Of a stretch of 61,670 nucleotides of DNA, positions 1-61,670 are shown piece after piece. Every line of letters begins with the position of its first letter. Within the stretch, counting starts at the first letter, position 1. The notes beneath the pieces are model-generated. The model was not told the origin of the DNA. It ran no database searches and saw only the letters and a program-made list of their open reading frames with translations. The DNA is from Microcaldota archaeon (GTDB lineage Archaea; Micrarchaeota; Micrarchaeia; Micrarchaeales; Micrarchaeaceae): contig JAKACK010000003.1 of the NCBI GenBank assembly GCA_021821445.1, forward strand, positions 4,725 through 66,394. Direction: 5' to 3'. Made by a program: the position numbers and the translations under genes.

Positions 1-1482
1 TGTATCTGCAGTGATATCAGGTTTATCTACATTTGTGTTATTATTTTCTTGTGTATCTGATATTTGAGGTTGTGATACCTCTGTTGAATTTGCATCTCCC
101 TCTGTATTAATATTTGTATCGGTATTATTATCTTGTTGGTTATTTGGTATTTGATTTTCTAGATTTATAGTTTCGTTTGTATTCTCTTGATCGTCCTCAT
201 AAGTTAATGAGCTAGATAAATTGTCTTCTGAACTTTTTACCATATCAGAAACTGAATTGATTTTATTTTCTAATTTATTGCTCTGATTTTCTAGTATATT
301 AGCATATTTTAATAAATCCTCCTTTGATATATTTTTTCTATTTAATATGTTTGATTCGCTTTTTAAATCAGATATATCTTTTTTAATAGATTTTACTTGT
401 GTTTCTGCTTCGGTTAATGCTTTTAAGACCTCTAATATATTTGCATTTACTTTTCCAAGATTACCAAATTTTTTATTAATAGAATCCATGCTATTTACTA
501 TCTGCTGGTATTTATTATCAAATTGTTTTGAATACTCATCTATTTTAGTTTTATTTTCATTATAAAGAGTATCTATTTTAGATGTATCAACTTTACCTGA
601 CGTTACTTTATAAACTTTGGTTAATTCATTATATCCTTTTATTGCATTATTTAGCATAATTTTATCTTTATTTAATTCTTTTACATTTTTATTTATTTCA
701 GATCTTGTTTTAAGAATTGCTGCATTTAATTCCTTGCTTAGACTACGAATTGATAATAGTGCATCCTTATGTTGTTCGTAGAGCTCTTTTTTGATTGAGG
801 AAATAGCAGCTGCATTATCACTTTTTATCTTTTGTAAATCTCCTCTTTTGTTTTTTATATCAGTTAAAGTTTTAGATAATTTTATATTCAAGCTCTTTAA
901 GTCAGTTTCCATAGATCCTGATGATAACTTGTCTATGTCCGTTTTGAGATTTTTATAATTTTTATGTGTTTTTTCATATGCGTCATTTACACTTGTGTTT
1001 AAATTTTTTATTTTGCTGTTATATTTATTTATATTATTATTAATTTTTTGAATTTCCTTCATAGCTTTCTTGGCATTTGGATATTCTTTTGAAAATTGTT
1101 TTTGCGCAGAGGATACATCAGTAGAAATAGAATTCATAGAATTTGTTAATTTACTTAATAATAAATTCTCTATATTTATTTTTTGCTGTATTGTGGATTT
1201 TTTATTGCTTATTGATGAATCTAAGTTTTGAGTATTAATCTCATTTTTCGTTGGTTCTACATACATTTTTCCTAATTCATAGGATATCTTGACTATATTA
1301 GCAGATTCTAGTATCTTGGCCCAATCATCTATTACGGAAGCAGGTGTATCTAAGGACAATGATAATGTATTTACATCCATCCTCCCTTTATTCTGTAATA
1401 ATGTTAACATCTTGTCTATGCTTGTCTTTGTCTCATTACTATTTTTATTATTTGAATCATTTGACATGATGTTATCTGCCAT
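1..1482 (-). CDS. Large coiled-coil protein, C-terminus outside window
   Basis: An uninterrupted minus-strand frame of 494 codons runs off the left edge of the window, so the C-terminus is missing. The first ~70 residues look like a winged-helix module (segment around IDKMLTLLQNKGRMDVNTLS, then KMYVEP). Residues ~75-410 are rich in K, E, N, I and L with heptad-like spacing and should form long coiled coils. The last visible ~80 residues are an acidic, Asn/Thr/Gln-rich tail. There is no signal peptide or membrane segment. I chose ATG at 1482; a second ATG lies five codons in (1467). No family was recognised. A cytoskeletal or DNA-organising (SMC-like) role is possible but speculative. Confidence 0.8.
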   Translation of the reverse strand, partial: MADNIMSNDSNNKNSNETKTSIDKMLTLLQNKGRMDVNTLSLSLDTPASVIDDWAKILESANIVKISYELGKMYVEPTKNEINTQNLDSSISNKKSTIQQKINIENLLLSKLTNSMNSISTDVSSAQKQFSKEYPNAKKAMKEIQKINNNINKYNSKIKNLNTSVNDAYEKTHKNYKNLKTDIDKLSSGSMETDLKSLNIKLSKTLTDIKNKRGDLQKIKSDNAAAISSIKKELYEQHKDALLSIRSLSKELNAAILKTRSEINKNVKELNKDKIMLNNAIKGYNELTKVYKVTSGKVDTSKIDTLYNENKTKIDEYSKQFDNKYQQIVNSMDSINKKFGNLGKVNANILEVLKALTEAETQVKSIKKDISDLKSESNILNRKNISKEDLLKYANILENQSNKLENKINSVSDMVKSSEDNLSSSLTYEDDQENTNETINLENQIPNNQQDNNTDTNINTEGDANSTEVSQPQISDTQENNNTNVDKPDITADT

Positions 1483-1653
1483 TTTTAAACACATATAAAT
1501 TTTACCAATAAATGTATTTAAATGCTATGTTTTATGAGCTATGATAAAAATCCCTTAATAAACCTCATTCCATTACATAACCAAACTTATATTAAATATG
1601 CAAGTTTTACTTCTTGCTTACAAGGTTTGTTGCTATATTATTCTCATATGAAC

Positions 1654-2367
1654 CTATATAACATTTCTATAGAACAATGAAAAGAATGAGGCAAGAGCTA
1701 TCATTATCACTATTTCAATTAACATGCTTATTATACTGTGTACTAAAATGTAATATGAAAATGCCATTAATATAAAGATTATTATTATCGATGTTATGTA
1801 TACATTCTTATCCCAATTTAATACTTTTGCACCATCTAAAGGCATTATTGGAAGCATATTAAAGAAAGCCAAAAGTACGCTTATAAACATACCAAAAGTT
1901 ACCATCAAATCTATATATGAACTATGTATGAATGGTAATAATAGATAAATTATAAAAAATAAGATGAATACAGCAAAATTTGTTAATGGTCCTGCTAAAG
2001 ATACTATTCCTTCTTCCCTTTTTGTAAAATTATTTGTATAGATTACAGTTGCACCTGGTATACCGAATACGAAACCTAAAAGTCCAGTAGCTAAAGTTAT
2101 CATCAATCCATTTATAGAATATTGAAAACTCGCGACAGCACCAAATTTTTTAGCTACTTGTCTGTGCATTAATTCATGAAGTACAAAAACCAATGTTACT
2201 ACAATGAACATTGCTGGAAAAAAATATAGGAATTCTATAATGAATTTACCACTAAAATCAAATATTCCTCCTAATAAGAATAAAGTAAATGCAGTAGTCA
2301 GAACTAAATCTGCTATGACAATTTGCTTTATCTCCTCTCTTAATGATATATTATACCTATAAACCAT
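1654..2367 (-). CDS. M50 family membrane zinc metalloprotease (site-2-protease-like)
   Basis: A 237-residue multi-pass membrane protein with the M50 zinc motif HELMH at residues 64-68 in a transmembrane helix, and the second-half motif NMLPIMPLDG (170-179) whose Asp178 is the third zinc ligand. A GPLTNF segment (126-131) is also typical. The family cleaves substrates within the membrane. The length suits a minimal archaeal form without PDZ or CBS domains. A GGTTAACTAA leader precedes the ATG. It lies just downstream of tRNA-Gln on the same strand. The substrate is unknown. Confidence 0.9.
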   Translation of the reverse strand: MVYRYNISLREEIKQIVIADLVLTTAFTLFLLGGIFDFSGKFIIEFLYFFPAMFIVVTLVFVLHELMHRQVAKKFGAVASFQYSINGLMITLATGLLGFVFGIPGATVIYTNNFTKREEGIVSLAGPLTNFAVFILFFIIYLLLPFIHSSYIDLMVTFGMFISVLLAFFNMLPIMPLDGAKVLNWDKNVYITSIIIIFILMAFSYYILVHSIISMLIEIVIMIALASFFSLFYRNVI

Positions 2368-2386
2368 TTAGTTAACCTTTTTAATA

Positions 2387-2478
2387 TAGCCCCAACCAGA
2401 TTCGAACTGGTGTTTACAGGTCCAGAGCCTGCCGTCCTTTTTTGGTTTCGTGAGAAAAGTCCACTAGACGATGGGGCT
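2387..2478 (-). tRNA. tRNA-Gln (anticodon CUG) with a 19-nt D-loop insertion
   Basis: Read on the minus strand, AGCCCCA (2478-2472) pairs with TGGGGCT to form the acceptor stem, followed by discriminator A at 2387. The T-arm is ACCAG-TTCGAAT-CTGGT. The anticodon arm is GCAGG-CTCTGGA-CCTGT with anticodon CUG. The gene is 92 nt but the cloverleaf needs 73. The extra 19 nt (about 2458-2440) sit in the D-loop between GTCTAGTGGAC and AAGGAC, and include a short TTTC/GAAA hairpin. This is best read as a noncanonical intron. Exact splice points are ambiguous. Confidence 0.9.
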
Positions 2479-2556
2479 TTAGAATATTTGTAATTGTGAT
2501 TTACGAATATATCATAATTAATATTTATAGTATTTATAATTTTCTAATTTAAAAAT

Positions 2557-4257
2557 TCAAATGGTTGGAGGAGGATTATTAATTTGGTTATGGTCTTTAT
2601 TAAATTTGTTTATTAATTTTGTAAATCTTGTGGGATTTTCAGATGCATATGTAAGTGCACGATGTGAACGTAGATTTCCAAGTGTTATTGCATTTTTTAC
2701 AGCTTTCTCGTAATTAACAGAATTTTCATTTGTTTTTTCTGTTGTTAACTGCATTCCAGGTGTATTTACAAAAAAACGCCCTGAGGTTCTAGCTATCATT
2801 TCATTATAATCCTGCTTTTCTCCCTTTGTTGCAAATCTACCTGGAGTTCCAACACCTGTAGGATTTTGAAATTCATTGAAATTTTCCTTTGATGCCTCCT
2901 CGTTAGGACCGTATTGTGTACCTACAGTAGGTATCGTACGGACATACTGGATTATGTTTCCATTTTTATAGGTCAATGCTTGGAATGTATGTATGTCTAC
3001 TTTTGTTTGACCATAAAGTCTACTATCATCCTTTTCTTTTTCTGTATTAGGCTCTGTTCCATCAGGTTTTATTATATCTATATTTTTATTCTCCCCTGAT
3101 TTAGGATTTATAGAGAATATTGGAGCGGGACCTACAACTTTTATCAAATCGTATTCGTGTTCAAAAGCGGATTTGGTGGAGTGATCAAATGAACCTCCTA
3201 TTCCAACTTGATGTTTATGTACAGCATTTAATAATGCACGTGAGGATGTTGAATTTTCAAGATCAAATTGCTTATATGCATTATAGGGGTTATTGGCTGG
3301 TATAGAGGCTTCTGTTATGGTCCCTTTTTTTAACTGTTTAAGAGTCTTTTTTAAGGTTTTTTGGTAATCCTCTCCATAAGTTGATTTTAGAAATCCTTCT
3401 TGATTCTTCATTATTTTGGCTGACGCTGTTCCATAAAATAAAGTTGCTCCTAATAATGGAACTGCGGCTAATATTTTAGATCTTTTTACCGCTTTATTTA
3501 TGTTTTTAATTTGCTCATCGGAAAGAGCAACTTGATCTGGACTATTTGGCATTGTCCCTTTATGAGCTATCTTCCATTTTTCTACATTTTTTGCCTCTTC
3601 AATACTTTTTAATCTTGCAGCAACACTTCTAGGATTTCTAAAATTATTTAAATTGTCTCTTGTTAATAATTCCCCAATTGCCTCTTTACGCGATGCTGAT
3701 TTTTTCTTAATTGTACTTATTAATCCTTTTTCTTTTAAATCTTTAAGGTTGTCCCTATAATTAGCTTTTGCATCATTTTTCATATCCTCCTTCATCATCT
3801 TTTTAAGAGTTCTTCCACCAATTTGGTTACTTACTGATGTCTTAATAAAATTATTATATTCTTTTGTGGTTTTCTTTAATTCTTTTTTTGAATTTTTGTT
3901 TGGTTCTCTATTTATTCCCATTTGTTTTTTCATAGCATCTGCTTTAGCTTTATTCTTTGCATCTACCTTAGCTTTATGTCTAGCCTTTAATGGTTTGGCA
4001 ACTTTACGTGCTTTACCCTGAACTACAGATCTTGAACCTGCTTTTCTGTTATACGAGGCACCTTTTAAACCTTTTCCTGCCCCTCCACCACCATAACCTC
4101 TGGTCATACCAACCATAGCATCCAATCCAAAAAATGCGAATATACTGAAACCTCTAGTCATACCAGCTCCAGCAGCTATTAAAATTACTATTATAATTAG
4201 AGGTATCAATGGAAGCACAGCATTAAAACTTAATAATATTGGCAATAATAAAAACAT
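2557..4257 (-). CDS. Membrane-anchored Lys/Arg-rich protein, unknown
   Basis: A 566-residue protein. The N-terminus has two hydrophobic segments (about residues 1-30 and 37-50) around a GAGMTRG motif that recurs as GMTRG. A Gly-rich linker and a strongly basic region follow (about 60-210, many K, R, A and N). Another hydrophobic stretch lies near residues 262-280. The rest is polar and Asn-rich. The start is supported by GGTAATAAAATG. It lies directly downstream of trmI on the same strand. No family was recognised. The short N-terminal hydrophobic hairpin with a large basic cytoplasmic part could suit a membrane-to-nucleoid or membrane-to-ribosome tether, but this is conjecture. Confidence 0.75.
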   Translation of the reverse strand: MFLLLPILLSFNAVLPLIPLIIIVILIAAGAGMTRGFSIFAFFGLDAMVGMTRGYGGGGAGKGLKGASYNRKAGSRSVVQGKARKVAKPLKARHKAKVDAKNKAKADAMKKQMGINREPNKNSKKELKKTTKEYNNFIKTSVSNQIGGRTLKKMMKEDMKNDAKANYRDNLKDLKEKGLISTIKKKSASRKEAIGELLTRDNLNNFRNPRSVAARLKSIEEAKNVEKWKIAHKGTMPNSPDQVALSDEQIKNINKAVKRSKILAAVPLLGATLFYGTASAKIMKNQEGFLKSTYGEDYQKTLKKTLKQLKKGTITEASIPANNPYNAYKQFDLENSTSSRALLNAVHKHQVGIGGSFDHSTKSAFEHEYDLIKVVGPAPIFSINPKSGENKNIDIIKPDGTEPNTEKEKDDSRLYGQTKVDIHTFQALTYKNGNIIQYVRTIPTVGTQYGPNEEASKENFNEFQNPTGVGTPGRFATKGEKQDYNEMIARTSGRFFVNTPGMQLTTEKTNENSVNYEKAVKNAITLGNLRSHRALTYASENPTRFTKLINKFNKDHNQINNPPPTI

Positions 4258-4300
4258 TTTATTACCTATATATTTTATGGTTTATCAAATATATATACCT

Positions 4301-4903
4301 TTATATCTTTTTATTTACCTTCTCGCTATTTGTATGCTTTCTTCCGAAAACTAAATACGCGGTATGCCATATACCTTTAGTTGATGGTCTAACCCCCTCT
4401 TTTCTAACCAATATATCCCTAACTATAACTTCTATGGTTAGCATATCCGTAAAATTATAATGTTCCATTTTCATCACAAAACGCTTTACCTGCTCGGTAT
4501 TTGGAAGGTAACCTACTAAGTAACCACCTTCTTTTAAAGACTTATTTGCATACTTTACTGCTTTCTCTGAATTTGGTAAATCTAATGTTATTAAATCAAC
4601 ATCCTTCTCTTTTATGCCTTTAAGTACATCGGATAGTTTAATCTCTAAATTATCAACATTTGCTATAATTTTATTTTTTTCAGCTATTTTTTTAAAATCT
4701 TCTCTTAATTCATAGCTTACTACCTTTTTTGATACTCTTGCTAAACTTACCGCAAGCCATCCACTTCCAGTACCTGCATCAACACAAAAACTATCTTTTC
4801 CTATCCCTGTATAAGAAATTATGATACCTATATCTTTAGGAGTTATTACCTGAGGACCTCTCTTTAATTTCTTATAAAATGCTGGTAAATATAGAAGTTT
4901 CAT
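4301..4903 (-). CDS. trmI: tRNA (adenine-N1)-methyltransferase, TrmI-like, short form
   Basis: A class I SAM-dependent methyltransferase of the archaeal TrmI/Gcd14 family, which makes m1A at positions 57/58 of the tRNA T-loop. The family hallmark RGPQVITPKDIG is at residues 15-26, followed by the SAM motif VDAGTGSGW and VSYEL. At 200 residues it is shorter than usual (about 250) because the N-terminal beta-barrel domain before RGPQ is almost absent. Its ATG overlaps the topA stop codon (AAATGA), which indicates translational coupling. The fold assignment is firm; the exact target base is inferred from the family. Confidence 0.85.
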   Translation of the reverse strand: MKLLYLPAFYKKLKRGPQVITPKDIGIIISYTGIGKDSFCVDAGTGSGWLAVSLARVSKKVVSYELREDFKKIAEKNKIIANVDNLEIKLSDVLKGIKEKDVDLITLDLPNSEKAVKYANKSLKEGGYLVGYLPNTEQVKRFVMKMEHYNFTDMLTIEVIVRDILVRKEGVRPSTKGIWHTAYLVFGRKHTNSEKVNKKI

Positions 4904-7134
4904 TTAGTCCCCTTTTTCTCTTTTTGCCTCTTTTTTTTAGTTGCTTTTGTTGTAGTAGTTTTTTTATCTGATTTTTTTGTATACTTTCTTTTTACTTTTG
5001 GTTTTTCTTTATCTGAATTCTCAGTTTTAACTTCTTTATTTTTCAACTCTGTCGCAGGTACAGCGTTTATAACTTTTGATTCAAACTTACTTTCAAATTT
5101 TGCTTTGTAATCTTTTTTAGTAATGCAATTTGGATCTAAATCCATCTCAAAAGTCCTCTTTCCTTTTCTTATAACCCTTATTATAGGAGTTTTACAATAT
5201 TCACATACCTTTCCAGTTGGTACTATTTTTGCTGATTGTGGAAGGGAATAAGTAACAGTGCAATTTGGATAATTAGAACAAGCTACAAATTGTTTACCTG
5301 CTCGTGAATGTCTTATTACAAGATCTCCTCCGCACTTGGGGCATTTACCTAATGAATTTGCAGATCTGAACGTTGATTTCAGTTCATTTCCGATCTGAAC
5401 TTTATTTTTGTTGAATATATCAATTGCCTCTAATAAAAGCTTTTTTCCTTTCTCTATAACCTTTTCTTCAGTTGTTTTATTGTTTACAATGTCCTCTAAA
5501 TCCAAATCAAGCTTCTCTGTTGTTCTCTCATCAATTATCATTTCACAATTATGTAATAATGCATTATAAACCGATAATCCAAATTCAGTTACTTGAAGTT
5601 GATTTCCTATTACATAATTTCGTTTAAATAATGTATCTACAATAGCTGCTCTAGTTGCTTTTGTACCTAATCCCCTTTTTTCTAATTCTGCAATTATGCC
5701 AGCTTTAGTATATCTTTTAGGTGGCTGCGTTTGCAATTCGGCTATGTCTAAATTTTCAGGTCTTACCTTTTCTCCCTCTTTGAACTCAGGGATTTCCGTT
5801 TCATTTAATCTTGCATATTTGTAAACCTCTATCCATCCTTTTTTAAGTATCTGCATACCAGATGCTTTGTAGGTCTGTTGCGCAATACCAACCGATATAT
5901 TTGTGTGTGATATAGTAGCAGGATCTGAAAAACAGGATAAGAATCTACGAACAATTAAATCATACAATGATTGCTCTTGCCTTGACAGATTGTTTGGCAA
6001 TATACCTGTTGGGAATATTGATGGATGGGCTTCGTCTGTCTTTTTACCTTCAATAGGTTTGAATTTTTTATTTTGTATTAAATAAGAAGTAATCTCTTTA
6101 TAATCAGGTATTTTTGAAAGTTGTTCTATTATATTTGGCAAACCTAATGTATATGGAAGCTTTTGAGAAGATGTTCTAGGGTATGAAATATAAGATTTTT
6201 CATAAAGGCTTTGAGCCAATGATAGGGTTAGTGAAGGATCTAGATTTATAACATGGCTGGCTTCTATCTGTAATGATGTTAAATCGAATGGAGGTGGTGG
6301 TAACCTCTTTTCTTCTCTTATATCTATTTTGTTAACCACAGCATTTTCAAGATTATTTTTTGTCTCTTCGAAAGCTTTGTAAGCATCATCTTTATCACTA
6401 ATATTACCTTTTGAATTGGTGAATTTTACCTTTTTTATTTCTAAAGTTATCTTCCAAAATGGTTGAGGTTTAAAATCTTTTATTTCGATTTCTCTTCTCG
6501 ATAATATTGATAATGTTGGACCCTGCACTCTACCTATACTCAGAGGTGTTCTCAAAGAACCGCTCAATGCAGATGTTAAAGCTCTACTAAAATTTATTCC
6601 CCACAACCAATCTAATATATGCCGGGTTTCACCTGCATAATAGTTATTGAAATCCAAGGGCTGTATATTTTTGTAGGAATCCAACAAATCTTTATCTGTT
6701 GTAGTTGAAAACTTCATACGTTTTGCTTTTTTTCCCAAATTAGTTAGTTCTAATTTAGTTACATCCTTGATTATATTTGTACCTATTACAGTACCTTCTG
6801 TATCATAGTCGCATGCATTTATGAATGTATCACAATTTGTAGATAATTTTCGTATAGTATCTAAATATCCCTTTGTAAAAGCAGAATTCTTGCTTACTGC
6901 ATAAGATGGCGCCCACTCTACATTTAATATTGGGTATCCTCTTTCATTGCCTTTTTGCTTTATTGTGAATAGATGTCCAACAGCTGGTGCTATGAATATA
7001 GTTTCGGTATCTTTTTTTATAGAATAAAAAGAATATTTACCATTTGAGGACCTTTGAGTTTTACCGTTACCTAAAGCTGAAGCTATACGTGCAGCTACGC
7101 TTGGTTTTTCAGCTATTATCAATGTATTGCTCAT
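4900..7134 (-). CDS. topA: DNA topoisomerase I (type IA)
   Basis: A type IA topoisomerase that relaxes negative supercoils. The TOPRIM domain starts at IIAEKPSVA (residues 6-14). The catalytic tyrosine is Tyr318 in SYISYPRTSSQK. LGTKATRAAIVDTL is a further family motif. The C-terminal part carries a four-Cys zinc ribbon (CPKCGGDL...ACSNYPNC) and a second Cys pair (CEYCKTP), then a Lys/Thr-rich tail. The 744-residue length is normal for archaeal topoisomerase I/III. It overlaps trmI by 4 nt, so the two are probably one transcript. Confidence 0.95.
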   Translation of the reverse strand: MSNTLIIAEKPSVAARIASALGNGKTQRSSNGKYSFYSIKKDTETIFIAPAVGHLFTIKQKGNERGYPILNVEWAPSYAVSKNSAFTKGYLDTIRKLSTNCDTFINACDYDTEGTVIGTNIIKDVTKLELTNLGKKAKRMKFSTTTDKDLLDSYKNIQPLDFNNYYAGETRHILDWLWGINFSRALTSALSGSLRTPLSIGRVQGPTLSILSRREIEIKDFKPQPFWKITLEIKKVKFTNSKGNISDKDDAYKAFEETKNNLENAVVNKIDIREEKRLPPPPFDLTSLQIEASHVINLDPSLTLSLAQSLYEKSYISYPRTSSQKLPYTLGLPNIIEQLSKIPDYKEITSYLIQNKKFKPIEGKKTDEAHPSIFPTGILPNNLSRQEQSLYDLIVRRFLSCFSDPATISHTNISVGIAQQTYKASGMQILKKGWIEVYKYARLNETEIPEFKEGEKVRPENLDIAELQTQPPKRYTKAGIIAELEKRGLGTKATRAAIVDTLFKRNYVIGNQLQVTEFGLSVYNALLHNCEMIIDERTTEKLDLDLEDIVNNKTTEEKVIEKGKKLLLEAIDIFNKNKVQIGNELKSTFRSANSLGKCPKCGGDLVIRHSRAGKQFVACSNYPNCTVTYSLPQSAKIVPTGKVCEYCKTPIIRVIRKGKRTFEMDLDPNCITKKDYKAKFESKFESKVINAVPATELKNKEVKTENSDKEKPKVKRKYTKKSDKKTTTTKATKKKRQKEKKGTK

Positions 7135-7191
7135 TTTAGATCAGCTCTTTATCTAATTATATAGATATTTAGTTTTTTCCATTCTTCTTTA

Positions 7192-7235
7192 ATTTTGATT
7201 TTTGTTTAGATTTATTTTGATTTTTGTTTAGATTT
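7192..7235. repeat. Perfect 22-bp tandem duplication across a stop codon
   Basis: Positions 7192-7213 and 7214-7235 are identical 22-bp units. The duplication spans the stop codon of the neighbouring 82-residue gene. Because 22 is not a multiple of three, it moves the stop codon into the current reading frame. Confidence 0.9.
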
Positions 7236-7460
7236 ATTTACTTTTTCAGCTTTTTTGTGTTTTTCTATTAGAAGTTGTTCTGCTGTTCCCTTCTTATTTA
7301 TAAGCCATGCGTTTATTACACCTACAATTATAGTTATTGAAACAAATATATAAAATAGTAGATTGGCCCCGTAAGAAAGAAAGATTATTATTGATATAAT
7401 CGTAAATACAACTGTAAATATAGATATAAAAAACTCCTTACCTAAATTACTTTGATCCAT
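7212..7460 (-). CDS. Small two-helix membrane protein
   Basis: An 82-residue protein with two transmembrane helices (about residues 9-30 and 33-52) and a basic cytoplasmic tail ending in KSKQKSK. No family was recognised. It starts only 8 bp from a divergent transporter gene, so each promoter must lie inside the other's coding sequence. A 22-bp tandem duplication reshaped its C-terminus: without it the frame would read seven more residues (LKKNGKN). Confidence 0.65.
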   Translation of the reverse strand: MDQSNLGKEFFISIFTVVFTIISIIIFLSYGANLLFYIFVSITIIVGVINAWLINKKGTAEQLLIEKHKKAEKVNKSKQKSK

Positions 7461-7468
7461 GTGATTAC

Positions 7469-7828
7469 ATGAATATATACATTATTATAATTTTAATACT
7501 TTTCGCAGCTTTAATTGCATCCTTATCTCAAATTTTATTTAAAAAGGGTTTAAAAGATAGCAATAAAGGCATTATATCAATTTTTAAACTTTTATTTTCC
7601 AGTAAATACATTATTTTAGGTTTAATTGGTTACGTTTTCAGTTTAGTTTTTTATCTCTTTGCTCTAGATCATGCTCCTTTATCTGTTGTATATCCAATAT
7701 TTGCGTCTAGTTTTGTGTTTGTTGCACTGTTTTCCAGATTTATATTAAATGAAAAAATAACACTTATCAGATATATTGGAGTGTTTTTAGTATTTCTAGG
7801 GGTTATTATTGTAGCAATATCCTATTAG
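7469..7828 (+). CDS. Small DMT/SMR-type transporter subunit 1
   Basis: A 119-residue protein with four predicted helices, typical of the small multidrug resistance / EamA-half (drug/metabolite transporter) fold. ASLSQILFKKGLK near the first helix and SVVYPIFASSFVFVALFSRFILNEKIT in helix 3-4 are characteristic. It is followed 7 bp later by a second four-helix gene, so the pair probably forms a heterodimer, as with EbrAB or ArnEF. The start ATG follows GTGATTAC. The substrate cannot be read from sequence; a lipid-linked sugar flippase or a drug exporter are both plausible. Confidence 0.8.
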   Translation: MNIYIIIILILFAALIASLSQILFKKGLKDSNKGIISIFKLLFSSKYIILGLIGYVFSLVFYLFALDHAPLSVVYPIFASSFVFVALFSRFILNEKITLIRYIGVFLVFLGVIIVAISY

Positions 7829-7835
7829 TGATGCG

Positions 7836-8177
7836 ATGAATAAAAAAATATATTATATTGGTATATCAGTATTAGCTGCAATATTAGGAGCTTTAGGTCA
7901 ACTTATGTTCAAATATTCTCTTAATATATTTAATGTTAAAATTGATTTTGGATTTGTTGTGCTTTTATTTGGTATTATTTTATATGGATTATCCACACTA
8001 GCTTATTTTTATGTTTTGAGTAAGATGCATTTGAGTTGGGCTTACAGTATAGGGGGTACAAGTTATATTATAACAGTCATATTTTCAAAATTTATACTTC
8101 TTGAAAATGTACCATATTTAAGATGGTTGGGGGTTTTCGTAATACTCTCTGGTATAATAATTGTTGGATGTAGTTGA
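7836..8177 (+). CDS. Small DMT/SMR-type transporter subunit 2
   Basis: A 113-residue four-helix protein, paralogous to the gene before it. AILGALGQLMFKYSLN matches the Q-x-x-x-K pattern of the partner's first helix, and SWAYSIGGTSYIITVIFSKFILLENVP matches helix 3-4. The start follows GTGATGCG, overlapping the end of the upstream gene's region, consistent with coupled translation. As with its partner, the fold is clear and the substrate is not. Confidence 0.8.
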   Translation: MNKKIYYIGISVLAAILGALGQLMFKYSLNIFNVKIDFGFVVLLFGIILYGLSTLAYFYVLSKMHLSWAYSIGGTSYIITVIFSKFILLENVPYLRWLGVFVILSGIIIVGCS

Positions 8178-8242
8178 AAATATTTTTTATTTTATAAAAA
8201 GTTCGAAAAAGATAATTGATAAATAAGAAATAGAAAATAAAA

Positions 8243-8809
8243 TCAGTTTACTTCAAATGCTGTAAACTCGACTTTATTTATTGGTGTAATATGGGTCATT
8301 TTGGAATTTAGTTCAGATTGTATTCTTCCTTCCATAATAGCCTTTAATAATTCTTCGTAGGTGTTTTTTGGGATTTCTTCATTCAGATATTCTGAAAGTT
8401 CCTTTCTCATTCCAACTACTTTTGAATTTGTAGTCCTCTCTTTTGTTACAACGAGAACTTTTGCTACAACCTTTATACCATCCTTAGTTATGCCACTTAT
8501 CCTCACATTTGATATACTCCTATATCTCCTTACGATAGATCTTAAGTAACTGTATGGTAATCTGAGTCTTACAAGTTTTGTTGTAACATTATCTCCATTT
8601 ACCTCATCAACTCTAAGTACTGCTGTAGTATACATATGTGAAGGATTGTTTGTCAATGTATTAAGTGATATGTTTATGTTACGATTTGATACATCCTTAT
8701 CACCATTCGCTGGCATTTCTCCTATCACTATGCTATCTCCGAATACTTTCGGTGCGTATACTGTAAACCATTTTTTAAATTTCCAAGTATCTTTTTTTTG
8801 TGAAGCCAT
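8243..8809 (-). CDS. rps3ae: 30S ribosomal protein eS1 (S3Ae)
   Basis: A small-subunit protein of the S3Ae/eS1 family, found in archaea and eukaryotes near the mRNA exit. KKDTWKFKKWFTVYAPKVFG at the N-terminus and LRSIVRRYRSISNV in the middle are diagnostic. The 188 residues are close to the archaeal norm. It starts 4 bp after uS15 on the same strand, with GGGTGTAATTAG before ATG, so the two are co-transcribed. Confidence 0.95.
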   Translation of the reverse strand: MASQKKDTWKFKKWFTVYAPKVFGDSIVIGEMPANGDKDVSNRNINISLNTLTNNPSHMYTTAVLRVDEVNGDNVTTKLVRLRLPYSYLRSIVRRYRSISNVRISGITKDGIKVVAKVLVVTKERTTNSKVVGMRKELSEYLNEEIPKNTYEELLKAIMEGRIQSELNSKMTHITPINKVEFTAFEVN

Positions 8810-8813
8810 CTAA

Positions 8814-9281
8814 TTACACCCTCTTTATCAATAACTCTGCTTCTTGTGCATTGTATCTCCATTTGCTTGGCAACACATTTTCTCTTATATAATATTTTGT
8901 AAGTCTCCAGATTTTTGCTTCCACTCTGTTCAATCTCACTCTATTGTGTATATCTGTATGATTCTTTGCCAAGTGCTTGTTTAAGTTTACTGCTTTTTTC
9001 ATCAAATCCATTAAATCAGGTGGAAGATCAATTTTTACATTATTCTCTTTTAAAATATCCATCAGTCTTTTGCCTGTTATCTGCTTTATATATGGAACAC
9101 CCTTCTCTTTTTTAAGTGTTTCTCCTATAAGTGCAGGAGGCATTCCGTGCTGTGCATAATCAACTATTAATTTTTCTATCTCTTCTTTGCTTAATTTTAA
9201 GCCTTCTGGAAGCTCGCCTTTTGCCATAATTGGCTTTAATGAGCCTGATTTTCCATGTCTTTTTGTATGAAGCTTTGCCAT
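8814..9281 (-). CDS. rps15: 30S ribosomal protein uS15
   Basis: A 155-residue archaeal/eukaryotic-type uS15 with the extra N-terminal domain (MAKLHTKRHGKSGS) and the conserved C-terminal part (AKNHTDIHNRVRLNRVEAKI, then RLTKYYIREN). It binds 16S rRNA in the central domain. It is the first gene of the uS15-eS1 operon. A 155-bp AT-rich stretch separates it from valS and holds its promoter; nothing else was seen there. Confidence 0.96.
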   Translation of the reverse strand: MAKLHTKRHGKSGSLKPIMAKGELPEGLKLSKEEIEKLIVDYAQHGMPPALIGETLKKEKGVPYIKQITGKRLMDILKENNVKIDLPPDLMDLMKKAVNLNKHLAKNHTDIHNRVRLNRVEAKIWRLTKYYIRENVLPSKWRYNAQEAELLIKRV

Positions 9282-9436
9282 TAACTCAACCTTATTTAAT
9301 TGTAAGAATAAACGAACTATGGTATATAGTGTTAATAATAATTAAACAGTTAAATTTATAAAAGTTTTATAAATTTAACAATAGCCATTTATCTATTCTA
9401 TATAGATTTAAAATATAAATTTAAAAACATAACGTT

Positions 9437-11869
9437 TTAGTCTGTGATTATTGAAACCGAATATTCTGTTCCTTTGCTAACTTTTACATCATCTGATTTC
9501 AATATTCCCAATATATCATTTTTTGATACTTCTATTACTTTGTAATACTGCTCTGGTATTGTTATGTCTATCTGTTTTATCTGTTTATTCAATGCTATCT
9601 TCTTTGATGCTTTTGCTTTTCTCACATCTGAAATTATTTTATTTATCAGATTTCCTGCATCGATATAGTCAATGTCTACTATCCCACTTTGGAATATTAT
9701 TCCGTTTATAACGTAATCTACCTGTGATTCTATATCCTTGTATTTAGGAAATTCGGTGTTGAAGATACTTGTATCATTGAAAAGTGCATTTACCTCTTCT
9801 GCTGCATGTGGTATTACAGGTGCTAACATTTTTAATGAATTTGACAACACATAATTCAATGTGTATAAAGCTGCTTTTGTATTATCGTTTGGTTTATCTC
9901 TATATATTCTGTACTTAACATCCTCTAGATAGTAATCGCAAAATTCATACCAATAGAAATCTACTATTTTTTTCATAGCGCCATTCAAATTAAATTCAGA
10001 ATAACTTTTGTCAACCTCTTTTATAACTTTATTTAATCTATTTAATATCCATATATCTAGAAGACCAAAACTTTTATCTGGAGGTTGTTCTGGATGCGAG
10101 TACTTATCAAATGATTTTTGTATAAACATGGCGGAATTATATAATTTTATTATGAAACTTTTTGCATAGTTCAAAGCATCATCTGAAAATCTCTTATCCA
10201 TATTTACGTCTCCACTTAAAGCTACCCATAATCTTATCGAATCAATGGAGTACTTTTCAATTAAATCCTTTGGATTTACGCCATTTCCACTGCTTTTATG
10301 CATTTCCTTTCCGTCTCTTCCTAGAATCATACCGTTTATTAATATATTTTCAAATGGTTTATTATTATTCAATAGCATTGATCTAAGTATAGTGTAAAAT
10401 GCCCATGTTCTTATTATATCAACCCCCTGCATTCTTATAGTAGCGGGAAATGCTTTATTAAATAATTCTTTATTATCTGGCCATCCTGTTATTATCATTG
10501 GTGTAATTGATGAATCAACCCAAACATCGCATACCTTATCTTCCCCAACTATATTGGTTGAATTGCATTTTGGACATTTATCTACAGGTGGCTTGGCACC
10601 GCTTGTATTTATAGGCAATACACTTTCATCAGGTGCTATTATATAATTACAATCTTTACAGTACCAAAATGGTATTGAGGTACCAAAAGTTCTATTCCTT
10701 GATATATTCCAATCCCACTCTATATAATTAGCCCAATCATATAATCTTTGTATTGAATTTTCAGGTATCCAATTTATCTGTTTTGCATACTCTTTTATTT
10801 TCTCAGAGTACTCCTTTGTCTTTATAAACCATTGTAAGGAAGATACGATTTCTATTTCACTTGAACATCTATCATGTATCTTTACCGAATGCTTTAATGA
10901 TTCTGAATTTGTAAATGCATTTATGTTTTTTAATTCTTCTATGATAGATTTACGAGCTTCTTTAATATCCAAACCTGTGTATTTATCTGCATTTATAAGA
11001 TGTCCATCTGAATCTAAAGATTTTATCAGTTTTAAGTTGTGCTTATAAAATAATTCAACATCGTGTTTATCTCCAAATGTGCAAACCATCTCTGCTCCAC
11101 TTCCAAAATCCTTATCTATTGATGGATCAGTTAATACCTTAACTTTTTTCTCAAATATCGGTGTTATTACCTCTTTACCAATAAATTCTTTGTAACGGTC
11201 ATCTTCCGGATTAACCATTATTGCAACACAGGCATGAAGTAATTCAGGACGTGTAGTTGCGATGTTTATAAATTTTTCATCTTTAGAATTTAGTTTGAAA
11301 TTTATGTAATTTAATTTAGTTTCTTTTTCTACTTCTTCTAGCTCTTCTCTTGATACAGAGGATTTGCAATGTGGACACCATTCAACTGGATGGTCTGCTA
11401 AGTAAATTAAATCTTTTTTCTTCATTTCTATAAGTGATAATTGTATTTTACGATGATAATCATCAGACATAGTTGAATATTCATATCTTTCATCAAAAGA
11501 TGCGCCCAATTGAAGCATTTGTGCTTTCATCTTTTTTATATTCTCTGTAGCATATTCAATACATTTTTGATAAAATTCTTCTTTCGAAAGATTCTTGTTT
11601 GATTTTTCTACCTGAAGTTCTACAGGAAACCCTTGTGTATCCCAACCTTGTGGGTAGAGTACATTGTAACCCTTCATCCTCTTGTATCTCGCAATTGAAT
11701 CTATATATGATACCCAAAATACCTGTCCGATATGTAATTCACCTGTTGTATTTGGTGGAGGAGTATCTATTATAAACATAGGTCGAGTGGTATCTTTTTC
11801 ATCAAATAAAAACATTTCATGTTCTTTCCAATAATTATTCCATTTTTCTTCCGCTGCAGAATCATACAT
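9437..11869 (-). CDS. valS: Valyl-tRNA synthetase
   Basis: A class I aminoacyl-tRNA synthetase that charges tRNA-Val. The HIGH motif appears as HIGQ (residues 46-49 in TTGELHIGQVF) and KMSKS as EMHKSSGNGVNPKD. The editing (CP1) domain carries TTRPELLHACVAIMVNPED, and there are two zinc-finger-like Cys pairs (CPHC; CKDC...CPKC). The 810 residues fit the compact archaeal ValRS, which lacks the long bacterial C-terminal coiled coil. It stands alone on the minus strand. The HIGQ and HKSS variants are worth noting but keep the key His and Lys. Confidence 0.96.
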   Translation of the reverse strand: MYDSAAEEKWNNYWKEHEMFLFDEKDTTRPMFIIDTPPPNTTGELHIGQVFWVSYIDSIARYKRMKGYNVLYPQGWDTQGFPVELQVEKSNKNLSKEEFYQKCIEYATENIKKMKAQMLQLGASFDERYEYSTMSDDYHRKIQLSLIEMKKKDLIYLADHPVEWCPHCKSSVSREELEEVEKETKLNYINFKLNSKDEKFINIATTRPELLHACVAIMVNPEDDRYKEFIGKEVITPIFEKKVKVLTDPSIDKDFGSGAEMVCTFGDKHDVELFYKHNLKLIKSLDSDGHLINADKYTGLDIKEARKSIIEELKNINAFTNSESLKHSVKIHDRCSSEIEIVSSLQWFIKTKEYSEKIKEYAKQINWIPENSIQRLYDWANYIEWDWNISRNRTFGTSIPFWYCKDCNYIIAPDESVLPINTSGAKPPVDKCPKCNSTNIVGEDKVCDVWVDSSITPMIITGWPDNKELFNKAFPATIRMQGVDIIRTWAFYTILRSMLLNNNKPFENILINGMILGRDGKEMHKSSGNGVNPKDLIEKYSIDSIRLWVALSGDVNMDKRFSDDALNYAKSFIIKLYNSAMFIQKSFDKYSHPEQPPDKSFGLLDIWILNRLNKVIKEVDKSYSEFNLNGAMKKIVDFYWYEFCDYYLEDVKYRIYRDKPNDNTKAALYTLNYVLSNSLKMLAPVIPHAAEEVNALFNDTSIFNTEFPKYKDIESQVDYVINGIIFQSGIVDIDYIDAGNLINKIISDVRKAKASKKIALNKQIKQIDITIPEQYYKVIEVSKNDILGILKSDDVKVSKGTEYSVSIITD

Positions 11870-12039
11870 AGTATCATCAATAATATTTAGTTATAATATA
11901 GATTTTTATTATGTAAATTTATATATTTTGTTTATAACGTCAATTTATAAATTGTATCTTTTTTATATTAAATTGCATAAAAAACTACATTTAAGGGATA
12001 TGTTTTAATACTTAATTAATAAACTTATTATTGATAAAA

Positions 12040-12816
12040 ATGAGGACAAATATTTCCTTTTTATTGTTATCCTTAATGATGATTTTACTTTTTATGTCCG
12101 GTATAGCCAATGCAAGCTATACTGTAACACATTTGAATACTACGGTAATACTTAATAAAAGCACAACTGCACATGTAAATGAGGTATTAACTGTATATGT
12201 AAATAATTATTCGATTAAACAATATAATACTGATAGAGTTGCATTAAATCTTAGTTTATCTCAATGGCAATCTCTTATAGGTCCTATGTTAGTTCAGCAT
12301 ATAATAAATGTGAATTCAGGTGTACAGAATTTTAAATTTCTTCCAGGGCCTATATCCCCTTCAAGTAATGGAGGTTATGCTAAATTATATATGAGTTATG
12401 ATGTTGAAAATGTTACAACTTATAAAAGGATAGCACCTAAGGTTATTAATTACGTATTTAATGATAAAGTTTTCAATTTTGGTAATTCCCTTAATGGTGA
12501 CTACCTTTATCCTAATACTACTTTGAATATAATTGTTCCGAAAGGAGTTTCGATTGTATCTATATATCCATTGCCTGATTCACCTACATCTGGATTTTCA
12601 AGTGATTATAAAAATGTGACTGAATTTTCATGGTTTGATCAAGAACCTTTATCTAAATTCAAATTTTCTTATGATGTGAATGAGAATTTACAGTATGAGA
12701 TAGGGTTATTTATAAATTCTTTATATGTACATTTTGCCTACGTTATTTATATAATAATTTTACTTATAATTGTAATAATAGTAGGATTTTTATTAAGGAG
12801 ACATAATAAAAAGTGA
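12040..12816 (+). CDS. Surface-exposed membrane-anchored protein, unknown
   Basis: A 258-residue protein with a signal peptide (about 1-25, FLLLSLMMILLFMSGIANA), an extracellular beta-rich ectodomain with several N-x-S/T sequons, and one C-terminal helix followed by RRHNKK, which fixes a type I topology. I chose ATG at 12040; an in-frame TTG three codons upstream (12031) is possible. It ends 4 bp before pheS, so it is probably co-transcribed with pheST despite an unrelated role. No family was recognised, although such ectodomain-plus-tail proteins are common in ARMAN-type genomes. Confidence 0.7.
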   Translation: MRTNISFLLLSLMMILLFMSGIANASYTVTHLNTTVILNKSTTAHVNEVLTVYVNNYSIKQYNTDRVALNLSLSQWQSLIGPMLVQHIINVNSGVQNFKFLPGPISPSSNGGYAKLYMSYDVENVTTYKRIAPKVINYVFNDKVFNFGNSLNGDYLYPNTTLNIIVPKGVSIVSIYPLPDSPTSGFSSDYKNVTEFSWFDQEPLSKFKFSYDVNENLQYEIGLFINSLYVHFAYVIYIIILLIIVIIVGFLLRRHNKK

Positions 12817-12820
12817 TTTA

Positions 12821-14284
12821 GTGCACGATTATGAATATAAACTATTATCTTATTTAAAAGATCATAAATTTGTTAGCCTTAATGAATTGGCAACTAATTT
12901 AAATTTAAATATTGATTCTATTAGGTGGTCCTTAGAGGATCTTAAAAAAAATAGATATATAGAAGTTCATGAATCTACAGATTTAGTATACAAAGTCAGC
13001 GATGAGGGTAAGAGGGATATTGATGAAGGGTTTCCAGAAATAAAACTTATAGAATTGTTAGAATCAAAAGGAGGAAAATTAGAATTAAAGGTTTTGGATA
13101 ATAAATTGGGGCTAGTTTGGGCAAAGAAAAACGGATGGATTGATATAACAGATGGATACGCAATTTTAAATGATAACGGTAAAAATGCATTAAATAATAC
13201 TTACCTTCAATTTAGTTTATTAAAAACTATATTAGATGGAAATAGTAAGACTGAAAAACTAAATGAGAGTATTTTAGTAGATTTATTGAAAAGAAAGCTT
13301 ATTGAAACTAAGAAATCTATGCACATTGACAATATTAGTATAACAAATCTTGGTCTTGAACAGTTAAAATCTCAGAAAAAAGAACAAAAAATAAATAATC
13401 TGACTAAAGAAATATTACTCACAAAAGCTTGGAAAGATAAGAAATTTGAGGAGTATGATATAAATTTAAAGGTGCCTGAAAATTATCCTGCACTACGGCA
13501 CCCAATGAATGAATTTTTAAATTTTATCAGATATAAAATGTTATCTATGGGCTTTTCTGAAACTTATGGAAGTATTGTTGAATCTTCATTTTGGGTATTT
13601 GATTCTCTTTTTTCTCCACAAGATCATCCCACTAGAGATATGCAGGATACTTTCTTTTTATCCAATCCTAATAAATTAGATATTGATGATAAAAAACTTT
13701 TTGAATCAGTTAAAAAAATGCATTTGCGTAATTGGAAAGGAACTTGGAAAGAATCCATAGCAGAACAACCTGTTCTCAGAACTCATACAACTTCTGTATC
13801 TGCGCATAGCATTTATAGTTGTAGAGATTCGGATTTTTCAAATCCTATAAAATTATTCACAATTGATAAGGCATTTAGAAATGAAAGTATTGATTATAAA
13901 CATTTGGCAGAATTATACCAATTAGATGGTATTATAATAGGAAAGGATCTCAATATGGCAAATTTGATAAAGGTTCTAAAAGACCTTTATGGATCTATGA
14001 ATTTAGATATAAAAATACAACCTTCATATTTCCCCTTTGTTGAACCGGGTCTAGAAATACAATATTTTGATAAATCACATAATGATTGGATAGAAATGGG
14101 GGGTGGAGGAATAATAAGAAAAGAGATAACAGCAGCAATGGGGTTAAATGGTGCTACCGTGCTCGCATGGGGTTTAGGTTTAGATAGAATGCTGTTATCA
14201 AAAGCTAATTTAGATAATTTAAGTGATTTATACAAAAATAATATTGGATGGTTAAAGAGTAGAACGGATCTAAACCTTGAGTGA
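12821..14284 (+). CDS. pheS: Phenylalanyl-tRNA synthetase alpha subunit
   Basis: The catalytic subunit of the alpha2-beta2 PheRS. The first ~200 residues hold the archaeal/eukaryotic winged-helix modules that contact tRNA. The class II core follows, with HPTRDMQDTFFLS, motif 2 around FTIDKAFRNESIDYKH, and motif 3 GLGLDRMLL near residue 460. The length of 487 is normal. The start is GTG at 12821, preceded by GTGATTTA. The stop TGA lies in the Shine-Dalgarno sequence of pheT, so the subunits are translationally coupled. Confidence 0.95.
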   Translation: MHDYEYKLLSYLKDHKFVSLNELATNLNLNIDSIRWSLEDLKKNRYIEVHESTDLVYKVSDEGKRDIDEGFPEIKLIELLESKGGKLELKVLDNKLGLVWAKKNGWIDITDGYAILNDNGKNALNNTYLQFSLLKTILDGNSKTEKLNESILVDLLKRKLIETKKSMHIDNISITNLGLEQLKSQKKEQKINNLTKEILLTKAWKDKKFEEYDINLKVPENYPALRHPMNEFLNFIRYKMLSMGFSETYGSIVESSFWVFDSLFSPQDHPTRDMQDTFFLSNPNKLDIDDKKLFESVKKMHLRNWKGTWKESIAEQPVLRTHTTSVSAHSIYSCRDSDFSNPIKLFTIDKAFRNESIDYKHLAELYQLDGIIIGKDLNMANLIKVLKDLYGSMNLDIKIQPSYFPFVEPGLEIQYFDKSHNDWIEMGGGGIIRKEITAAMGLNGATVLAWGLGLDRMLLSKANLDNLSDLYKNNIGWLKSRTDLNLE

Positions 14285-14289
14285 TTTTT

Positions 14290-15933
14290 ATGGCAACAAC
14301 AACATTTTATAATAAGGATGTAGAAAAATACACTGATTTCAATACTTTTGATTCATTTATATCAGAAATAGGTATGAGTCTTGAGGATAAAGATTCTAAT
14401 AAAAGAATTATTGATATAACTCCAAACAGACCTGATTTATTATATTTCTATAATTTTATAAGAGAATTTAAGCTCCATAAAAATATAGTAAAACCCCATA
14501 GTTATATTATTGAGAATAAACCTATTGGGGATTTGTATGTGAGCAATGAATTTAATCAGATACGCCCTTATTCAATTGCATTTGCGGTAAAAGGCTTAAA
14601 TTTCAAAGAGCATGATCTGGAATATTTAATAAATTTTTCAGATAAATTAACGGATACTTATGGTAGAAAGAGAAAAAAGATAGCTTTGGGAATACACAAT
14701 CTGGATATGGTTAAATTTCCAATATTTTATGTGTTATCAGAAAATAAAGAATTTGAGCCTTTGAGATTTGATGGAAAAATAAAATTTTCAGACTTTGTCA
14801 ATAATGATGATTTCAAAGGTTATTCGGATATAGTAAAAAATGAATCGGAGAAATATCCCATATTGAAGGATACTGAAAAGATATTATCGTTTGTTCCAGT
14901 TATTAATTCAGCTAAAACATCGATTGATGAAAACACAAAAAATATTCTTATTGATATAAATGGTACAGATAAAACAGCTGTGCTCAATGCGGCAAAAATG
15001 ATATCATCCTCATTAATGGATATAGGCTGCTCTATATACCCAATAAAAGTTCACATGACTAATAGGGAGAACTCGTTTTCTATATTGGAAATAGAGGATA
15101 AATCAATCAAAGTTAGCTCTTTGGATTTTAATAAAATAATTGGATTAAACCTTAATTTTGATGAATGTGTTGAATTGATAGAAAAATCAGGATACTTTAT
15201 ATCAAAATATAAACAACCGAATATATATCCGATAATACCTCCGTATAGAACAGATGTATTCAGTGAAAATGATATTATTGAGGATATGGCTATTTCGTAT
15301 GGTTACAAGAATATTGAGAGTAAGGATATAAAAGAAGCTAGCAATGCAGGTAGACCAAATAAAATACAGATATATAAGAATAAAATTGCAGAATTTAGCG
15401 TTGGTTTAGGTTATACAGAAGCTTCAAATTTTTACTTAACAAATAAAGAGATTGAATTTGAAAAAGTTGGTAGACCTTATAGTAAACCAATTGAATTGAT
15501 GAATTCAAAGACAAACAGCTTTACTATAGTTAGGGTAAGCTTGCTCCCGTCTTTAATAGAAAATCTAAGTATCTCTTCTAATCTTTCGATGCCACAAAAA
15601 TTATTTGAGGTTGGAAGTGTATTTGAATTAAATGGTGATATGGTAAATGAGACGATACATTTGGCAATGGTTAATGAAGGTCCAAAAGTAAATTTTAATT
15701 TGATAAAATCGGATTTAGATGCACTTTTTAGATATTTAAAAATGGATTATAAACTTAAAGAATCTGAGGATCCCGCATTTATAGAAGGAAGAAGAGCTGA
15801 TGTATATTTTGAATCTAAAAAAATAGGAGTTATCGGCGAAATTTCTCCACAAGTTCTTGAAAATTTTAGTTTAAGTGAACCTTTAATAGCTTTAGAACTA
15901 GAATTAAAACAAGTTAATTATAATTATAAATAA
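14290..15933 (+). CDS. pheT: Phenylalanyl-tRNA synthetase beta subunit
   Basis: The 547-residue archaeal-type beta subunit of PheRS. DITPNRPDLL (B1), the B3/B4 editing region, and IPPYRTDVFSENDIIEDMAISYGY (B5) are clear. The later part matches the pseudo-catalytic B6/B7 domains (RVSLLPSLIENLS; LFEVGSVFE). GTGATTTTT directly before ATG 14290 decides the start over the in-frame GTG at 14281. Confidence 0.95.
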   Translation: MATTTFYNKDVEKYTDFNTFDSFISEIGMSLEDKDSNKRIIDITPNRPDLLYFYNFIREFKLHKNIVKPHSYIIENKPIGDLYVSNEFNQIRPYSIAFAVKGLNFKEHDLEYLINFSDKLTDTYGRKRKKIALGIHNLDMVKFPIFYVLSENKEFEPLRFDGKIKFSDFVNNDDFKGYSDIVKNESEKYPILKDTEKILSFVPVINSAKTSIDENTKNILIDINGTDKTAVLNAAKMISSSLMDIGCSIYPIKVHMTNRENSFSILEIEDKSIKVSSLDFNKIIGLNLNFDECVELIEKSGYFISKYKQPNIYPIIPPYRTDVFSENDIIEDMAISYGYKNIESKDIKEASNAGRPNKIQIYKNKIAEFSVGLGYTEASNFYLTNKEIEFEKVGRPYSKPIELMNSKTNSFTIVRVSLLPSLIENLSISSNLSMPQKLFEVGSVFELNGDMVNETIHLAMVNEGPKVNFNLIKSDLDALFRYLKMDYKLKESEDPAFIEGRRADVYFESKKIGVIGEISPQVLENFSLSEPLIALELELKQVNYNYK

Positions 15934-15985
15934 AAAGTTACAAAAATTCGGGTTTAATACAAAAATAAGAAAAATAAATTAGGGG

Positions 15986-16621
15986 TTATTCATTTATAAG
16001 AGAATCGTCCTCCCACTTTTTTTCTTCGGGATGAAGTTTTTCATATTCCTTCTGCCATAAAAGAAATTTTTCCCACTTTTCTTTTTCTCCTTTTTTTCTA
16101 TTTTTTTCGTATTCTGCCTTCATCTTTTGCCATTCATCATGTGTGTATCCATATGGTGGATGCTCTCTTATTGAAGGTGGATTGAATGCATATGAATAGA
16201 AATCTTTTATGTAATCAAAATCTTTATCATCTGCCATACTTTCATCAATTTCAAGGTTTTGAGATTTTAAAAAGTCAACTATTCCTTTGACATCAATTTT
16301 TTCTTTCAAATTATTTGCTTCTAAAGGATTATATATTAAGGTTATTGTCTTTTTTATAAAGTTTACTCTTGCTTTTAAGATGGCATCTTTTTCCATTAGT
16401 CTATACTGTAATCTCGCTGCATGTGGCTGATCTCTAAATTCACCTACTGGTTTTACATTTGAAAACGTTACTATTTTTACCATTCTGTATGGAACTCTGA
16501 ATTTATTTCCATGTTCATCAACAATATACTGATTATCTAAATCTTCTTTTGTTGTGTTTTCATTCAGCTTTTTCTCCTGCTGATATTCGTTTGTTAAAAC
16601 AATCTTATTATTCCTGTCCAT
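15986..16621 (-). CDS. Small protein with an HMA-like fold next to the Tes enzyme
   Basis: A 211-residue cytoplasmic protein. Residues ~70-130 show a beta-alpha-beta pattern (KARVNFIKKTITLIYNPLEA, then IVDFLKSQNLEID) resembling the heavy-metal-associated ferredoxin-like fold, but without the CxxC metal motif. The C-terminal third is charged and rich in W, Y, K and E (repeated EKWEKFLLWQKEYEK-like segments). GGTGTTTAA precedes the ATG. It starts 33 bp after the radical SAM gene upstream of it and is probably in its operon, so it may be an accessory protein. The function is inferred from context only. Confidence 0.7.
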   Translation of the reverse strand: MDRNNKIVLTNEYQQEKKLNENTTKEDLDNQYIVDEHGNKFRVPYRMVKIVTFSNVKPVGEFRDQPHAARLQYRLMEKDAILKARVNFIKKTITLIYNPLEANNLKEKIDVKGIVDFLKSQNLEIDESMADDKDFDYIKDFYSYAFNPPSIREHPPYGYTHDEWQKMKAEYEKNRKKGEKEKWEKFLLWQKEYEKLHPEEKKWEDDSLINE

Positions 16622-16653
16622 TTAAACACCATTTATAAGTAAGGACAAAAAAA

Positions 16654-18522
16654 TTAGTCCTTAAAAACTTCGTTTGCAAATCCATCTACTGGCTTTCCAC
16701 CATTAACAGGTAATGCAAAGTAATCAATCATTTCACCATATGTTTTTCTATATGATGGATTTGATTCAAGAGACTTTATATCTCTCATATACTTGTCCTT
16801 TGCATAGTTCCATCCTTCGTGTGTTTGTTCCCATTCTTTTGAAGGCACACTGTATTGCTTCTGTATTTTATCTCTGTATACTTCAGGGAATACATTGAAT
16901 GTACAGAATGGAAGAACTTCACCATCTGGCATTGCATAATGAATATCGCATTTTTCTACTCTGTGTATATCGTATGTATATTCGTCTTGGAAATGCATCA
17001 TTCCTAGGAATATTGATTTCATCTGTAATTTTCCTAATGTGCTGAAGTTATGCTTTAATATAACTGACATTAATAGTTTTGGGAAATTGACAGATTTTGG
17101 CTGATTCTTCTTATCTATGAATTTATTCATTCCCATCACAGTCTTTATTGCTATTAATCTTCTCTGTGTCTTGCTCTTTCCTTCCATCTCTGCAATACCC
17201 TTCTGAAGATGTTCTACTAATCCTGCTGCATCTACGAATCTTGTAATTGGAATTATTTTATTATCGCTATCTAAGAATATATAAGTTCCTGCTCCACATG
17301 CAAAATGGATTGACATATCGTATTTGTACTCTCCAGTTAATGCTTCTATGAATTTATTTATTCCTCCTATATATGGAACTGAGAACCAATCCTCTTTTGA
17401 TATTACTCCGTGTGTTTGCTGCTCTATTAATTTTATTGCTCCTGGTATAGATATACGTTGCTTTTCTCTCAATCTTGAAGGCATTCTTCCTACTAATGAT
17501 ACTGGTTGGAAGTTTACAGCTCTTACTATATCACTGTTATTTAAAGCAAAGTTTATCATCAAACCTAATTCTTTTTCGTTTATAGTTCTTATTACTGTGG
17601 GTACCAATACTACACCTATACCTGCTTTTCTGCATGCATCAAGTGCTAATGGTGTCTCCCAATGGTTCTTTGGGTTTGCTCTCTTTGTTACTCCATCGTA
17701 ACTCATATACAATGTACTAACTCCAGCATGTCTTATCTTTACAGCCATCTCTGGGTTAAATCCTAATATTATTCCTGTTGTATTTAATTGTATTTGATCA
17801 AATCCTGCTTTTTTTGCAAGTTTTATTACCTCAAGAATATGAGGATGCATCATAGGCTCTCCACCAGTTATTTGAATTGCGTTCGCTGGAATTGGTTTTT
17901 GGCTTCTTAAATTCAAGAATATTTTATTTATTTCTGCAAGACTTGGCTCATATATTGATTCTCCTTCTTTTGCATAGAAGAAGCAGTACCAACAACTAAG
18001 GTGGCATCTGTTTGTTACTACAACATTTGCTAATCCTGTATGGGATTTGTGTCTTTCACACATACCACAATCAAAAGGACAGTTTACTCCCTTAGTATCT
18101 GAAATTACTCCAGGGTTATCAAAACCTCTTCCGAAGTAATTGTAACGTCTCATTTTCATGTACATATCATAGTCTTCCCAATATTTTTCTATGGTCCAAC
18201 CATGATCTGGACAATACTTTCTAATCATAACGTTATCTCCATCTTTGTAAATAGTTCCATCAATTATTAATTTACATTCTGGACAAACTGTCTTTGTCTT
18301 CTCTATAACTGGCATCTTTTCTATATCCTCCATTGACCTATGATAAGGTGCAAGTACAGGATCTACAAGTGCTGCCTCTTCATCTCCTGCATTAACTGTT
18401 GGTTTTACGTTATTTATATTTGAGACTATATTTTGTTTAAACTCTCCATCATCTTTATCTTTTTGTATTTGTATAGTATTTTCACTTATTTTAGCTTCCA
18501 ATACCTTCTTATCCTCTGACAT
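16654..18522 (-). CDS. tes: Radical SAM protein, tetraether lipid synthase (Tes) type
   Basis: A 622-residue radical SAM enzyme whose architecture matches the archaeal Tes family (MJ0619-like). Tes couples the ends of two archaeol chains to form GDGT/macrocyclic lipids. The radical SAM cluster CHLSCWYC has Cys173, 177 and 180. Upstream are N-terminal Cys pairs (CPEC...YCPDH, ~80-106) and a second cluster NCPFDCGMCERH (~147-157), both characteristic. ITGGEPMMHP is the SAM-binding GGE motif. Later Cys in FACGAGTYIFLD and CDIHYAMPDGEVLPFC may hold further clusters. I prefer ATG 18522, preceded by GGTAGATATT, over ATG 18534. An HMA-like gene follows. Confidence 0.85.
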   Translation of the reverse strand: MSEDKKVLEAKISENTIQIQKDKDDGEFKQNIVSNINNVKPTVNAGDEEAALVDPVLAPYHRSMEDIEKMPVIEKTKTVCPECKLIIDGTIYKDGDNVMIRKYCPDHGWTIEKYWEDYDMYMKMRRYNYFGRGFDNPGVISDTKGVNCPFDCGMCERHKSHTGLANVVVTNRCHLSCWYCFFYAKEGESIYEPSLAEINKIFLNLRSQKPIPANAIQITGGEPMMHPHILEVIKLAKKAGFDQIQLNTTGIILGFNPEMAVKIRHAGVSTLYMSYDGVTKRANPKNHWETPLALDACRKAGIGVVLVPTVIRTINEKELGLMINFALNNSDIVRAVNFQPVSLVGRMPSRLREKQRISIPGAIKLIEQQTHGVISKEDWFSVPYIGGINKFIEALTGEYKYDMSIHFACGAGTYIFLDSDNKIIPITRFVDAAGLVEHLQKGIAEMEGKSKTQRRLIAIKTVMGMNKFIDKKNQPKSVNFPKLLMSVILKHNFSTLGKLQMKSIFLGMMHFQDEYTYDIHRVEKCDIHYAMPDGEVLPFCTFNVFPEVYRDKIQKQYSVPSKEWEQTHEGWNYAKDKYMRDIKSLESNPSYRKTYGEMIDYFALPVNGGKPVDGFANEVFKD

Positions 18523-18604
18523 AATATCTACCATTAAGAATTAGAAATTGCAAACCTTTTAAAGTCTTTCCTTGCAAATCTTTACATTTTTACAAAAAAT
18601 GTAA

Positions 18605-21600
18605 TTATTTTTTACGTCTATAAGTGAATATGAGCAATACTATTCCTGCTAATATCATTGTATATAAAAGATTTATTGAATTGAAGCTCAATGTGAAATC
18701 TCCTATAGTTACAGTACTACTATCTGATACTGGAGAGTACGTATAATTATATTCGTAATATGGTTGTATGTTTTTAGGATTCTGAGGATCACGTCCACCA
18801 AAAGCAACGGAATCATTTATAGATGGTTGTTTAACTGAAATAGGTTCTGGTCCATTTGCACCATAGTACTCAACAATAATATCTGCATCACCAGTTCCAC
18901 AAGTAGTGAAATTGTAATTAAACTGTCCATTAGATCCAACTGTTGTTATATTTACAAGGCCTTCTTCTGTTGTTAACGTACCTGTTCCATTAGAGAATAC
19001 AGGTTCGCAGTATTCTGGATTTCCATTATACATTCCATTGTCTGGAAGACCATAATCGCCATATATATTACAATTGTAAGTAGCAGTCTTTAAAAGACTC
19101 TTTGGCTCTGGATTACATACACCGCTATCATTAAATTGTGGATGGAATGATATTATATTTGCTTCTGCAACTGCATTGCCCTGTTGTAATGTATCTAAAG
19201 GTTTTGATAATTTACATCCGCTCATGCTTGGATTAACAGTACAAAGATTTCCATAAGTTAAATAATTTAATAAATTAGATACGTGAGATGGATCTTGTGA
19301 ATCGTCATCACTCTTATTATAATAATTTATGTCTTTATTATAATAAATATATAATGGAGACCCTTCTGGAAGAGGACCTATTTGACCAAATGCTCCACTA
19401 TCATAATTAGCAGTACCACTTATATATAGAGTTGTTTCGTTTGTATTTGTTGTATTTAATACAGGTTCAACTGAAAATGATGAAAATGAAGTTATATTTG
19501 ATATATCCGCATCTAATGGCATATATATTGTGTTATTAAATGGGCCTTTAAAAGAATATATAAATCTTTGATATCCTCTTATATTATTGTTATTTTCTAA
19601 GTTTAATGATAATGTATCATAGTATTTGTCGGTTCTATAAACTCCGAATAGACTTACTCCTTCATAAGAGGTTTTATTCTCAAATATAAATGGTATATTA
19701 GAGAAATCACTATAAGTAACATTTTTTGGTATAACCCCCATAAGATCAAACCCAGGGTATTCTATGCCATTTGAAACAACCTGATTTATCCGTTCTGTTG
19801 TATAATTAAAGGCATAAGAAGAATTAAGCTCTGATTGAAGTGTGTATTGCGAGCTAGGTTTAGTGTAATTAACAAAAACATCGCCAAACAATCTATTTGT
19901 AAATAGGTTCAAAATCAAAGATGGAGGTAATATTGTATTGTTATCATAAACTGATCCATTGTAATATTTATTGTTCAATAAATATCTTACATAACTGTAA
20001 CCTCCTTCTATTGTAGAATTCAAATAATTACTTTGGGCAGGTATGTCTGCTGCTGTATAATATGAGAAGTTTTCAGTTGAATTTGGAGGTAATGAATTGC
20101 TTGACCCACCTGCGGGATTTGACTTTATAAAAGTATAATTTTGAGTAACATTATATTTAACATAAAATGGTATCATTACATAACCCTGTATAACACTAGT
20201 TATAGATGTTGTTGATGGGTTCTTAGTTGTTACTGAAGTATCAGATGGATATTTGCTGTTACCATTACTACTTGCTGTTTTTGTGTTTGTAACATTGCTT
20301 TTATCTGTTGAATTTTTACTAGCATTTAGATAGTTACCTGATGGATTTATTGAACTTAAAGCATCGGATATACTTATCAAATCATGTGGAGAACCCTCAT
20401 TTTGAGCGTACTTAAATGAACTTGGAACCTCTTCTATAGGTCCAAAAACATAATTAAGATTTGGATCCTCTACACAACCATTGGAATTACTATTGTTTAA
20501 GAAGCAATGCCAATATGAATGAGCACCTAGTGCACTTTCAGTGTAATTTAATAAGCTTAATTTAAATGTTACCAAGGAGGTACTTAACCCTTTATTAGAG
20601 TTATTCCCATGAGATAGCATTATTAATGTACCGTTGAAATCAGATGAAAATGTAAAATTATGAGGGAATAATTCACTTGGATATTGACCATTTATTGCAT
20701 ATGAAGAGGTAAATGTGTTTGTATAAGGTAGCCCATTTGGGTTGGGTTCGGTTATAGTTGTTGTAACAGGAGCATCTATGCTAGGTCCTATTGGAGGATA
20801 TCCATTATCTTGAAGATTTGGACTATTAGGTCCATAATTACAACCATTTATACAATATGTTATGTATTTAGGATTTGAACTATTTCCAATAGATATATTT
20901 GCGGAAAGAGGCCATCCATATGGCATGTAGTTAAATTTCCCATTAATGCCGTTTAATGGGGGTATGGCAACTGTATTATTTGATGATACCACCATGTTGT
21001 TAAAGTTAGCTGGATCTATTGGAACTTCAGTGTTGTTTGAATAAAATGCTTGCAACATCAGTATAGCTGAACTGCCATGCCCAGGTATATGGAAATCCCA
21101 AAGATCTAATACATAAAGTATACCATTTATATCAGTCAATCCCAATACGTGATGATTTGAAAGGTTATCTTTTGTCAATGGGGCATTTGTATAAGCGGAT
21201 GCTATTTTTGTATTATTAAATGGTCCCCCATGTGCAAGATAACTTGATATGTTTAATACCTCATTTTCGGTATCTATTGTTGTATTGTAACTTGTGTTTA
21301 TTGCATAATGTGAATAATTTAATGTTTTTCCGGATATCAATGGAATTGAACCATTAGAATAATTTGCTATGTATATATATTGTCCTCCAGGAGATACTGC
21401 CATTTCAGCATTTGGCTGGAATAATTCACCATCTTTTCCACTATCTGGTATATATGAGGATCTACTATTTTTTCCATCTGCGTATATTGCAGTTATTACC
21501 ATACTATGTTTTGATGGCAATACTAATGTGCTTCCAGGCGCACAAGTTGGCCAAGATGAAAAATCATCACACCAATCATTTTCTATTGTTCTGTTAGGGT

Positions 21601-24600
21601 GGTATTTACTTAATATAAATATATCCCCGCCTTCATCTGTTTGTATATCTATTGGAACTATGCTTTTGAATAATGCCTGTCCAGTACTTGCATCTATACT
21701 AAACCATGATTGAGAGGTATTTGATATTTCAGTTGTATTTGTTATATATAGATTATGAGATTGCTCTTTTAATGAATTATTCCAGTAATTTGACCATAAG
21801 CTAATCCAAGTTGAAAATGAATTTGAATCAATTCCTTCTGCAGCATCTGCTACTGTATCAGGTTGCAAATTAAGCATACTATAATATCCATTAGGTATGA
21901 AACGCATTTTATCTAAATAAGTTTTTGTTTTACTACTGAAATCTAAAAATCCATCTGTATGTGTATAATTTATTGCATATATATAATCGTCAGGAGATTC
22001 TCCTAAGAATGATGGATTATTAAATCCCACTTGTGTAAAACTTCCAACAGATAAAATATTGTTATTAGTCATAATTTTTAATGCGTTGAATACAGCTGAT
22101 GTATTATTGGATGAACTATTACGCTGTAAAGGTGTCAATGAGGCTATGAAATTAGTATTTGGATTCCCAAAAGCAGTAGCATTGCTAGATGTAATTGAAT
22201 TGGAAGGGTACATTGCAAGTTCATTTATATTATTTCCATCACAATTTTTACATATATAATCAGCAAAGAAACCACTTCCAGTGGATAAATTAAATGGATC
22301 TAATCTTTTTGGAGTTGTATATGTTAATGGACCGTACATATCATATGATAAATTCAGATATTCCTCTTCTCCTTGTGTATCTGCAGATGTTACTGGCATG
22401 CTATAATTATAAACGAAATATGGCAATACAGTTGCATTAAGTGTTGAGAATGGTTGTGTTGCCTCTGTTTCAAATGCATAGTATTTAGTAATTTTTATAC
22501 CTACGGAATCTGTTGTTGTTTTGCTTATCAACATTACATAATAATTACGTGATGGTGTATATGAATTATTTGTGTATTCCCATAGATAATGAGAATAACT
22601 TACCCCGCCATTATTATTGAATCCATCTTTAATTGCATTTGAATAATAGAAGTCTGCTTTACTACTAACCTCTTTATAATTAGTAAGACAAAATGTTGTA
22701 CTTCCATAATACAAACTTGCATCGCAACTTGGGTAACCGCCATTTCCATAAGAAACTATTGAATTACCTGCAGTTGGCCAATAAAATCCTGATAACTTAA
22801 AGTAAGATCCTGTTGGTTTTGGATTTAATTTTCCTGGAATAGGTATGTAAGAGTTTTTTATGTAATTAAGACTTGTATTTTCTGCATAATCATATGTATA
22901 CGTAGTACCATTTCTTGTAAAGTTCAAATTAATTAATAATTGCTTTTTACCCTCATTTTTAGGTGCATAATGTAAGTCTGGGAATTTTATATTCCAACTG
23001 TATAATGCAGATTCTGGAGAATCTGGAACTTTATCAAATATGAATGATTGGGAATTATATCCATTTGAAATTATGAAATTTGATGAGTTGTATAATTTAG
23101 GTAATGATAAATCAGTATAATTTACTTCTCCTATATAACCAAGATTGTCTATAGTTGGTGTATCTCCTTTTATAATTACGGATATATTTTTAACACTAGC
23201 AGGTGTATTGTTAGTCCATTCTACGTATGTAGATAATCCAACCCCTGCTATTATTGGATTGTTATTTGCTAAACATTCATCTCCCCCTATATTAGAGGTA
23301 TTTTGTGACATAAAGTATTCTATTATGTTAGAAGGATTTGGAACTAATGGACAGGTTATTAAATAACCTGCATTTTCTATTGAATTTGCTATAACATTTG
23401 ATGTATCTGGATTTAGAGATGGTGTTGTACTTGTATTAACAAATGAACCATCCCCTGCATCTGTGAAAGATGTTGAATTATCCACTGTTTGGTTGAAATA
23501 ACAATATCCATCATCTAAAGTAGGTTTTCCATTACCGTTTGGGGCAGGACCTTTACAAATTCTAGGTACATATACAATATCAGGCATTGTTAAATATGTA
23601 AAATGACCTACATTACCATTATTTCCGGATGGACAACCTTTTACACCAGAACCTGCAGATCCTCCATTTTCATTATGATATAAATGTAGATTATTTATAT
23701 TTAAGGCATTATTTATAATAACAGATATAGATCCGCCTCCACCACCACTTCCTGGAGCGTAATAATTACCAGTACTACAACTGCCCTTACTACTGCCTCC
23801 ACCATTACCTCCTTCCGCATATATATCCCCTAAGTAAACATCGTGTGGATTATTTGAATAAACTGTTAGATTTACAAATCCTCCTGCTCCACCTCCTCCG
23901 GATATTGTTACGTATGAACCGGCAGGTCCTACATGGCCTGCTGAATTAACATTACCTGAATCACCATTTGACTGAATTGAACCATAATTAAGTAATTCGT
24001 TAGTTTCAATTGTTATATAACCTCCAGCATTACCTCCACTTGCTGTATCTCCTTTAATGCTACCTTTGTAATGCGCTATTCCCTCAGCTCCTGCTCCTGA
24101 ATAATTTCCTCCTCCGCTAATCCCCTCATAAGCGGTATCTCCATTCATTTCTGGACCGTCCCCTCCTCCACCTCCGGTATCGTTATAACATGGAGAAACC
24201 AATGTACAATAAGGTGATGTTGGATAATTATGAGATACAGCATCACCACCATCACCTCCAGCAGCAGAAACATGTTTCGCATCTCCATTATTTCCATAAC
24301 CATTAGTGGTGGCACCTGCGGCACCAAGCCCAGTTGAACTTATTGATCCTTTACTATCTATAGTAAGATTGTTTAATACTACAAGAACCTCATTGTTGTT
24401 AAGGAAAAGAGTACCATTACTAATTGTAATATTGTAATAGCAATGATCCCTGCCATTTAACGTATAGTTGCTACTAATATCTAAGGTTCCATTATCCGTT
24501 GTTCCTGATGGACAGGATAAAGGTTTAGGTCCCATTATTCCCCCGTAAGTTGGTATTATATCTAAATCAATTGGTAATGAATTTACAGTTTCAGGAGTTG

Positions 24601-26764
24601 ATGCGGAATCTGTAACAGTTGTATCAACAATGTAATTTCCAGGTAAAGTGAAATTATAGCTATAGGATATTGAATTCGAACTCGTTTCCTTATAGTACGT
24701 TTCGTAATTAACACCTTTAGAGTTTTCAATTGTGAATTTATATTCGTATGGAGGAACACCACTATTTGGTAGTATACTATTGAATGTCAAATTTGTAAAT
24801 TGATCATAATGATAAGGGTCTACAGTATTAGCTGGAGAAACTGTAATTTTTGGATTTTTTAATGCAGGATAATATACCAATGCAGTTGCAGTAGCATTGT
24901 AAATTTCATTGGCTGCGTCTATTAAACTTAATTTATATAATAAAGTCTCGTTTTTTGTATCTTTTGATGTGCTAAAGCTTATAGAATTTGAGGTTTGACC
25001 TGATATAATTATGGAATTACCTGAAGATTCATTATACCACTGATACTTATATGGTGGTGTACCTCCACTTACAGTAGATTTTATATTTATTTCTTGGCCT
25101 ACATCATATTTTGAATTATGTGGACTTACATAAACGGATAAAGGGGGATTTACTGTGAAATGTACCGATGGTGATGTTTTTATCTCATTTGCAGAATCTG
25201 TAACTGTAAAATTAGCTTTGTAAATACCTGTTCTAAAATCGCTTGGTGTGTATGTATAGTTTATTGAACTGTTATTGGTAGTTATTGAAAATGTTTTTAC
25301 GTTGCTGTATTTACCTGTTGATGAATTTTCGTATTCTATTATACCATTATATGTATAATTTGGAAGTCCTCCACTAAGGTTTTCAGAAATTTTTATTGAT
25401 TGTCCATAATCAATTGGTGTGGTATTTACGTAAGGATTATGTATAACCATAGGTATTAATTTGAAGTTTGCAGTTTCAATTGTATTATTATAAATAGTTA
25501 TTCTTTCTGATGAATTAGTTCCTGAATAACATCCAATACCACTACAGGTCCAATCCACAAATTCGTAATATTTTGCAGGGGTTTCTGATATTGTAATTTT
25601 TGATCCATCTTTTTCTTTATATGTTCCTATTGCAGGAGTTGTGGTACCTGTTCCACTTGGAGATACATTAAGCGTTAGATTTAATAGTTTATAAGTTGCG
25701 ATTTCGGTTATCGCATTATTTATTTTTATATTTGCTGATGAATTTATTCCGGAGTAACAACCTGATCCACTACAGGTCCAACCTGTAAATATATAACCTG
25801 TTGAAGGTGTTTCGGATATTTTAACCGTAGTTCCGTAGTTATATGTGTATGATGCACTAGTTGTTGTTGAATTTGAAGATGCACTCACCGTTCCATCTCC
25901 AGATGGGCTAACTTTCATAGTTAAAGTTTCAGGTATAAGTTTAAAATTGGCAGTTTCTGTTATGTTATTATCCATAGTTATAGTTGTTGATGTATTGGTT
26001 CCTGAATAACTGCCACTTCCACTTCCAGACCATCCAGTGAATTCATAACCTGTTGAAGGTGTTTCGGATATTTTAACCGTAGTTCCGTAGTTATATGTGT
26101 ATGATGCACTAGTTGTTGTTGAATTTGAAGATGCACTCACCGTTCCATCTCCAGATGGGCTAACTTTCATAGTTAAAGTTTCAGGTATAAGTTTAAAATT
26201 TGCAACTTCTTCTATAGAACTGCTTAAGCCACTTAAACTTTTTGATGAAGAATTTCCAGTATAACTGCCACTTTCGGTCCCGGACCATCCTGTGAATTCA
26301 TAACCTGTTGAAGGAGATTCAGATATTTTAACTGAATAGCTAGGACTAAAAGAAAGATCTCCAGCGTATATTTTATAAGTACTACTACTGGTTGTAGACC
26401 CACTTGATGAACTATAGGAGATATATGCAGTTCCACTTCCATTTACTTTCATTTCTACATAACATTCCCAATATAAATCATATACATGATCACATCCAGG
26501 GGGATATAAAATTGGATCTTTGAGTTCTTGAGAATTAGTAGAATTTGCTATGATAGTTGCTTGTGTGTTACTTGCATTTGGTAAAATTGTATTATTGATT
26601 ATGCTAGTATTACTTGCAACCGTTATATTTGATAGGGATATTGATAATACTAATAAAAATGCCATTATAAATGAAATAGTTAATAACCTAGATTTAGACA
26701 GGTAAGAAAAACCTACATTTATGTCTTTTTGTTTAACTAAATTATAAACTTCAGAACTTTGCAT
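18605..26764 (-). CDS. Giant 2719-residue surface protein with InlB-like repeats
   Basis: An N-terminal signal anchor (about residues 27-50) and a C-terminal helix followed by TYRRKK indicate a protein fixed in the cell membrane facing out. Residues ~108-430 hold four divergent InlB-B-like repeats (GYEFTGWSGSGSGSYSG type); two middle copies are nearly identical. Residues ~440-745 look like three PKD/Ig-like beta domains (YGQSIKISENLSGGLPNYTY; GGTPPYKYQW). Residues ~815-1040 are extremely Gly-rich (SGGGGAGGF). The rest (~1040-2690) is Asn/Ser/Thr-rich beta structure with very many N-x-S/T sequons and paired Cys. An adhesin or host-contact role is an inference. Confidence 0.9.
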   Translation of the reverse strand: MQSSEVYNLVKQKDINVGFSYLSKSRLLTISFIMAFLLVLSISLSNITVASNTSIINNTILPNASNTQATIIANSTNSQELKDPILYPPGCDHVYDLYWECYVEMKVNGSGTAYISYSSSSGSTTSSSTYKIYAGDLSFSPSYSVKISESPSTGYEFTGWSGTESGSYTGNSSSKSLSGLSSSIEEVANFKLIPETLTMKVSPSGDGTVSASSNSTTTSASYTYNYGTTVKISETPSTGYEFTGWSGSGSGSYSGTNTSTTITMDNNITETANFKLIPETLTMKVSPSGDGTVSASSNSTTTSASYTYNYGTTVKISETPSTGYIFTGWTCSGSGCYSGINSSANIKINNAITEIATYKLLNLTLNVSPSGTGTTTPAIGTYKEKDGSKITISETPAKYYEFVDWTCSGIGCYSGTNSSERITIYNNTIETANFKLIPMVIHNPYVNTTPIDYGQSIKISENLSGGLPNYTYNGIIEYENSSTGKYSNVKTFSITTNNSSINYTYTPSDFRTGIYKANFTVTDSANEIKTSPSVHFTVNPPLSVYVSPHNSKYDVGQEINIKSTVSGGTPPYKYQWYNESSGNSIIISGQTSNSISFSTSKDTKNETLLYKLSLIDAANEIYNATATALVYYPALKNPKITVSPANTVDPYHYDQFTNLTFNSILPNSGVPPYEYKFTIENSKGVNYETYYKETSSNSISYSYNFTLPGNYIVDTTVTDSASTPETVNSLPIDLDIIPTYGGIMGPKPLSCPSGTTDNGTLDISSNYTLNGRDHCYYNITISNGTLFLNNNEVLVVLNNLTIDSKGSISSTGLGAAGATTNGYGNNGDAKHVSAAGGDGGDAVSHNYPTSPYCTLVSPCYNDTGGGGGDGPEMNGDTAYEGISGGGNYSGAGAEGIAHYKGSIKGDTASGGNAGGYITIETNELLNYGSIQSNGDSGNVNSAGHVGPAGSYVTISGGGGAGGFVNLTVYSNNPHDVYLGDIYAEGGNGGGSSKGSCSTGNYYAPGSGGGGGSISVIINNALNINNLHLYHNENGGSAGSGVKGCPSGNNGNVGHFTYLTMPDIVYVPRICKGPAPNGNGKPTLDDGYCYFNQTVDNSTSFTDAGDGSFVNTSTTPSLNPDTSNVIANSIENAGYLITCPLVPNPSNIIEYFMSQNTSNIGGDECLANNNPIIAGVGLSTYVEWTNNTPASVKNISVIIKGDTPTIDNLGYIGEVNYTDLSLPKLYNSSNFIISNGYNSQSFIFDKVPDSPESALYSWNIKFPDLHYAPKNEGKKQLLINLNFTRNGTTYTYDYAENTSLNYIKNSYIPIPGKLNPKPTGSYFKLSGFYWPTAGNSIVSYGNGGYPSCDASLYYGSTTFCLTNYKEVSSKADFYYSNAIKDGFNNNGGVSYSHYLWEYTNNSYTPSRNYYVMLISKTTTDSVGIKITKYYAFETEATQPFSTLNATVLPYFVYNYSMPVTSADTQGEEEYLNLSYDMYGPLTYTTPKRLDPFNLSTGSGFFADYICKNCDGNNINELAMYPSNSITSSNATAFGNPNTNFIASLTPLQRNSSSNNTSAVFNALKIMTNNNILSVGSFTQVGFNNPSFLGESPDDYIYAINYTHTDGFLDFSSKTKTYLDKMRFIPNGYYSMLNLQPDTVADAAEGIDSNSFSTWISLWSNYWNNSLKEQSHNLYITNTTEISNTSQSWFSIDASTGQALFKSIVPIDIQTDEGGDIFILSKYHPNRTIENDWCDDFSSWPTCAPGSTLVLPSKHSMVITAIYADGKNSRSSYIPDSGKDGELFQPNAEMAVSPGGQYIYIANYSNGSIPLISGKTLNYSHYAINTSYNTTIDTENEVLNISSYLAHGGPFNNTKIASAYTNAPLTKDNLSNHHVLGLTDINGILYVLDLWDFHIPGHGSSAILMLQAFYSNNTEVPIDPANFNNMVVSSNNTVAIPPLNGINGKFNYMPYGWPLSANISIGNSSNPKYITYCINGCNYGPNSPNLQDNGYPPIGPSIDAPVTTTITEPNPNGLPYTNTFTSSYAINGQYPSELFPHNFTFSSDFNGTLIMLSHGNNSNKGLSTSLVTFKLSLLNYTESALGAHSYWHCFLNNSNSNGCVEDPNLNYVFGPIEEVPSSFKYAQNEGSPHDLISISDALSSINPSGNYLNASKNSTDKSNVTNTKTASSNGNSKYPSDTSVTTKNPSTTSITSVIQGYVMIPFYVKYNVTQNYTFIKSNPAGGSSNSLPPNSTENFSYYTAADIPAQSNYLNSTIEGGYSYVRYLLNNKYYNGSVYDNNTILPPSLILNLFTNRLFGDVFVNYTKPSSQYTLQSELNSSYAFNYTTERINQVVSNGIEYPGFDLMGVIPKNVTYSDFSNIPFIFENKTSYEGVSLFGVYRTDKYYDTLSLNLENNNNIRGYQRFIYSFKGPFNNTIYMPLDADISNITSFSSFSVEPVLNTTNTNETTLYISGTANYDSGAFGQIGPLPEGSPLYIYYNKDINYYNKSDDDSQDPSHVSNLLNYLTYGNLCTVNPSMSGCKLSKPLDTLQQGNAVAEANIISFHPQFNDSGVCNPEPKSLLKTATYNCNIYGDYGLPDNGMYNGNPEYCEPVFSNGTGTLTTEEGLVNITTVGSNGQFNYNFTTCGTGDADIIVEYYGANGPEPISVKQPSINDSVAFGGRDPQNPKNIQPYYEYNYTYSPVSDSSTVTIGDFTLSFNSINLLYTMILAGIVLLIFTYRRKK
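25793..26200. repeat. Two perfect 156-bp direct repeats inside the giant surface gene
   Basis: Positions 25793-25948 and 26045-26200 are identical over 156 bp, offset by 252 bp (84 codons, in frame). They encode the segment NFKLIPETLTMKVSPSGDG...SETPSTGY of adjacent InlB-like modules. Perfect nucleotide identity implies recent duplication or ongoing gene conversion. Confidence 0.92.
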
Positions 26765-26872
26765 TGTATCAGATTATATTATTAATTTAAAAGAGCAATT
26801 TAAAATATTTATAGTTTTCCATTAAGAAAGGAAAATCAATTTCACTAAATTATTAAATAGTTTTCTAATAAA

Positions 26873-26881
26873 TTTATAATA
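26873..26881 (+). promoter_or_regulatory. TATA box of tRNA-Gly
   Basis: TTTATAATA preceded by A-rich sequence (possible BRE) lies about 20 bp before the tRNA 5' end. This is close to, though slightly shorter than, the usual archaeal spacing. Confidence 0.45.
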
Positions 26882-26896
26882 CTATCTTTTGTTAAT

Positions 26897-26969
26897 GCGA
26901 TTGTAGTCTAGCCTGGTAGGACATCGCCTTGCCAAGGCGGTAACTCGGGTTCAAATCCCGGCAGTCGCA
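26897..26969 (+). tRNA. tRNA-Gly (anticodon GCC)
   Basis: A 73-nt cloverleaf without intron. The acceptor stem is GCGATTG/CAGTCGC (one G-T pair) with discriminator A. The anticodon arm is TCGCC-TTGCCAA-GGCGG with anticodon GCC, and the T-arm is CTCGGG-TTCAAAT-CCCG. No CCA is encoded. Confidence 0.95.
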
Positions 26970-27044
26970 TATTATTTTAACACAATTTAAAAAATTATTA
27001 TTAAACAATTTTTGTAAACTAAAATTGGAACAATTAGATAGGTA

Positions 27045-27392
27045 TTATTTCTTATTGTACTGCTTAAGGTACTTTTTTACCAATTCAACTGCTTGCATCA
27101 CAGATTTCTTTACATCTGCTTCGGTATGTGCACCTGTACATATAACTTTTCCATTTTTGAATAATAAAAGAGCAGATTTTGGATCGTGTATCTTTAATAT
27201 AGCACCTGGAAATTGCTCAGGTTCATAATCGATATCATATGATAGTTTTGCTAATCCATAAAGATCTAATTCTGTATTTAGATCAGCACTAGCTACTATA
27301 TTAACTACTTTGTATGTTGGTACCAATTTTACATTTTTTTCATGAGGAAGATCTGGAAGTACCATATCGTTAGATTCGTTCTTTTTAACCAT
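27045..27392 (-). CDS. tbp: Single-repeat (half-length) TATA-binding protein
   Basis: This 115-residue protein matches one repeat of archaeal TBP almost completely. Residues ~26-110 contain VVNIVASADLNTELDL, DYEPEQFPGAILKIHDPKSA (Phe61, at a DNA-intercalating position), LLLFKNGKVICTGAHTEAD (Phe78) and the closing helix. Canonical archaeal TBP is ~180-190 residues with two such repeats. Here the frame ends with YNKK and a stop, and only 75 bp separate it from tRNA-Gly, so no second repeat fits downstream; none is seen upstream in any frame. The first 25 residues are polar. GGTGTATAA precedes ATG. It may act as a homodimer to rebuild the saddle. Confidence 0.9.
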   Translation of the reverse strand: MVKKNESNDMVLPDLPHEKNVKLVPTYKVVNIVASADLNTELDLYGLAKLSYDIDYEPEQFPGAILKIHDPKSALLLFKNGKVICTGAHTEADVKKSVMQAVELVKKYLKQYNKK

Positions 27393-27532
27393 TTATACAC
27401 CTATTTAAATATTACGTTTTAAAGGTATATAAATATTTAGTTTTTGCTAGAATAAAAAAGATTGCTTAAAAACATTAATTATAAATATACTTTCTTATCA
27501 AATTATATTATAAAAATAATAAAGGTAGTTAT

Positions 27533-27817
27533 ATGACAAAAAGATCAGGAGGACAATTTCATGGAAAAACAAGAAATCTTGTAAGGCATCATATGCCTTC
27601 ATCATTGAAGATTGCAGACAAAATAAAAAGTTTTGAAGTAGGAGATAAAGTTGCAATTATACCTAAAAGCACATATAGAGATGCTCCACATCCAAGATTT
27701 AAGGGAAGGATAGGAGAGGTAATAGAAAAAAGAGGATCTGCTTACGTGGTAAAAGTAAGAATTATGAACGCAACAAGAAAATTAATCGTTCCTGTAATTC
27801 ATCTTGAAAAAGTTTGA
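27533..27817 (+). CDS. rpl21e: 50S ribosomal protein eL21
   Basis: A 94-residue eL21 (L21e). The N-terminus MTKRSGGQFHGKTRNLVRHH, the segment FEVGDKVAIIPKSTYRDAPHPRFKGRIG and the ending VPVIHLEKV are diagnostic. In most archaea this gene is followed by rpo4 and DUF655 on the same strand; here those genes face it, and the 3' ends overlap by 19 bp. GGTAGTTAT precedes ATG. Confidence 0.96.
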   Translation: MTKRSGGQFHGKTRNLVRHHMPSSLKIADKIKSFEVGDKVAIIPKSTYRDAPHPRFKGRIGEVIEKRGSAYVVKVRIMNATRKLIVPVIHLEKV

Positions 27818-28380
27818 TTTCTTTTTATAAATGGTTTTACAAAAAGGTAAAACCTTTGGTTTCCATTCATTTCTTCTATTATTCTATCAACTATTAATTT
27901 TGCAGGATCTTGAAGAAGTTCTACTCTATCACTTATATCTTTAAAACTCTCAAATTTCTTTTCTGTTCTAGCTTTTATTATCGCTTGAAGGTGCTTCTTA
28001 CCTATACCTGGTAATAGTTCAAGAGAATGCTGCCTTATATTAAGGGATTTTGCATTATTGAAAAAATCAACGTACTTTTGTTCATTATCCTCTATTATTT
28101 TTGATAGCACATTGCGTAAATTACCTTTAGAAGTTTGAGTCAAATCCTCATATGATATTCTAGATTTTATTAAACTGATTTTATCTCTTTCTCCCTTACC
28201 TATGTATACCTTCTCACCAATATCAAATTTCATATTTGGTTTAGGAATAGCTTCTAGAAGTGTAAATTGTTCACTACCTAATAGTTGCAATAAAGGTTCA
28301 GGTTTTGCAGAAAAAGACTTACCAGTAGGCATGAAATCAATGACAAATGCATAATCTTCTCTTTTATCCATATTTTCCAT
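27799..28380 (-). CDS. DUF655 family protein (helix-hairpin-helix, OB-like)
   Basis: A 193-residue member of the archaeal DUF655 family. The N-terminal part (DYAFVIDFMPTGKS) is beta-rich with GEKVYIGKGERDKI. The C-terminal half carries the helix-hairpin-helix LELLPGIGKKHLQAIIKAR, a nucleic-acid-binding motif. In archaea it sits next to rpo4 and eL21 and is suspected to act in RNA metabolism; its biochemical role is not established. Here it is the second gene after rpo4 (26-bp gap), and its 3' end overlaps eL21 on the other strand. Confidence 0.88.
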   Translation of the reverse strand: MENMDKREDYAFVIDFMPTGKSFSAKPEPLLQLLGSEQFTLLEAIPKPNMKFDIGEKVYIGKGERDKISLIKSRISYEDLTQTSKGNLRNVLSKIIEDNEQKYVDFFNNAKSLNIRQHSLELLPGIGKKHLQAIIKARTEKKFESFKDISDRVELLQDPAKLIVDRIIEEMNGNQRFYLFVKPFIKRNQTFSR

Positions 28381-28406
28381 AATCTACCTACCTTTAAAAT
28401 CATAAT

Positions 28407-28733
28407 TTATTCACTTTTAAATTCTGAAAGTATTTTATTAATCTTTTCATCGTCAATTTCAATTCCTTCTGTTGATGCTATATACTTTACGAGTTCCGCG
28501 TTTTTAGGGGTAACCTCTAATAATTTATTAATTATATTTTGACTTAATTCCATTGACTCTAAATTCTTTTTTATTTTTTTATATTTTTCTTCACTTAATT
28601 TAAATTTCTCTGCATATTCTAAGGTATTCTGCTGTTCATAACCGAATTCAGAATCCTTTTTTAATTTTGATAAAATATCGAATACATCGTTTATAGACGT
28701 GGATCCAATATCTTTAGCATTTTCTCCAATCAT
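28407..28733 (-). CDS. rpo4: RNA polymerase subunit Rpo4 (RpoF)
   Basis: A 108-residue subunit of the RNA polymerase stalk, partner of Rpo7 and homologue of eukaryotic Rpb4. The helical HRDC-like pattern is seen in NTLEYAEKFKLSEEKYKKI, LLEVTPKNAELVKYIAS and the ending EIDDEKINKILSEF. Similarity is moderate, but position next to DUF655 and eL21 is the conserved archaeal context. GTGATAAA precedes ATG. Confidence 0.85.
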   Translation of the reverse strand: MIGENAKDIGSTSINDVFDILSKLKKDSEFGYEQQNTLEYAEKFKLSEEKYKKIKKNLESMELSQNIINKLLEVTPKNAELVKYIASTEGIEIDDEKINKILSEFKSE

Positions 28734-28847
28734 TTTATCACATTCTAAATTATAATTTAGATAATTAATAATATAAATCTTTATGTTATGGGTTTATAAC
28801 ATTATATTTTTAAGTTTTATTATACAAATTTAATTAGAAGTGTAAAT

Positions 28848-30896
28848 ATGTCAAATAAGTTTTTCATAGTGCTTATATTATCATTAATTTTTGTTACTGT
28901 TGGGTCTGCTAATGCTGGAAGTGTAAATATAAATAGTTCTGTACATTCATATCTATCTGTATTTATACCAAATTCTACTTTAGTTAATTCTTCTTTTATA
29001 AGTTTTAAATTTGATAACAATTCTTATTTGTTTATGAACACAACACCAACAAACCATATATTAATTAATGTTACTAATGGAAGATATTCTTTTGTAACTA
29101 ATGTAAGTTCCATATCGAAAATAATATCACCATTAATGATAAAACTTTATTACCCAAATAGCACTTCGATACATGATATGAAATCAAATATGTCAAGTTA
29201 TTTGGACTATTCACAACCTGCAATTTATAATTGTAAAGTGGACACAGGTTTAAATAAATATAATTTTAGTATTTATAATGGAGGTTATTCTTGTGAGAGT
29301 GTACCTTTTTGCGCTTCTGATATGAAAGCTACAGGTGGTGTTACTGGTATAGTAGGAGATGCAATTTCAACTTTTTCTGCACAGGATACAGAATTTAATA
29401 AGAGTTATACCAATTTTGATTCACTTTTGAGTAATCTTAATTATAGTAATTTTAATACTAATATAAATGAAATGGGTTCTAATTTAACCCAATTAGACCA
29501 AATATCCATTTTAATGCCACAAAGTGCTTTGTTCCCATTACCCTCCAATATACCAAATTCAAAATTAAATGCGTGTGTTGCAACTGCTTCGGCTCCTTAT
29601 TATTGTCTTTCAACAGGATTATGTGATGAACCCCTTCAATTTAATTTTTCTTATTTAGATAATATAGAGAATACTCTAAATTATCTAAAAATGCTACCTA
29701 TATCTGGAAGTAAATTAAATAGTTTTGCTAGCAACATGTCTACTTTAACAGAATCTTATATTGAACCTGTTATAATAAAGAATGAAACGGAGCATTTTGA
29801 TAGCTTCATGAATTCAACTACAGGCAAATATAATAAATTAAATAATAGCGCCACTTCTTTACTTTTAAAGTTTAACTATCCTCAATTGGAATCAAACTTA
29901 ACTTCTATGCAACTTTCTTATTCATATATATTATCTAATGGAATTCACCAGAATCTTACTTTAGATTCTAATGAATTCAATAAAAGTTTTATTGATACAA
30001 ACAAAAGCTACTCAAATGCGGCAAAGATTTATTATAACACTTACAATAAATCAGTAAACAACACTGGATTGATTATATTCAAAGAATTGAATTATAAAAA
30101 TGACCCATTGGATTTAGTTAATCTTGCATTTAAACAAAATTCAATAAACAATGAACTTGCAAATAAGGTTAACAATAGCACTTTGACTTCTATTAGCTTG
30201 GAAATGGCTGCTATTGAAAGTAATGCATCAAACTATTCAAACCCATATACATTGCCTATGTTTGTCAAATCTTTTGATTCTCCTTTTATAAATGCAATTG
30301 TTGGCAACGGAAATTCTTTATTATTAAAAGACTTAGAAGCACCCTATTTTGCTGCTTTATTATCGTTAATAATTGGAATTATCATATTGCTTATAATATA
30401 TTATGGAACTTATTATAGACTTAAAAAGAGTAAAAAAATAAGAGTAGATAAATATGTAAAAAGAGCGTGGAGTATATTATTCATAATTTTATTTGTAATA
30501 ATGCTTATTTATGTTGATTTGACTTATTCATATGCGGCATCTGCAAATAACTTCCTTCCTGTATATTCATTTAAGAATCAATTCAGTTCATCAAATGTTA
30601 CTTATGTAATTTATAATAGTTCAAGCACATCTATATACAATTGTGCAAATGCAATAAAATCTTTGAATAGAAGTAAGACAGTCAATTTAATTGCTGAAAA
30701 TGGAACCTCATGTACAGTGAATGGAAATACCTATGGAGATTGTCTAGGTTATATTTCTAAACTTTCATACCCTGTTATATACTTAAATTCCAGTGGAAAT
30801 TCAATAGTTTATAAAGGATTGTATGGAACTATATTGTATGCAAACGGGAAATCAGCATCAGGTAAAAACTGTTATACATCAGAAATTTTAAATTAA
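28848..30896 (+). CDS. Asn-rich surface/membrane protein with a C-terminal Cys-bearing domain
   Basis: A 682-residue protein with a signal peptide (1-23, ILSLIFVTVGSANA), a ~470-residue extracellular domain rich in N, S and sequons with several Cys, then two helices (about 500-522 and 543-565) separated by a basic loop, and a second extracellular domain of ~110 residues. That last domain resembles the whole ectodomain of the next gene (NCANAI, NGTSCTVNG, YPVIYLNSSGN, ILYANGKSA...C), so the two are paralogous modules. No family was recognised. GTGTAAAT precedes ATG. Confidence 0.75.
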   Translation: MSNKFFIVLILSLIFVTVGSANAGSVNINSSVHSYLSVFIPNSTLVNSSFISFKFDNNSYLFMNTTPTNHILINVTNGRYSFVTNVSSISKIISPLMIKLYYPNSTSIHDMKSNMSSYLDYSQPAIYNCKVDTGLNKYNFSIYNGGYSCESVPFCASDMKATGGVTGIVGDAISTFSAQDTEFNKSYTNFDSLLSNLNYSNFNTNINEMGSNLTQLDQISILMPQSALFPLPSNIPNSKLNACVATASAPYYCLSTGLCDEPLQFNFSYLDNIENTLNYLKMLPISGSKLNSFASNMSTLTESYIEPVIIKNETEHFDSFMNSTTGKYNKLNNSATSLLLKFNYPQLESNLTSMQLSYSYILSNGIHQNLTLDSNEFNKSFIDTNKSYSNAAKIYYNTYNKSVNNTGLIIFKELNYKNDPLDLVNLAFKQNSINNELANKVNNSTLTSISLEMAAIESNASNYSNPYTLPMFVKSFDSPFINAIVGNGNSLLLKDLEAPYFAALLSLIIGIIILLIIYYGTYYRLKKSKKIRVDKYVKRAWSILFIILFVIMLIYVDLTYSYAASANNFLPVYSFKNQFSSSNVTYVIYNSSSTSIYNCANAIKSLNRSKTVNLIAENGTSCTVNGNTYGDCLGYISKLSYPVIYLNSSGNSIVYKGLYGTILYANGKSASGKNCYTSEILN

Positions 30897-30914
30897 TTAT
30901 TTTTAAGTGATTTT

Positions 30915-31409
30915 TTGAAGAATATAAAAATTTTAGTAGCTACTGTGATAATAATTTTATTAATTATAGCTATTGCTTTTGTAGAGATATCGCATTCCCA
31001 AAAAAGCTTAGCTACAAAATTTTCAAGCTTTAAAGCATCTTACTTATCTTCTAATCATATAAATATATACGCAAATGCAACATCTTTAAAAAATTTCAGT
31101 TATACGATGGGATGTGCGACAGATATAATAGAACTTGCTATAGCTAATAGAACAGTACATAAGAATCCAGGAGATATTAATTTATTTATGATGAATAGCA
31201 CAGGATGCGCGTATGCTGATGGACTTTTATCTGTTGGAAATTACAGCAATATAAATTCAACAGATTGTTTGAGCTATTCTAATAAATACCCTAGTGTATT
31301 TATAAATGAGAAACCTTACAATAAAACAATTGTGAATGGTAATAAACTTTATATTGATGGACAACCTACTTTCCTTAAAGAGTGCGGAATTTCTGAAGAC
31401 TTAACTTGA
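30915..31409 (+). CDS. Small membrane-anchored protein, paralogue of the upstream C-terminal domain
   Basis: A 164-residue protein with an N-terminal signal anchor (about 5-25) and an extracellular domain with Cys in GCATDI, TGCAYADG, STDCLSY and KECGI. The order of segments (NGT/NST-C..., YP-x-x-x-I/N, G...LYxxGxxxxxxxC) parallels the final domain of the previous protein, which may suggest a thioredoxin-like fold; this is uncertain. The start is TTG at 30915, with GTGA 4 nt upstream. It is 18 bp from the upstream gene and surely co-transcribed. Confidence 0.7.
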   Translation: MKNIKILVATVIIILLIIAIAFVEISHSQKSLATKFSSFKASYLSSNHINIYANATSLKNFSYTMGCATDIIELAIANRTVHKNPGDINLFMMNSTGCAYADGLLSVGNYSNINSTDCLSYSNKYPSVFINEKPYNKTIVNGNKLYIDGQPTFLKECGISEDLT

Positions 31410-31449
31410 TTATAATGGTTTATCAATAAATTATCAATTTATTTTTAAG

Positions 31450-32649
31450 TTAGTTTTTATATCTGAGTAATGCACCTAATCCTTCAAAACCTAAAAGAAG
31501 CTCTTTTCCATATTGGCTATCTGCCGATATAAATAGAGTTTCAATTTTATTTTTATCTGCCATGCTTATTATATTTTCAACCGCGTCTTCCTCCTTGATT
31601 ATCTCTAGATTTCCACCGCATTCATGTTTTTCCTCTCTTTCATTACCTTTTTCTAATTTTGTAAACTCTGCACCGCAGGTATTGCATTTATAAGTTACAT
31701 TTGTTAATTCTATTTGATCACTGACAAGAAGTTTTGATACATTACCTTTCATAACTGCATCTTTAACCGCATTATATCCATATACTGCAAGACCATTTCT
31801 TGAAACTTCATTGAGGAACTTTTCCATAGTTACTCTTTCAACTATTGCTTGTTGTTCAGATAGTACTTCTCTAGCTTTTTCTAGTAGCTCATTAAGACCC
31901 ATAGATTCATCCGTATAACCAGTATCAAAAACACCTAATATTTTTATTTGGTAGTTTAGATTCTTTGATTTTACAAAATTCTCCTTTGATGGTCCAGGAC
32001 CTCCTACAACAAGCCCTTTGAGCTTAAAATTCCAATTTAAGAATAGTTCGTTTATAGAATCTGCAATTGATTTATAATAATCATCTATACTTTCTCCTAT
32101 TGCCCTATCATATCGAGCTGCAGATTGACCTCCTTTGTGTACTTTTTGATGTGCAAAAGATCTTATTTTTTTATCAACAACGATCTCAGTTCCTTTTAAT
32201 ACTGCAAGAGTTGCATCTCTTCCATCCATAACTAGCAATGCATAATTATCTGTAGATTCTGCCATCTTCTGTATAGGTTCAAGGAGGAAACTTGAATCAC
32301 ATCGATATATGTTGGCTTTTATTGGTTGGGGTGGAAGCAACGAATAAAGCTCTATATCGCTTTTTGATTGTACGTTTGATACGTTTCCACAGAAAACTGC
32401 GAGCCCATTTTCAGGAACATCTCGATATACTTTTAAGTATTGTATTATTCGTTCTATAGCGCTCTGTACATTCAGTCGCGTTGTTTTTGATTTTATATTT
32501 GAAGCTTGACCATATTCCGATCGCAGTCGCGCTATTTCATCTGATATAGGAAAATCAGGAGGTACGTATATTGTTATGAGCTCAGTACCTGATCCTCTTA
32601 TAGATTCTAATGTTTTAAGTTCTTTCCTCAAATTATATTCTTCCTTCAT
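31450..32649 (-). CDS. prf1: Peptide chain release factor aRF1
   Basis: A 399-residue archaeal class 1 release factor that reads all three stop codons. Stop-codon recognition motifs NIKS (residues 51-54) and YRCDSSF (115-121) are present. The catalytic GGQ is at 173-175 in HKGGQSAARYDR. The C-terminal domain carries a zinc-ribbon-like set of Cys (YKCNTCGAEF...HECGG). GTGATATTT before ATG 32649 decides the start over the in-frame GTG at 32658. Confidence 0.97.
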   Translation of the reverse strand: MKEEYNLRKELKTLESIRGSGTELITIYVPPDFPISDEIARLRSEYGQASNIKSKTTRLNVQSAIERIIQYLKVYRDVPENGLAVFCGNVSNVQSKSDIELYSLLPPQPIKANIYRCDSSFLLEPIQKMAESTDNYALLVMDGRDATLAVLKGTEIVVDKKIRSFAHQKVHKGGQSAARYDRAIGESIDDYYKSIADSINELFLNWNFKLKGLVVGGPGPSKENFVKSKNLNYQIKILGVFDTGYTDESMGLNELLEKAREVLSEQQAIVERVTMEKFLNEVSRNGLAVYGYNAVKDAVMKGNVSKLLVSDQIELTNVTYKCNTCGAEFTKLEKGNEREEKHECGGNLEIIKEEDAVENIISMADKNKIETLFISADSQYGKELLLGFEGLGALLRYKN

Positions 32650-32769
32650 AAATATCACTCAGATTGTTATTTTAATCAATAAAATTAAATTGAATAGTTA
32701 ACCTGAACAATAAAGATTAGTTATAAAAATATTAAAATCTATGTGGAAATTATGCTTGTATGTGCATCA

Positions 32770-34083
32770 TTATTTTTTAGCTGCTTTTACTATTTTATCT
32801 TTTCCAAAATATGGTACAAGTACTTTTGGTATTGTTATACTTCCATCTTCATCATTATAATAGTTCTCTATTATAGCAACAAGTACTCTTGTTGTAGCTA
32901 CAGCAGTAGAGTTTAATGTGTGTACATACTTTCTTTTTCCACCTTCATCGTACTTTATATCCAATCTCAAACTCTGCCAATCGGTACAGTTAGAACAGGA
33001 TACAACTTCTCTATATTTCTGCTGGCTTGGCATATATGCCTCAATATCATTCTTTTTTGCTGCAACAATACCTATATCCCCTGTACATATATCAACTATA
33101 TGGTAAGGAAGTTCTAGCTTTTGATATATCTCCTCTGCATTATGAAGAAGTTCATCATAATATTTCCAGGAGTCATCCTCTTTTGTGAATATGAACTGCT
33201 CAACTTTATAAAATTGATGTACCCTGAATATACCTTTAGAATCCTTTCCATGAGATCCTGCTTCTCTCCTAAAACAGGGGCTTATACCTGCGTATTTGAG
33301 TGGTAAATCAGATGCGGAAAAAACCTCTCCGGCATGCATAGCAGCCATAGGGTGCTCAGATGTGGATATTAAAAACATTTCATCAGATATTTTCTCAAGC
33401 GATTTGTCATCATTTACTTCCTTAGGGTCTGCTATTTTGTATAATGCATCTTCAAAATCACCTAAAGCTGTAACTCCTTTATAATAATCTCTCTTTACCA
33501 TGAATGGAGGAGATATCAATGTAAATCCTTTTTTAGATAATTCATCTAAAGCGAATCTTATTAAGGATTGTTCTAAAAGAACAAGATCACTCTTCAGATA
33601 ATAGAATCTTGCACCTGCCACCTTGGATGCTCTCTCAATATCCAATAATCCAAGATCATTAAGTATTTCTTCATGCCCTTTAGAAGTTTTCTTTTTTATC
33701 TCTCCCCATTTTTTTATTTCTTTATTATCATTATCATCTTTACCGAAAGGTACGGAATCAGCTAGTACATTTGGCATATTTAAAAGAAGATAATTTATCC
33801 TTTTTTCATATTTTGGCATTTCCTCTTCAATTTTGTTTATTTCTTCTTTTAACTTTGCCATTTTATTTATTTCTAAATCAACATTTTCCTTCTTTTTCTT
33901 TTTAGCTGCAATATCCAGTCCTGCCTTATTTCGTTCTGCTTGTAATTCTTGAAGCTTGGTTGTTTTGTCCCTCCATTCAGAATCTAGCTTCAGCAACTCA
34001 TCAATTGGGTAATCACTCTTCCTTTTTTCAAGCGATTTCTTTATTTCATCAAGATGATCTCTTACATATTTAGTTGTTAACAT
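32770..34083 (-). CDS. serS: Seryl-tRNA synthetase
   Basis: A canonical 437-residue class II SerRS, not the rare methanogen type. The N-terminal ~110 residues form the coiled-coil arm that grips the long variable arm of tRNA-Ser (KLQELQAERNKAGLDIAAKKKK). Motif 2 is FRREAGSHGKDSKGIFRVHQF, and motif 3 is near HTLNSTAVATTRVLVAIIEN. Its substrate tRNA-Ser(GGA) is in the same window at 59.7 kb. GTGGTATA precedes ATG. Confidence 0.96.
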   Translation of the reverse strand: MLTTKYVRDHLDEIKKSLEKRKSDYPIDELLKLDSEWRDKTTKLQELQAERNKAGLDIAAKKKKKENVDLEINKMAKLKEEINKIEEEMPKYEKRINYLLLNMPNVLADSVPFGKDDNDNKEIKKWGEIKKKTSKGHEEILNDLGLLDIERASKVAGARFYYLKSDLVLLEQSLIRFALDELSKKGFTLISPPFMVKRDYYKGVTALGDFEDALYKIADPKEVNDDKSLEKISDEMFLISTSEHPMAAMHAGEVFSASDLPLKYAGISPCFRREAGSHGKDSKGIFRVHQFYKVEQFIFTKEDDSWKYYDELLHNAEEIYQKLELPYHIVDICTGDIGIVAAKKNDIEAYMPSQQKYREVVSCSNCTDWQSLRLDIKYDEGGKRKYVHTLNSTAVATTRVLVAIIENYYNDEDGSITIPKVLVPYFGKDKIVKAAKK

Positions 34084-34180
34084 TATACCACATTTGTATT
34101 TTTTTGTAATTGTATTTAAATGCTTTGTTCAAAAGAAAATTAGCAACAGGGGATTGACTTTCTATAATTATACTTCAAAA

Positions 34181-34657
34181 TTATGATACCTTTTGAACTA
34201 ATGTCGCAGTAGTTATACCTGGATATCCTGTTTGAAGATTTGTATAATTTACAATAACATAACCACTGAATATAGTTCCTATAGGCCTTGAAAATATAGA
34301 CCCATTATCATAACACTTTAATGGAAATGAAGAATTCGTTCTAAAGGTGTAATTATCTCCTATTCCTATTATTACGTTGGCTGATTTTAAGTTAGATGTA
34401 GAGACTACTGAATCACAACCTACTGCGGTTACCTTTATTGGTGAACTTGATACCTGTTCAAAGTTAAATGTAAAATTACCATTTTGGTGTAAGGTTGATG
34501 ATAGACAGCTGAATCCTGCTGGAAATATACATTCTGTATGAGCTAAAGCTGATGGATTAAATACCCCTAATGCATAAAGAACTCCCAATACTAAAGCGAT
34601 AACTAGAATAGCCCATCCATATGTCATTAAATATTCCATTGCAGATTGTAATTTCAT
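34181..34657 (-). CDS. Type IV pilin-like protein with class III signal peptide
   Basis: A 158-residue protein. The N-terminus MKLQSAMEYLMTYGWAILVI is a class III prepilin signal, cleaved before Gln4 by a FlaK/PibD-type peptidase, with the hydrophobic helix used for fibre assembly. The extracellular beta-domain has Cys at CIFPAGFSCLSS, GCDSVV and KCYDNG. This exact N-terminus is a recurring pilin-like family in ARMAN-type archaea. Its Shine-Dalgarno GTGATAAT contains the stop codon of the MoxR gene, so the two are translationally coupled. Confidence 0.85.
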   Translation of the reverse strand: MKLQSAMEYLMTYGWAILVIALVLGVLYALGVFNPSALAHTECIFPAGFSCLSSTLHQNGNFTFNFEQVSSSPIKVTAVGCDSVVSTSNLKSANVIIGIGDNYTFRTNSSFPLKCYDNGSIFSRPIGTIFSGYVIVNYTNLQTGYPGITTATLVQKVS

Positions 34658-34661
34658 ATTA

Positions 34662-35879
34662 TCACTTTATATCATCAGTTGGTATATTTGCTATTATACC
34701 ATCAATTATACCGTTTACTCCAACAGCTCCTGTAGACCTAACAGTTATTCTGTGGCTCAAAACAGGTTTGGCTAAATATTTTATATCATCAAAGGTTACC
34801 TCATTCCTACCCTCTATTAAAGCTAAAGCTTTACCACATTGCATAAAACTTATTTCGGATCTTGGACTTCCACCCATTACTACGTGTATATCTGTTCTCG
34901 TCGCACCTACTATTTCGGTTATGTATTTTAGAACAGGTTCAGGTAATACCACTTTTTTTACTATCTCCTGCATTTCTAAAACATCTTTTATTGATATCAC
35001 TTTGTTTATTGTTGTTTTCTCTTCAGATTGCTTTAATCTGAGCATCTGCTGCTCCTCTTCCATACTTGGATAGTCTACAGCAATTCTCATAAGGAATCTA
35101 TCCGCTAGTACCTTTGGTAATGGTGTTGTACCTTCTACATTTAAAGGATTTTGTGTAGCCATAGCTATAAATGGTTTTGGTAATGGAATAGTTGAATCTC
35201 CCATAGTCACTTGCCTTTCTTCAAGAGATTCTAATAATGATGTAGTAGTTCTTGGTGGTGCTCTGTTTAATTCATCAATAAGCAATATATTGCTGAATAT
35301 AGGCCCTTTTTTTACTTGTAGCTGATTATTATCATCTACATAAGTATAACCGACTATATCTTTAAACATTAAATCTGGAGTACCTTGAATTCTACCAAAA
35401 CTTGCTTGTACTGTTTCTGCCAATGCCTTTGTCATTGTTGTTTTTGCTACTCCTGGAGCTCCTTCCAATAGAACATGACCATTAGCTATCATAGCAACAA
35501 ACATTAATTTTATAACATCTAATTTTCCTGCAATTCTCTTTTTTATTTCTGTTTCAATTCTATCATAAATTGATTTCACATCTAAATCAAACGTTGCTTT
35601 ATTTTTATTATCTGTAATGTTAGCAGGTTTTACCATTTTAAGTGGTGAGCGATTTAATTTAATATTTATATTTGGATTAGCAGATTCATTTTGTTTAGAA
35701 GACTTATCTTCAGAACTTGATTGGCTATTTTTATCGGATTCTGCATCTTTCTTATTCTCTCCCTTATCTTCAGACTCAGTAGTTTGATTATCTTTGGTTG
35801 CTATTAAATCATCATCAACCTCATCATTATTATCCGTACTTGTTACACTTGTTAAAATAGTGTCGTTAGTATCATCCAA
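34662..35879 (-). CDS. MoxR-family AAA+ ATPase with acidic N-terminal extension
   Basis: A MoxR-type AAA+ ATPase of 405 residues. Walker A is GAPGVAKTT (140-148), Walker B is ILLIDELNRAPPRT, sensor 1 is AMATQNPL, and the arginine-rich GGSPRSEISF segment follows. MoxR proteins remodel or insert cofactors into partner proteins, usually with a von Willebrand A protein, but no such partner is next to it. The first ~95 residues are a disordered D/E/S/N/K-rich extension, unusual for the family. It is coupled to a pilin-like gene, so a role at the cell surface is possible. Confidence 0.9.
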   Translation of the reverse strand: MDDTNDTILTSVTSTDNNDEVDDDLIATKDNQTTESEDKGENKKDAESDKNSQSSSEDKSSKQNESANPNINIKLNRSPLKMVKPANITDNKNKATFDLDVKSIYDRIETEIKKRIAGKLDVIKLMFVAMIANGHVLLEGAPGVAKTTMTKALAETVQASFGRIQGTPDLMFKDIVGYTYVDDNNQLQVKKGPIFSNILLIDELNRAPPRTTTSLLESLEERQVTMGDSTIPLPKPFIAMATQNPLNVEGTTPLPKVLADRFLMRIAVDYPSMEEEQQMLRLKQSEEKTTINKVISIKDVLEMQEIVKKVVLPEPVLKYITEIVGATRTDIHVVMGGSPRSEISFMQCGKALALIEGRNEVTFDDIKYLAKPVLSHRITVRSTGAVGVNGIIDGIIANIPTDDIK

Positions 35880-36002
35880 AATATCATCTATTATAATTAT
35901 GAAGCTAAAATAATTTAAACCTTCTTTAAATAGAGTATTTTCAGTTAAATATTTTATAGGATAATTAATTGATAAAAATTTATTAAAAAAGAATTAGATA
36001 AA

Positions 36003-36024
36003 TTTAAAATTAAAAAAAGAAGAA
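36003..36024 (-). terminator. T-rich terminator of the S-layer gene
   Basis: Directly after the S-layer stop codon the minus strand reads TTTCTTCTTTTTTTAATTTT, a run of T as used by archaeal RNA polymerase for termination. No hairpin is needed or seen. Confidence 0.4.
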
Positions 36025-36031
36025 ATTCAAA

Positions 36032-38983
36032 TCAAGAACTTGCTGCATTTGCATACAAGTCTTGTATGAATGTCTTTGCTGCTGACAATGTCTGGTTTCC
36101 AGTGTATCCTGCTATCAATACTCTAGGTCCTCCTACTGTTGATGAACTTGGGTATACTTTTGCTATTGGTGCTGTTGTATTTGTTATGCTTATGTTGTAT
36201 GCCTTTTGTAATTGCTCACTCAAGGTGTTTACATAACCACTTCCTATTAATATTAATGAATTTGTTGGTTTTGCTTGTGTATCTAATATTACCAATCCTG
36301 TTGGGCTTCCTGGTACTGTCATGTTGCTTATATCAACATATTCATCAGCTGTTGATGGTGTTGTTGTTACTGCAGATGATAGGTTGCTCAATCCAGCGAT
36401 TGTGTAATTTGCTTTGCTTACTGATATCTTTGCAGATACATTTGCAATTGTTACATTTGGTATGTTTGTTGCCTCACCTATTGAGTATGGACCATATGTC
36501 TTTACATGTGATACTACAGATACATTTACAGGTGCTACGTAGAATTGTAATTTATCTACTGCTTTTGCCATATTAACTACTAATTGTGTTGGTGTTATTG
36601 ATGCTACCTTTGATCCTTTTTCTGTTATGAATCCTGCAGGTGCTTTTATTGTTTTACCTTGTGATGATGTGTATGTAAGGTTATTATGGGAATACCCTGT
36701 TGATGATGTTGAGTAGTTCAAATTGAACAATGGTGTTGCTGATACTCCAGATGTTGAATTCATTATTGCAAATGATAAACTATCATTTGATGATGTGCTG
36801 TCTGGTACATCATACTCATTCATCTTGTATGTGAAATACTCATGTAATCCTGATGCTATTCCATTATTACTATTTGTTGCTTCACTTAATGCAAATGTTG
36901 ATGATGGCTGTCCATTCTGTTGGTTGTATATTACATTTCCTGCAGCGCCTAATTCATTATATGATTTTCCTGCATTAGGTGGAAGCAATATTTTACCGGT
37001 TGAAATAGAACTTAATTTTCCTATTGTATTTGATTCTGATGGTGATGTAATATTATCAATTGCATTTGCATATACTGTTATGTCAGGTAATGCTCTGTTT
37101 ACAGTAATTGATGTTATATTGTACAATGGTGATGCATATTGTGGGGTTGTGTTATCGAATGTTACGGATTCTGTTCTTGATGTTGTTACTGTGTTTGATG
37201 GTGAACCTGTTAATGTTACGACCAATGGGTTTGATGATGTTATGTAGTTTCCATTTGTTTCGGATAAACTAACTTCTAATGCGTTATTTGTTACTGCCAT
37301 TGCATTCGCAACTGGTTCTTTTAATTCATATGGTGTTAATAGATATTTTACACTACTGCTCACTTGTCCATCATAACTAAATGCGTTTGGTATTGTACTT
37401 GTAACTGTCATTACTTGTCCTGGTTCTGTTACATTTGTTATTGTTGAATTTGCACCCTTATTTATATACTTAAGTCCAGATTGCTTAGATAATGAAATTG
37501 TTACTGGATCATAATCACCTGATGTTAATGATTGTCCTTCGAAATCTAATTTCCATATTGCTGGGTTTGTTATGAATGGGAATGATTGTCCTTCCATTAA
37601 GGTTTTTGGTGTTTGGTTATATACAACTATTCCTTGTAATTCATTAGATTTTCCACCAGTTGATGAATCATTTGTCCATTCTATTTGTGGTATCCATCCT
37701 TTATTTGCTACTCCAGACATATTTAAGTAAGATCCACTTGTTACATTGAATACATCTGTATCTAATTGTGTTTTTGCATAGCTTGCACTTTCGAATACAT
37801 CTGCTGCTGCCTTTTTTACGTATACATAAATGTGCTTTCCACTTACGTTGAACATCTTCGTTGTTCCTATGTCAACTCTTGTTGTATTTACTAAACTACC
37901 ATTATAGTATATATGGTATATAGGTTGTGAAACACCACTTGAATTTGGTTCTGTGAATCCTGCCAACTCTACACCAAAGTTAGATGCGTTTAAGAAATGA
38001 TCTAAATACAATGTTGTTAATGGTGTTACTGCTTTTGAAAGTTCTAAACTTCCTCCTGTTACATATGATGATGAGGTTGAAGTTGATGATGGGTATGAAT
38101 AGTTTGCAATAGTATAGTTCTGGTTCAAGAACATTATACTTGCATGGTTTATTGAATTTGTAGATGAATATGCTGCTATAGGCTTGTTAAATGATACTTG
38201 GTATGCACCACCTGCATCTAATAATGCAAATGTACTGTTTGCCTGATCATATACTGGAAATCCTGTTAACCATAGATATTCATTTTCACCATTTGCTCCA
38301 TAGTTTGACATAAGACTTGACATTTGTACATTGCTTACTCTTAATATGTTATCAATTGAACTATTGCTTGGACCTTTACTTGTAAATGTTGAGAATGATA
38401 CACCACCTCCATTTACATTTGCTGATACTGGATTATTCAAAGGTACATAAGAGATTGCTGTGTAAGGGCTTTCTGTTACAGTTGTTGAATTTCCTTCTGG
38501 GTATCCTTCTGTTGTTGTTGAGTTTGATACCATCTTTGTATCTAAAGGTTCACTTACTCTAAGTCCCCTATTCAATACAGAACCTATCAATGCACCAAAT
38601 GAATAACTTCCACTTATTACTGCAGAACTTGATTCATTCAACCATACTTGCTGGTTTGTAAGCTTGTATGCGCTTGATGATACTACAGGATGTAGTAAAC
38701 TCTTTGCCATTGTAGTGTTTACATTTACTGATACAGGTACTGTCTTATACGCTAAATTTCCTATTGCTGCTGCAATATCTGCTGCTGCTACTCCATCAGT
38801 TATCTGTGCTGGATATGTTCCATTATAACCTAAAACTATTTGTACTACAGGTTGTCCTGCAGAATTAATTATAGGCGTATTCTGGAAACTTACCGTTGCA
38901 GATGCTGCGAATGCCAATCCCATACCTAACAATGCTGTCCCAACCGCGACAGCAGCCACTCTTTTTGCATTTATGTGCTTCAT
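36032..38983 (-). CDS. S-layer protein
   Basis: A 983-residue secreted protein of the Methanococcales-type S-layer family. The signal peptide AAVAVGTALLGMGLAFAASA (about 10-29) is followed by VVQIVLGYNGTYPAQITDGVAAADIAAAIGNLAY, matching the N-terminal domain that begins S-layer proteins of this type. The C-terminus GGPRVLIAGYTGNQTLSAAK matches the C-terminal domain. Many N-x-S/T sequons suggest N-glycosylation, consistent with the STT3-like gene at 42-44 kb. It stands alone with its own TATA box, and GTGATTTGA precedes ATG. It is probably among the most highly expressed genes here. Confidence 0.93.
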   Translation of the reverse strand: MKHINAKRVAAVAVGTALLGMGLAFAASATVSFQNTPIINSAGQPVVQIVLGYNGTYPAQITDGVAAADIAAAIGNLAYKTVPVSVNVNTTMAKSLLHPVVSSSAYKLTNQQVWLNESSSAVISGSYSFGALIGSVLNRGLRVSEPLDTKMVSNSTTTEGYPEGNSTTVTESPYTAISYVPLNNPVSANVNGGGVSFSTFTSKGPSNSSIDNILRVSNVQMSSLMSNYGANGENEYLWLTGFPVYDQANSTFALLDAGGAYQVSFNKPIAAYSSTNSINHASIMFLNQNYTIANYSYPSSTSTSSSYVTGGSLELSKAVTPLTTLYLDHFLNASNFGVELAGFTEPNSSGVSQPIYHIYYNGSLVNTTRVDIGTTKMFNVSGKHIYVYVKKAAADVFESASYAKTQLDTDVFNVTSGSYLNMSGVANKGWIPQIEWTNDSSTGGKSNELQGIVVYNQTPKTLMEGQSFPFITNPAIWKLDFEGQSLTSGDYDPVTISLSKQSGLKYINKGANSTITNVTEPGQVMTVTSTIPNAFSYDGQVSSSVKYLLTPYELKEPVANAMAVTNNALEVSLSETNGNYITSSNPLVVTLTGSPSNTVTTSRTESVTFDNTTPQYASPLYNITSITVNRALPDITVYANAIDNITSPSESNTIGKLSSISTGKILLPPNAGKSYNELGAAGNVIYNQQNGQPSSTFALSEATNSNNGIASGLHEYFTYKMNEYDVPDSTSSNDSLSFAIMNSTSGVSATPLFNLNYSTSSTGYSHNNLTYTSSQGKTIKAPAGFITEKGSKVASITPTQLVVNMAKAVDKLQFYVAPVNVSVVSHVKTYGPYSIGEATNIPNVTIANVSAKISVSKANYTIAGLSNLSSAVTTTPSTADEYVDISNMTVPGSPTGLVILDTQAKPTNSLILIGSGYVNTLSEQLQKAYNISITNTTAPIAKVYPSSSTVGGPRVLIAGYTGNQTLSAAKTFIQDLYANAASS

Positions 38984-39027
38984 TCAAATCACTCAAATAT
39001 ATTTCAAGAGATACATTAATTGAAAAG

Positions 39028-39042
39028 TATTTAAACCTTTTT
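39028..39042 (-). promoter_or_regulatory. Promoter (BRE and TATA box) of the S-layer gene
   Basis: On the minus strand, CAAAAAGGTTTAAATA lies about 45 bp before the start codon. TTTAAATA is the TATA box (39028-39035) and the A/G-rich stretch just upstream fits a BRE. A 5' leader of ~20 nt with GTGAT follows. Confidence 0.6.
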
Positions 39043-39184
39043 GAATTGCTAAATATTATTTTATACGTATATTTCTAAACAACGTGAATTGTCATAATTA
39101 AATTCATATATAAACGAATATTTGACATGTTTTTAAAATTAATAAATTTATAAAAATCATAATTTTGTAAAACAACGCTTAAAC

Positions 39185-39196
39185 TTAAATATATAT
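39185..39196 (+). promoter_or_regulatory. TATA box of the Cys-rich small protein / tRNA-Leu unit
   Basis: TTAAATATATAT lies about 30 bp before the ATG of the 41-residue gene, implying a very short or absent 5' leader. No other TATA box is seen before the tRNA-Leu gene that follows. Confidence 0.5.
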
Positions 39197-39225
39197 TATC
39201 CTATTATCCTTATTAACGTGATAAA

Positions 39226-39351
39226 ATGGAGAGTTATGAGAATAAAAAAGAAAAATATATATGCCCTGAATGTGGAGGTATAATATATAAAGATGAAGAA
39301 TGCAATTGTAAAAAGGAGAGTTGCTCTTGTGGTGGCTCTTGTTCCTGCTGA
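39226..39351 (+). CDS. 41-residue Cys-rich (metallothionein/zinc-ribbon-like) protein
   Basis: A short frame with eight Cys: CPECGG near residues 13-18, then CNC (26-28), and a C-terminal CSC-GG-SCSC cluster. The first part looks like one half of a zinc ribbon. The tail looks like a metallothionein. GTGATAAA precedes ATG at 39226 and the stop TGA is at 39349-39351. Nine bases later the tRNA-Leu begins. A TATA box lies directly upstream. It probably binds zinc or other soft metals; redox or iron-sulfur roles are possible. Confidence 0.75.
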   Translation: MESYENKKEKYICPECGGIIYKDEECNCKKESCSCGGSCSC

Positions 39352-39360
39352 ATTGAATAT

Positions 39361-39447
39361 GCGGAGGTAGCAAAGGTCGGTCAAATGCGCTAGGTTCAGG
39401 GCCTAGTCCTTTTAGAGGGTTCGTGAGTTCAAATCTCACCTTCCGCA
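39361..39447 (+). tRNA. tRNA-Leu (anticodon CAG)
   Basis: An 87-nt type II tRNA without intron. The acceptor is GCGGAGG/CTTCCGC with discriminator A. The anticodon arm is CTAGG-TTCAGGG-CCTAG with anticodon CAG. It has a long variable arm (TCCTTTTAGAGGGTTC) and T-arm GTGAG-TTCAAAT-CTCAC. It is sandwiched between two short protein genes (9 bp before, 20 bp after) with no own TATA box, suggesting excision from a mixed transcript. Confidence 0.95.
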
Positions 39448-39467
39448 CTAATTTTAGAGGTGATTTT

Positions 39468-39692
39468 ATGATTAATTATGATATAATAGGATATTTAGGG
39501 ATGATTATACTTCTTTTATCTATATACTTGTTAGGTAGAAATGAAGCTAAAACAGGTTGGATTACACAGATAATAGGGGATGTTTTATTATTTGTCTATT
39601 CTTTATTGCTGAATCTCAATGTATTCATAATATTAGAATTCATTTTTGTGATAGTTGCAACATGGAATCTTATAAAGATTAAAAAGAAATAA
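39468..39692 (+). CDS. Small three-helix membrane protein
   Basis: A 74-residue protein with three hydrophobic helices (about 5-22, 31-48 and 50-68) and a basic end KIKKK. The start ATG 39468 is fixed by a perfect GAGGTGAT Shine-Dalgarno. It follows tRNA-Leu by 20 bp. The size and three-helix layout resemble half-SWEET/PQ-loop or YgjV-like proteins, but no defining motif was seen. Confidence 0.7.
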   Translation: MINYDIIGYLGMIILLLSIYLLGRNEAKTGWITQIIGDVLLFVYSLLLNLNVFIILEFIFVIVATWNLIKIKKK

Positions 39693-39714
39693 AATTTTTA
39701 TTGGATTTTGCTTT

Positions 39715-40482
39715 TTAAACTTCTTCTATATTAAATGTTCCTGCAGGAAGTTGCTGCATTATCATATCTATATTATCGTATTCAAGATAATGAGATATTT
39801 TCTTTGCAGCATCTGATTTTTGTAATCTACCTTCACTTATGATTACGCCTTTTTGCTTTTCTTCCTGTTTAAATCTTTTGAATGGAACTACTCTGAATTT
39901 GTCATCCTTAAAAGCTGCTAACTTGAGTTCTACTCCCCTATACCATTCTCTCTCTCCATTTAAAAGGAAAGATCCAGTTCCTAATGAACCTTTACTTGTA
40001 GATTTACTAACTTGATCTCTGTGCATACTGTAAACATCAACTATACCCTCTTGCTTCTCCCATGCACTTGAATAGGATGCTGCGAATTGTGCGGTTTCTT
40101 CTTTGTCAATTTGATCTGCGTTCAATCCTTCTTTTAGTATAGTAACAGATGCACCGAATATATTAGAATGAAAAAATAGATCATTATCATCAAAATATTT
40201 TGAATTTAGAAGTTCATTCTGCTGTGCATCTCTACCTCCTATTACTAATAAATCATTTGATGTAAAAAACCAGTGAAATTTTTCATACCATTTTTTCTCT
40301 TCTAATTTAACTATATGAATTTTACTTTCAACCTTTCTTGAATTTATTGTTTCCAACTTTTTTTGCATTTCTTCAATCGCTTGCTCCGCTCGTTTAACCT
40401 TCAATTCTAATCGTTTACCCTCTTGAAAAAAATGGTTTCCGTTTTCCTGTGCGGACTCTGTAAAATCTATCTTTATATCCAT
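39715..40482 (-). CDS. Stand-alone NFACT-R domain protein (DUF814; Rqc2/CCDC25-like)
   Basis: A 255-residue protein. Residues ~20-60 form a coiled coil. The NFACT-R domain follows, with KFHWFFTSNDLLVIGGRDAQQNE, DLFFHSNIFGASVTIL, YSSAWEKQEGIVDVYSMHRDQVSK and GSFLLNGEREWYRGVELKL. Archaeal RqcH proteins usually have ~600-700 residues with NFACT-N, HhH and coiled-coil regions before NFACT-R; here everything before the coiled coil is absent, as in eukaryotic CCDC25. Full-length family members act in ribosome quality control by binding the 50S subunit and tRNA. It starts 9 bp after secE, so the two are co-transcribed. Confidence 0.88.
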   Translation of the reverse strand: MDIKIDFTESAQENGNHFFQEGKRLELKVKRAEQAIEEMQKKLETINSRKVESKIHIVKLEEKKWYEKFHWFFTSNDLLVIGGRDAQQNELLNSKYFDDNDLFFHSNIFGASVTILKEGLNADQIDKEETAQFAASYSSAWEKQEGIVDVYSMHRDQVSKSTSKGSLGTGSFLLNGEREWYRGVELKLAAFKDDKFRVVPFKRFKQEEKQKGVIISEGRLQKSDAAKKISHYLEYDNIDMIMQQLPAGTFNIEEV

Positions 40483-40491
40483 TATCTAACC

Positions 40492-40689
40492 TTATATCAT
40501 AGATAGTGTTCCAGTAACCAAAAGAGATATTATCAATGCAATTATAAATCCCATTGCACCTAATAATAAAATCCCTATTATTATTATTTTTGCACTTCTG
40601 TCATATTCTTTTCTCTGTGGTTTGTAACTTATATCTATTATATGTCTTGAATTTGTTAAAAAGGATTTCATCTTTCCATAAACATTCAT
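40492..40689 (-). CDS. secE: Preprotein translocase subunit SecE (Sec61 gamma)
   Basis: A 65-residue single-helix protein. The amphipathic N-terminal segment FLTNSRHIIDISYKPQRKEYDR followed by a helix (about 33-58) is the Sec61-gamma/SecE pattern that clamps the two halves of SecY. The length is typical of archaea. In many archaea secE precedes spt5; here it is followed by the NFACT-R gene instead. GGTGCAATT precedes ATG. Confidence 0.88.
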   Translation of the reverse strand: MNVYGKMKSFLTNSRHIIDISYKPQRKEYDRSAKIIIIGILLLGAMGFIIALIISLLVTGTLSMI

Positions 40690-40776
40690 AATTGCACCTT
40701 TATTTATCTATTTTTATATTTTGATATTTATTATATAAATATTTGGTTTTAAATTCTTTCTCATTTGGTGTTGAAT

Positions 40777-41931
40777 ATGAATTATAAGAAAGTTGTAATA
40801 ATACATTTTGGAGAATTGTGGTTAAAAGGTAGGAACAGACCAAATTTCATAAGGCAGCTATATAAAAATATAGAAAACGCTTTGGGTGGTTCTGATTATA
40901 ATGAATTTGAATCGTGGAGAGATAGATTTGTAATCTATTTAAATGAAAAAAGTGATGCTGATTTTATTCTTAAAAAACTTGGATATGTATTTGGAATCTC
41001 TTGGTTTTCAATCGCTTATCTTACAGATAGTAATATTGAAAATATGATGAATACTGTAAACTCACTTTTAAGTAATTATGATTCCGAAATCAGTTATAAA
41101 ATTGAAGCGCATAGAACGGATAAATCCCTTGCTTTCAACTCTTACCAAATTGTATCTGCATTCATAAAACAGGATAAGATAAAGGTTTCTAAGGATTCAT
41201 CACACATTATATATATAAATCCTACAAATAAGGGAACTTTTATTTATTTTGGGGATGAAATTAATAAAGGACTTGGTGGATTTCCAGTTGGTGTTTCTGG
41301 AAAAGCAATAATACTTTTTTCAGGTGGTATAGATTCACCAGTAGCTGCTTATTACGCGATGAAAAAAGGTTTAGAACCTATATATGTGCATGTACATTCT
41401 TTTGATGATAATAAAAAAGCGGAGAAATCAAAGATACCTGAACTTATAAACCAATTATCTAATTTCAACAATGGTTCTAAAGCTTATTATATACCCTCAT
41501 CAATATTTCAAATTTCTATATTAAAAGTAAAACACTCTTTTGAGATAATACTTTTTAAAAGGTTTATTTACTCGATTGGTGAAATGATTGCAAAAAAAGA
41601 GAAGGCAGATGTTATTGTTACAGGAGAAAGCCTTGGCCAAGTATCATCTCAAACCGTTTCTAATTTAATATCAACATCTTATAAGATAAAGAATGAATTT
41701 GTTATGCGTCCGCTTATAGCTTTTGATAAATCTGAAATAATAAAAAAGGCAAAAGAAATAGGCACTTTTGATATATCAATAAAACCATATAAGGATGTTT
41801 GCTCAATGCATTCTAGAGATGCAATTACGAATAGTAGCAATGCTAAGTTGGATGAATTAAGTAAATTGATAGAAATGGATGATATTGTAATTAGAAGTTT
41901 GCTTAAATCCGACTCTTTAAGTTATGACTAA
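40777..41931 (+). CDS. thiI: tRNA 4-thiouridine synthetase ThiI
   Basis: A 384-residue enzyme that adenylates U8 of tRNA for 4-thiouridine synthesis. The N-terminal ferredoxin-like and THUMP domains (IIHFGELWLKGRNRPNF; SSHIIYINPTNKGTFIYF) bind tRNA. The PP-loop ATP site is LFSGGIDSPVAAYY near residue 182, and VTGESLGQVSSQT follows. There is no C-terminal rhodanese domain, as in most archaea, so sulfur comes from another donor. GGTGTTGAAT supports ATG 40777 rather than the in-frame TTG 40765. Its stop overlaps that of the convergent STT3 gene by 4 bp. Confidence 0.95.
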   Translation: MNYKKVVIIHFGELWLKGRNRPNFIRQLYKNIENALGGSDYNEFESWRDRFVIYLNEKSDADFILKKLGYVFGISWFSIAYLTDSNIENMMNTVNSLLSNYDSEISYKIEAHRTDKSLAFNSYQIVSAFIKQDKIKVSKDSSHIIYINPTNKGTFIYFGDEINKGLGGFPVGVSGKAIILFSGGIDSPVAAYYAMKKGLEPIYVHVHSFDDNKKAEKSKIPELINQLSNFNNGSKAYYIPSSIFQISILKVKHSFEIILFKRFIYSIGEMIAKKEKADVIVTGESLGQVSSQTVSNLISTSYKIKNEFVMRPLIAFDKSEIIKKAKEIGTFDISIKPYKDVCSMHSRDAITNSSNAKLDELSKLIEMDDIVIRSLLKSDSLSYD

Positions 41932-44282
41932 TTTGTGCTATTGTTGTAAGTTATTTTAAATATTCTAGCATCACTGTTTGCATAGACCATCTTTAATTTT
42001 ACAGACCCATTCTCATCGTAATTGCATGATGTATAATTGCAGAATGTTGTGAATTTTAAGAAATTGCTCTTAAACATTTTTGGTCCCAGCATAGCAGCGA
42101 ATTTAGTTCCAGCATCTGATGTTTCTAGGTACAATGTCAGGTTAGCAGAGTCATTTGTATGGTTAAACGTTTCATATTGGTAATTAGATATATCAGATAT
42201 CACAACATGTTTTACATAACTGTAATTTTTTGACCCTGGCAACTTTTCTAACGCGTATGTATTGTTTGGATTTGTTGTATTGTATACCAATACAGAATCT
42301 ATGTATGGAGAGGATAATACATAATAAATTCCATCTGCATATTTCTTTTCACTAGATGATGAAAAGAACGTTATTCCGTAATCATAAGAGATTTTATTAA
42401 ATTCAGTTTTGTTAAGATTTGCGAGCAGTCCTTCTTCTTCTATACCTGCTGCTTCAAGCCACCAGTAATTTCTATCTAATAAATAATTCGGATTATGTGT
42501 TGTATTAAGATAAGCTAAATCCGGAGAATCATTGAATAGAAATCTTGAAAATCCTGCTATTAATTTTGGATTTTGTCCTGCTACGCTATCTGTAGAACTC
42601 TGTCTCTGTGCCCAACCCTCTACCTCTGATCCATCAGGCCATACTGCAAGTACAGTGGCATTTGTTGGGGTGTTGTTTCTCATCCAAGATAAAGAGGATA
42701 GGAACGCCGTATTTATATCATCAGAAGGTACCATGGATGAGGATACAGAAAAAGCGTATAAAAGTGCTATAATCACTAAACCTGTAACTAATCCGAAATA
42801 TACGTAATTTATATTGCCCACATAAAGATTGATTTTTTTGTATATAGATGTTTCGTTATTTGATTTTTTAATTATTTCATAGATAGAATAAATCGCAAAT
42901 GCGGAGAATATCGCAACTGGTATGGAGAATAATGAATTATATCTTGTCGCTTGTGATTGTAAATAACCTGTTATGAATAAATATGAAATTATAATTATGA
43001 ATTGCGGTGTCAAATTGTTTGATGCATTGCTTAATTTAAATTTGAAATTTATTTTACCTTTTTGATTTAATGAATCATTAAAGAATAGATAAATTAATGT
43101 ACCAATTACGAATAATATAATCTGTATATTGAAACTACTCCACATAAAAGCTATAGATGGCGGTTCTAATTCCTCTATAGTCTTTCCAAGTGCTGAATTG
43201 GCAGAGACTAATCCTCCGCCAGATAATATTGTTGATATAGTACCTGAGAATAAAATTGATATTACTCCTATTGCCAATACAGCAATACAAGCTACTGTAA
43301 TAAACCTATTCAGTGAATTCATAGTTAATTGGTTGATAAGATTTATATTTCCGTTTATATTTTTGCTTCTTTTGTATATTATCAGGTAAGCTATTATAGC
43401 CCCAATTAATATTGGAAGGTAAAATACGAAAAATGATATACCCGTTAAAAATTCAGCTTCTCTTATTACATTTAATGCAACGAATATGTGTTCCATCACA
43501 TATTCTATTGGCAATACGGCTATAAGTACAATAGCGCTTTTTAGACCAAATTCATCTGCTTTTATATAATCTATTATAAGCATTAGTATTACTGCAAGTA
43601 GGTATATTGCAACCGTAAATGGTGCCCCTCCCCATATCATACTTCCAAATCCCAGTATAACCGAACTACCAACAGCATAAAGAATCTTTTTCTTTAATAC
43701 TAAATTATTTGCTGATTTTATAAATAATATGGCAGATGCAATTGCAAATATGGAGATAAAGATATCCCCTCTATATACAAGTGCAGCTGTGACAGAAAAA
43801 TTTGCAGGAACTGCTGCAACCATAAACATCGCAATTATACCGAGCAACTTACTTTTGGATAAGTATTGCACTAAGAAATAAACACCAATTACATCTAACA
43901 ATCCAAAAAGCAATGGTATATACCTCATTATATTGTATATGCTAACCTTTAATCCAAGCATTTTCAATAAAATGTAGGGGTATAGTGATACATAATAACC
44001 ACCTAATCTATTATTTATAAAATTGTGAGTTGGAAATCCGGAATATTTTAAATATTGAGGTATTGCATAATTATTTGCAATAGCTTCTTTGAGTACTGCA
44101 AATTTGAAAAATCCATCAGGCGAAAAGAAACCCTCGTAACTTGACATTCCAAGACGAAGATATACTGTTAAGAGCAGTATGGCTAAGATGGATACCGCAA
44201 ATATGATTTTTATATAATTGTTATTAATCAATTTAGTATCTAATTTTTTAGGGTGAACTTCATTATTTATTGAATTTTCCAA
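41928..44282 (-). CDS. aglB: STT3/AglB-like oligosaccharyltransferase, divergent
   Basis: A 784-residue protein with about 13 helices followed by a C-terminal extracellular domain, the layout of STT3/AglB, which transfers lipid-linked glycans to Asn in N-x-S/T. The first loop has EGFFSPDGFFKFAVLKEAI, corresponding to the catalytic D-x-Y region. The normally strict WWDYG motif is replaced by VWPDGSEVEGW near residue 547. Either this is a fast-evolving OST or a related GT-C enzyme with another specificity. TTG 44282, preceded by GTGGTAAT, is the preferred start; GTG 44291 is possible. The many sequons in nearby surface proteins suggest N-glycosylation exists. Confidence 0.82.
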   Translation of the reverse strand: MENSINNEVHPKKLDTKLINNNYIKIIFAVSILAILLLTVYLRLGMSSYEGFFSPDGFFKFAVLKEAIANNYAIPQYLKYSGFPTHNFINNRLGGYYVSLYPYILLKMLGLKVSIYNIMRYIPLLFGLLDVIGVYFLVQYLSKSKLLGIIAMFMVAAVPANFSVTAALVYRGDIFISIFAIASAILFIKSANNLVLKKKILYAVGSSVILGFGSMIWGGAPFTVAIYLLAVILMLIIDYIKADEFGLKSAIVLIAVLPIEYVMEHIFVALNVIREAEFLTGISFFVFYLPILIGAIIAYLIIYKRSKNINGNINLINQLTMNSLNRFITVACIAVLAIGVISILFSGTISTILSGGGLVSANSALGKTIEELEPPSIAFMWSSFNIQIILFVIGTLIYLFFNDSLNQKGKINFKFKLSNASNNLTPQFIIIISYLFITGYLQSQATRYNSLFSIPVAIFSAFAIYSIYEIIKKSNNETSIYKKINLYVGNINYVYFGLVTGLVIIALLYAFSVSSSMVPSDDINTAFLSSLSWMRNNTPTNATVLAVWPDGSEVEGWAQRQSSTDSVAGQNPKLIAGFSRFLFNDSPDLAYLNTTHNPNYLLDRNYWWLEAAGIEEEGLLANLNKTEFNKISYDYGITFFSSSSEKKYADGIYYVLSSPYIDSVLVYNTTNPNNTYALEKLPGSKNYSYVKHVVISDISNYQYETFNHTNDSANLTLYLETSDAGTKFAAMLGPKMFKSNFLKFTTFCNYTSCNYDENGSVKLKMVYANSDARIFKITYNNSTN

Positions 44283-44360
44283 AATTACCACTTAGATTTA
44301 ATATATATGATTTTGTATTAAGTTTTATATACTTATTTAAAAATTGATTATCGTGAAAAC

Positions 44361-45755
44361 TTGAACAAGGAAAAAAATATATTGAGGTATATTATACCAA
44401 TTGTTATTGCATTAATAATTTTATTATTAATATTTTATATTTCAATCATACAAATTAATTCTTACCCTCAATTAATTTATAATGTACACAAAATATCAAA
44501 TTCAACTACAAATTCAATTAATAATACTTTTAGAAATTTTGAATTTGAATCAAATCCTCAGCACATTTATTATCTTAATGCTAATTTAAGTAATTTCACT
44601 TATTCTTTTAATCCTGTTTCCCTTGATAATGATTCAATCGTAGAGATGGTTGGCATATTAAACCCCATCAATATTTATCAGGGAAATATGCTTGTAGACC
44701 TTTCTACTATGCCAAATAACACTTATGATGATGATAAAAATGCTTATTTTGGAGAATTAGTTTACTTAAACATTTCTACAGGCAATATTATTTGGTTCCA
44801 TAAATTCCAAAATGATCTTATGGATGAGCCTATTGTTTACAATGGTTTGGTATTCTATGGTACTGGAAGCAATATAGTACTTTCTCAGTATAAAATGAAT
44901 CAGGTAGGTGCGATAAATTTATCTACAGGTAAAGTAGTATGGAATTATAATTTTACAGGGGAAAAAATGCCAACCCCTGTTTTGTTTGATAATGAAATAA
45001 TATATACACCGGGATTTCTAGGGACTGGATATTTGGATGCCTACGATTACAATAATGGTACAATTGCATGGGATTTAAATCTTTCCTCTGAAAGCGCTAT
45101 GTCCTCACCTGCAGTTTTGGGGAATAATATGTTTTTTGGTTCAAGGGCATATAATGAAACAGAAAATCTGTTTTACTCTATAAATATGGATACACATAAA
45201 ATAAATTGGTTTGATAATTTTTCAGCTAACATGGGAACACAGGATAGCTCCCCATCAATATATAATAACACTATAATTACAGGAGCAGTAACTGAAAACG
45301 GATTGATGAATTTAAATTATACTTTGTATGGCATTAATGCATCAAATGGGGTAATAAGGTGGTCATTGAATGAAGGAAGCGGTCCTTTTGTACATAATTT
45401 AAAATTACCTCCAACTACAGCTTATAATAATGTTGTTTACTCTGATACTCCCTCTTTAGGGTACCTTTATGCAATAAATATTTCCTCAGGAAAGGAAATT
45501 TGGAAATATAATACAGGACCAACAGATGCAAATGTGAATATCATCAATGGCTATATTTTTATAGTAAATAGGGAAGGAGAATTATTCATATTTAATAAAA
45601 ATGGAACTCTTTATAAAGAAGTCAATATAGGAATGCCGTATGGTCCAGATGACGTTATAAAAGCAGGAAATAAAGTTATATTGTATAGTAGTACTGGAAA
45701 GATAGTTATAGAACCGATATCAAATTTTTTGAATTTGAATGATACTAAAAAATAA
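44361..45755 (+). CDS. Membrane-anchored PQQ-type beta-propeller protein
   Basis: A 464-residue protein with an N-terminal anchor helix (about 10-30) and an extracellular propeller of about six blades. The blade motif (INxxTGKxxW) is seen in NLSTGKVVWNYNF, NNGTIAWDLNL, ASNGVIRWSLN and NISSGKEIWKYNT. No catalytic residues of PQQ dehydrogenases were seen, so it is more likely a binding or scaffold protein, as in BamB-like repeats. The start is TTG 44361 with GTGA 5 nt upstream. It is divergent from the STT3-like gene. Confidence 0.82.
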   Translation: MNKEKNILRYIIPIVIALIILLLIFYISIIQINSYPQLIYNVHKISNSTTNSINNTFRNFEFESNPQHIYYLNANLSNFTYSFNPVSLDNDSIVEMVGILNPINIYQGNMLVDLSTMPNNTYDDDKNAYFGELVYLNISTGNIIWFHKFQNDLMDEPIVYNGLVFYGTGSNIVLSQYKMNQVGAINLSTGKVVWNYNFTGEKMPTPVLFDNEIIYTPGFLGTGYLDAYDYNNGTIAWDLNLSSESAMSSPAVLGNNMFFGSRAYNETENLFYSINMDTHKINWFDNFSANMGTQDSSPSIYNNTIITGAVTENGLMNLNYTLYGINASNGVIRWSLNEGSGPFVHNLKLPPTTAYNNVVYSDTPSLGYLYAINISSGKEIWKYNTGPTDANVNIINGYIFIVNREGELFIFNKNGTLYKEVNIGMPYGPDDVIKAGNKVILYSSTGKIVIEPISNFLNLNDTKK

Positions 45756-45954
45756 TTTGTCTTTAGTAAAAATTATGGGTTTTTATAGTTCATATCTTCA
45801 TGATAGGTTTTCAGTTCTCTTTTTAAAAATAGATTAGATATAAATACGTTTATTTTTATATAGTATTTGTAAAACCTAAACCTTTTGGATTTTGGTGGAT
45901 CATCCTAAATCAGGCTGATTGAAAATTTTGTTAATTTAATTATAGAGTGATTAA

Positions 45955-47130
45955 TTGTTAGTTGGTATAATAGGAGCCCCAAATAAGGGTAAGAGTACGT
46001 TATTTTCAGCATTGACCATGCATGATGTCCAGATAGCTAATTATCCATTTACTACTATAGATCCTAATAAAGGACTTACATATATTGCAGAAGAATGCGC
46101 TGAAAAAAGAGTCAATCTCAAATGCAAACCAAGAAATTCTTTGTGCGTTGATGGCACTAGATTTCTGCCAATAAATGTTGTTGATGTTGCAGGTTTAGTT
46201 GAAGGTGCAAGTGAAGGGAAAGGTATGGGTAATCAGTTTTTAAATGATCTTTCTACAGCTGATGCTTTACTTTTAATAGTTGATTTAAGTGGTAAAACAG
46301 ATTCTGCAGGAAATATTTCACAAGATTCTGATCCTGTAGAAGATGTTAATATGGTTAAAAAGGAGCTAACTAATTGGATGGCAGGTATAATAAAGAAGCA
46401 TATAAGGGTTCTAGCTAAAAGGGAAGATGGTGCTGATGCTCTTTATGAGATACTTACAGGAATGAAAGTTTCAAAGCAGAATATAGAGGATACAATTAAA
46501 GAGCTGTCTTTGCCTTCTGGAAGGATAACTTGGGATGATGCTCAAATTGAAAAATTTTCAGAAAGAATTATTGAGATATCAAAGCCTATATTGATTGTTG
46601 GAAATAAATATGATTTAGATGTTGACAAATCAGAAAAGAACTTGGCTAGATTGAAAGAGAAATTCAAAAATGTAGAATGGTGCTCGGCTGCTATGGAACT
46701 AGCCCTTAAAAAAGCAGATTCTTCCGGAGTTATAAAATATACACCCGGAGATAAGAGTTTTGAGATTAAAAAAGAAAATATAAGCGATGATCAGAAAAAA
46801 GCGCTTAATTACATGTCTGATTTTATAAAAGACAAAGGTACTAATGTACAGCAGGTATTGAACCATCTGATATTTGGCTTATTAAATGATATAGTTGTAT
46901 ACCCAGTAGAAGATGAAAATAAATACACAGACCACTTTGGAAATGTACTACCTGATGCGATATTGCTACCAAAAGGATCAAGTACATATGATCTCGCAAT
47001 GAAGATACATACAGATATCGCAAAAAATATGCTGTATGCAATAGATGCGGTTTCAAAGATGAGATTGGCTAAAACATATGAATTAAAAGATAAAGATATA
47101 GTAAAAATAGTCAGTGCTGCAAAGCACTGA
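45955..47130 (+). CDS. ychF: YchF-type GTPase/ATPase
   Basis: A 391-residue Obg-superfamily NTPase, archaeal YchF/OLA1-like. G1 is GAPNKGKST (7-15), G3 is DVAGL in VVDVAGLVEGASEGKGMGNQFL, and G4 is NKYD. A helical insert (about 130-200) and a C-terminal TGS domain follow (GNVLPDAILLPKGSSTYDLAMKIH). CKPRNSLCVDG is typical of archaeal members. The start is TTG 45955, 4 nt after GTGA. The 199 bp before it hold AT-rich sequence and a small AATCAG-G-CTGATT palindrome near 45908 of unknown meaning. Confidence 0.93.
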   Translation: MLVGIIGAPNKGKSTLFSALTMHDVQIANYPFTTIDPNKGLTYIAEECAEKRVNLKCKPRNSLCVDGTRFLPINVVDVAGLVEGASEGKGMGNQFLNDLSTADALLLIVDLSGKTDSAGNISQDSDPVEDVNMVKKELTNWMAGIIKKHIRVLAKREDGADALYEILTGMKVSKQNIEDTIKELSLPSGRITWDDAQIEKFSERIIEISKPILIVGNKYDLDVDKSEKNLARLKEKFKNVEWCSAAMELALKKADSSGVIKYTPGDKSFEIKKENISDDQKKALNYMSDFIKDKGTNVQQVLNHLIFGLLNDIVVYPVEDENKYTDHFGNVLPDAILLPKGSSTYDLAMKIHTDIAKNMLYAIDAVSKMRLAKTYELKDKDIVKIVSAAKH

Positions 47131-47174
47131 TAAATGATCCTTTATTTTAATTCCTGTTTCTTTATTTTTATTCT

Positions 47175-47777
47175 TTATTGTACGCGTTTTCTAGCTGATC
47201 TGAATACGCTTATTATAATGCTTAATATTATCACAATTCCGACAGGAATTACAGAAACTTTCTCTACAAAATCCATTATTGTTATAGATGATAATAATGT
47301 TGAAGTATAATGCAATGTTATGTATATTATTGACATTGCTATAACATAGATTATAGAGGCGTATACTGAATTTATAAATGAGGATTTTATTGAATGCATT
47401 ATTCTTCTTTTGCTAGTTTTGATACCTATCCATATACCGACTATTAATGGGAATACTAATGCACCTGGAAGGTAAATTATATAATATCCAATTTTATTTA
47501 ATAAATTACTAAATGGGCTCAATATTGGTATAGTTGCAAATATAATTAAAAGTATTCCAACAACCATTGCACCTATCCATAATGAAAGAGGCCCTTTCAG
47601 CTGATCTTCATCCTCAAAATTTGTTTCGTAATCAGATGAGGATGGATCTTGTTTATAAACATTTGACAATGACTCATGATTACTATCATCCGGATTCTTT
47701 CCATTCATTATATCATCAACATTCTTTTTACTTCCGACATCGTTAATTGAACTAATATTAGGTTTTTTATTTGCCAT
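47175..47777 (-). CDS. Four-helix membrane protein with disordered N-terminus
   Basis: A 200-residue protein. The first ~65 residues are polar and acidic (N, D, S, E rich) and probably disordered. Four helices follow (about 68-88, 96-118, 135-158 and 175-192), ending in RSARKRVQ. No family was recognised. It faces the C/D box sRNA and nuclease gene across a 55-bp divergent gap. Confidence 0.7.
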   Translation of the reverse strand: MANKKPNISSINDVGSKKNVDDIMNGKNPDDSNHESLSNVYKQDPSSSDYETNFEDEDQLKGPLSLWIGAMVVGILLIIFATIPILSPFSNLLNKIGYYIIYLPGALVFPLIVGIWIGIKTSKRRIMHSIKSSFINSVYASIIYVIAMSIIYITLHYTSTLLSSITIMDFVEKVSVIPVGIVIILSIIISVFRSARKRVQ

Positions 47778-47803
47778 TTAATCTATTATGAATTAAATAA
47801 TAA

Positions 47804-47812
47804 GATATATAA
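47804..47812 (+). promoter_or_regulatory. TATA box of the C/D box sRNA
   Basis: GATATATAA lies about 25 bp before the sRNA 5' end, the normal archaeal distance. Confidence 0.45.
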
Positions 47813-47831
47813 CTATTCTTTTTAATTATAT

Positions 47832-47895
47832 ATCAGATGATGAACGAGATGATCGCTGAGCAATAGCTATGAAGACAAGTAGGCAGGCTGATAAA
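47832..47895 (+). ncRNA. C/D box guide sRNA with two 12-nt guides
   Basis: All four boxes are present in order: C ATGATGA (47837-47843), D' CTGA (47856-47859), C' ATGAAGA (47869-47875, one mismatch) and D CTGA (47888-47891). Both spacers between boxes are exactly 12 nt, the length fixed by archaeal sRNP geometry: ACGAGATGATCG before D' and CAAGTAGGCAGG before D. By the fifth-nucleotide rule, each would direct 2'-O-methylation of a C in CGAUCAUCUCGU and CCUGCCUACUUG respectively. Targets are not in this window. The sRNA ends 1-5 nt before the TTG start of the nuclease gene. Confidence 0.85.
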
Positions 47896-47896
47896 T

Positions 47897-48769
47897 TTGA
47901 ATAATTTGGAAAGATTGCATAGGACAAGTATAACTGCAACCGATATCGCATCTCAATATTGGTGTGAAAAGCAGATGGAGCTTTATAAGCTCAAAGGTCC
48001 AAAAAAAGCAACAGTAGAAATAAAAAGAGGAAAATTGATACATGAACAGATAGAAGCATCTATAAATGAAAAAATAGAATTGGAACCCAAAAGTTACAGC
48101 GACTCTGTTTTTAAAACTGTTTACAGTAGTTACATAGCTCTTAGCAATCTTAAAAAGAACAAAAGAGCAAGAGAAATACAAATATATGGTTCTTTCAGTG
48201 GGTATAAATTAGTTGGAAAGATAGACGAATTAAAAATCTTAAAAGGAGATACTGTATTAATAGAGGATAAAACAAGATCTTCAAATAGGGCACCTGGTGA
48301 AGCTGAACTCATAACACATAAAGTGCAGGTTACCCTTTATAAAAAATTGATTGATGATATAGTAAAAGGGAATTATAGTGTAGAAAATTTCAAAAGGGCT
48401 TACCATACGCAAAATCTCAACATCACAGATGATTTTAAATCACAACTTTCGCTTTTAGGTATAGAACCACAACAACAATCAATAGATTATTATGCAGAAA
48501 AACTTTTTGAGGAGTATGCAAAATTAGAATTGAGCAATAATATATATCTCAGATATATAAATCAATTTACAAAAGAGAATATAAAAGCATTAAAATTTTA
48601 TTATTCTGAAAAAGAGGCAGATAAGATATTAAAATTTGCAATTAAATATTGGAATGGAGATAGGGAAGCATTACCTGTGCCTTTTGATGAAAAATGGAAA
48701 TGTAATCATTGCACATTTTTTGGAAACGAATGCAAGGTTTGGTGGCCGCAGAGAACTTTGGGTGTATAA
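47897..48769 (+). CDS. Exo5/Cas4-like RecB-family nuclease with 4Fe-4S cluster
   Basis: A 290-residue PD-(D/E)xK nuclease. Catalytic residues are His49 (GKLIHEQ), Asp110 (VGKIDEL), Glu123-x-Lys125 (IEDKTRSS) and Gln144 (HKVQVTLY). Cys23 (WCEKQ) with Cys269, Cys272 and Cys279 (CNHCTFFGNEC) makes the cluster-binding set of the Cas4/AddB/Exo5 group. There is no CRISPR array or cas gene nearby, so a DNA-repair exonuclease of the Exo5 type is more likely than Cas4. The start is TTG 47897, just after the sRNA. It ends 1 bp before alaS. Confidence 0.88.
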   Translation: MNNLERLHRTSITATDIASQYWCEKQMELYKLKGPKKATVEIKRGKLIHEQIEASINEKIELEPKSYSDSVFKTVYSSYIALSNLKKNKRAREIQIYGSFSGYKLVGKIDELKILKGDTVLIEDKTRSSNRAPGEAELITHKVQVTLYKKLIDDIVKGNYSVENFKRAYHTQNLNITDDFKSQLSLLGIEPQQQSIDYYAEKLFEEYAKLELSNNIYLRYINQFTKENIKALKFYYSEKEADKILKFAIKYWNGDREALPVPFDEKWKCNHCTFFGNECKVWWPQRTLGV

Positions 48770-48770
48770 T

Positions 48771-51461
48771 ATGCTTGATAAAAATACTTTGAGAGAGAAA
48801 TTTTCTGAGGATTATGAAAAATATTATTCAACAGAACTTTTCAAAGGAGAGGGATTTGAAAGAAAAAAATGCAAATTGTGCGGTAAATATTTTTGGACGT
48901 TGGATAAATCAAGAGAACTTTGTGGAGATCCAGAACATGAACCTTATACATTTTTTAAAAAATCTCCTATAAAAATAGATTACGTCGAATTTTGGAATAA
49001 ATTTGCTGAATTTTTCAAAAAAGAAGGACATGTTGAAATAGAAAAATATCCTGTTGTGAGCAGGTGGAGACCTGATCTTTATTTTACTATTGCTAGCATA
49101 CAAGATTTTCAAAGATTGGATGGGGGCAAGATAAGCTTTGAATATCCTGCAAATCCCTTGATTGTACCCCAGATATGCCTCAGATTTAATGATATACCAA
49201 ATGTTGGTATAACTGGAAGACATTTAACCTCTTTTATGATGGCAGGGCAGCATTCTTTTGATTATCCTGAAAACGGCTATTGGAGGGATAGGACTATAGA
49301 ACTTAATTTTAGGTTTTTAACAGAAGTTATGGGAATAGAAAAATCAAAAATCACATACATAGAAGATGTATGGGCTATGGGAGATTTTTCGGAATTTGGT
49401 CCAGATCTTGAAAGTTTTGCTTATGGGCTTGAGTTGGTGAACAGTGTATTTACAGAATTTGCATATTCCAATGGAAAGATTTCTGAATTAAAGAATAAGG
49501 TTGTTGATGTTGGATGGGGATTTGAAAGATTAATTTGGTTTGCATCCGGAGAGTATACCTTATACGATGCAATCTTTCACAATGAATTAGATTATCTTTA
49601 CAAAAAGCTCGATTTTACGCCAGATAAAAATGCTTATTCAAAAGTTGCAGGTATATCAGGATTGATAGATTTAGGAGAGGATAAAAATGGCTCAAAAAAG
49701 GAGCTTGAATTAGTTGAAAAGAATGGAGTTGACAAAGATACCTATTACAAATCGATAAAACCAATACAGGCTCTTTACGCAATAGTTGACCACACAAGAA
49801 CCTTATTATTTGCAATAAACGATGGGGCATTGCCAAGTAACGTTGGAGGAGGATATAATCTAAGAATATTATTAAGGAGAATATTCAATTTTATAGATAC
49901 CTATGACTTCAAGTTTGATCTGATGAAGCTATTTGAATTGCATGCTAAAGATCTTGAAGGATTATATCCTAATTTGAGTGAAAGTCTTGAAGATATAAGC
50001 AATATAATTAAAATCGAGAGGGAAAGATATGACGAGATGAAGGAAAGATCTAAAAATAAAGTAGAGCAGATCCTAAAAAAACATGAAGAAATTACCTCTG
50101 ATACTATGAGGCTACTTTATGAAAGTTATGGTATAACTTCTGATTTTATATCAATGTACGCAAAAAAGAATGGTTATGATATATCAATACCTGATGATTA
50201 TATTGATTTGATAAAAGGAGATTTCACAGAAAAAAAGAAAAAGAAAAAAACTTTTGATATTGATGTTGAAGGACTTCCGAAAACCCTTAAATTATTTTAT
50301 GATTTTGATAATATGTCGGATTCTAAAGTACTAAAAGTTAATAAAAATTTGGTTGTACTTGATCGTACCCCATTTTATGCTGAAAGCGGAGGGCAAGAAG
50401 CTGATCATGGAGAGATGAATGGAATACGTGTTTTAGATGTTCAATCAGTAGGTGGTGTCATAGTTCATGTTCTTGCTGAATCACCACAATTTAATGAAAA
50501 TGAATATGTTAGATGTATAGTTGATGAGGATAGGAGGATAAGGTTAATGGCACATCATACCGCAACACATTTGGTGAGTGCTGCTGCTAGATCTGTATTA
50601 GGAAAGCATGCATGGCAAGAAGGTGCGCATAAAGGTGAGGATAAAGCACATATAGATATAGCCCATTACGATAAATTGAATGACCAGCAGATTAAAGAGA
50701 TAGAATCAAAAGCAAACTCTTACATATTTCATGGGATGAAAGTTAGTCTTCATGAAATGAATAGAGGAGATGCTGAATCTGAATTTGGATTTTCAATATA
50801 TCAGGGTCATGGAACACCAAGTACAAAATTGAGAATTATCACCATAAAAAATCTTAATGGGGAGTTGATAGATGCTGAAGCATGTGGTGGATTACATTTG
50901 ATAAACAGAGAATCTTTAATAGGTATAATAAAGATAGTAAAATCATCTAGGATACATGATGGTATAGATAGGATAGAATTTACCGCAGGACCTGCTTCGT
51001 TAGATTACACCAGATCAATTGAAAATAGTATAAACCATGTTTCAAAGATATTTGGTATAGATGAGGATAAGATAGATGAAGGAGTGGAATCCAAAATCAG
51101 AGAGCTAAAAGATTTGACAGATTACTCAAAAAGTATGGAAAACAAGATAATCAGATATGAATCTGAAATGCTTTCAAAAGAAAATGATAAGATTATAGTA
51201 AAGGAATTTACAGATTATAGACCGGAAATTTTAAGGCAGATTGCATTAGATACAGTTAAAAGATCTGATTCAAAGGTGGTTATACTTTACAACCATATAG
51301 GAAATGCGGTTATATCGGCTGGAAAAGAATCGGATGTTAATGCTATTGAATACATCAAAGATTACAGCAAAAAAAATAAGATCAATTTTAGAGGAGGAGG
51401 ATCAGCTTCAATTGCGGAAGGAAAATTTGAATTTTCAGATTCTGAAAAAGATAAAGTGTAG
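48771..51461 (+). CDS. alaS: Alanyl-tRNA synthetase
   Basis: A 896-residue archaeal-type AlaRS. An N-terminal Cys set (CKLCGKYFWTLDKSRELCGD) precedes the class II core (RPDLYFTIASIQDFQRLDGG; ITGRHLTSFMMAGQHSFDYP). The editing site HHTATH is at residues 595-600, and EACGGLHL supplies the remaining zinc ligands. The C-terminal dimerisation part ends in RGGGSASIAEGKF. ATG 48771 with GGTGTATAAT is the start; the longer in-frame extension overlaps the nuclease gene and is rejected. The downstream carS starts after a short gap, so this is one operon. Confidence 0.96.
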   Translation: MLDKNTLREKFSEDYEKYYSTELFKGEGFERKKCKLCGKYFWTLDKSRELCGDPEHEPYTFFKKSPIKIDYVEFWNKFAEFFKKEGHVEIEKYPVVSRWRPDLYFTIASIQDFQRLDGGKISFEYPANPLIVPQICLRFNDIPNVGITGRHLTSFMMAGQHSFDYPENGYWRDRTIELNFRFLTEVMGIEKSKITYIEDVWAMGDFSEFGPDLESFAYGLELVNSVFTEFAYSNGKISELKNKVVDVGWGFERLIWFASGEYTLYDAIFHNELDYLYKKLDFTPDKNAYSKVAGISGLIDLGEDKNGSKKELELVEKNGVDKDTYYKSIKPIQALYAIVDHTRTLLFAINDGALPSNVGGGYNLRILLRRIFNFIDTYDFKFDLMKLFELHAKDLEGLYPNLSESLEDISNIIKIERERYDEMKERSKNKVEQILKKHEEITSDTMRLLYESYGITSDFISMYAKKNGYDISIPDDYIDLIKGDFTEKKKKKKTFDIDVEGLPKTLKLFYDFDNMSDSKVLKVNKNLVVLDRTPFYAESGGQEADHGEMNGIRVLDVQSVGGVIVHVLAESPQFNENEYVRCIVDEDRRIRLMAHHTATHLVSAAARSVLGKHAWQEGAHKGEDKAHIDIAHYDKLNDQQIKEIESKANSYIFHGMKVSLHEMNRGDAESEFGFSIYQGHGTPSTKLRIITIKNLNGELIDAEACGGLHLINRESLIGIIKIVKSSRIHDGIDRIEFTAGPASLDYTRSIENSINHVSKIFGIDEDKIDEGVESKIRELKDLTDYSKSMENKIIRYESEMLSKENDKIIVKEFTDYRPEILRQIALDTVKRSDSKVVILYNHIGNAVISAGKESDVNAIEYIKDYSKKNKINFRGGGSASIAEGKFEFSDSEKDKV

Positions 51462-51469
51462 GTGTGAAT

Positions 51470-51967
51470 ATGAATTATCTTTTTGATATTATAATTTACC
51501 CTATACTATACATACTACCAGCTTATGTTGCAAACGGTGCACCTGTGATATTTGGTGGTGGTGCTCCACTTGATTTTCATAAAAAATTTAGGGGTAAAAG
51601 AATCTTTGGGGATCACAAAACCATAAAAGGGACTGTATCGAGTTTAATTGCTGGTATAATTATCGGTCTAATAGAATCACATTTCTTCAGTTATTTGCTT
51701 CCCATCTCCATACTTCTTGTTATAGGAGCTAATATAGGAGATTTATTTGGAAGTTTTATAAAGAGGCAGATTGAATTTAAACCAGGAAAAAGTGCACCTA
51801 TATTGGATCAATACGGATTTTTCATATTCGCATTAATTTTTGCATTTTCATTAGGGCATTTACCTGATTTATATGGTTTAATATTTTTGGTAATAGTAAC
51901 TGGAATATTACATCTTTTAACAAATATTGGTGCTTATTTGTTAAAGTTGAAAAGTGTTCCTTGGTAA
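51470..51967 (+). CDS. carS: CDP-archaeol synthase CarS
   Basis: A 165-residue membrane enzyme that activates digeranylgeranylglyceryl phosphate with CTP to give CDP-archaeol, the precursor for polar lipid headgroups. Typical motifs are LPAYVANGAPVIFGGG, PLDFHKKFRGKRIFGDHKTIKGT and DQYGFFIFAL, with about five helices. GGTGTGAAT supports ATG 51470 over GTG 51464. It follows alaS and overlaps the next gene by 14 bp. Confidence 0.94.
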   Translation: MNYLFDIIIYPILYILPAYVANGAPVIFGGGAPLDFHKKFRGKRIFGDHKTIKGTVSSLIAGIIIGLIESHFFSYLLPISILLVIGANIGDLFGSFIKRQIEFKPGKSAPILDQYGFFIFALIFAFSLGHLPDLYGLIFLVIVTGILHLLTNIGAYLLKLKSVPW

Positions 51968-52778
51968 TTTTTTAGATGAAAAAATGAAAAGTAAAAAAGA
52001 TGGAAAAGCGAATAAAATAATTCAAAAGATAAAGTCGTTGAAAAACATAGGAGACAATATATTTGGAAATATTGTTTACGAACATAAAGGTAAACGCAGT
52101 ATTGTAATAATGCACAGATATGGAAATGACGTTTTGATGGTCAATAACGTGCCATTTTCTTTAATCAGACATGGATCAATATTTGTTGGTGGGTATTGGG
52201 ACTATTTCATACTACTTCCTTTTCTTTATAAATATCCAAAAGTTCTATTAATAGGGCTTGGAGGTGGCACAATCATTTATCAAATGAAAAAAATTTTTGA
52301 TAAAATAGATATCACCGCTGTTGAGAATGACCCTGAGATGGTGGAAGCTAAAAATCATTTTCTACCTGAAAAAGTAGATTTTAAATTAAAAATTGGTGAT
52401 GGTGCAGAATTTGTCAACAAAACGAATGAAAAGTATAATCTCATTATTTTTGATGCCTACGATAATTATAATATACCTGAAATTTTTCTTAAAGAGTCTT
52501 TTTTGAATGATGTATATGACAAATTAGATGAAAATGGTATATTTGCTGTAAATTATATACCAATTGAGCATAATGAACCTTTAATTAAAATGAATAATTC
52601 AAAAAAATTTACTATATATCAAATAGACATTAAGGAATCAGCCAATAAGCTATTATTATTTTCTAAAAATTTGAAAAAAAAGGATATGTTAAATTTAATA
52701 AATACTGGAATTAAGAACAATGTCTTTATAAAGGAATACATAATTGATGCATATAAATCTATGAAAAATGAGAGTTAA
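51954..52778 (+). CDS. Spermidine-synthase-like methyltransferase-fold protein
   Basis: A 274-residue protein with the spermidine synthase fold. GLGGGTIIY is the nucleotide/SAM motif, ITAVENDPEMVEAK follows it, and LIIFDAYDNYNIP stands where polyamine synthases have D-x-x-D-P. The second catalytic Asp is not convincing, so a true aminopropyltransferase is doubtful. The start is GTG 51954 overlapping carS, or ATG 51984. Co-transcription with carS is clear from the 14-bp overlap. The substrate is unknown. Confidence 0.75.
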   Translation: MFLGNFLDEKMKSKKDGKANKIIQKIKSLKNIGDNIFGNIVYEHKGKRSIVIMHRYGNDVLMVNNVPFSLIRHGSIFVGGYWDYFILLPFLYKYPKVLLIGLGGGTIIYQMKKIFDKIDITAVENDPEMVEAKNHFLPEKVDFKLKIGDGAEFVNKTNEKYNLIIFDAYDNYNIPEIFLKESFLNDVYDKLDENGIFAVNYIPIEHNEPLIKMNNSKKFTIYQIDIKESANKLLLFSKNLKKKDMLNLINTGIKNNVFIKEYIIDAYKSMKNES

Positions 52779-52941
52779 TACTTATTATTATTTTATTACA
52801 TTTGTATTTGTTAGATTTAGATAAGCTCTACAATATTGTTTATCCTTATATTACAAACCTTTATCAATGTGGGCGTAAAACCCACACTCTTCAGAGGTGG
52901 GATATAAGCCCACCACAAAGTATATAAATTTGAATGATATA

Positions 52942-53203
52942 ATAATAGGTATAAAGAACCATAGATTCGCAAGGTCAATAGAGAAATGTTCTTGGAATAG
53001 ATTTACTGACTATTTACAATACAAGGCTGAAAGTGCTGGTTGCGTAGTAGTTGCTGTAAGTGTCAATACAGAGTTCAAATTTTGACAGAAAATCTGTCAA
53101 AACTACCGAAGGGCATTCGGGAAGTAAAGCCGGTGGAGACGATGTAAGACCTTCCGCAAAGGAGGCAGTTGCCAATGAAGCAGGAACTATATGGGTGGCA
53201 TAA
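52942..53203 (+). pseudogene. tnpB: tnpB remnant (C-terminal third, frameshifted)
   Basis: In one frame, 52942-53085 reads IKNHRFARSIEKCSWNRF, then LQYKAESAGCVVVAVS, the RuvC-II to zinc-ribbon approach of TnpB. In the +1 frame, 53099-53203 reads KTTEGHSGSKAGGDDVRP, then KEAVANEAGTIWVA and a stop, the usual TnpB C-terminus. The zinc ribbon and the RuvC-III Asp between them are deleted, and everything before RuvC-II (with the first catalytic Asp and the Glu) is gone. The left-end hairpins are fused directly to the remnant. It cannot encode an active nuclease. Confidence 0.78.
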
Positions 53204-53258
53204 CCAATTATAGCCACCCTGAAAGCTCACACCATTTATGGGTGGGAGGATGTCACAA
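53090..53258 (+). ncRNA. Possible TnpB omega-RNA scaffold
   Basis: In IS200/IS605 elements the guide RNA overlaps the tnpB 3' end and the right end. That segment is well preserved here, with two hairpins and the GGATGTCACAA terminus. The guide would start at 53259 and read into the 5' region of the CBS gene. Expression and activity are unknown. Confidence 0.35.
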
Positions 53259-53290
53259 GAATGAATATTCATAAATTAATAGGTGTTAAA

Positions 53291-54406
53291 ATGCCTGAAG
53301 CAGTTAACGATAATACAAAAATACCTTATGATCTTAGTGTGGAAGTACCTGTATTTGATATCAACACAGATGTTTCTGATATTATTCAAAAAGTATTAAA
53401 ATTTGGCGCAGTTATAGTCAATAAGAATGATAAGTTTTTCGGAATAGTTGATAAAAAATCGATAAAGAGGGTTGAATTAAATATACCGAAAAATGAAACG
53501 TTGGAAAGATTTGTTGTAAAGGTTCCTAAAATAAATAGTAGAAATGATGTTGGATTGGTAGCTACTTACTTCTATAGAAATCACGTTATAGCATTGCCTT
53601 ATGAAAATGAGGGTAAAATAGATCATATCCTTGACCGAAAAACCTTCTTTAAAATTTTACTCTCATTACAAGATCTGAAAAATGCGGATATAAAAAAGAT
53701 AATGAGTTCTCCTTTAACCTTAATTGATTCAGATTCTAATTTATCTAAATTAAAAGAGACCCTTGATAACAACAATATAGATACAGTTGGAGTTTTATAT
53801 AATTCAAAATTTTATGGTATAATAACAACCGATACTGTTCTTGAAAATATAGTTACTAAGGAGAGGTCTCCTGGTATAGAGGATGAAAAGTACTCTCCAT
53901 CAAATATAATTATAAAAGATTATACCAATACAAATCCAATAACAATATCTGAGGATAAGCCTTTATATGAAGCTGTGGACTTGATGGTGGTACATGATAA
54001 TAGTCCAATAGTAGTAACGAAAGAGAATGAACCAGATGAACCTGTTGGTTTAATAACAAGTACTGATATATTGGAATACATAACCTCTGTAAACAAGCAT
54101 TCAACTGCAAGAGTATTTGTTTCTGGATTAGATAAATCCTCATACATTTACGAAGATGAAATAAAAGAGGATATTAAAAATTTCTTATGTAAGATAAATA
54201 AGATAACTGATATAGGTGTTGATTATATTTCAGTTTCAATAAAAAAAATAAAAACCTCACAGTATAATGTTAGATTCAGGCTTATAACTGATAAGTATGG
54301 AGCAATCCAGGTTAACTATTCGGATTATTTGCTGGATAGAACAATAGAGGAAGGAATTAAAAAATTGGATACGATTGTGATGAAATATAAAAGTAGGGAA
54401 GAATGA
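53291..54406 (+). CDS. Four-CBS-domain protein with HPF-like C-terminal domain
   Basis: A 371-residue protein. Four CBS motifs are recognisable (starting near VPVFDINTDVSD, VKVPKINSRNDV, PLTLIDSDSNLSKL and NPITISEDKPLYEA), each ending in a GI(V/I)-type strand. CBS pairs sense adenine nucleotides. The last ~95 residues (ARVFVSGLDK..., then YISVSIKKIKTSQYNVRFRL, then a closing helix) have the beta-alpha-beta-beta-beta-alpha order of ribosome hibernation factors (HPF/RaiA). A nucleotide-controlled ribosome or RNA binder is a reasonable inference. GGTGTTAAA supports ATG 53291; an in-frame upstream ATG lies at the element end and is rejected. Confidence 0.82.
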   Translation: MPEAVNDNTKIPYDLSVEVPVFDINTDVSDIIQKVLKFGAVIVNKNDKFFGIVDKKSIKRVELNIPKNETLERFVVKVPKINSRNDVGLVATYFYRNHVIALPYENEGKIDHILDRKTFFKILLSLQDLKNADIKKIMSSPLTLIDSDSNLSKLKETLDNNNIDTVGVLYNSKFYGIITTDTVLENIVTKERSPGIEDEKYSPSNIIIKDYTNTNPITISEDKPLYEAVDLMVVHDNSPIVVTKENEPDEPVGLITSTDILEYITSVNKHSTARVFVSGLDKSSYIYEDEIKEDIKNFLCKINKITDIGVDYISVSIKKIKTSQYNVRFRLITDKYGAIQVNYSDYLLDRTIEEGIKKLDTIVMKYKSREE

Positions 54407-54431
54407 TGTATAGAAAGTTTGGTAGGGACAA

Positions 54432-54929
54432 ATGAAAAATAGAAGTAACTCTTTTAGAAATTCTAAAAAAGGCCAATCAAGTTTGGAATTATTGATAACT
54501 CTTTCCTTTGGTCTTATAATTTTGCTTCCTATTGTCATATTGGCATTTATACAAATAGCCTCTTCTTCCTCAACCTTATCAACTACTGAAGCACAGGCCA
54601 CTGCGAGCAAGATTGCAAGTGTTGCAGTTTCTGTTGGATCAGAAGGTTACCCTGCAAAAGAATTAACTCTTGTAAATATACCAGATAATGTAAAAGAGGT
54701 ATATGCAGGTGGAATAAACGATGTTGAAGGGCATGAAATTATAATAGTAGTAGAAACTGATGTTGGGAATGATTATGTTACAGTATACAGTCCTATAAGG
54801 GTGGAAGGTTCCACTTCTTTAAGCAGTATATCATCTCAGGGTCAGTATCTTATAAATATAAGCGCTCTTAATTCTTGCCCTCCTGGTACATCTGGTGGAT
54901 CTCCTTGCGTCTATATATCCCCTACCTGA
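54432..54929 (+). CDS. Type IV pilin/archaellin-like protein
   Basis: A 165-residue protein with a class III signal peptide: the basic leader ends SKKG, with cleavage before QSSLELLITLSFGLIILLPI, followed by an extracellular domain with a Cys pair (NSCPPGTSGGSPCVY) near the C-terminus. The E at position +5 of the mature helix is typical. No assembly ATPase or prepilin peptidase is in the window. It begins 25 bp after the CBS gene. Confidence 0.85.
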   Translation: MKNRSNSFRNSKKGQSSLELLITLSFGLIILLPIVILAFIQIASSSSTLSTTEAQATASKIASVAVSVGSEGYPAKELTLVNIPDNVKEVYAGGINDVEGHEIIIVVETDVGNDYVTVYSPIRVEGSTSLSSISSQGQYLINISALNSCPPGTSGGSPCVYISPT

Positions 54930-54988
54930 TTTAATATTTATTTTTAGATTACACAAAAAATTTAAATATTAATAAGAAATAATTTATC

Positions 54989-55149
54989 TGGTAATGATAT
55001 GGTTGATGCCTACCAAACAGTATAAATTTTAAACAATCTCTTTCGGTTAGCTTAAAGTTTATTTATTCTAATTATAGATTTAATTTCTATATATTCATTA
55101 AATATATATGTTTTAAATTCAATATCTGTAAAGTTATAAGTGATAACTT
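54989..55149 (+). other. Intergenic region before thrS with two hairpins
   Basis: The 262-bp gap between the pilin and thrS holds TGGTA (54989-54993) with TACCA (55011-55015), and nearer thrS a perfect 7-bp stem AAGTTAT/ATAACTT with 5-nt loop (55131-55149), 43 bp before the start codon. The second may lie in the thrS leader. No gene was seen. A regulatory role is possible but not shown. Confidence 0.4.
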
Positions 55150-55191
55150 AATTGCTTGTTTTAAGCTTAATAATTTTAAATTGGTGTAAAT

Positions 55192-56874
55192 ATGAGAGTA
55201 CTACAATTAGACGTAGATAAGATAAGATGGAAGCCTATAAAGCCCGAAGCTAGTGTGTATGAAGAGAGTAAAGATTCAGAGGTAGAAGCAGAGAATGCAG
55301 TTGTTATGTTAATTTCCATAGAAAATGGGGATACAGAAGAATTTGCAAAAAAAGCTGTAGATGAATCTATTGATTTTGCCCACAAGGAAAAAGAACAAAC
55401 ACTTGTTATCTACCCATATGCGCATTTGAGTGATAATCTTTCAAGTTTGAATGATGCGTTAAATCTTTTAAAAGCGATGAGAGTTGAAGCTGCAAAATCT
55501 GATTTAAACATACTGTCAGCACCATTTGGGTGGAACAAAAAATTAAGTTTGGAGATTAAAGGACATCCTTTAGCAGAAGAATCTCATTCATATAAATCAG
55601 AGAATAAAAAAAATGAACCTATTGCAGAAAAGAAGCATGAGCTTAAGATAGATGTATCCTTAGTTCAAAAAAGCGATTGGAGTGGTGTACCAGAATCGGA
55701 TCATAGAGCCATTGGAGAAAAACAGGATTTGTACAGTTTTCAAGAGGTATCTCCTGGTATGGTTTATTGGCACCCTAAGGGTTATACAATTTACAGGCAA
55801 CTTGTTGGATTGATGAGATCTATAGAGTATAAACATGATTATGAGGAGATATCTACTCCAATAATAACCAACATTGCGTTGTATCAAGTTAGCGGGCATT
55901 TGCAGCATTATAAAGATGATATGTTCATGTTTGATTCCTCCATGGGTGATGTTGGATTAAAACCTATGAACTGTCCTTCAACAATCCTTATTTATAAAAC
56001 TCATCGCTGGAGTTATAAGGATCTTCCATGGAGAACAGCGATATTTGACAAATTGCATAGAAGCGAATTGAGTGGTGTTGCAAGCGGTTTGTTCAGAGTT
56101 AAAGAGTTAACTCAGGATGATGGACACGTATTTGCAAGAGAGGATCAAATAAAAGATGAGATATCTGATTTGCTCAGCATGATAAAAGAGGTATACGGAG
56201 ATATATTTAAGATGAAGTATTCCGCTAATTTATCCACTATGCCAGACAACCATATGGGGGATCTGGAATTATGGGATAAAGCAACTGCTGCATTAAAAGA
56301 TGCGTTAGATGAAAACCATATCAAGTACAATATCAAAGAAAAGGAGGGTGCATTTTATGGACCTAAAATAGATTTTGATGTATTTGATTCGATGGGTCGT
56401 TCTTGGCAATGCGCGACAATACAATTGGATTATCAGCTTCCAAAAAACTTCAAACTAGAATACACCGGAAGTGATGGTAAACAATATACCCCTGTTATTA
56501 TACACAGAGCTATACTTGGAAGTATTGAACGTTTCACCGCGATAATGGTTGAACATTACCAAGGTAAGTTTCCATTGTGGTTATCACCTATACAAGTCAG
56601 AGTTTTATCTATCTCAGATCAATCTAATGATTATGCAAAAAAGGTATATGCTAAACTTAAATCCGCAGGCATAAGAAGTGAAATAGATATATCAGATAAA
56701 ACATTAGAGTATAAAATAAGAGATGGAAAACTACAGCAGATACCATATTTGATGATTCTTGGTAAAAAGGAAGAAGAAAAAGGAAAGGTGTCTGTCAGAA
56801 GTAGAGAGGGGGTGCAGAATAATGGTATTGATTTAGAGGACTTCATAAAGGAGGTGATTTCTGCACATCCTTGA
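55192..56874 (+). CDS. thrS: Threonyl-tRNA synthetase, archaeal type
   Basis: A 560-residue class II ThrRS. Residues 1-~135 form the archaeal-specific editing domain related to D-aminoacyl-tRNA deacylases (VVMLISIENGD; VIYPYAHLSDNLSS), and a linker follows. The catalytic core has PGMVYWHPKGYTIYRQL, motif 2 with KLHRSELSGVASGLFRVKEL, the zinc Cys in LKPMNCPST, and PVIIHRAILGSIERF. The anticodon domain is LSPIQVRVLSISDQSNDYAKK onward. It is slightly shorter than typical archaeal ThrRS (~620). GGTGTAAAT precedes ATG. Confidence 0.95.
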   Translation: MRVLQLDVDKIRWKPIKPEASVYEESKDSEVEAENAVVMLISIENGDTEEFAKKAVDESIDFAHKEKEQTLVIYPYAHLSDNLSSLNDALNLLKAMRVEAAKSDLNILSAPFGWNKKLSLEIKGHPLAEESHSYKSENKKNEPIAEKKHELKIDVSLVQKSDWSGVPESDHRAIGEKQDLYSFQEVSPGMVYWHPKGYTIYRQLVGLMRSIEYKHDYEEISTPIITNIALYQVSGHLQHYKDDMFMFDSSMGDVGLKPMNCPSTILIYKTHRWSYKDLPWRTAIFDKLHRSELSGVASGLFRVKELTQDDGHVFAREDQIKDEISDLLSMIKEVYGDIFKMKYSANLSTMPDNHMGDLELWDKATAALKDALDENHIKYNIKEKEGAFYGPKIDFDVFDSMGRSWQCATIQLDYQLPKNFKLEYTGSDGKQYTPVIIHRAILGSIERFTAIMVEHYQGKFPLWLSPIQVRVLSISDQSNDYAKKVYAKLKSAGIRSEIDISDKTLEYKIRDGKLQQIPYLMILGKKEEEKGKVSVRSREGVQNNGIDLEDFIKEVISAHP

Positions 56875-56890
56875 ATGGGGTAATTTAAAC

Positions 56891-58042
56891 TCACTCCGCT
56901 AAAACCGCAACTCTTTTTAGCATTAAATAAATTGCAGCGTACATTTCTATTTCTACATCTTCATTTTTATAAGGGCCATAAGTTTTACCTTTCATACTTA
57001 ACTCCGGTGAATTTATTGCATGTATCTTCACAGGTTTTGATGAAAATGCAACCGCATCTTTCATAGGATCAAATTTTTCTAATCTGGATATTGAACTTAT
57101 TTTACGAGCTATTAATCCTGTATCTCCGTGTAATGTATTTGGCATTCTGAGTATATGGGATGTATCGTTTGTGACGTTCTTATCTATTGAATCTCCTTGT
57201 TTTATTGTTAAATTTTTTATGACATTATTCCAGAATTCTGCTTTTTTTGGTATCTTAACTTTATCCCAATTTCCTGTTGTTATACCAAATGTTACATTAG
57301 TCTTATTTTTAATTAATTTACGAGCCTCTTTTTTCTCTATACCAAATTCTTCAAGCGCAGATTCACCGGAATTTAGAGCGGATATAACACTTCTAGCTAT
57401 CTTTCCTCCCCAGCCATAATCTGAAGGTTTTGGTCCATCCAGTCTTTTACCTCTAACATTTATATTTGGAAAAAATGATTCAATGTTTATATTGTTACCT
57501 GATATGTAATCGCTCATCTCTTTTCTTTCTTTTGAATTGAGCTCCATCACAGCATCAGATACCACATGAATATGGTATCCCCTATTTCCACTGAAACTTA
57601 ATTTAAGCTCAGATTCTGAAAAACCAAAATCAGGTATTAAAAAGTCCTCTATTAATTTTAGGGTTTCATCTTTTACCGCATTAAAACAATTGTCACAGAC
57701 CCAAGAACTTCCATGTACCTTTTGACATGCGAGATTTAAATCAGTGGAATCTAAATCAAATACCAATTCGGCACCCTTCCATATTTTCTTTTCCATAGGT
57801 CTTGCAGCTGGTTTTTCATAAAAAGATGGAGAGCAAGATACAAAAGGAGGCGCATTCGCAACAAGATATTCTTTAAGTTGTTCTTTATTATTGAAAGCAT
57901 GATGCCTTGTATTTATTTTAGTCTCATAACTGCCGAATCCAAATTCACGTTCATTTAAACGTTCAATATCTACAGGTACCTTTTCATAATACTCTCTTAT
58001 AAGAGGCGTTATGAACTGGGCAACTTTTGGATCAATAGTCAT
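56891..58042 (-). CDS. priS: DNA primase small (catalytic) subunit PriS
   Basis: A 383-residue archaeal/eukaryotic primase catalytic subunit. The metal-binding pair is Asp96-x-Asp98 in AELVFDLDSTDL. A zinc knuckle follows (Cys106, His110, Cys116, Cys119 in CQKVHGSSWVCDNC). SFSGNRGYHIHV is the conserved SGxxGxHxH-type motif, and THILRMPNTLHGDTGL lies near the C-terminus. It synthesises RNA/DNA primers with PriL, which is not in this window. It ends 16 bp from thrS (convergent). Confidence 0.94.
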   Translation of the reverse strand: MTIDPKVAQFITPLIREYYEKVPVDIERLNEREFGFGSYETKINTRHHAFNNKEQLKEYLVANAPPFVSCSPSFYEKPAARPMEKKIWKGAELVFDLDSTDLNLACQKVHGSSWVCDNCFNAVKDETLKLIEDFLIPDFGFSESELKLSFSGNRGYHIHVVSDAVMELNSKERKEMSDYISGNNINIESFFPNINVRGKRLDGPKPSDYGWGGKIARSVISALNSGESALEEFGIEKKEARKLIKNKTNVTFGITTGNWDKVKIPKKAEFWNNVIKNLTIKQGDSIDKNVTNDTSHILRMPNTLHGDTGLIARKISSISRLEKFDPMKDAVAFSSKPVKIHAINSPELSMKGKTYGPYKNEDVEIEMYAAIYLMLKRVAVLAE

Positions 58043-58130
58043 TTTGTCATCAGTATTTATTTTTTATATTAATTTTAAGTTTATAAAATATTTAAATAAG
58101 TTTATAACAAATATTTTTGTAGGTATTCTT

Positions 58131-59573
58131 ATGGTAGAAGATTATAGACTAGAAAAATTAAATGATTTGATAAAAAAAGGTGTAAATCCTTATCCGTATA
58201 GTTACAATGTAACAAACCACTCAGATGATATAAAGGATAATTTTGATTCATTTAATGGAAAAGATGTAAGTGTTGCAGGTAGAGTTATAGGATTAAGGCA
58301 TATGGGAAAATTATACTTTTTTGATTTACTGGATGGCAATGGCAAAATACAGATAATGGCAGCACCGAATTTTTCAAAAAAAGAATTATTTGATTTGATA
58401 GAGGATATAGATACAGGAGATATTGTGGGTATAAAAGGAAAGGTTACAAAATCAAATAGGGGCGAAATAAGTGTAGCTGCAGAGGAACTTACCGTTCTTT
58501 CAAAAGGTTTACTCACATTGCCAGAAAAATTCCATGGATTGACAGATGTTGAATTAAGGTATAGAAAAAGATATGTTGATTTAATCGCTAATCCCGATGT
58601 TAGAAAATTATTTGTTATGAGAGCAAAAATATTGAAGTATATGAGAAATTTTTTGGATTCTAGAGGTTATATCGAATTTGAAACACCTATATTACAACCA
58701 ACTTATGGGGGTGCGAATGCAGCACCTTTTAAGACACACTTCAATGCTTTAAATGAAGATATGTTCTTGAGAGTTGCAGATGAACTTTATTTAAAAAGAC
58801 TTATAATAGGAGGATTTGAAAAGGTATATGAAGTTTCTAAAGATTTTAGAAACGAGGATATTGATTCCACACATAATCCGGAATTCACGCAGATAGAAGC
58901 TTATGAGGTATACAAGGATTATGAAGACTATATGAAAATGACAGAAGAATTGCTAAGTGGTATGGTAAAAACTCTTTTTGGAAGTTATAAGATAGATTAT
59001 CAAGGTAAAGAGCTTGATTTTACACCACCATTCAAAAGAGTATATTGGGTAAAAGAATTAAAAGATAAAATTGGAATTGATGTATCCACTTTAACTGATG
59101 AGGAAGCAAAGGAAATTGCTAAAAAAGAAAAATTAGAGACAAGTATAAAAAATGCTTATCATGTATCTGATGAACTTTTTGATAAATATATAAAACCAGA
59201 TCTTTTCAATCCTGCATTTGTACTTGATTTCCCAGCTTATATGTCCCCATTGACAAAAGATAAAAGGGGAAACAGTAAATTAAGTGAGAGATTTGAATTA
59301 TATATAACAGGAAAAGAAGAAGGTAACTGTTATTCAGAATTGACAAATCCGATAGAGCAAAGGGAAAAATTTGAAGAACAGGATAAAGAGAGAAGGGAAG
59401 GGGATGCTGAAGCAAATCCAATAGATGAAGATTTCTTAGAAGCTATAGAATATGGTATGCCTCCAACCGCAGGTATAGGATTAGCCATAGATAGATTGGC
59501 TATGATATTGACAAATAATATATCAATAAAGGAGGTTATAGCATTCCCTGCTGTAAGATCTGAAAAGAAGTGA
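58131..59573 (+). CDS. lysS: Lysyl-tRNA synthetase, class II
   Basis: A 480-residue class II LysRS. The N-terminal OB fold (VAGRVIGLRHMGKLYFFDLLDGNGKIQ) binds the anticodon. The core has RYRKRYVDLIANPDVRKLF, motif 2 FRNEDIDSTHNPEFTQIEAY and motif 3 PPTAGIGLAIDRLAMIL. Many archaea carry the unrelated class I LysRS instead. AGGTATTCTT supports ATG 58131 rather than the longer frame, which overlaps priS. Confidence 0.95.
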   Translation: MVEDYRLEKLNDLIKKGVNPYPYSYNVTNHSDDIKDNFDSFNGKDVSVAGRVIGLRHMGKLYFFDLLDGNGKIQIMAAPNFSKKELFDLIEDIDTGDIVGIKGKVTKSNRGEISVAAEELTVLSKGLLTLPEKFHGLTDVELRYRKRYVDLIANPDVRKLFVMRAKILKYMRNFLDSRGYIEFETPILQPTYGGANAAPFKTHFNALNEDMFLRVADELYLKRLIIGGFEKVYEVSKDFRNEDIDSTHNPEFTQIEAYEVYKDYEDYMKMTEELLSGMVKTLFGSYKIDYQGKELDFTPPFKRVYWVKELKDKIGIDVSTLTDEEAKEIAKKEKLETSIKNAYHVSDELFDKYIKPDLFNPAFVLDFPAYMSPLTKDKRGNSKLSERFELYITGKEEGNCYSELTNPIEQREKFEEQDKERREGDAEANPIDEDFLEAIEYGMPPTAGIGLAIDRLAMILTNNISIKEVIAFPAVRSEKK

Positions 59574-59618
59574 TTTATTTTTTAATTTATTTAGTATATA
59601 TTGTCAAATTTAGTAAAG

Positions 59619-59628
59619 TTTAAATAAT
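59619..59628 (+). promoter_or_regulatory. TATA box of tRNA-Ser
   Basis: TTTAAATAAT lies about 29 bp before the tRNA 5' end, with AAAG just upstream as a possible BRE. Confidence 0.55.
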
Positions 59629-59652
59629 ATTAGTTATTAATTTAATTGATAT

Positions 59653-59792
59653 GCCAGGGTGGCGGAAACCGGTAACGCGTACGCCTGGAGTTTTTAAACC
59701 TGTAAGCGTATGGCTCTTATGGGCCTTCTGGGTTCAAATGCTTTTAATTTTTTATTTAAAAAGATTTAAAGCTGAATATCCCAGCCCTGGCG
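59653..59792 (+). tRNA. tRNA-Ser (anticodon GGA) with two introns
   Basis: GCCAGGG (59653-59659) pairs with CCCTGGC, followed by discriminator G at 59792. The anticodon stem TACGC/GCGTA encloses CTGGAG, then 14 extra nt (59691-59704), then A: removal gives loop CTGGAGA with anticodon GGA, so the first intron is at the canonical 37/38 site. The T-stem CTGGG/CCCAG encloses TTCAAAT plus 40 extra nt (about 59740-59779) ending in complementary GCTTT/AAAGC. This second intron lies in the T-loop between positions 58 and 61. The long variable arm fits serine. The mature length would be 86 nt. Confidence 0.92.
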
Positions 59793-59893
59793 TATTAATA
59801 AAAGAAAGAAATGTAATGATATATTTATAAATTTATATTCTAAATATTATCTTGCTAATATTAATAATGTTAATTTTAATTCGGTGAATATTA

Positions 59894-60532
59894 ATGGTAG
59901 AACCAAAAAAACCTGAAAAGGCAGATATGAATAAGAATGCAAAAGCGGCACCAGCAGCTGAACCTGAGGCAGCTGCAAAGCCCACATCTAGTAAGGCAGC
60001 AAAACCTCAAATGACTGAAGCTAAATCAAAAAAATATGATGAAAGAGCAGCGAGAACCTCCTCTATTATAAGATTAGCTGGAAAAGATATATCAGGTACT
60101 CTTGAATTAGAACGTGCACTGATGAATATAAAAGGTGTTGGTTTTTCAATGGCACAAGCATTAGTTTACAGTGTAGATAAGAATTTGAAGATTCCACCTA
60201 CCACTAAATTAGAGGATTTAAATGAAGATCAGATGTCAAAACTTGAAGCTATAATAAAAGAGCCTAATAAATTCGGAATACCGACATATTTATTAAATAG
60301 AAGGAGAGACAGAGAAACAGGAATTGATATGCATGTAGTTGGAAATGATCTTGTATTTGCAACTCGTCAGGATATAACAAAAGATATAGCTCTTAGAACT
60401 ATAAGAGGTTATAGACATCAGTATAACCAAAAGGTAAGAGGACAGCATACACGTTCAACAGGAAGAACAGGCGCAACAGTTGGAGTTTCAAAGAAATCCA
60501 ATAAACCTGCGACATCCGCAAAGAAAAAATAA
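59894..60532 (+). CDS. rps13: 30S ribosomal protein uS13 with N-terminal extension
   Basis: A 212-residue uS13. The conserved core starts near residue 55 (SSIIRLAGKDISGTLELERALMNIKGVG) and ends with RTIRGYRHQYNQKVRGQHTRSTGRTGATVG. The first ~50 residues are a low-complexity A/K/P/E tail not found in normal uS13 (~150 residues), and the C-terminus is also Lys/Ala-rich. uS13 contacts the 30S head and the 50S subunit. GGTGAATATTA precedes ATG. It heads the classic archaeal uS13-uS4-uS11 cluster. Confidence 0.96.
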   Translation: MVEPKKPEKADMNKNAKAAPAAEPEAAAKPTSSKAAKPQMTEAKSKKYDERAARTSSIIRLAGKDISGTLELERALMNIKGVGFSMAQALVYSVDKNLKIPPTTKLEDLNEDQMSKLEAIIKEPNKFGIPTYLLNRRRDRETGIDMHVVGNDLVFATRQDITKDIALRTIRGYRHQYNQKVRGQHTRSTGRTGATVGVSKKSNKPATSAKKK

Positions 60533-60551
60533 ATTTATAAGAAGTGATTAA

Positions 60552-61151
60552 TTGGGAGCACCAAAAAGAAATAGAAGAAAATATGATAAACCCAAAGATA
60601 TATGGAGCTCTGGGAGAATAGAGATTGATAAAAAGTATATAAAAGACTTTGGACTTAAAAATGAGAAGGAACTTTGGAAAGTACAAACAGAACTTAGTAA
60701 GATAAGAAGTAATGTTAGAGTTCTTCTTTCCAGTACTGATTCAGAAAAATCCAATAAGGTAGGATCTGATATTATCAATAGATTAACTAAATATGGAATA
60801 GCTCCTAATGGATCTACTTTAGATAGACTTTTTGATTTAAATGAGACCTCATTTTTAGAGAGAAGACTTCAATCAATAACTTTCAGAAAAGGACTAGCTA
60901 AAAGTATGAAACAAGCTAGACAGCTCATCACACATGGATTTATAGCTATAAGTGGTAGAAAAATTGATAAACCTAGTTACTTGGTCTCCATATCTGAAGA
61001 GGATAAAGTTGGTTATTACAGACCTATAAACTTAGAACCTGTAACCTTACATAAGGAGGATGCAGCAGCATTAAATAATGAAAATGCTCCAGAACCAACT
61101 GCCAATACAGATACAGCAGAAAAAGTTGAGGGTGAAGCAGTAGTAAATTAA
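60552..61151 (+). CDS. rps4: 30S ribosomal protein uS4
   Basis: A 199-residue archaeal-type uS4. GAPKRNRRKYDKPKDIW at the N-terminus and the S4 RNA-binding domain (FLERRLQSITFRKGLAKSMKQARQLITHGFIAI) are clear. The last ~35 residues form an acidic Ala/Glu-rich tail unusual for the family. The start is TTG 60552, 4 nt after GTGAT. It lies between uS13 and uS11. Confidence 0.95.
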   Translation: MGAPKRNRRKYDKPKDIWSSGRIEIDKKYIKDFGLKNEKELWKVQTELSKIRSNVRVLLSSTDSEKSNKVGSDIINRLTKYGIAPNGSTLDRLFDLNETSFLERRLQSITFRKGLAKSMKQARQLITHGFIAISGRKIDKPSYLVSISEEDKVGYYRPINLEPVTLHKEDAAALNNENAPEPTANTDTAEKVEGEAVVN

Positions 61152-61167
61152 ATAATTGGTGTTTATT

Positions 61168-61653
61168 ATGGCAAAAGATAAAAAAACTAAAGCTGTTAAA
61201 AAATCAGGAAATAAAAGTGAAGAATCTTATGAAGCAAAGGCTATGGAAGAGCCAAAGACAAAGGCAAAGCCTCAGAGGTTAGCTGTTGCTCATGTATACT
61301 CATCAAAGAATGATACTATTATAACATTGACTGATATGAGTGGATCTGAAACAATCGCTGTTGGAAGCGGTGGAATGATTGTAAATGCAGATTCACAAGA
61401 AGGATCACCTTATGCTGCAATGCAAGCTGCATATAAGGTAGCTGCAGATGCAAAAGAAAAAGGTATAACAAATATAAATATAGAAGTTAGAGCCCCAGGT
61501 GGTCATAATTCAAAGACACCAGGACCAGGAGCTCAAGCAGTTGTCAGAGTATTATCAAGGAGTGGACTTAAAATAAATAGAATAGAAGATGTAACTCCTA
61601 TACCTACAGACACAACTAAGAGAGCTGGAGGAAGAAGGGGAAGAAGAGTATAA
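61168..61653 (+). CDS. rps11: 30S ribosomal protein uS11
   Basis: A 161-residue uS11 with a Lys-rich N-terminal extension of ~40 residues. The core runs from [20 protein letters not shown] through [20 protein letters not shown] to [20 protein letters not shown], ending RRGRRV. GGTGTTTATT supports ATG 61168 over TTG 61156. Further genes of this operon (typically rpoD, eL18, uL13) should follow outside the window. Confidence 0.96.
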
Positions 61654-61670
61654 TTTATTTTATACTTTTT

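Follow-up and report, generated by a model that had tools for sequence, protein, structure and literature searches.

How can a TATA-binding protein (TBP) that holds a single repeat form a saddle on DNA? The two-fold repeat of TBP is a classic example of a gene that was duplicated and fused, and in the solved structures the two lobes are joined by antiparallel pairing of the strands S1 and S1′. A homodimeric TBP is, to our knowledge, known only as a hypothesis. The question is raised by an open reading frame, running from ATG to stop on the minus strand and encoding 115 residues, in a stretch of 61,670 nucleotides from contig JAKACK010000003.1 of a Microcaldota archaeon (Micrarchaeaceae; assembly GCA_021821445.1), which is referred to here as the window. 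The frame lies where the original prediction, made from the sequence alone, had placed it, and the two statements that went with it, that the encoded protein (TBP-A) holds one complete, well-conserved repeat and that no second repeat lies nearby, are borne out: the lobe matches the TBP profile almost from end to end with its contact residues kept, and no adjacent or frameshifted second lobe was found near TBP-A in any of the six frames. We propose, with a probability of about 0.77, that TBP-A is a genuine general TBP of the Micrarchaeia whose lobes are unfused, and that two chains build the saddle, as a homodimer of A and possibly, in the family of the window, as a heterodimer of A with a second paralogue, B. 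The features of the locus are collected in Table 1.

Table 1. Features of the TBP-A locus, in window coordinates
Feature	Position	Strand	Basis
TBP paralogue A (TBP-A), single-lobe TATA-binding protein, 115 aa	27045..27392	-	ORF and translation; PF00352; AF2 model; PDB fold matches
Complete TBP lobe, residues 25-108, S1-H1-S2-S3-S4-S5-H2	27069..27320	-	custom lobe HMM match to 25-108; secondary structure of the model
YEPEQFPG stirrup, residues 56-63	27204..27227	-	8/8 residues invariant in 42 single-lobe TBPs
Phe78, second DNA-kinking Phe, in LLLFKNGK	27159..27161	-	invariant 42/42; equivalent to L5.1 Phe in PMC7221094
Asn31 of strand S1	27300..27302	-	invariant 42/42
TATA-box-like site TTTATATA (as read on the - strand)	27426..27433	-	sequence; putative function
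Ribosomal protein L21e, divergent neighbour	27533..27817	+	PF01157, E=3.5e-14
tRNA-Gly (GCC), convergent neighbour downstream of TBP-A	26896..26970	+	ARAGORN

The original prediction turned on whether the genome holds another TBP gene, taking a lone gene to imply a homodimeric saddle and a second gene to make TBP-A a possible regulator or heterodimer partner. A six-frame search of the whole assembly (839,642 bp, about 85% complete) returned exactly two TBP matches, TBP-A and a locus on contig 37 (G000:C37:66562-66804). The second gene thus exists, but its product, paralogue B (L002:1405-1770; 121 aa, 49% identical to A over the lobes), is likewise single-lobed; the choice as it had been framed does not fit, and the saddle may be homodimeric, heterodimeric or occur in both forms. 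Around TBP-A, the genes for DUF655, Rpo4/Rpb4, L21e, aRF1 and SerRS form a housekeeping neighbourhood, those for DUF655 and Rpo4/Rpb4 (27799-28733, minus strand) adjoining L21e. Beyond the tRNA-Gly gene lies a putative surface protein of 2719 aa with divergent InlB-like repeats (PF18998; 18605-26764, minus strand).

Residues 27–108 of TBP-A cover positions 2–85 of the 85 in Pfam PF00352 (88 bits, E=3.8e-25), and in phmmer the two lobes of the M. jannaschii TBP match it equally, at 62.0 and 62.2 bits. Its AF2 model is a complete lobe with a core pLDDT above 90, in which strands at residues 32–37, 54–56, 64–68, 73–77 and 82–88 are combined with helices at 44–50 and 91–114; in a PDB fold search the model superposes on solved TBP lobes with an rmsd of 0.8–0.9 Å over 78 residues. 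Along with the residues listed in Table 1, Val33 is invariant in the 42 single-lobe TBPs, a set that includes both A and B. Asn31 we take, from established TBP–TATA structures, to be the central minor-groove Asn. Within the stirrup, which is of the C-lobe type in both A and B, Glu57 and Glu59 of TBP-A are the TFB-contact glutamates and Phe61 is the first intercalating Phe; in canonical TBP the C-lobe glutamates C.L3.2 and C.L3.4 (human E284 and E286) bind TFB (PMC7221094). Between the window and its same-genus relative G002, dN is 0.14 for A and 0.16 for B with dS saturated, which indicates that purifying selection acts on both. TBP-A belongs to the TBP family in its sequence, its fold and its contact residues, but it does so without the feature of two lobes per chain, having one lobe in its 115 residues.

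The single-lobe state recurs throughout the genus, family, order and class. The nearest named relative of TBP-A, from a Candidatus Micrarchaeota MAG (L053), is 84% identical over 115 aa, and the same-genus assemblies G001 and G002 are also single-lobed, G002, a single contig of 952,257 bp, with A and B only. We searched 60 genomes, 37 from the window's family (its own genome included) and 23 from the sister family. In the former, 30 of the 37 have exactly two single-lobe TBP genes, at different loci, while in the latter 15 have one such gene, seven give two matches and one gives none. In G039, a genome in one contig of 771,545 bp that is rated 93% complete, the sole TBP gene is single-lobe. 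Across a class-wide draw of 147 Micrarchaeia genomes, single-lobe TBPs are found in most of the families sampled (f1, f2, f4–f7, f9, f11, f13, f15–f18, f21 and f24) and two-lobe TBPs in families f3, f8, f10, f12, f14, f19, f22, f23 and f26. Ca. Fermentimicrarchaeum limneticum Sv326 carries three single-lobe TBPs and no two-lobe TBP on its complete chromosome; three copies are found in some genomes (G074, G136). Some MAGs labelled Diapherotrites or Iainarchaeota have one to three single-lobe genes, most of that phylum being two-lobed. An assembly or sequencing error as the cause of the missing lobe, which would have undone the original prediction, is ruled out by the independent assemblies across genera and by the one-contig genomes. 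The two-lobe TBP met in the window's family (G011:C43; L182, L340) is probably contamination from another archaeon: this canonical gene lies on an 8.4-kb contig with unrelated neighbour genes, whose tetranucleotide correlation is 0.76–0.77, against 0.92 between two native contigs.

For the single-lobe TBPs we infer dimerisation, TATA binding and bending, TFB docking and BRE-set polarity as follows. Each chain would supply one complete lobe, and the exposed S1 strands of two chains would pair to give a ten-stranded saddle. In the AF2 models, S1 spans 6 residues in the lone lobe against 12 in both lobes of a naturally fused micrarchaeal TBP, L194, in which S1 is paired with S1′, whose lobes are 76% identical and which is predicted as a normal saddle with a TM score of 0.8–0.9 to solved TBPs; the short S1 of the modelled lone lobe fits an open edge strand awaiting its partner. 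The dimer would then bind and bend a TATA box that precedes the start by about 27 bp. As the TFB-contact glutamates would be present on both stirrups, TFB could dock on either side of the saddle, and since a symmetric homodimer of this kind would offer no asymmetry of its own, the polarity must come from TFB–BRE contacts, so that the direction of transcription would be set by TFB reading the BRE and not by TBP. A lineage with one gene would make a homodimeric saddle, whereas paralogue B, conserved in the family of the window, would permit A/A, B/B or A/B saddles there.

Promoters and TFB are in line with such a role. TFB is encoded in 54 of the 60 relatives, both same-genus ones included, and in G039 it is full-length, with a zinc ribbon and two cyclin repeats, its best match being Pyrococcus TFB. 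It was not found in the about 85%-complete assembly of the window genome, probably because the assembly is incomplete, as the gene is present in both relatives of the same genus. Counting from tRNA ends and start codons rather than from mapped transcripts, we find in G039, at 56% GC, an AT island at −31 to −24 of 20 tRNA genes (78% AT, against 41% at −100 to −50), a level reached by none of 2000 rotations, while the sequences upstream of its mRNA genes give a 15-mer motif, gaaaataTTtAtAaA, with a log-likelihood of 89 against 48 for shuffled sequence. The motif resembles a BRE plus a TATA box. Together, the island and the motif argue that a standard TATA box is used where the sole TBP is one-lobed. 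In the AT-rich G002 the tRNA island is not significant. At the window locus, the TATA-like TTTATATA sits at −41 to −34 from the ATG of TBP-A. The original prediction of a single-lobe TBP acting as a dimer is thus well supported by lineage-wide conservation, intact contacts, a one-gene genome and TATA promoters, with homodimer and heterodimer both possible.

The presence of B in the window's family has to be weighed in this light. It could be that TBP has been split there and that the working saddle is an obligate A + B heterodimer, possibly with A of the N type and B of the C type. The retention of B with A in 30 of 37 family genomes and an A–B identity near the canonical N–C divergence (40–54%) would agree with this, as would a tree that joins A to the canonical N lobes and B to the canonical C lobes, which is not rejected (p-AU 0.126). 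The opposite pairing, however, fares just as well (p 0.125), the best tree groups A with B in one clade, the stirrup of both is of the C-lobe type, and the 15 of 23 sister-family genomes with one gene only imply that a single-lobe protein can serve alone; we regard an obligate pair as quite improbable. Haloarchaea use multiple TBPs for different promoter classes, and the two paralogues may similarly form alternative saddles, A/A for housekeeping and B/B for a second class of promoters. Such a division is rather unlikely in our estimate: B lies on a long branch, most of the sister family does without it, and in some genomes there are even three copies, but the contact residues of B are the same as those of A.

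A further reading would make the single-lobe protein a regulator, or else a fragment in decay, with transcription driven by a two-lobe TBP which has escaped detection. The window assembly, being only about 85% complete, leaves some room for such a gene. Near-complete, one-contig relatives nevertheless lack a two-lobe TBP, the DNA- and TFB-contact residues are invariant, the genes evolve under purifying selection, and the sole two-lobe TBP of the family is on the contig with foreign tetranucleotide usage, so that we give this reading hardly any credence. A general TBP with unfused lobes thus remains our preferred interpretation.

How the unfused state arose is a separate matter, on which we compared 98 lobes over 85 columns in a lobe tree. 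All micrarchaeal and iainarchaeal lobes stand apart from the canonical N and C lobes (95/95), and A and B fall into one clade (96/83), B with a branch length of 0.63. Forcing all N lobes, canonical and DPANN, into one clade is rejected (p-AU 0.0008). With the constraint limited to DPANN, its N lobes set as a clade against its C lobes, p is 0.043; an old-duplication tree that puts only the Iainarchaeota lobes beside canonical N and C withstands the test (p 0.126). The single lobes can join either canonical N or canonical C without loss of likelihood, and between two simple routes from a canonical TBP, by losing its N lobe or by losing its C lobe, the evidence gives no preference. The two lobes of two-lobe TBPs in these lineages are 52–80% identical, compared with 40–54% in canonical TBPs. 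In several families the stirrup segment S2–S5 is 93–98% identical between lobes at the DNA level (as in L196, L194, L195 and L193), with flanks at about 45–65%, a pattern that points to gene conversion between lobes within one gene; clustering of N with C lobes alone is thus no proof of new fusions.

An RpoB′ tree of 61 genomes needs about five switches between one-lobe and two-lobe states, at least four of which are forced by well-supported branches. In G059 (L020, C39), from the otherwise single-lobe sister family, a TBP frame broken off by the contig end has a partial upstream lobe identical to the downstream lobe over 98 nt, and this sequence suggests a very recent in-frame fusion of two single lobes. 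In a simple model, lobes that are kept nearly identical would make a fused-dimer gene and a homodimer gene interchangeable. It is conceivable, though we hold it to be doubtful, that a one-lobe homodimeric TBP is ancestral in Micrarchaeota and Iainarchaeota, with two-lobe forms derived by several new fusions and a truly symmetric saddle to which TFB and BRE alone give a direction; if so, the internal duplication of TBP happened more than once. The original prediction had likened TBP-A to the presumed ancestor before that duplication. The likeness holds for the architecture, but as history it is no more than possible, given the homogenisation of lobes, the roughly five switches and a lobe tree that is blind to an N, C or pre-duplication origin.

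Compared with known systems, TBP-A shares its fold, an identity of 39–42% to a lobe and its DNA- and TFB-contact residues with canonical archaeal TBPs (Pyrococcus woesei 1ais, M. jannaschii 2z8u, S. acidocaldarius 1mp9), but these have two lobes per chain, whereas TBP-A has one and is without intramolecular N/C asymmetry. The two-lobe TBPs of other Micrarchaeia and Iainarchaeota (e.g. L193–L201, L111) carry the YEPEQFPGAI...LLLFKNGKxICTG signature of the single lobes in both of their lobes; they differ in being fused, and a normal saddle is predicted for them. The TBP-like domain of bacterial RNase HIII likewise consists of one lobe with the TBP fold and binds duplex nucleic acid, but it is part of an enzyme, has no TFB-contact residues (PMC7221094) and is a weak structural match to the TBP-A model (3asm, E=0.3). 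The hypothetical TBP prototype before duplication (PMC4910066, PMC4802759) is expected to have the same one-lobe dimer architecture, TBP-A being, in contrast, a living protein.

An unfused TBP is thus widespread in a whole class of living archaea and is the sole TBP in some of their genomes. Surveys of DPANN record TBP and TFB but say nothing of their architecture (PMC8407392, PMC8204110), and no published description of a single-lobe archaeal TBP was found in open-access text. The internal repeat of TBP has been used as a clock, with the N and C lobes of 34 species in two clean clades and the duplication treated as single (PMC4910066). Those two clades do not hold for the lobes analysed here, and the premise of a single duplication, which such repeat-distance dating requires, is broken. 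Whether a symmetric TBP dimer is sufficient for initiation, where promoter polarity comes from and how easily a duplicated fold is fused and un-fused are now testable questions, and a member of the class, Ca. Micrarchaeum harzensis, is already in co-culture (PMC8975820).

Several further observations were made in the course of these searches. In Iainarchaeota, weak and divergent single TBP-like domains (G176:C1:420110-420310 and similar frames of 88–132 aa; 24–32 bits, profile positions about 15–84) occur beside a normal two-lobe TBP. Among viral contigs, a scan brought up 12 TBP relatives that are more distant, at 32–49% identity. Finally, rpoB′ of the window genome (G000:C7:44457-45793, L337) is found as two separate open frames of 296 and 440 aa, whose coverage of the profile overlaps; in nearly all relatives it is one frame, and the state seen here is a frameshift, an insertion or a true split.
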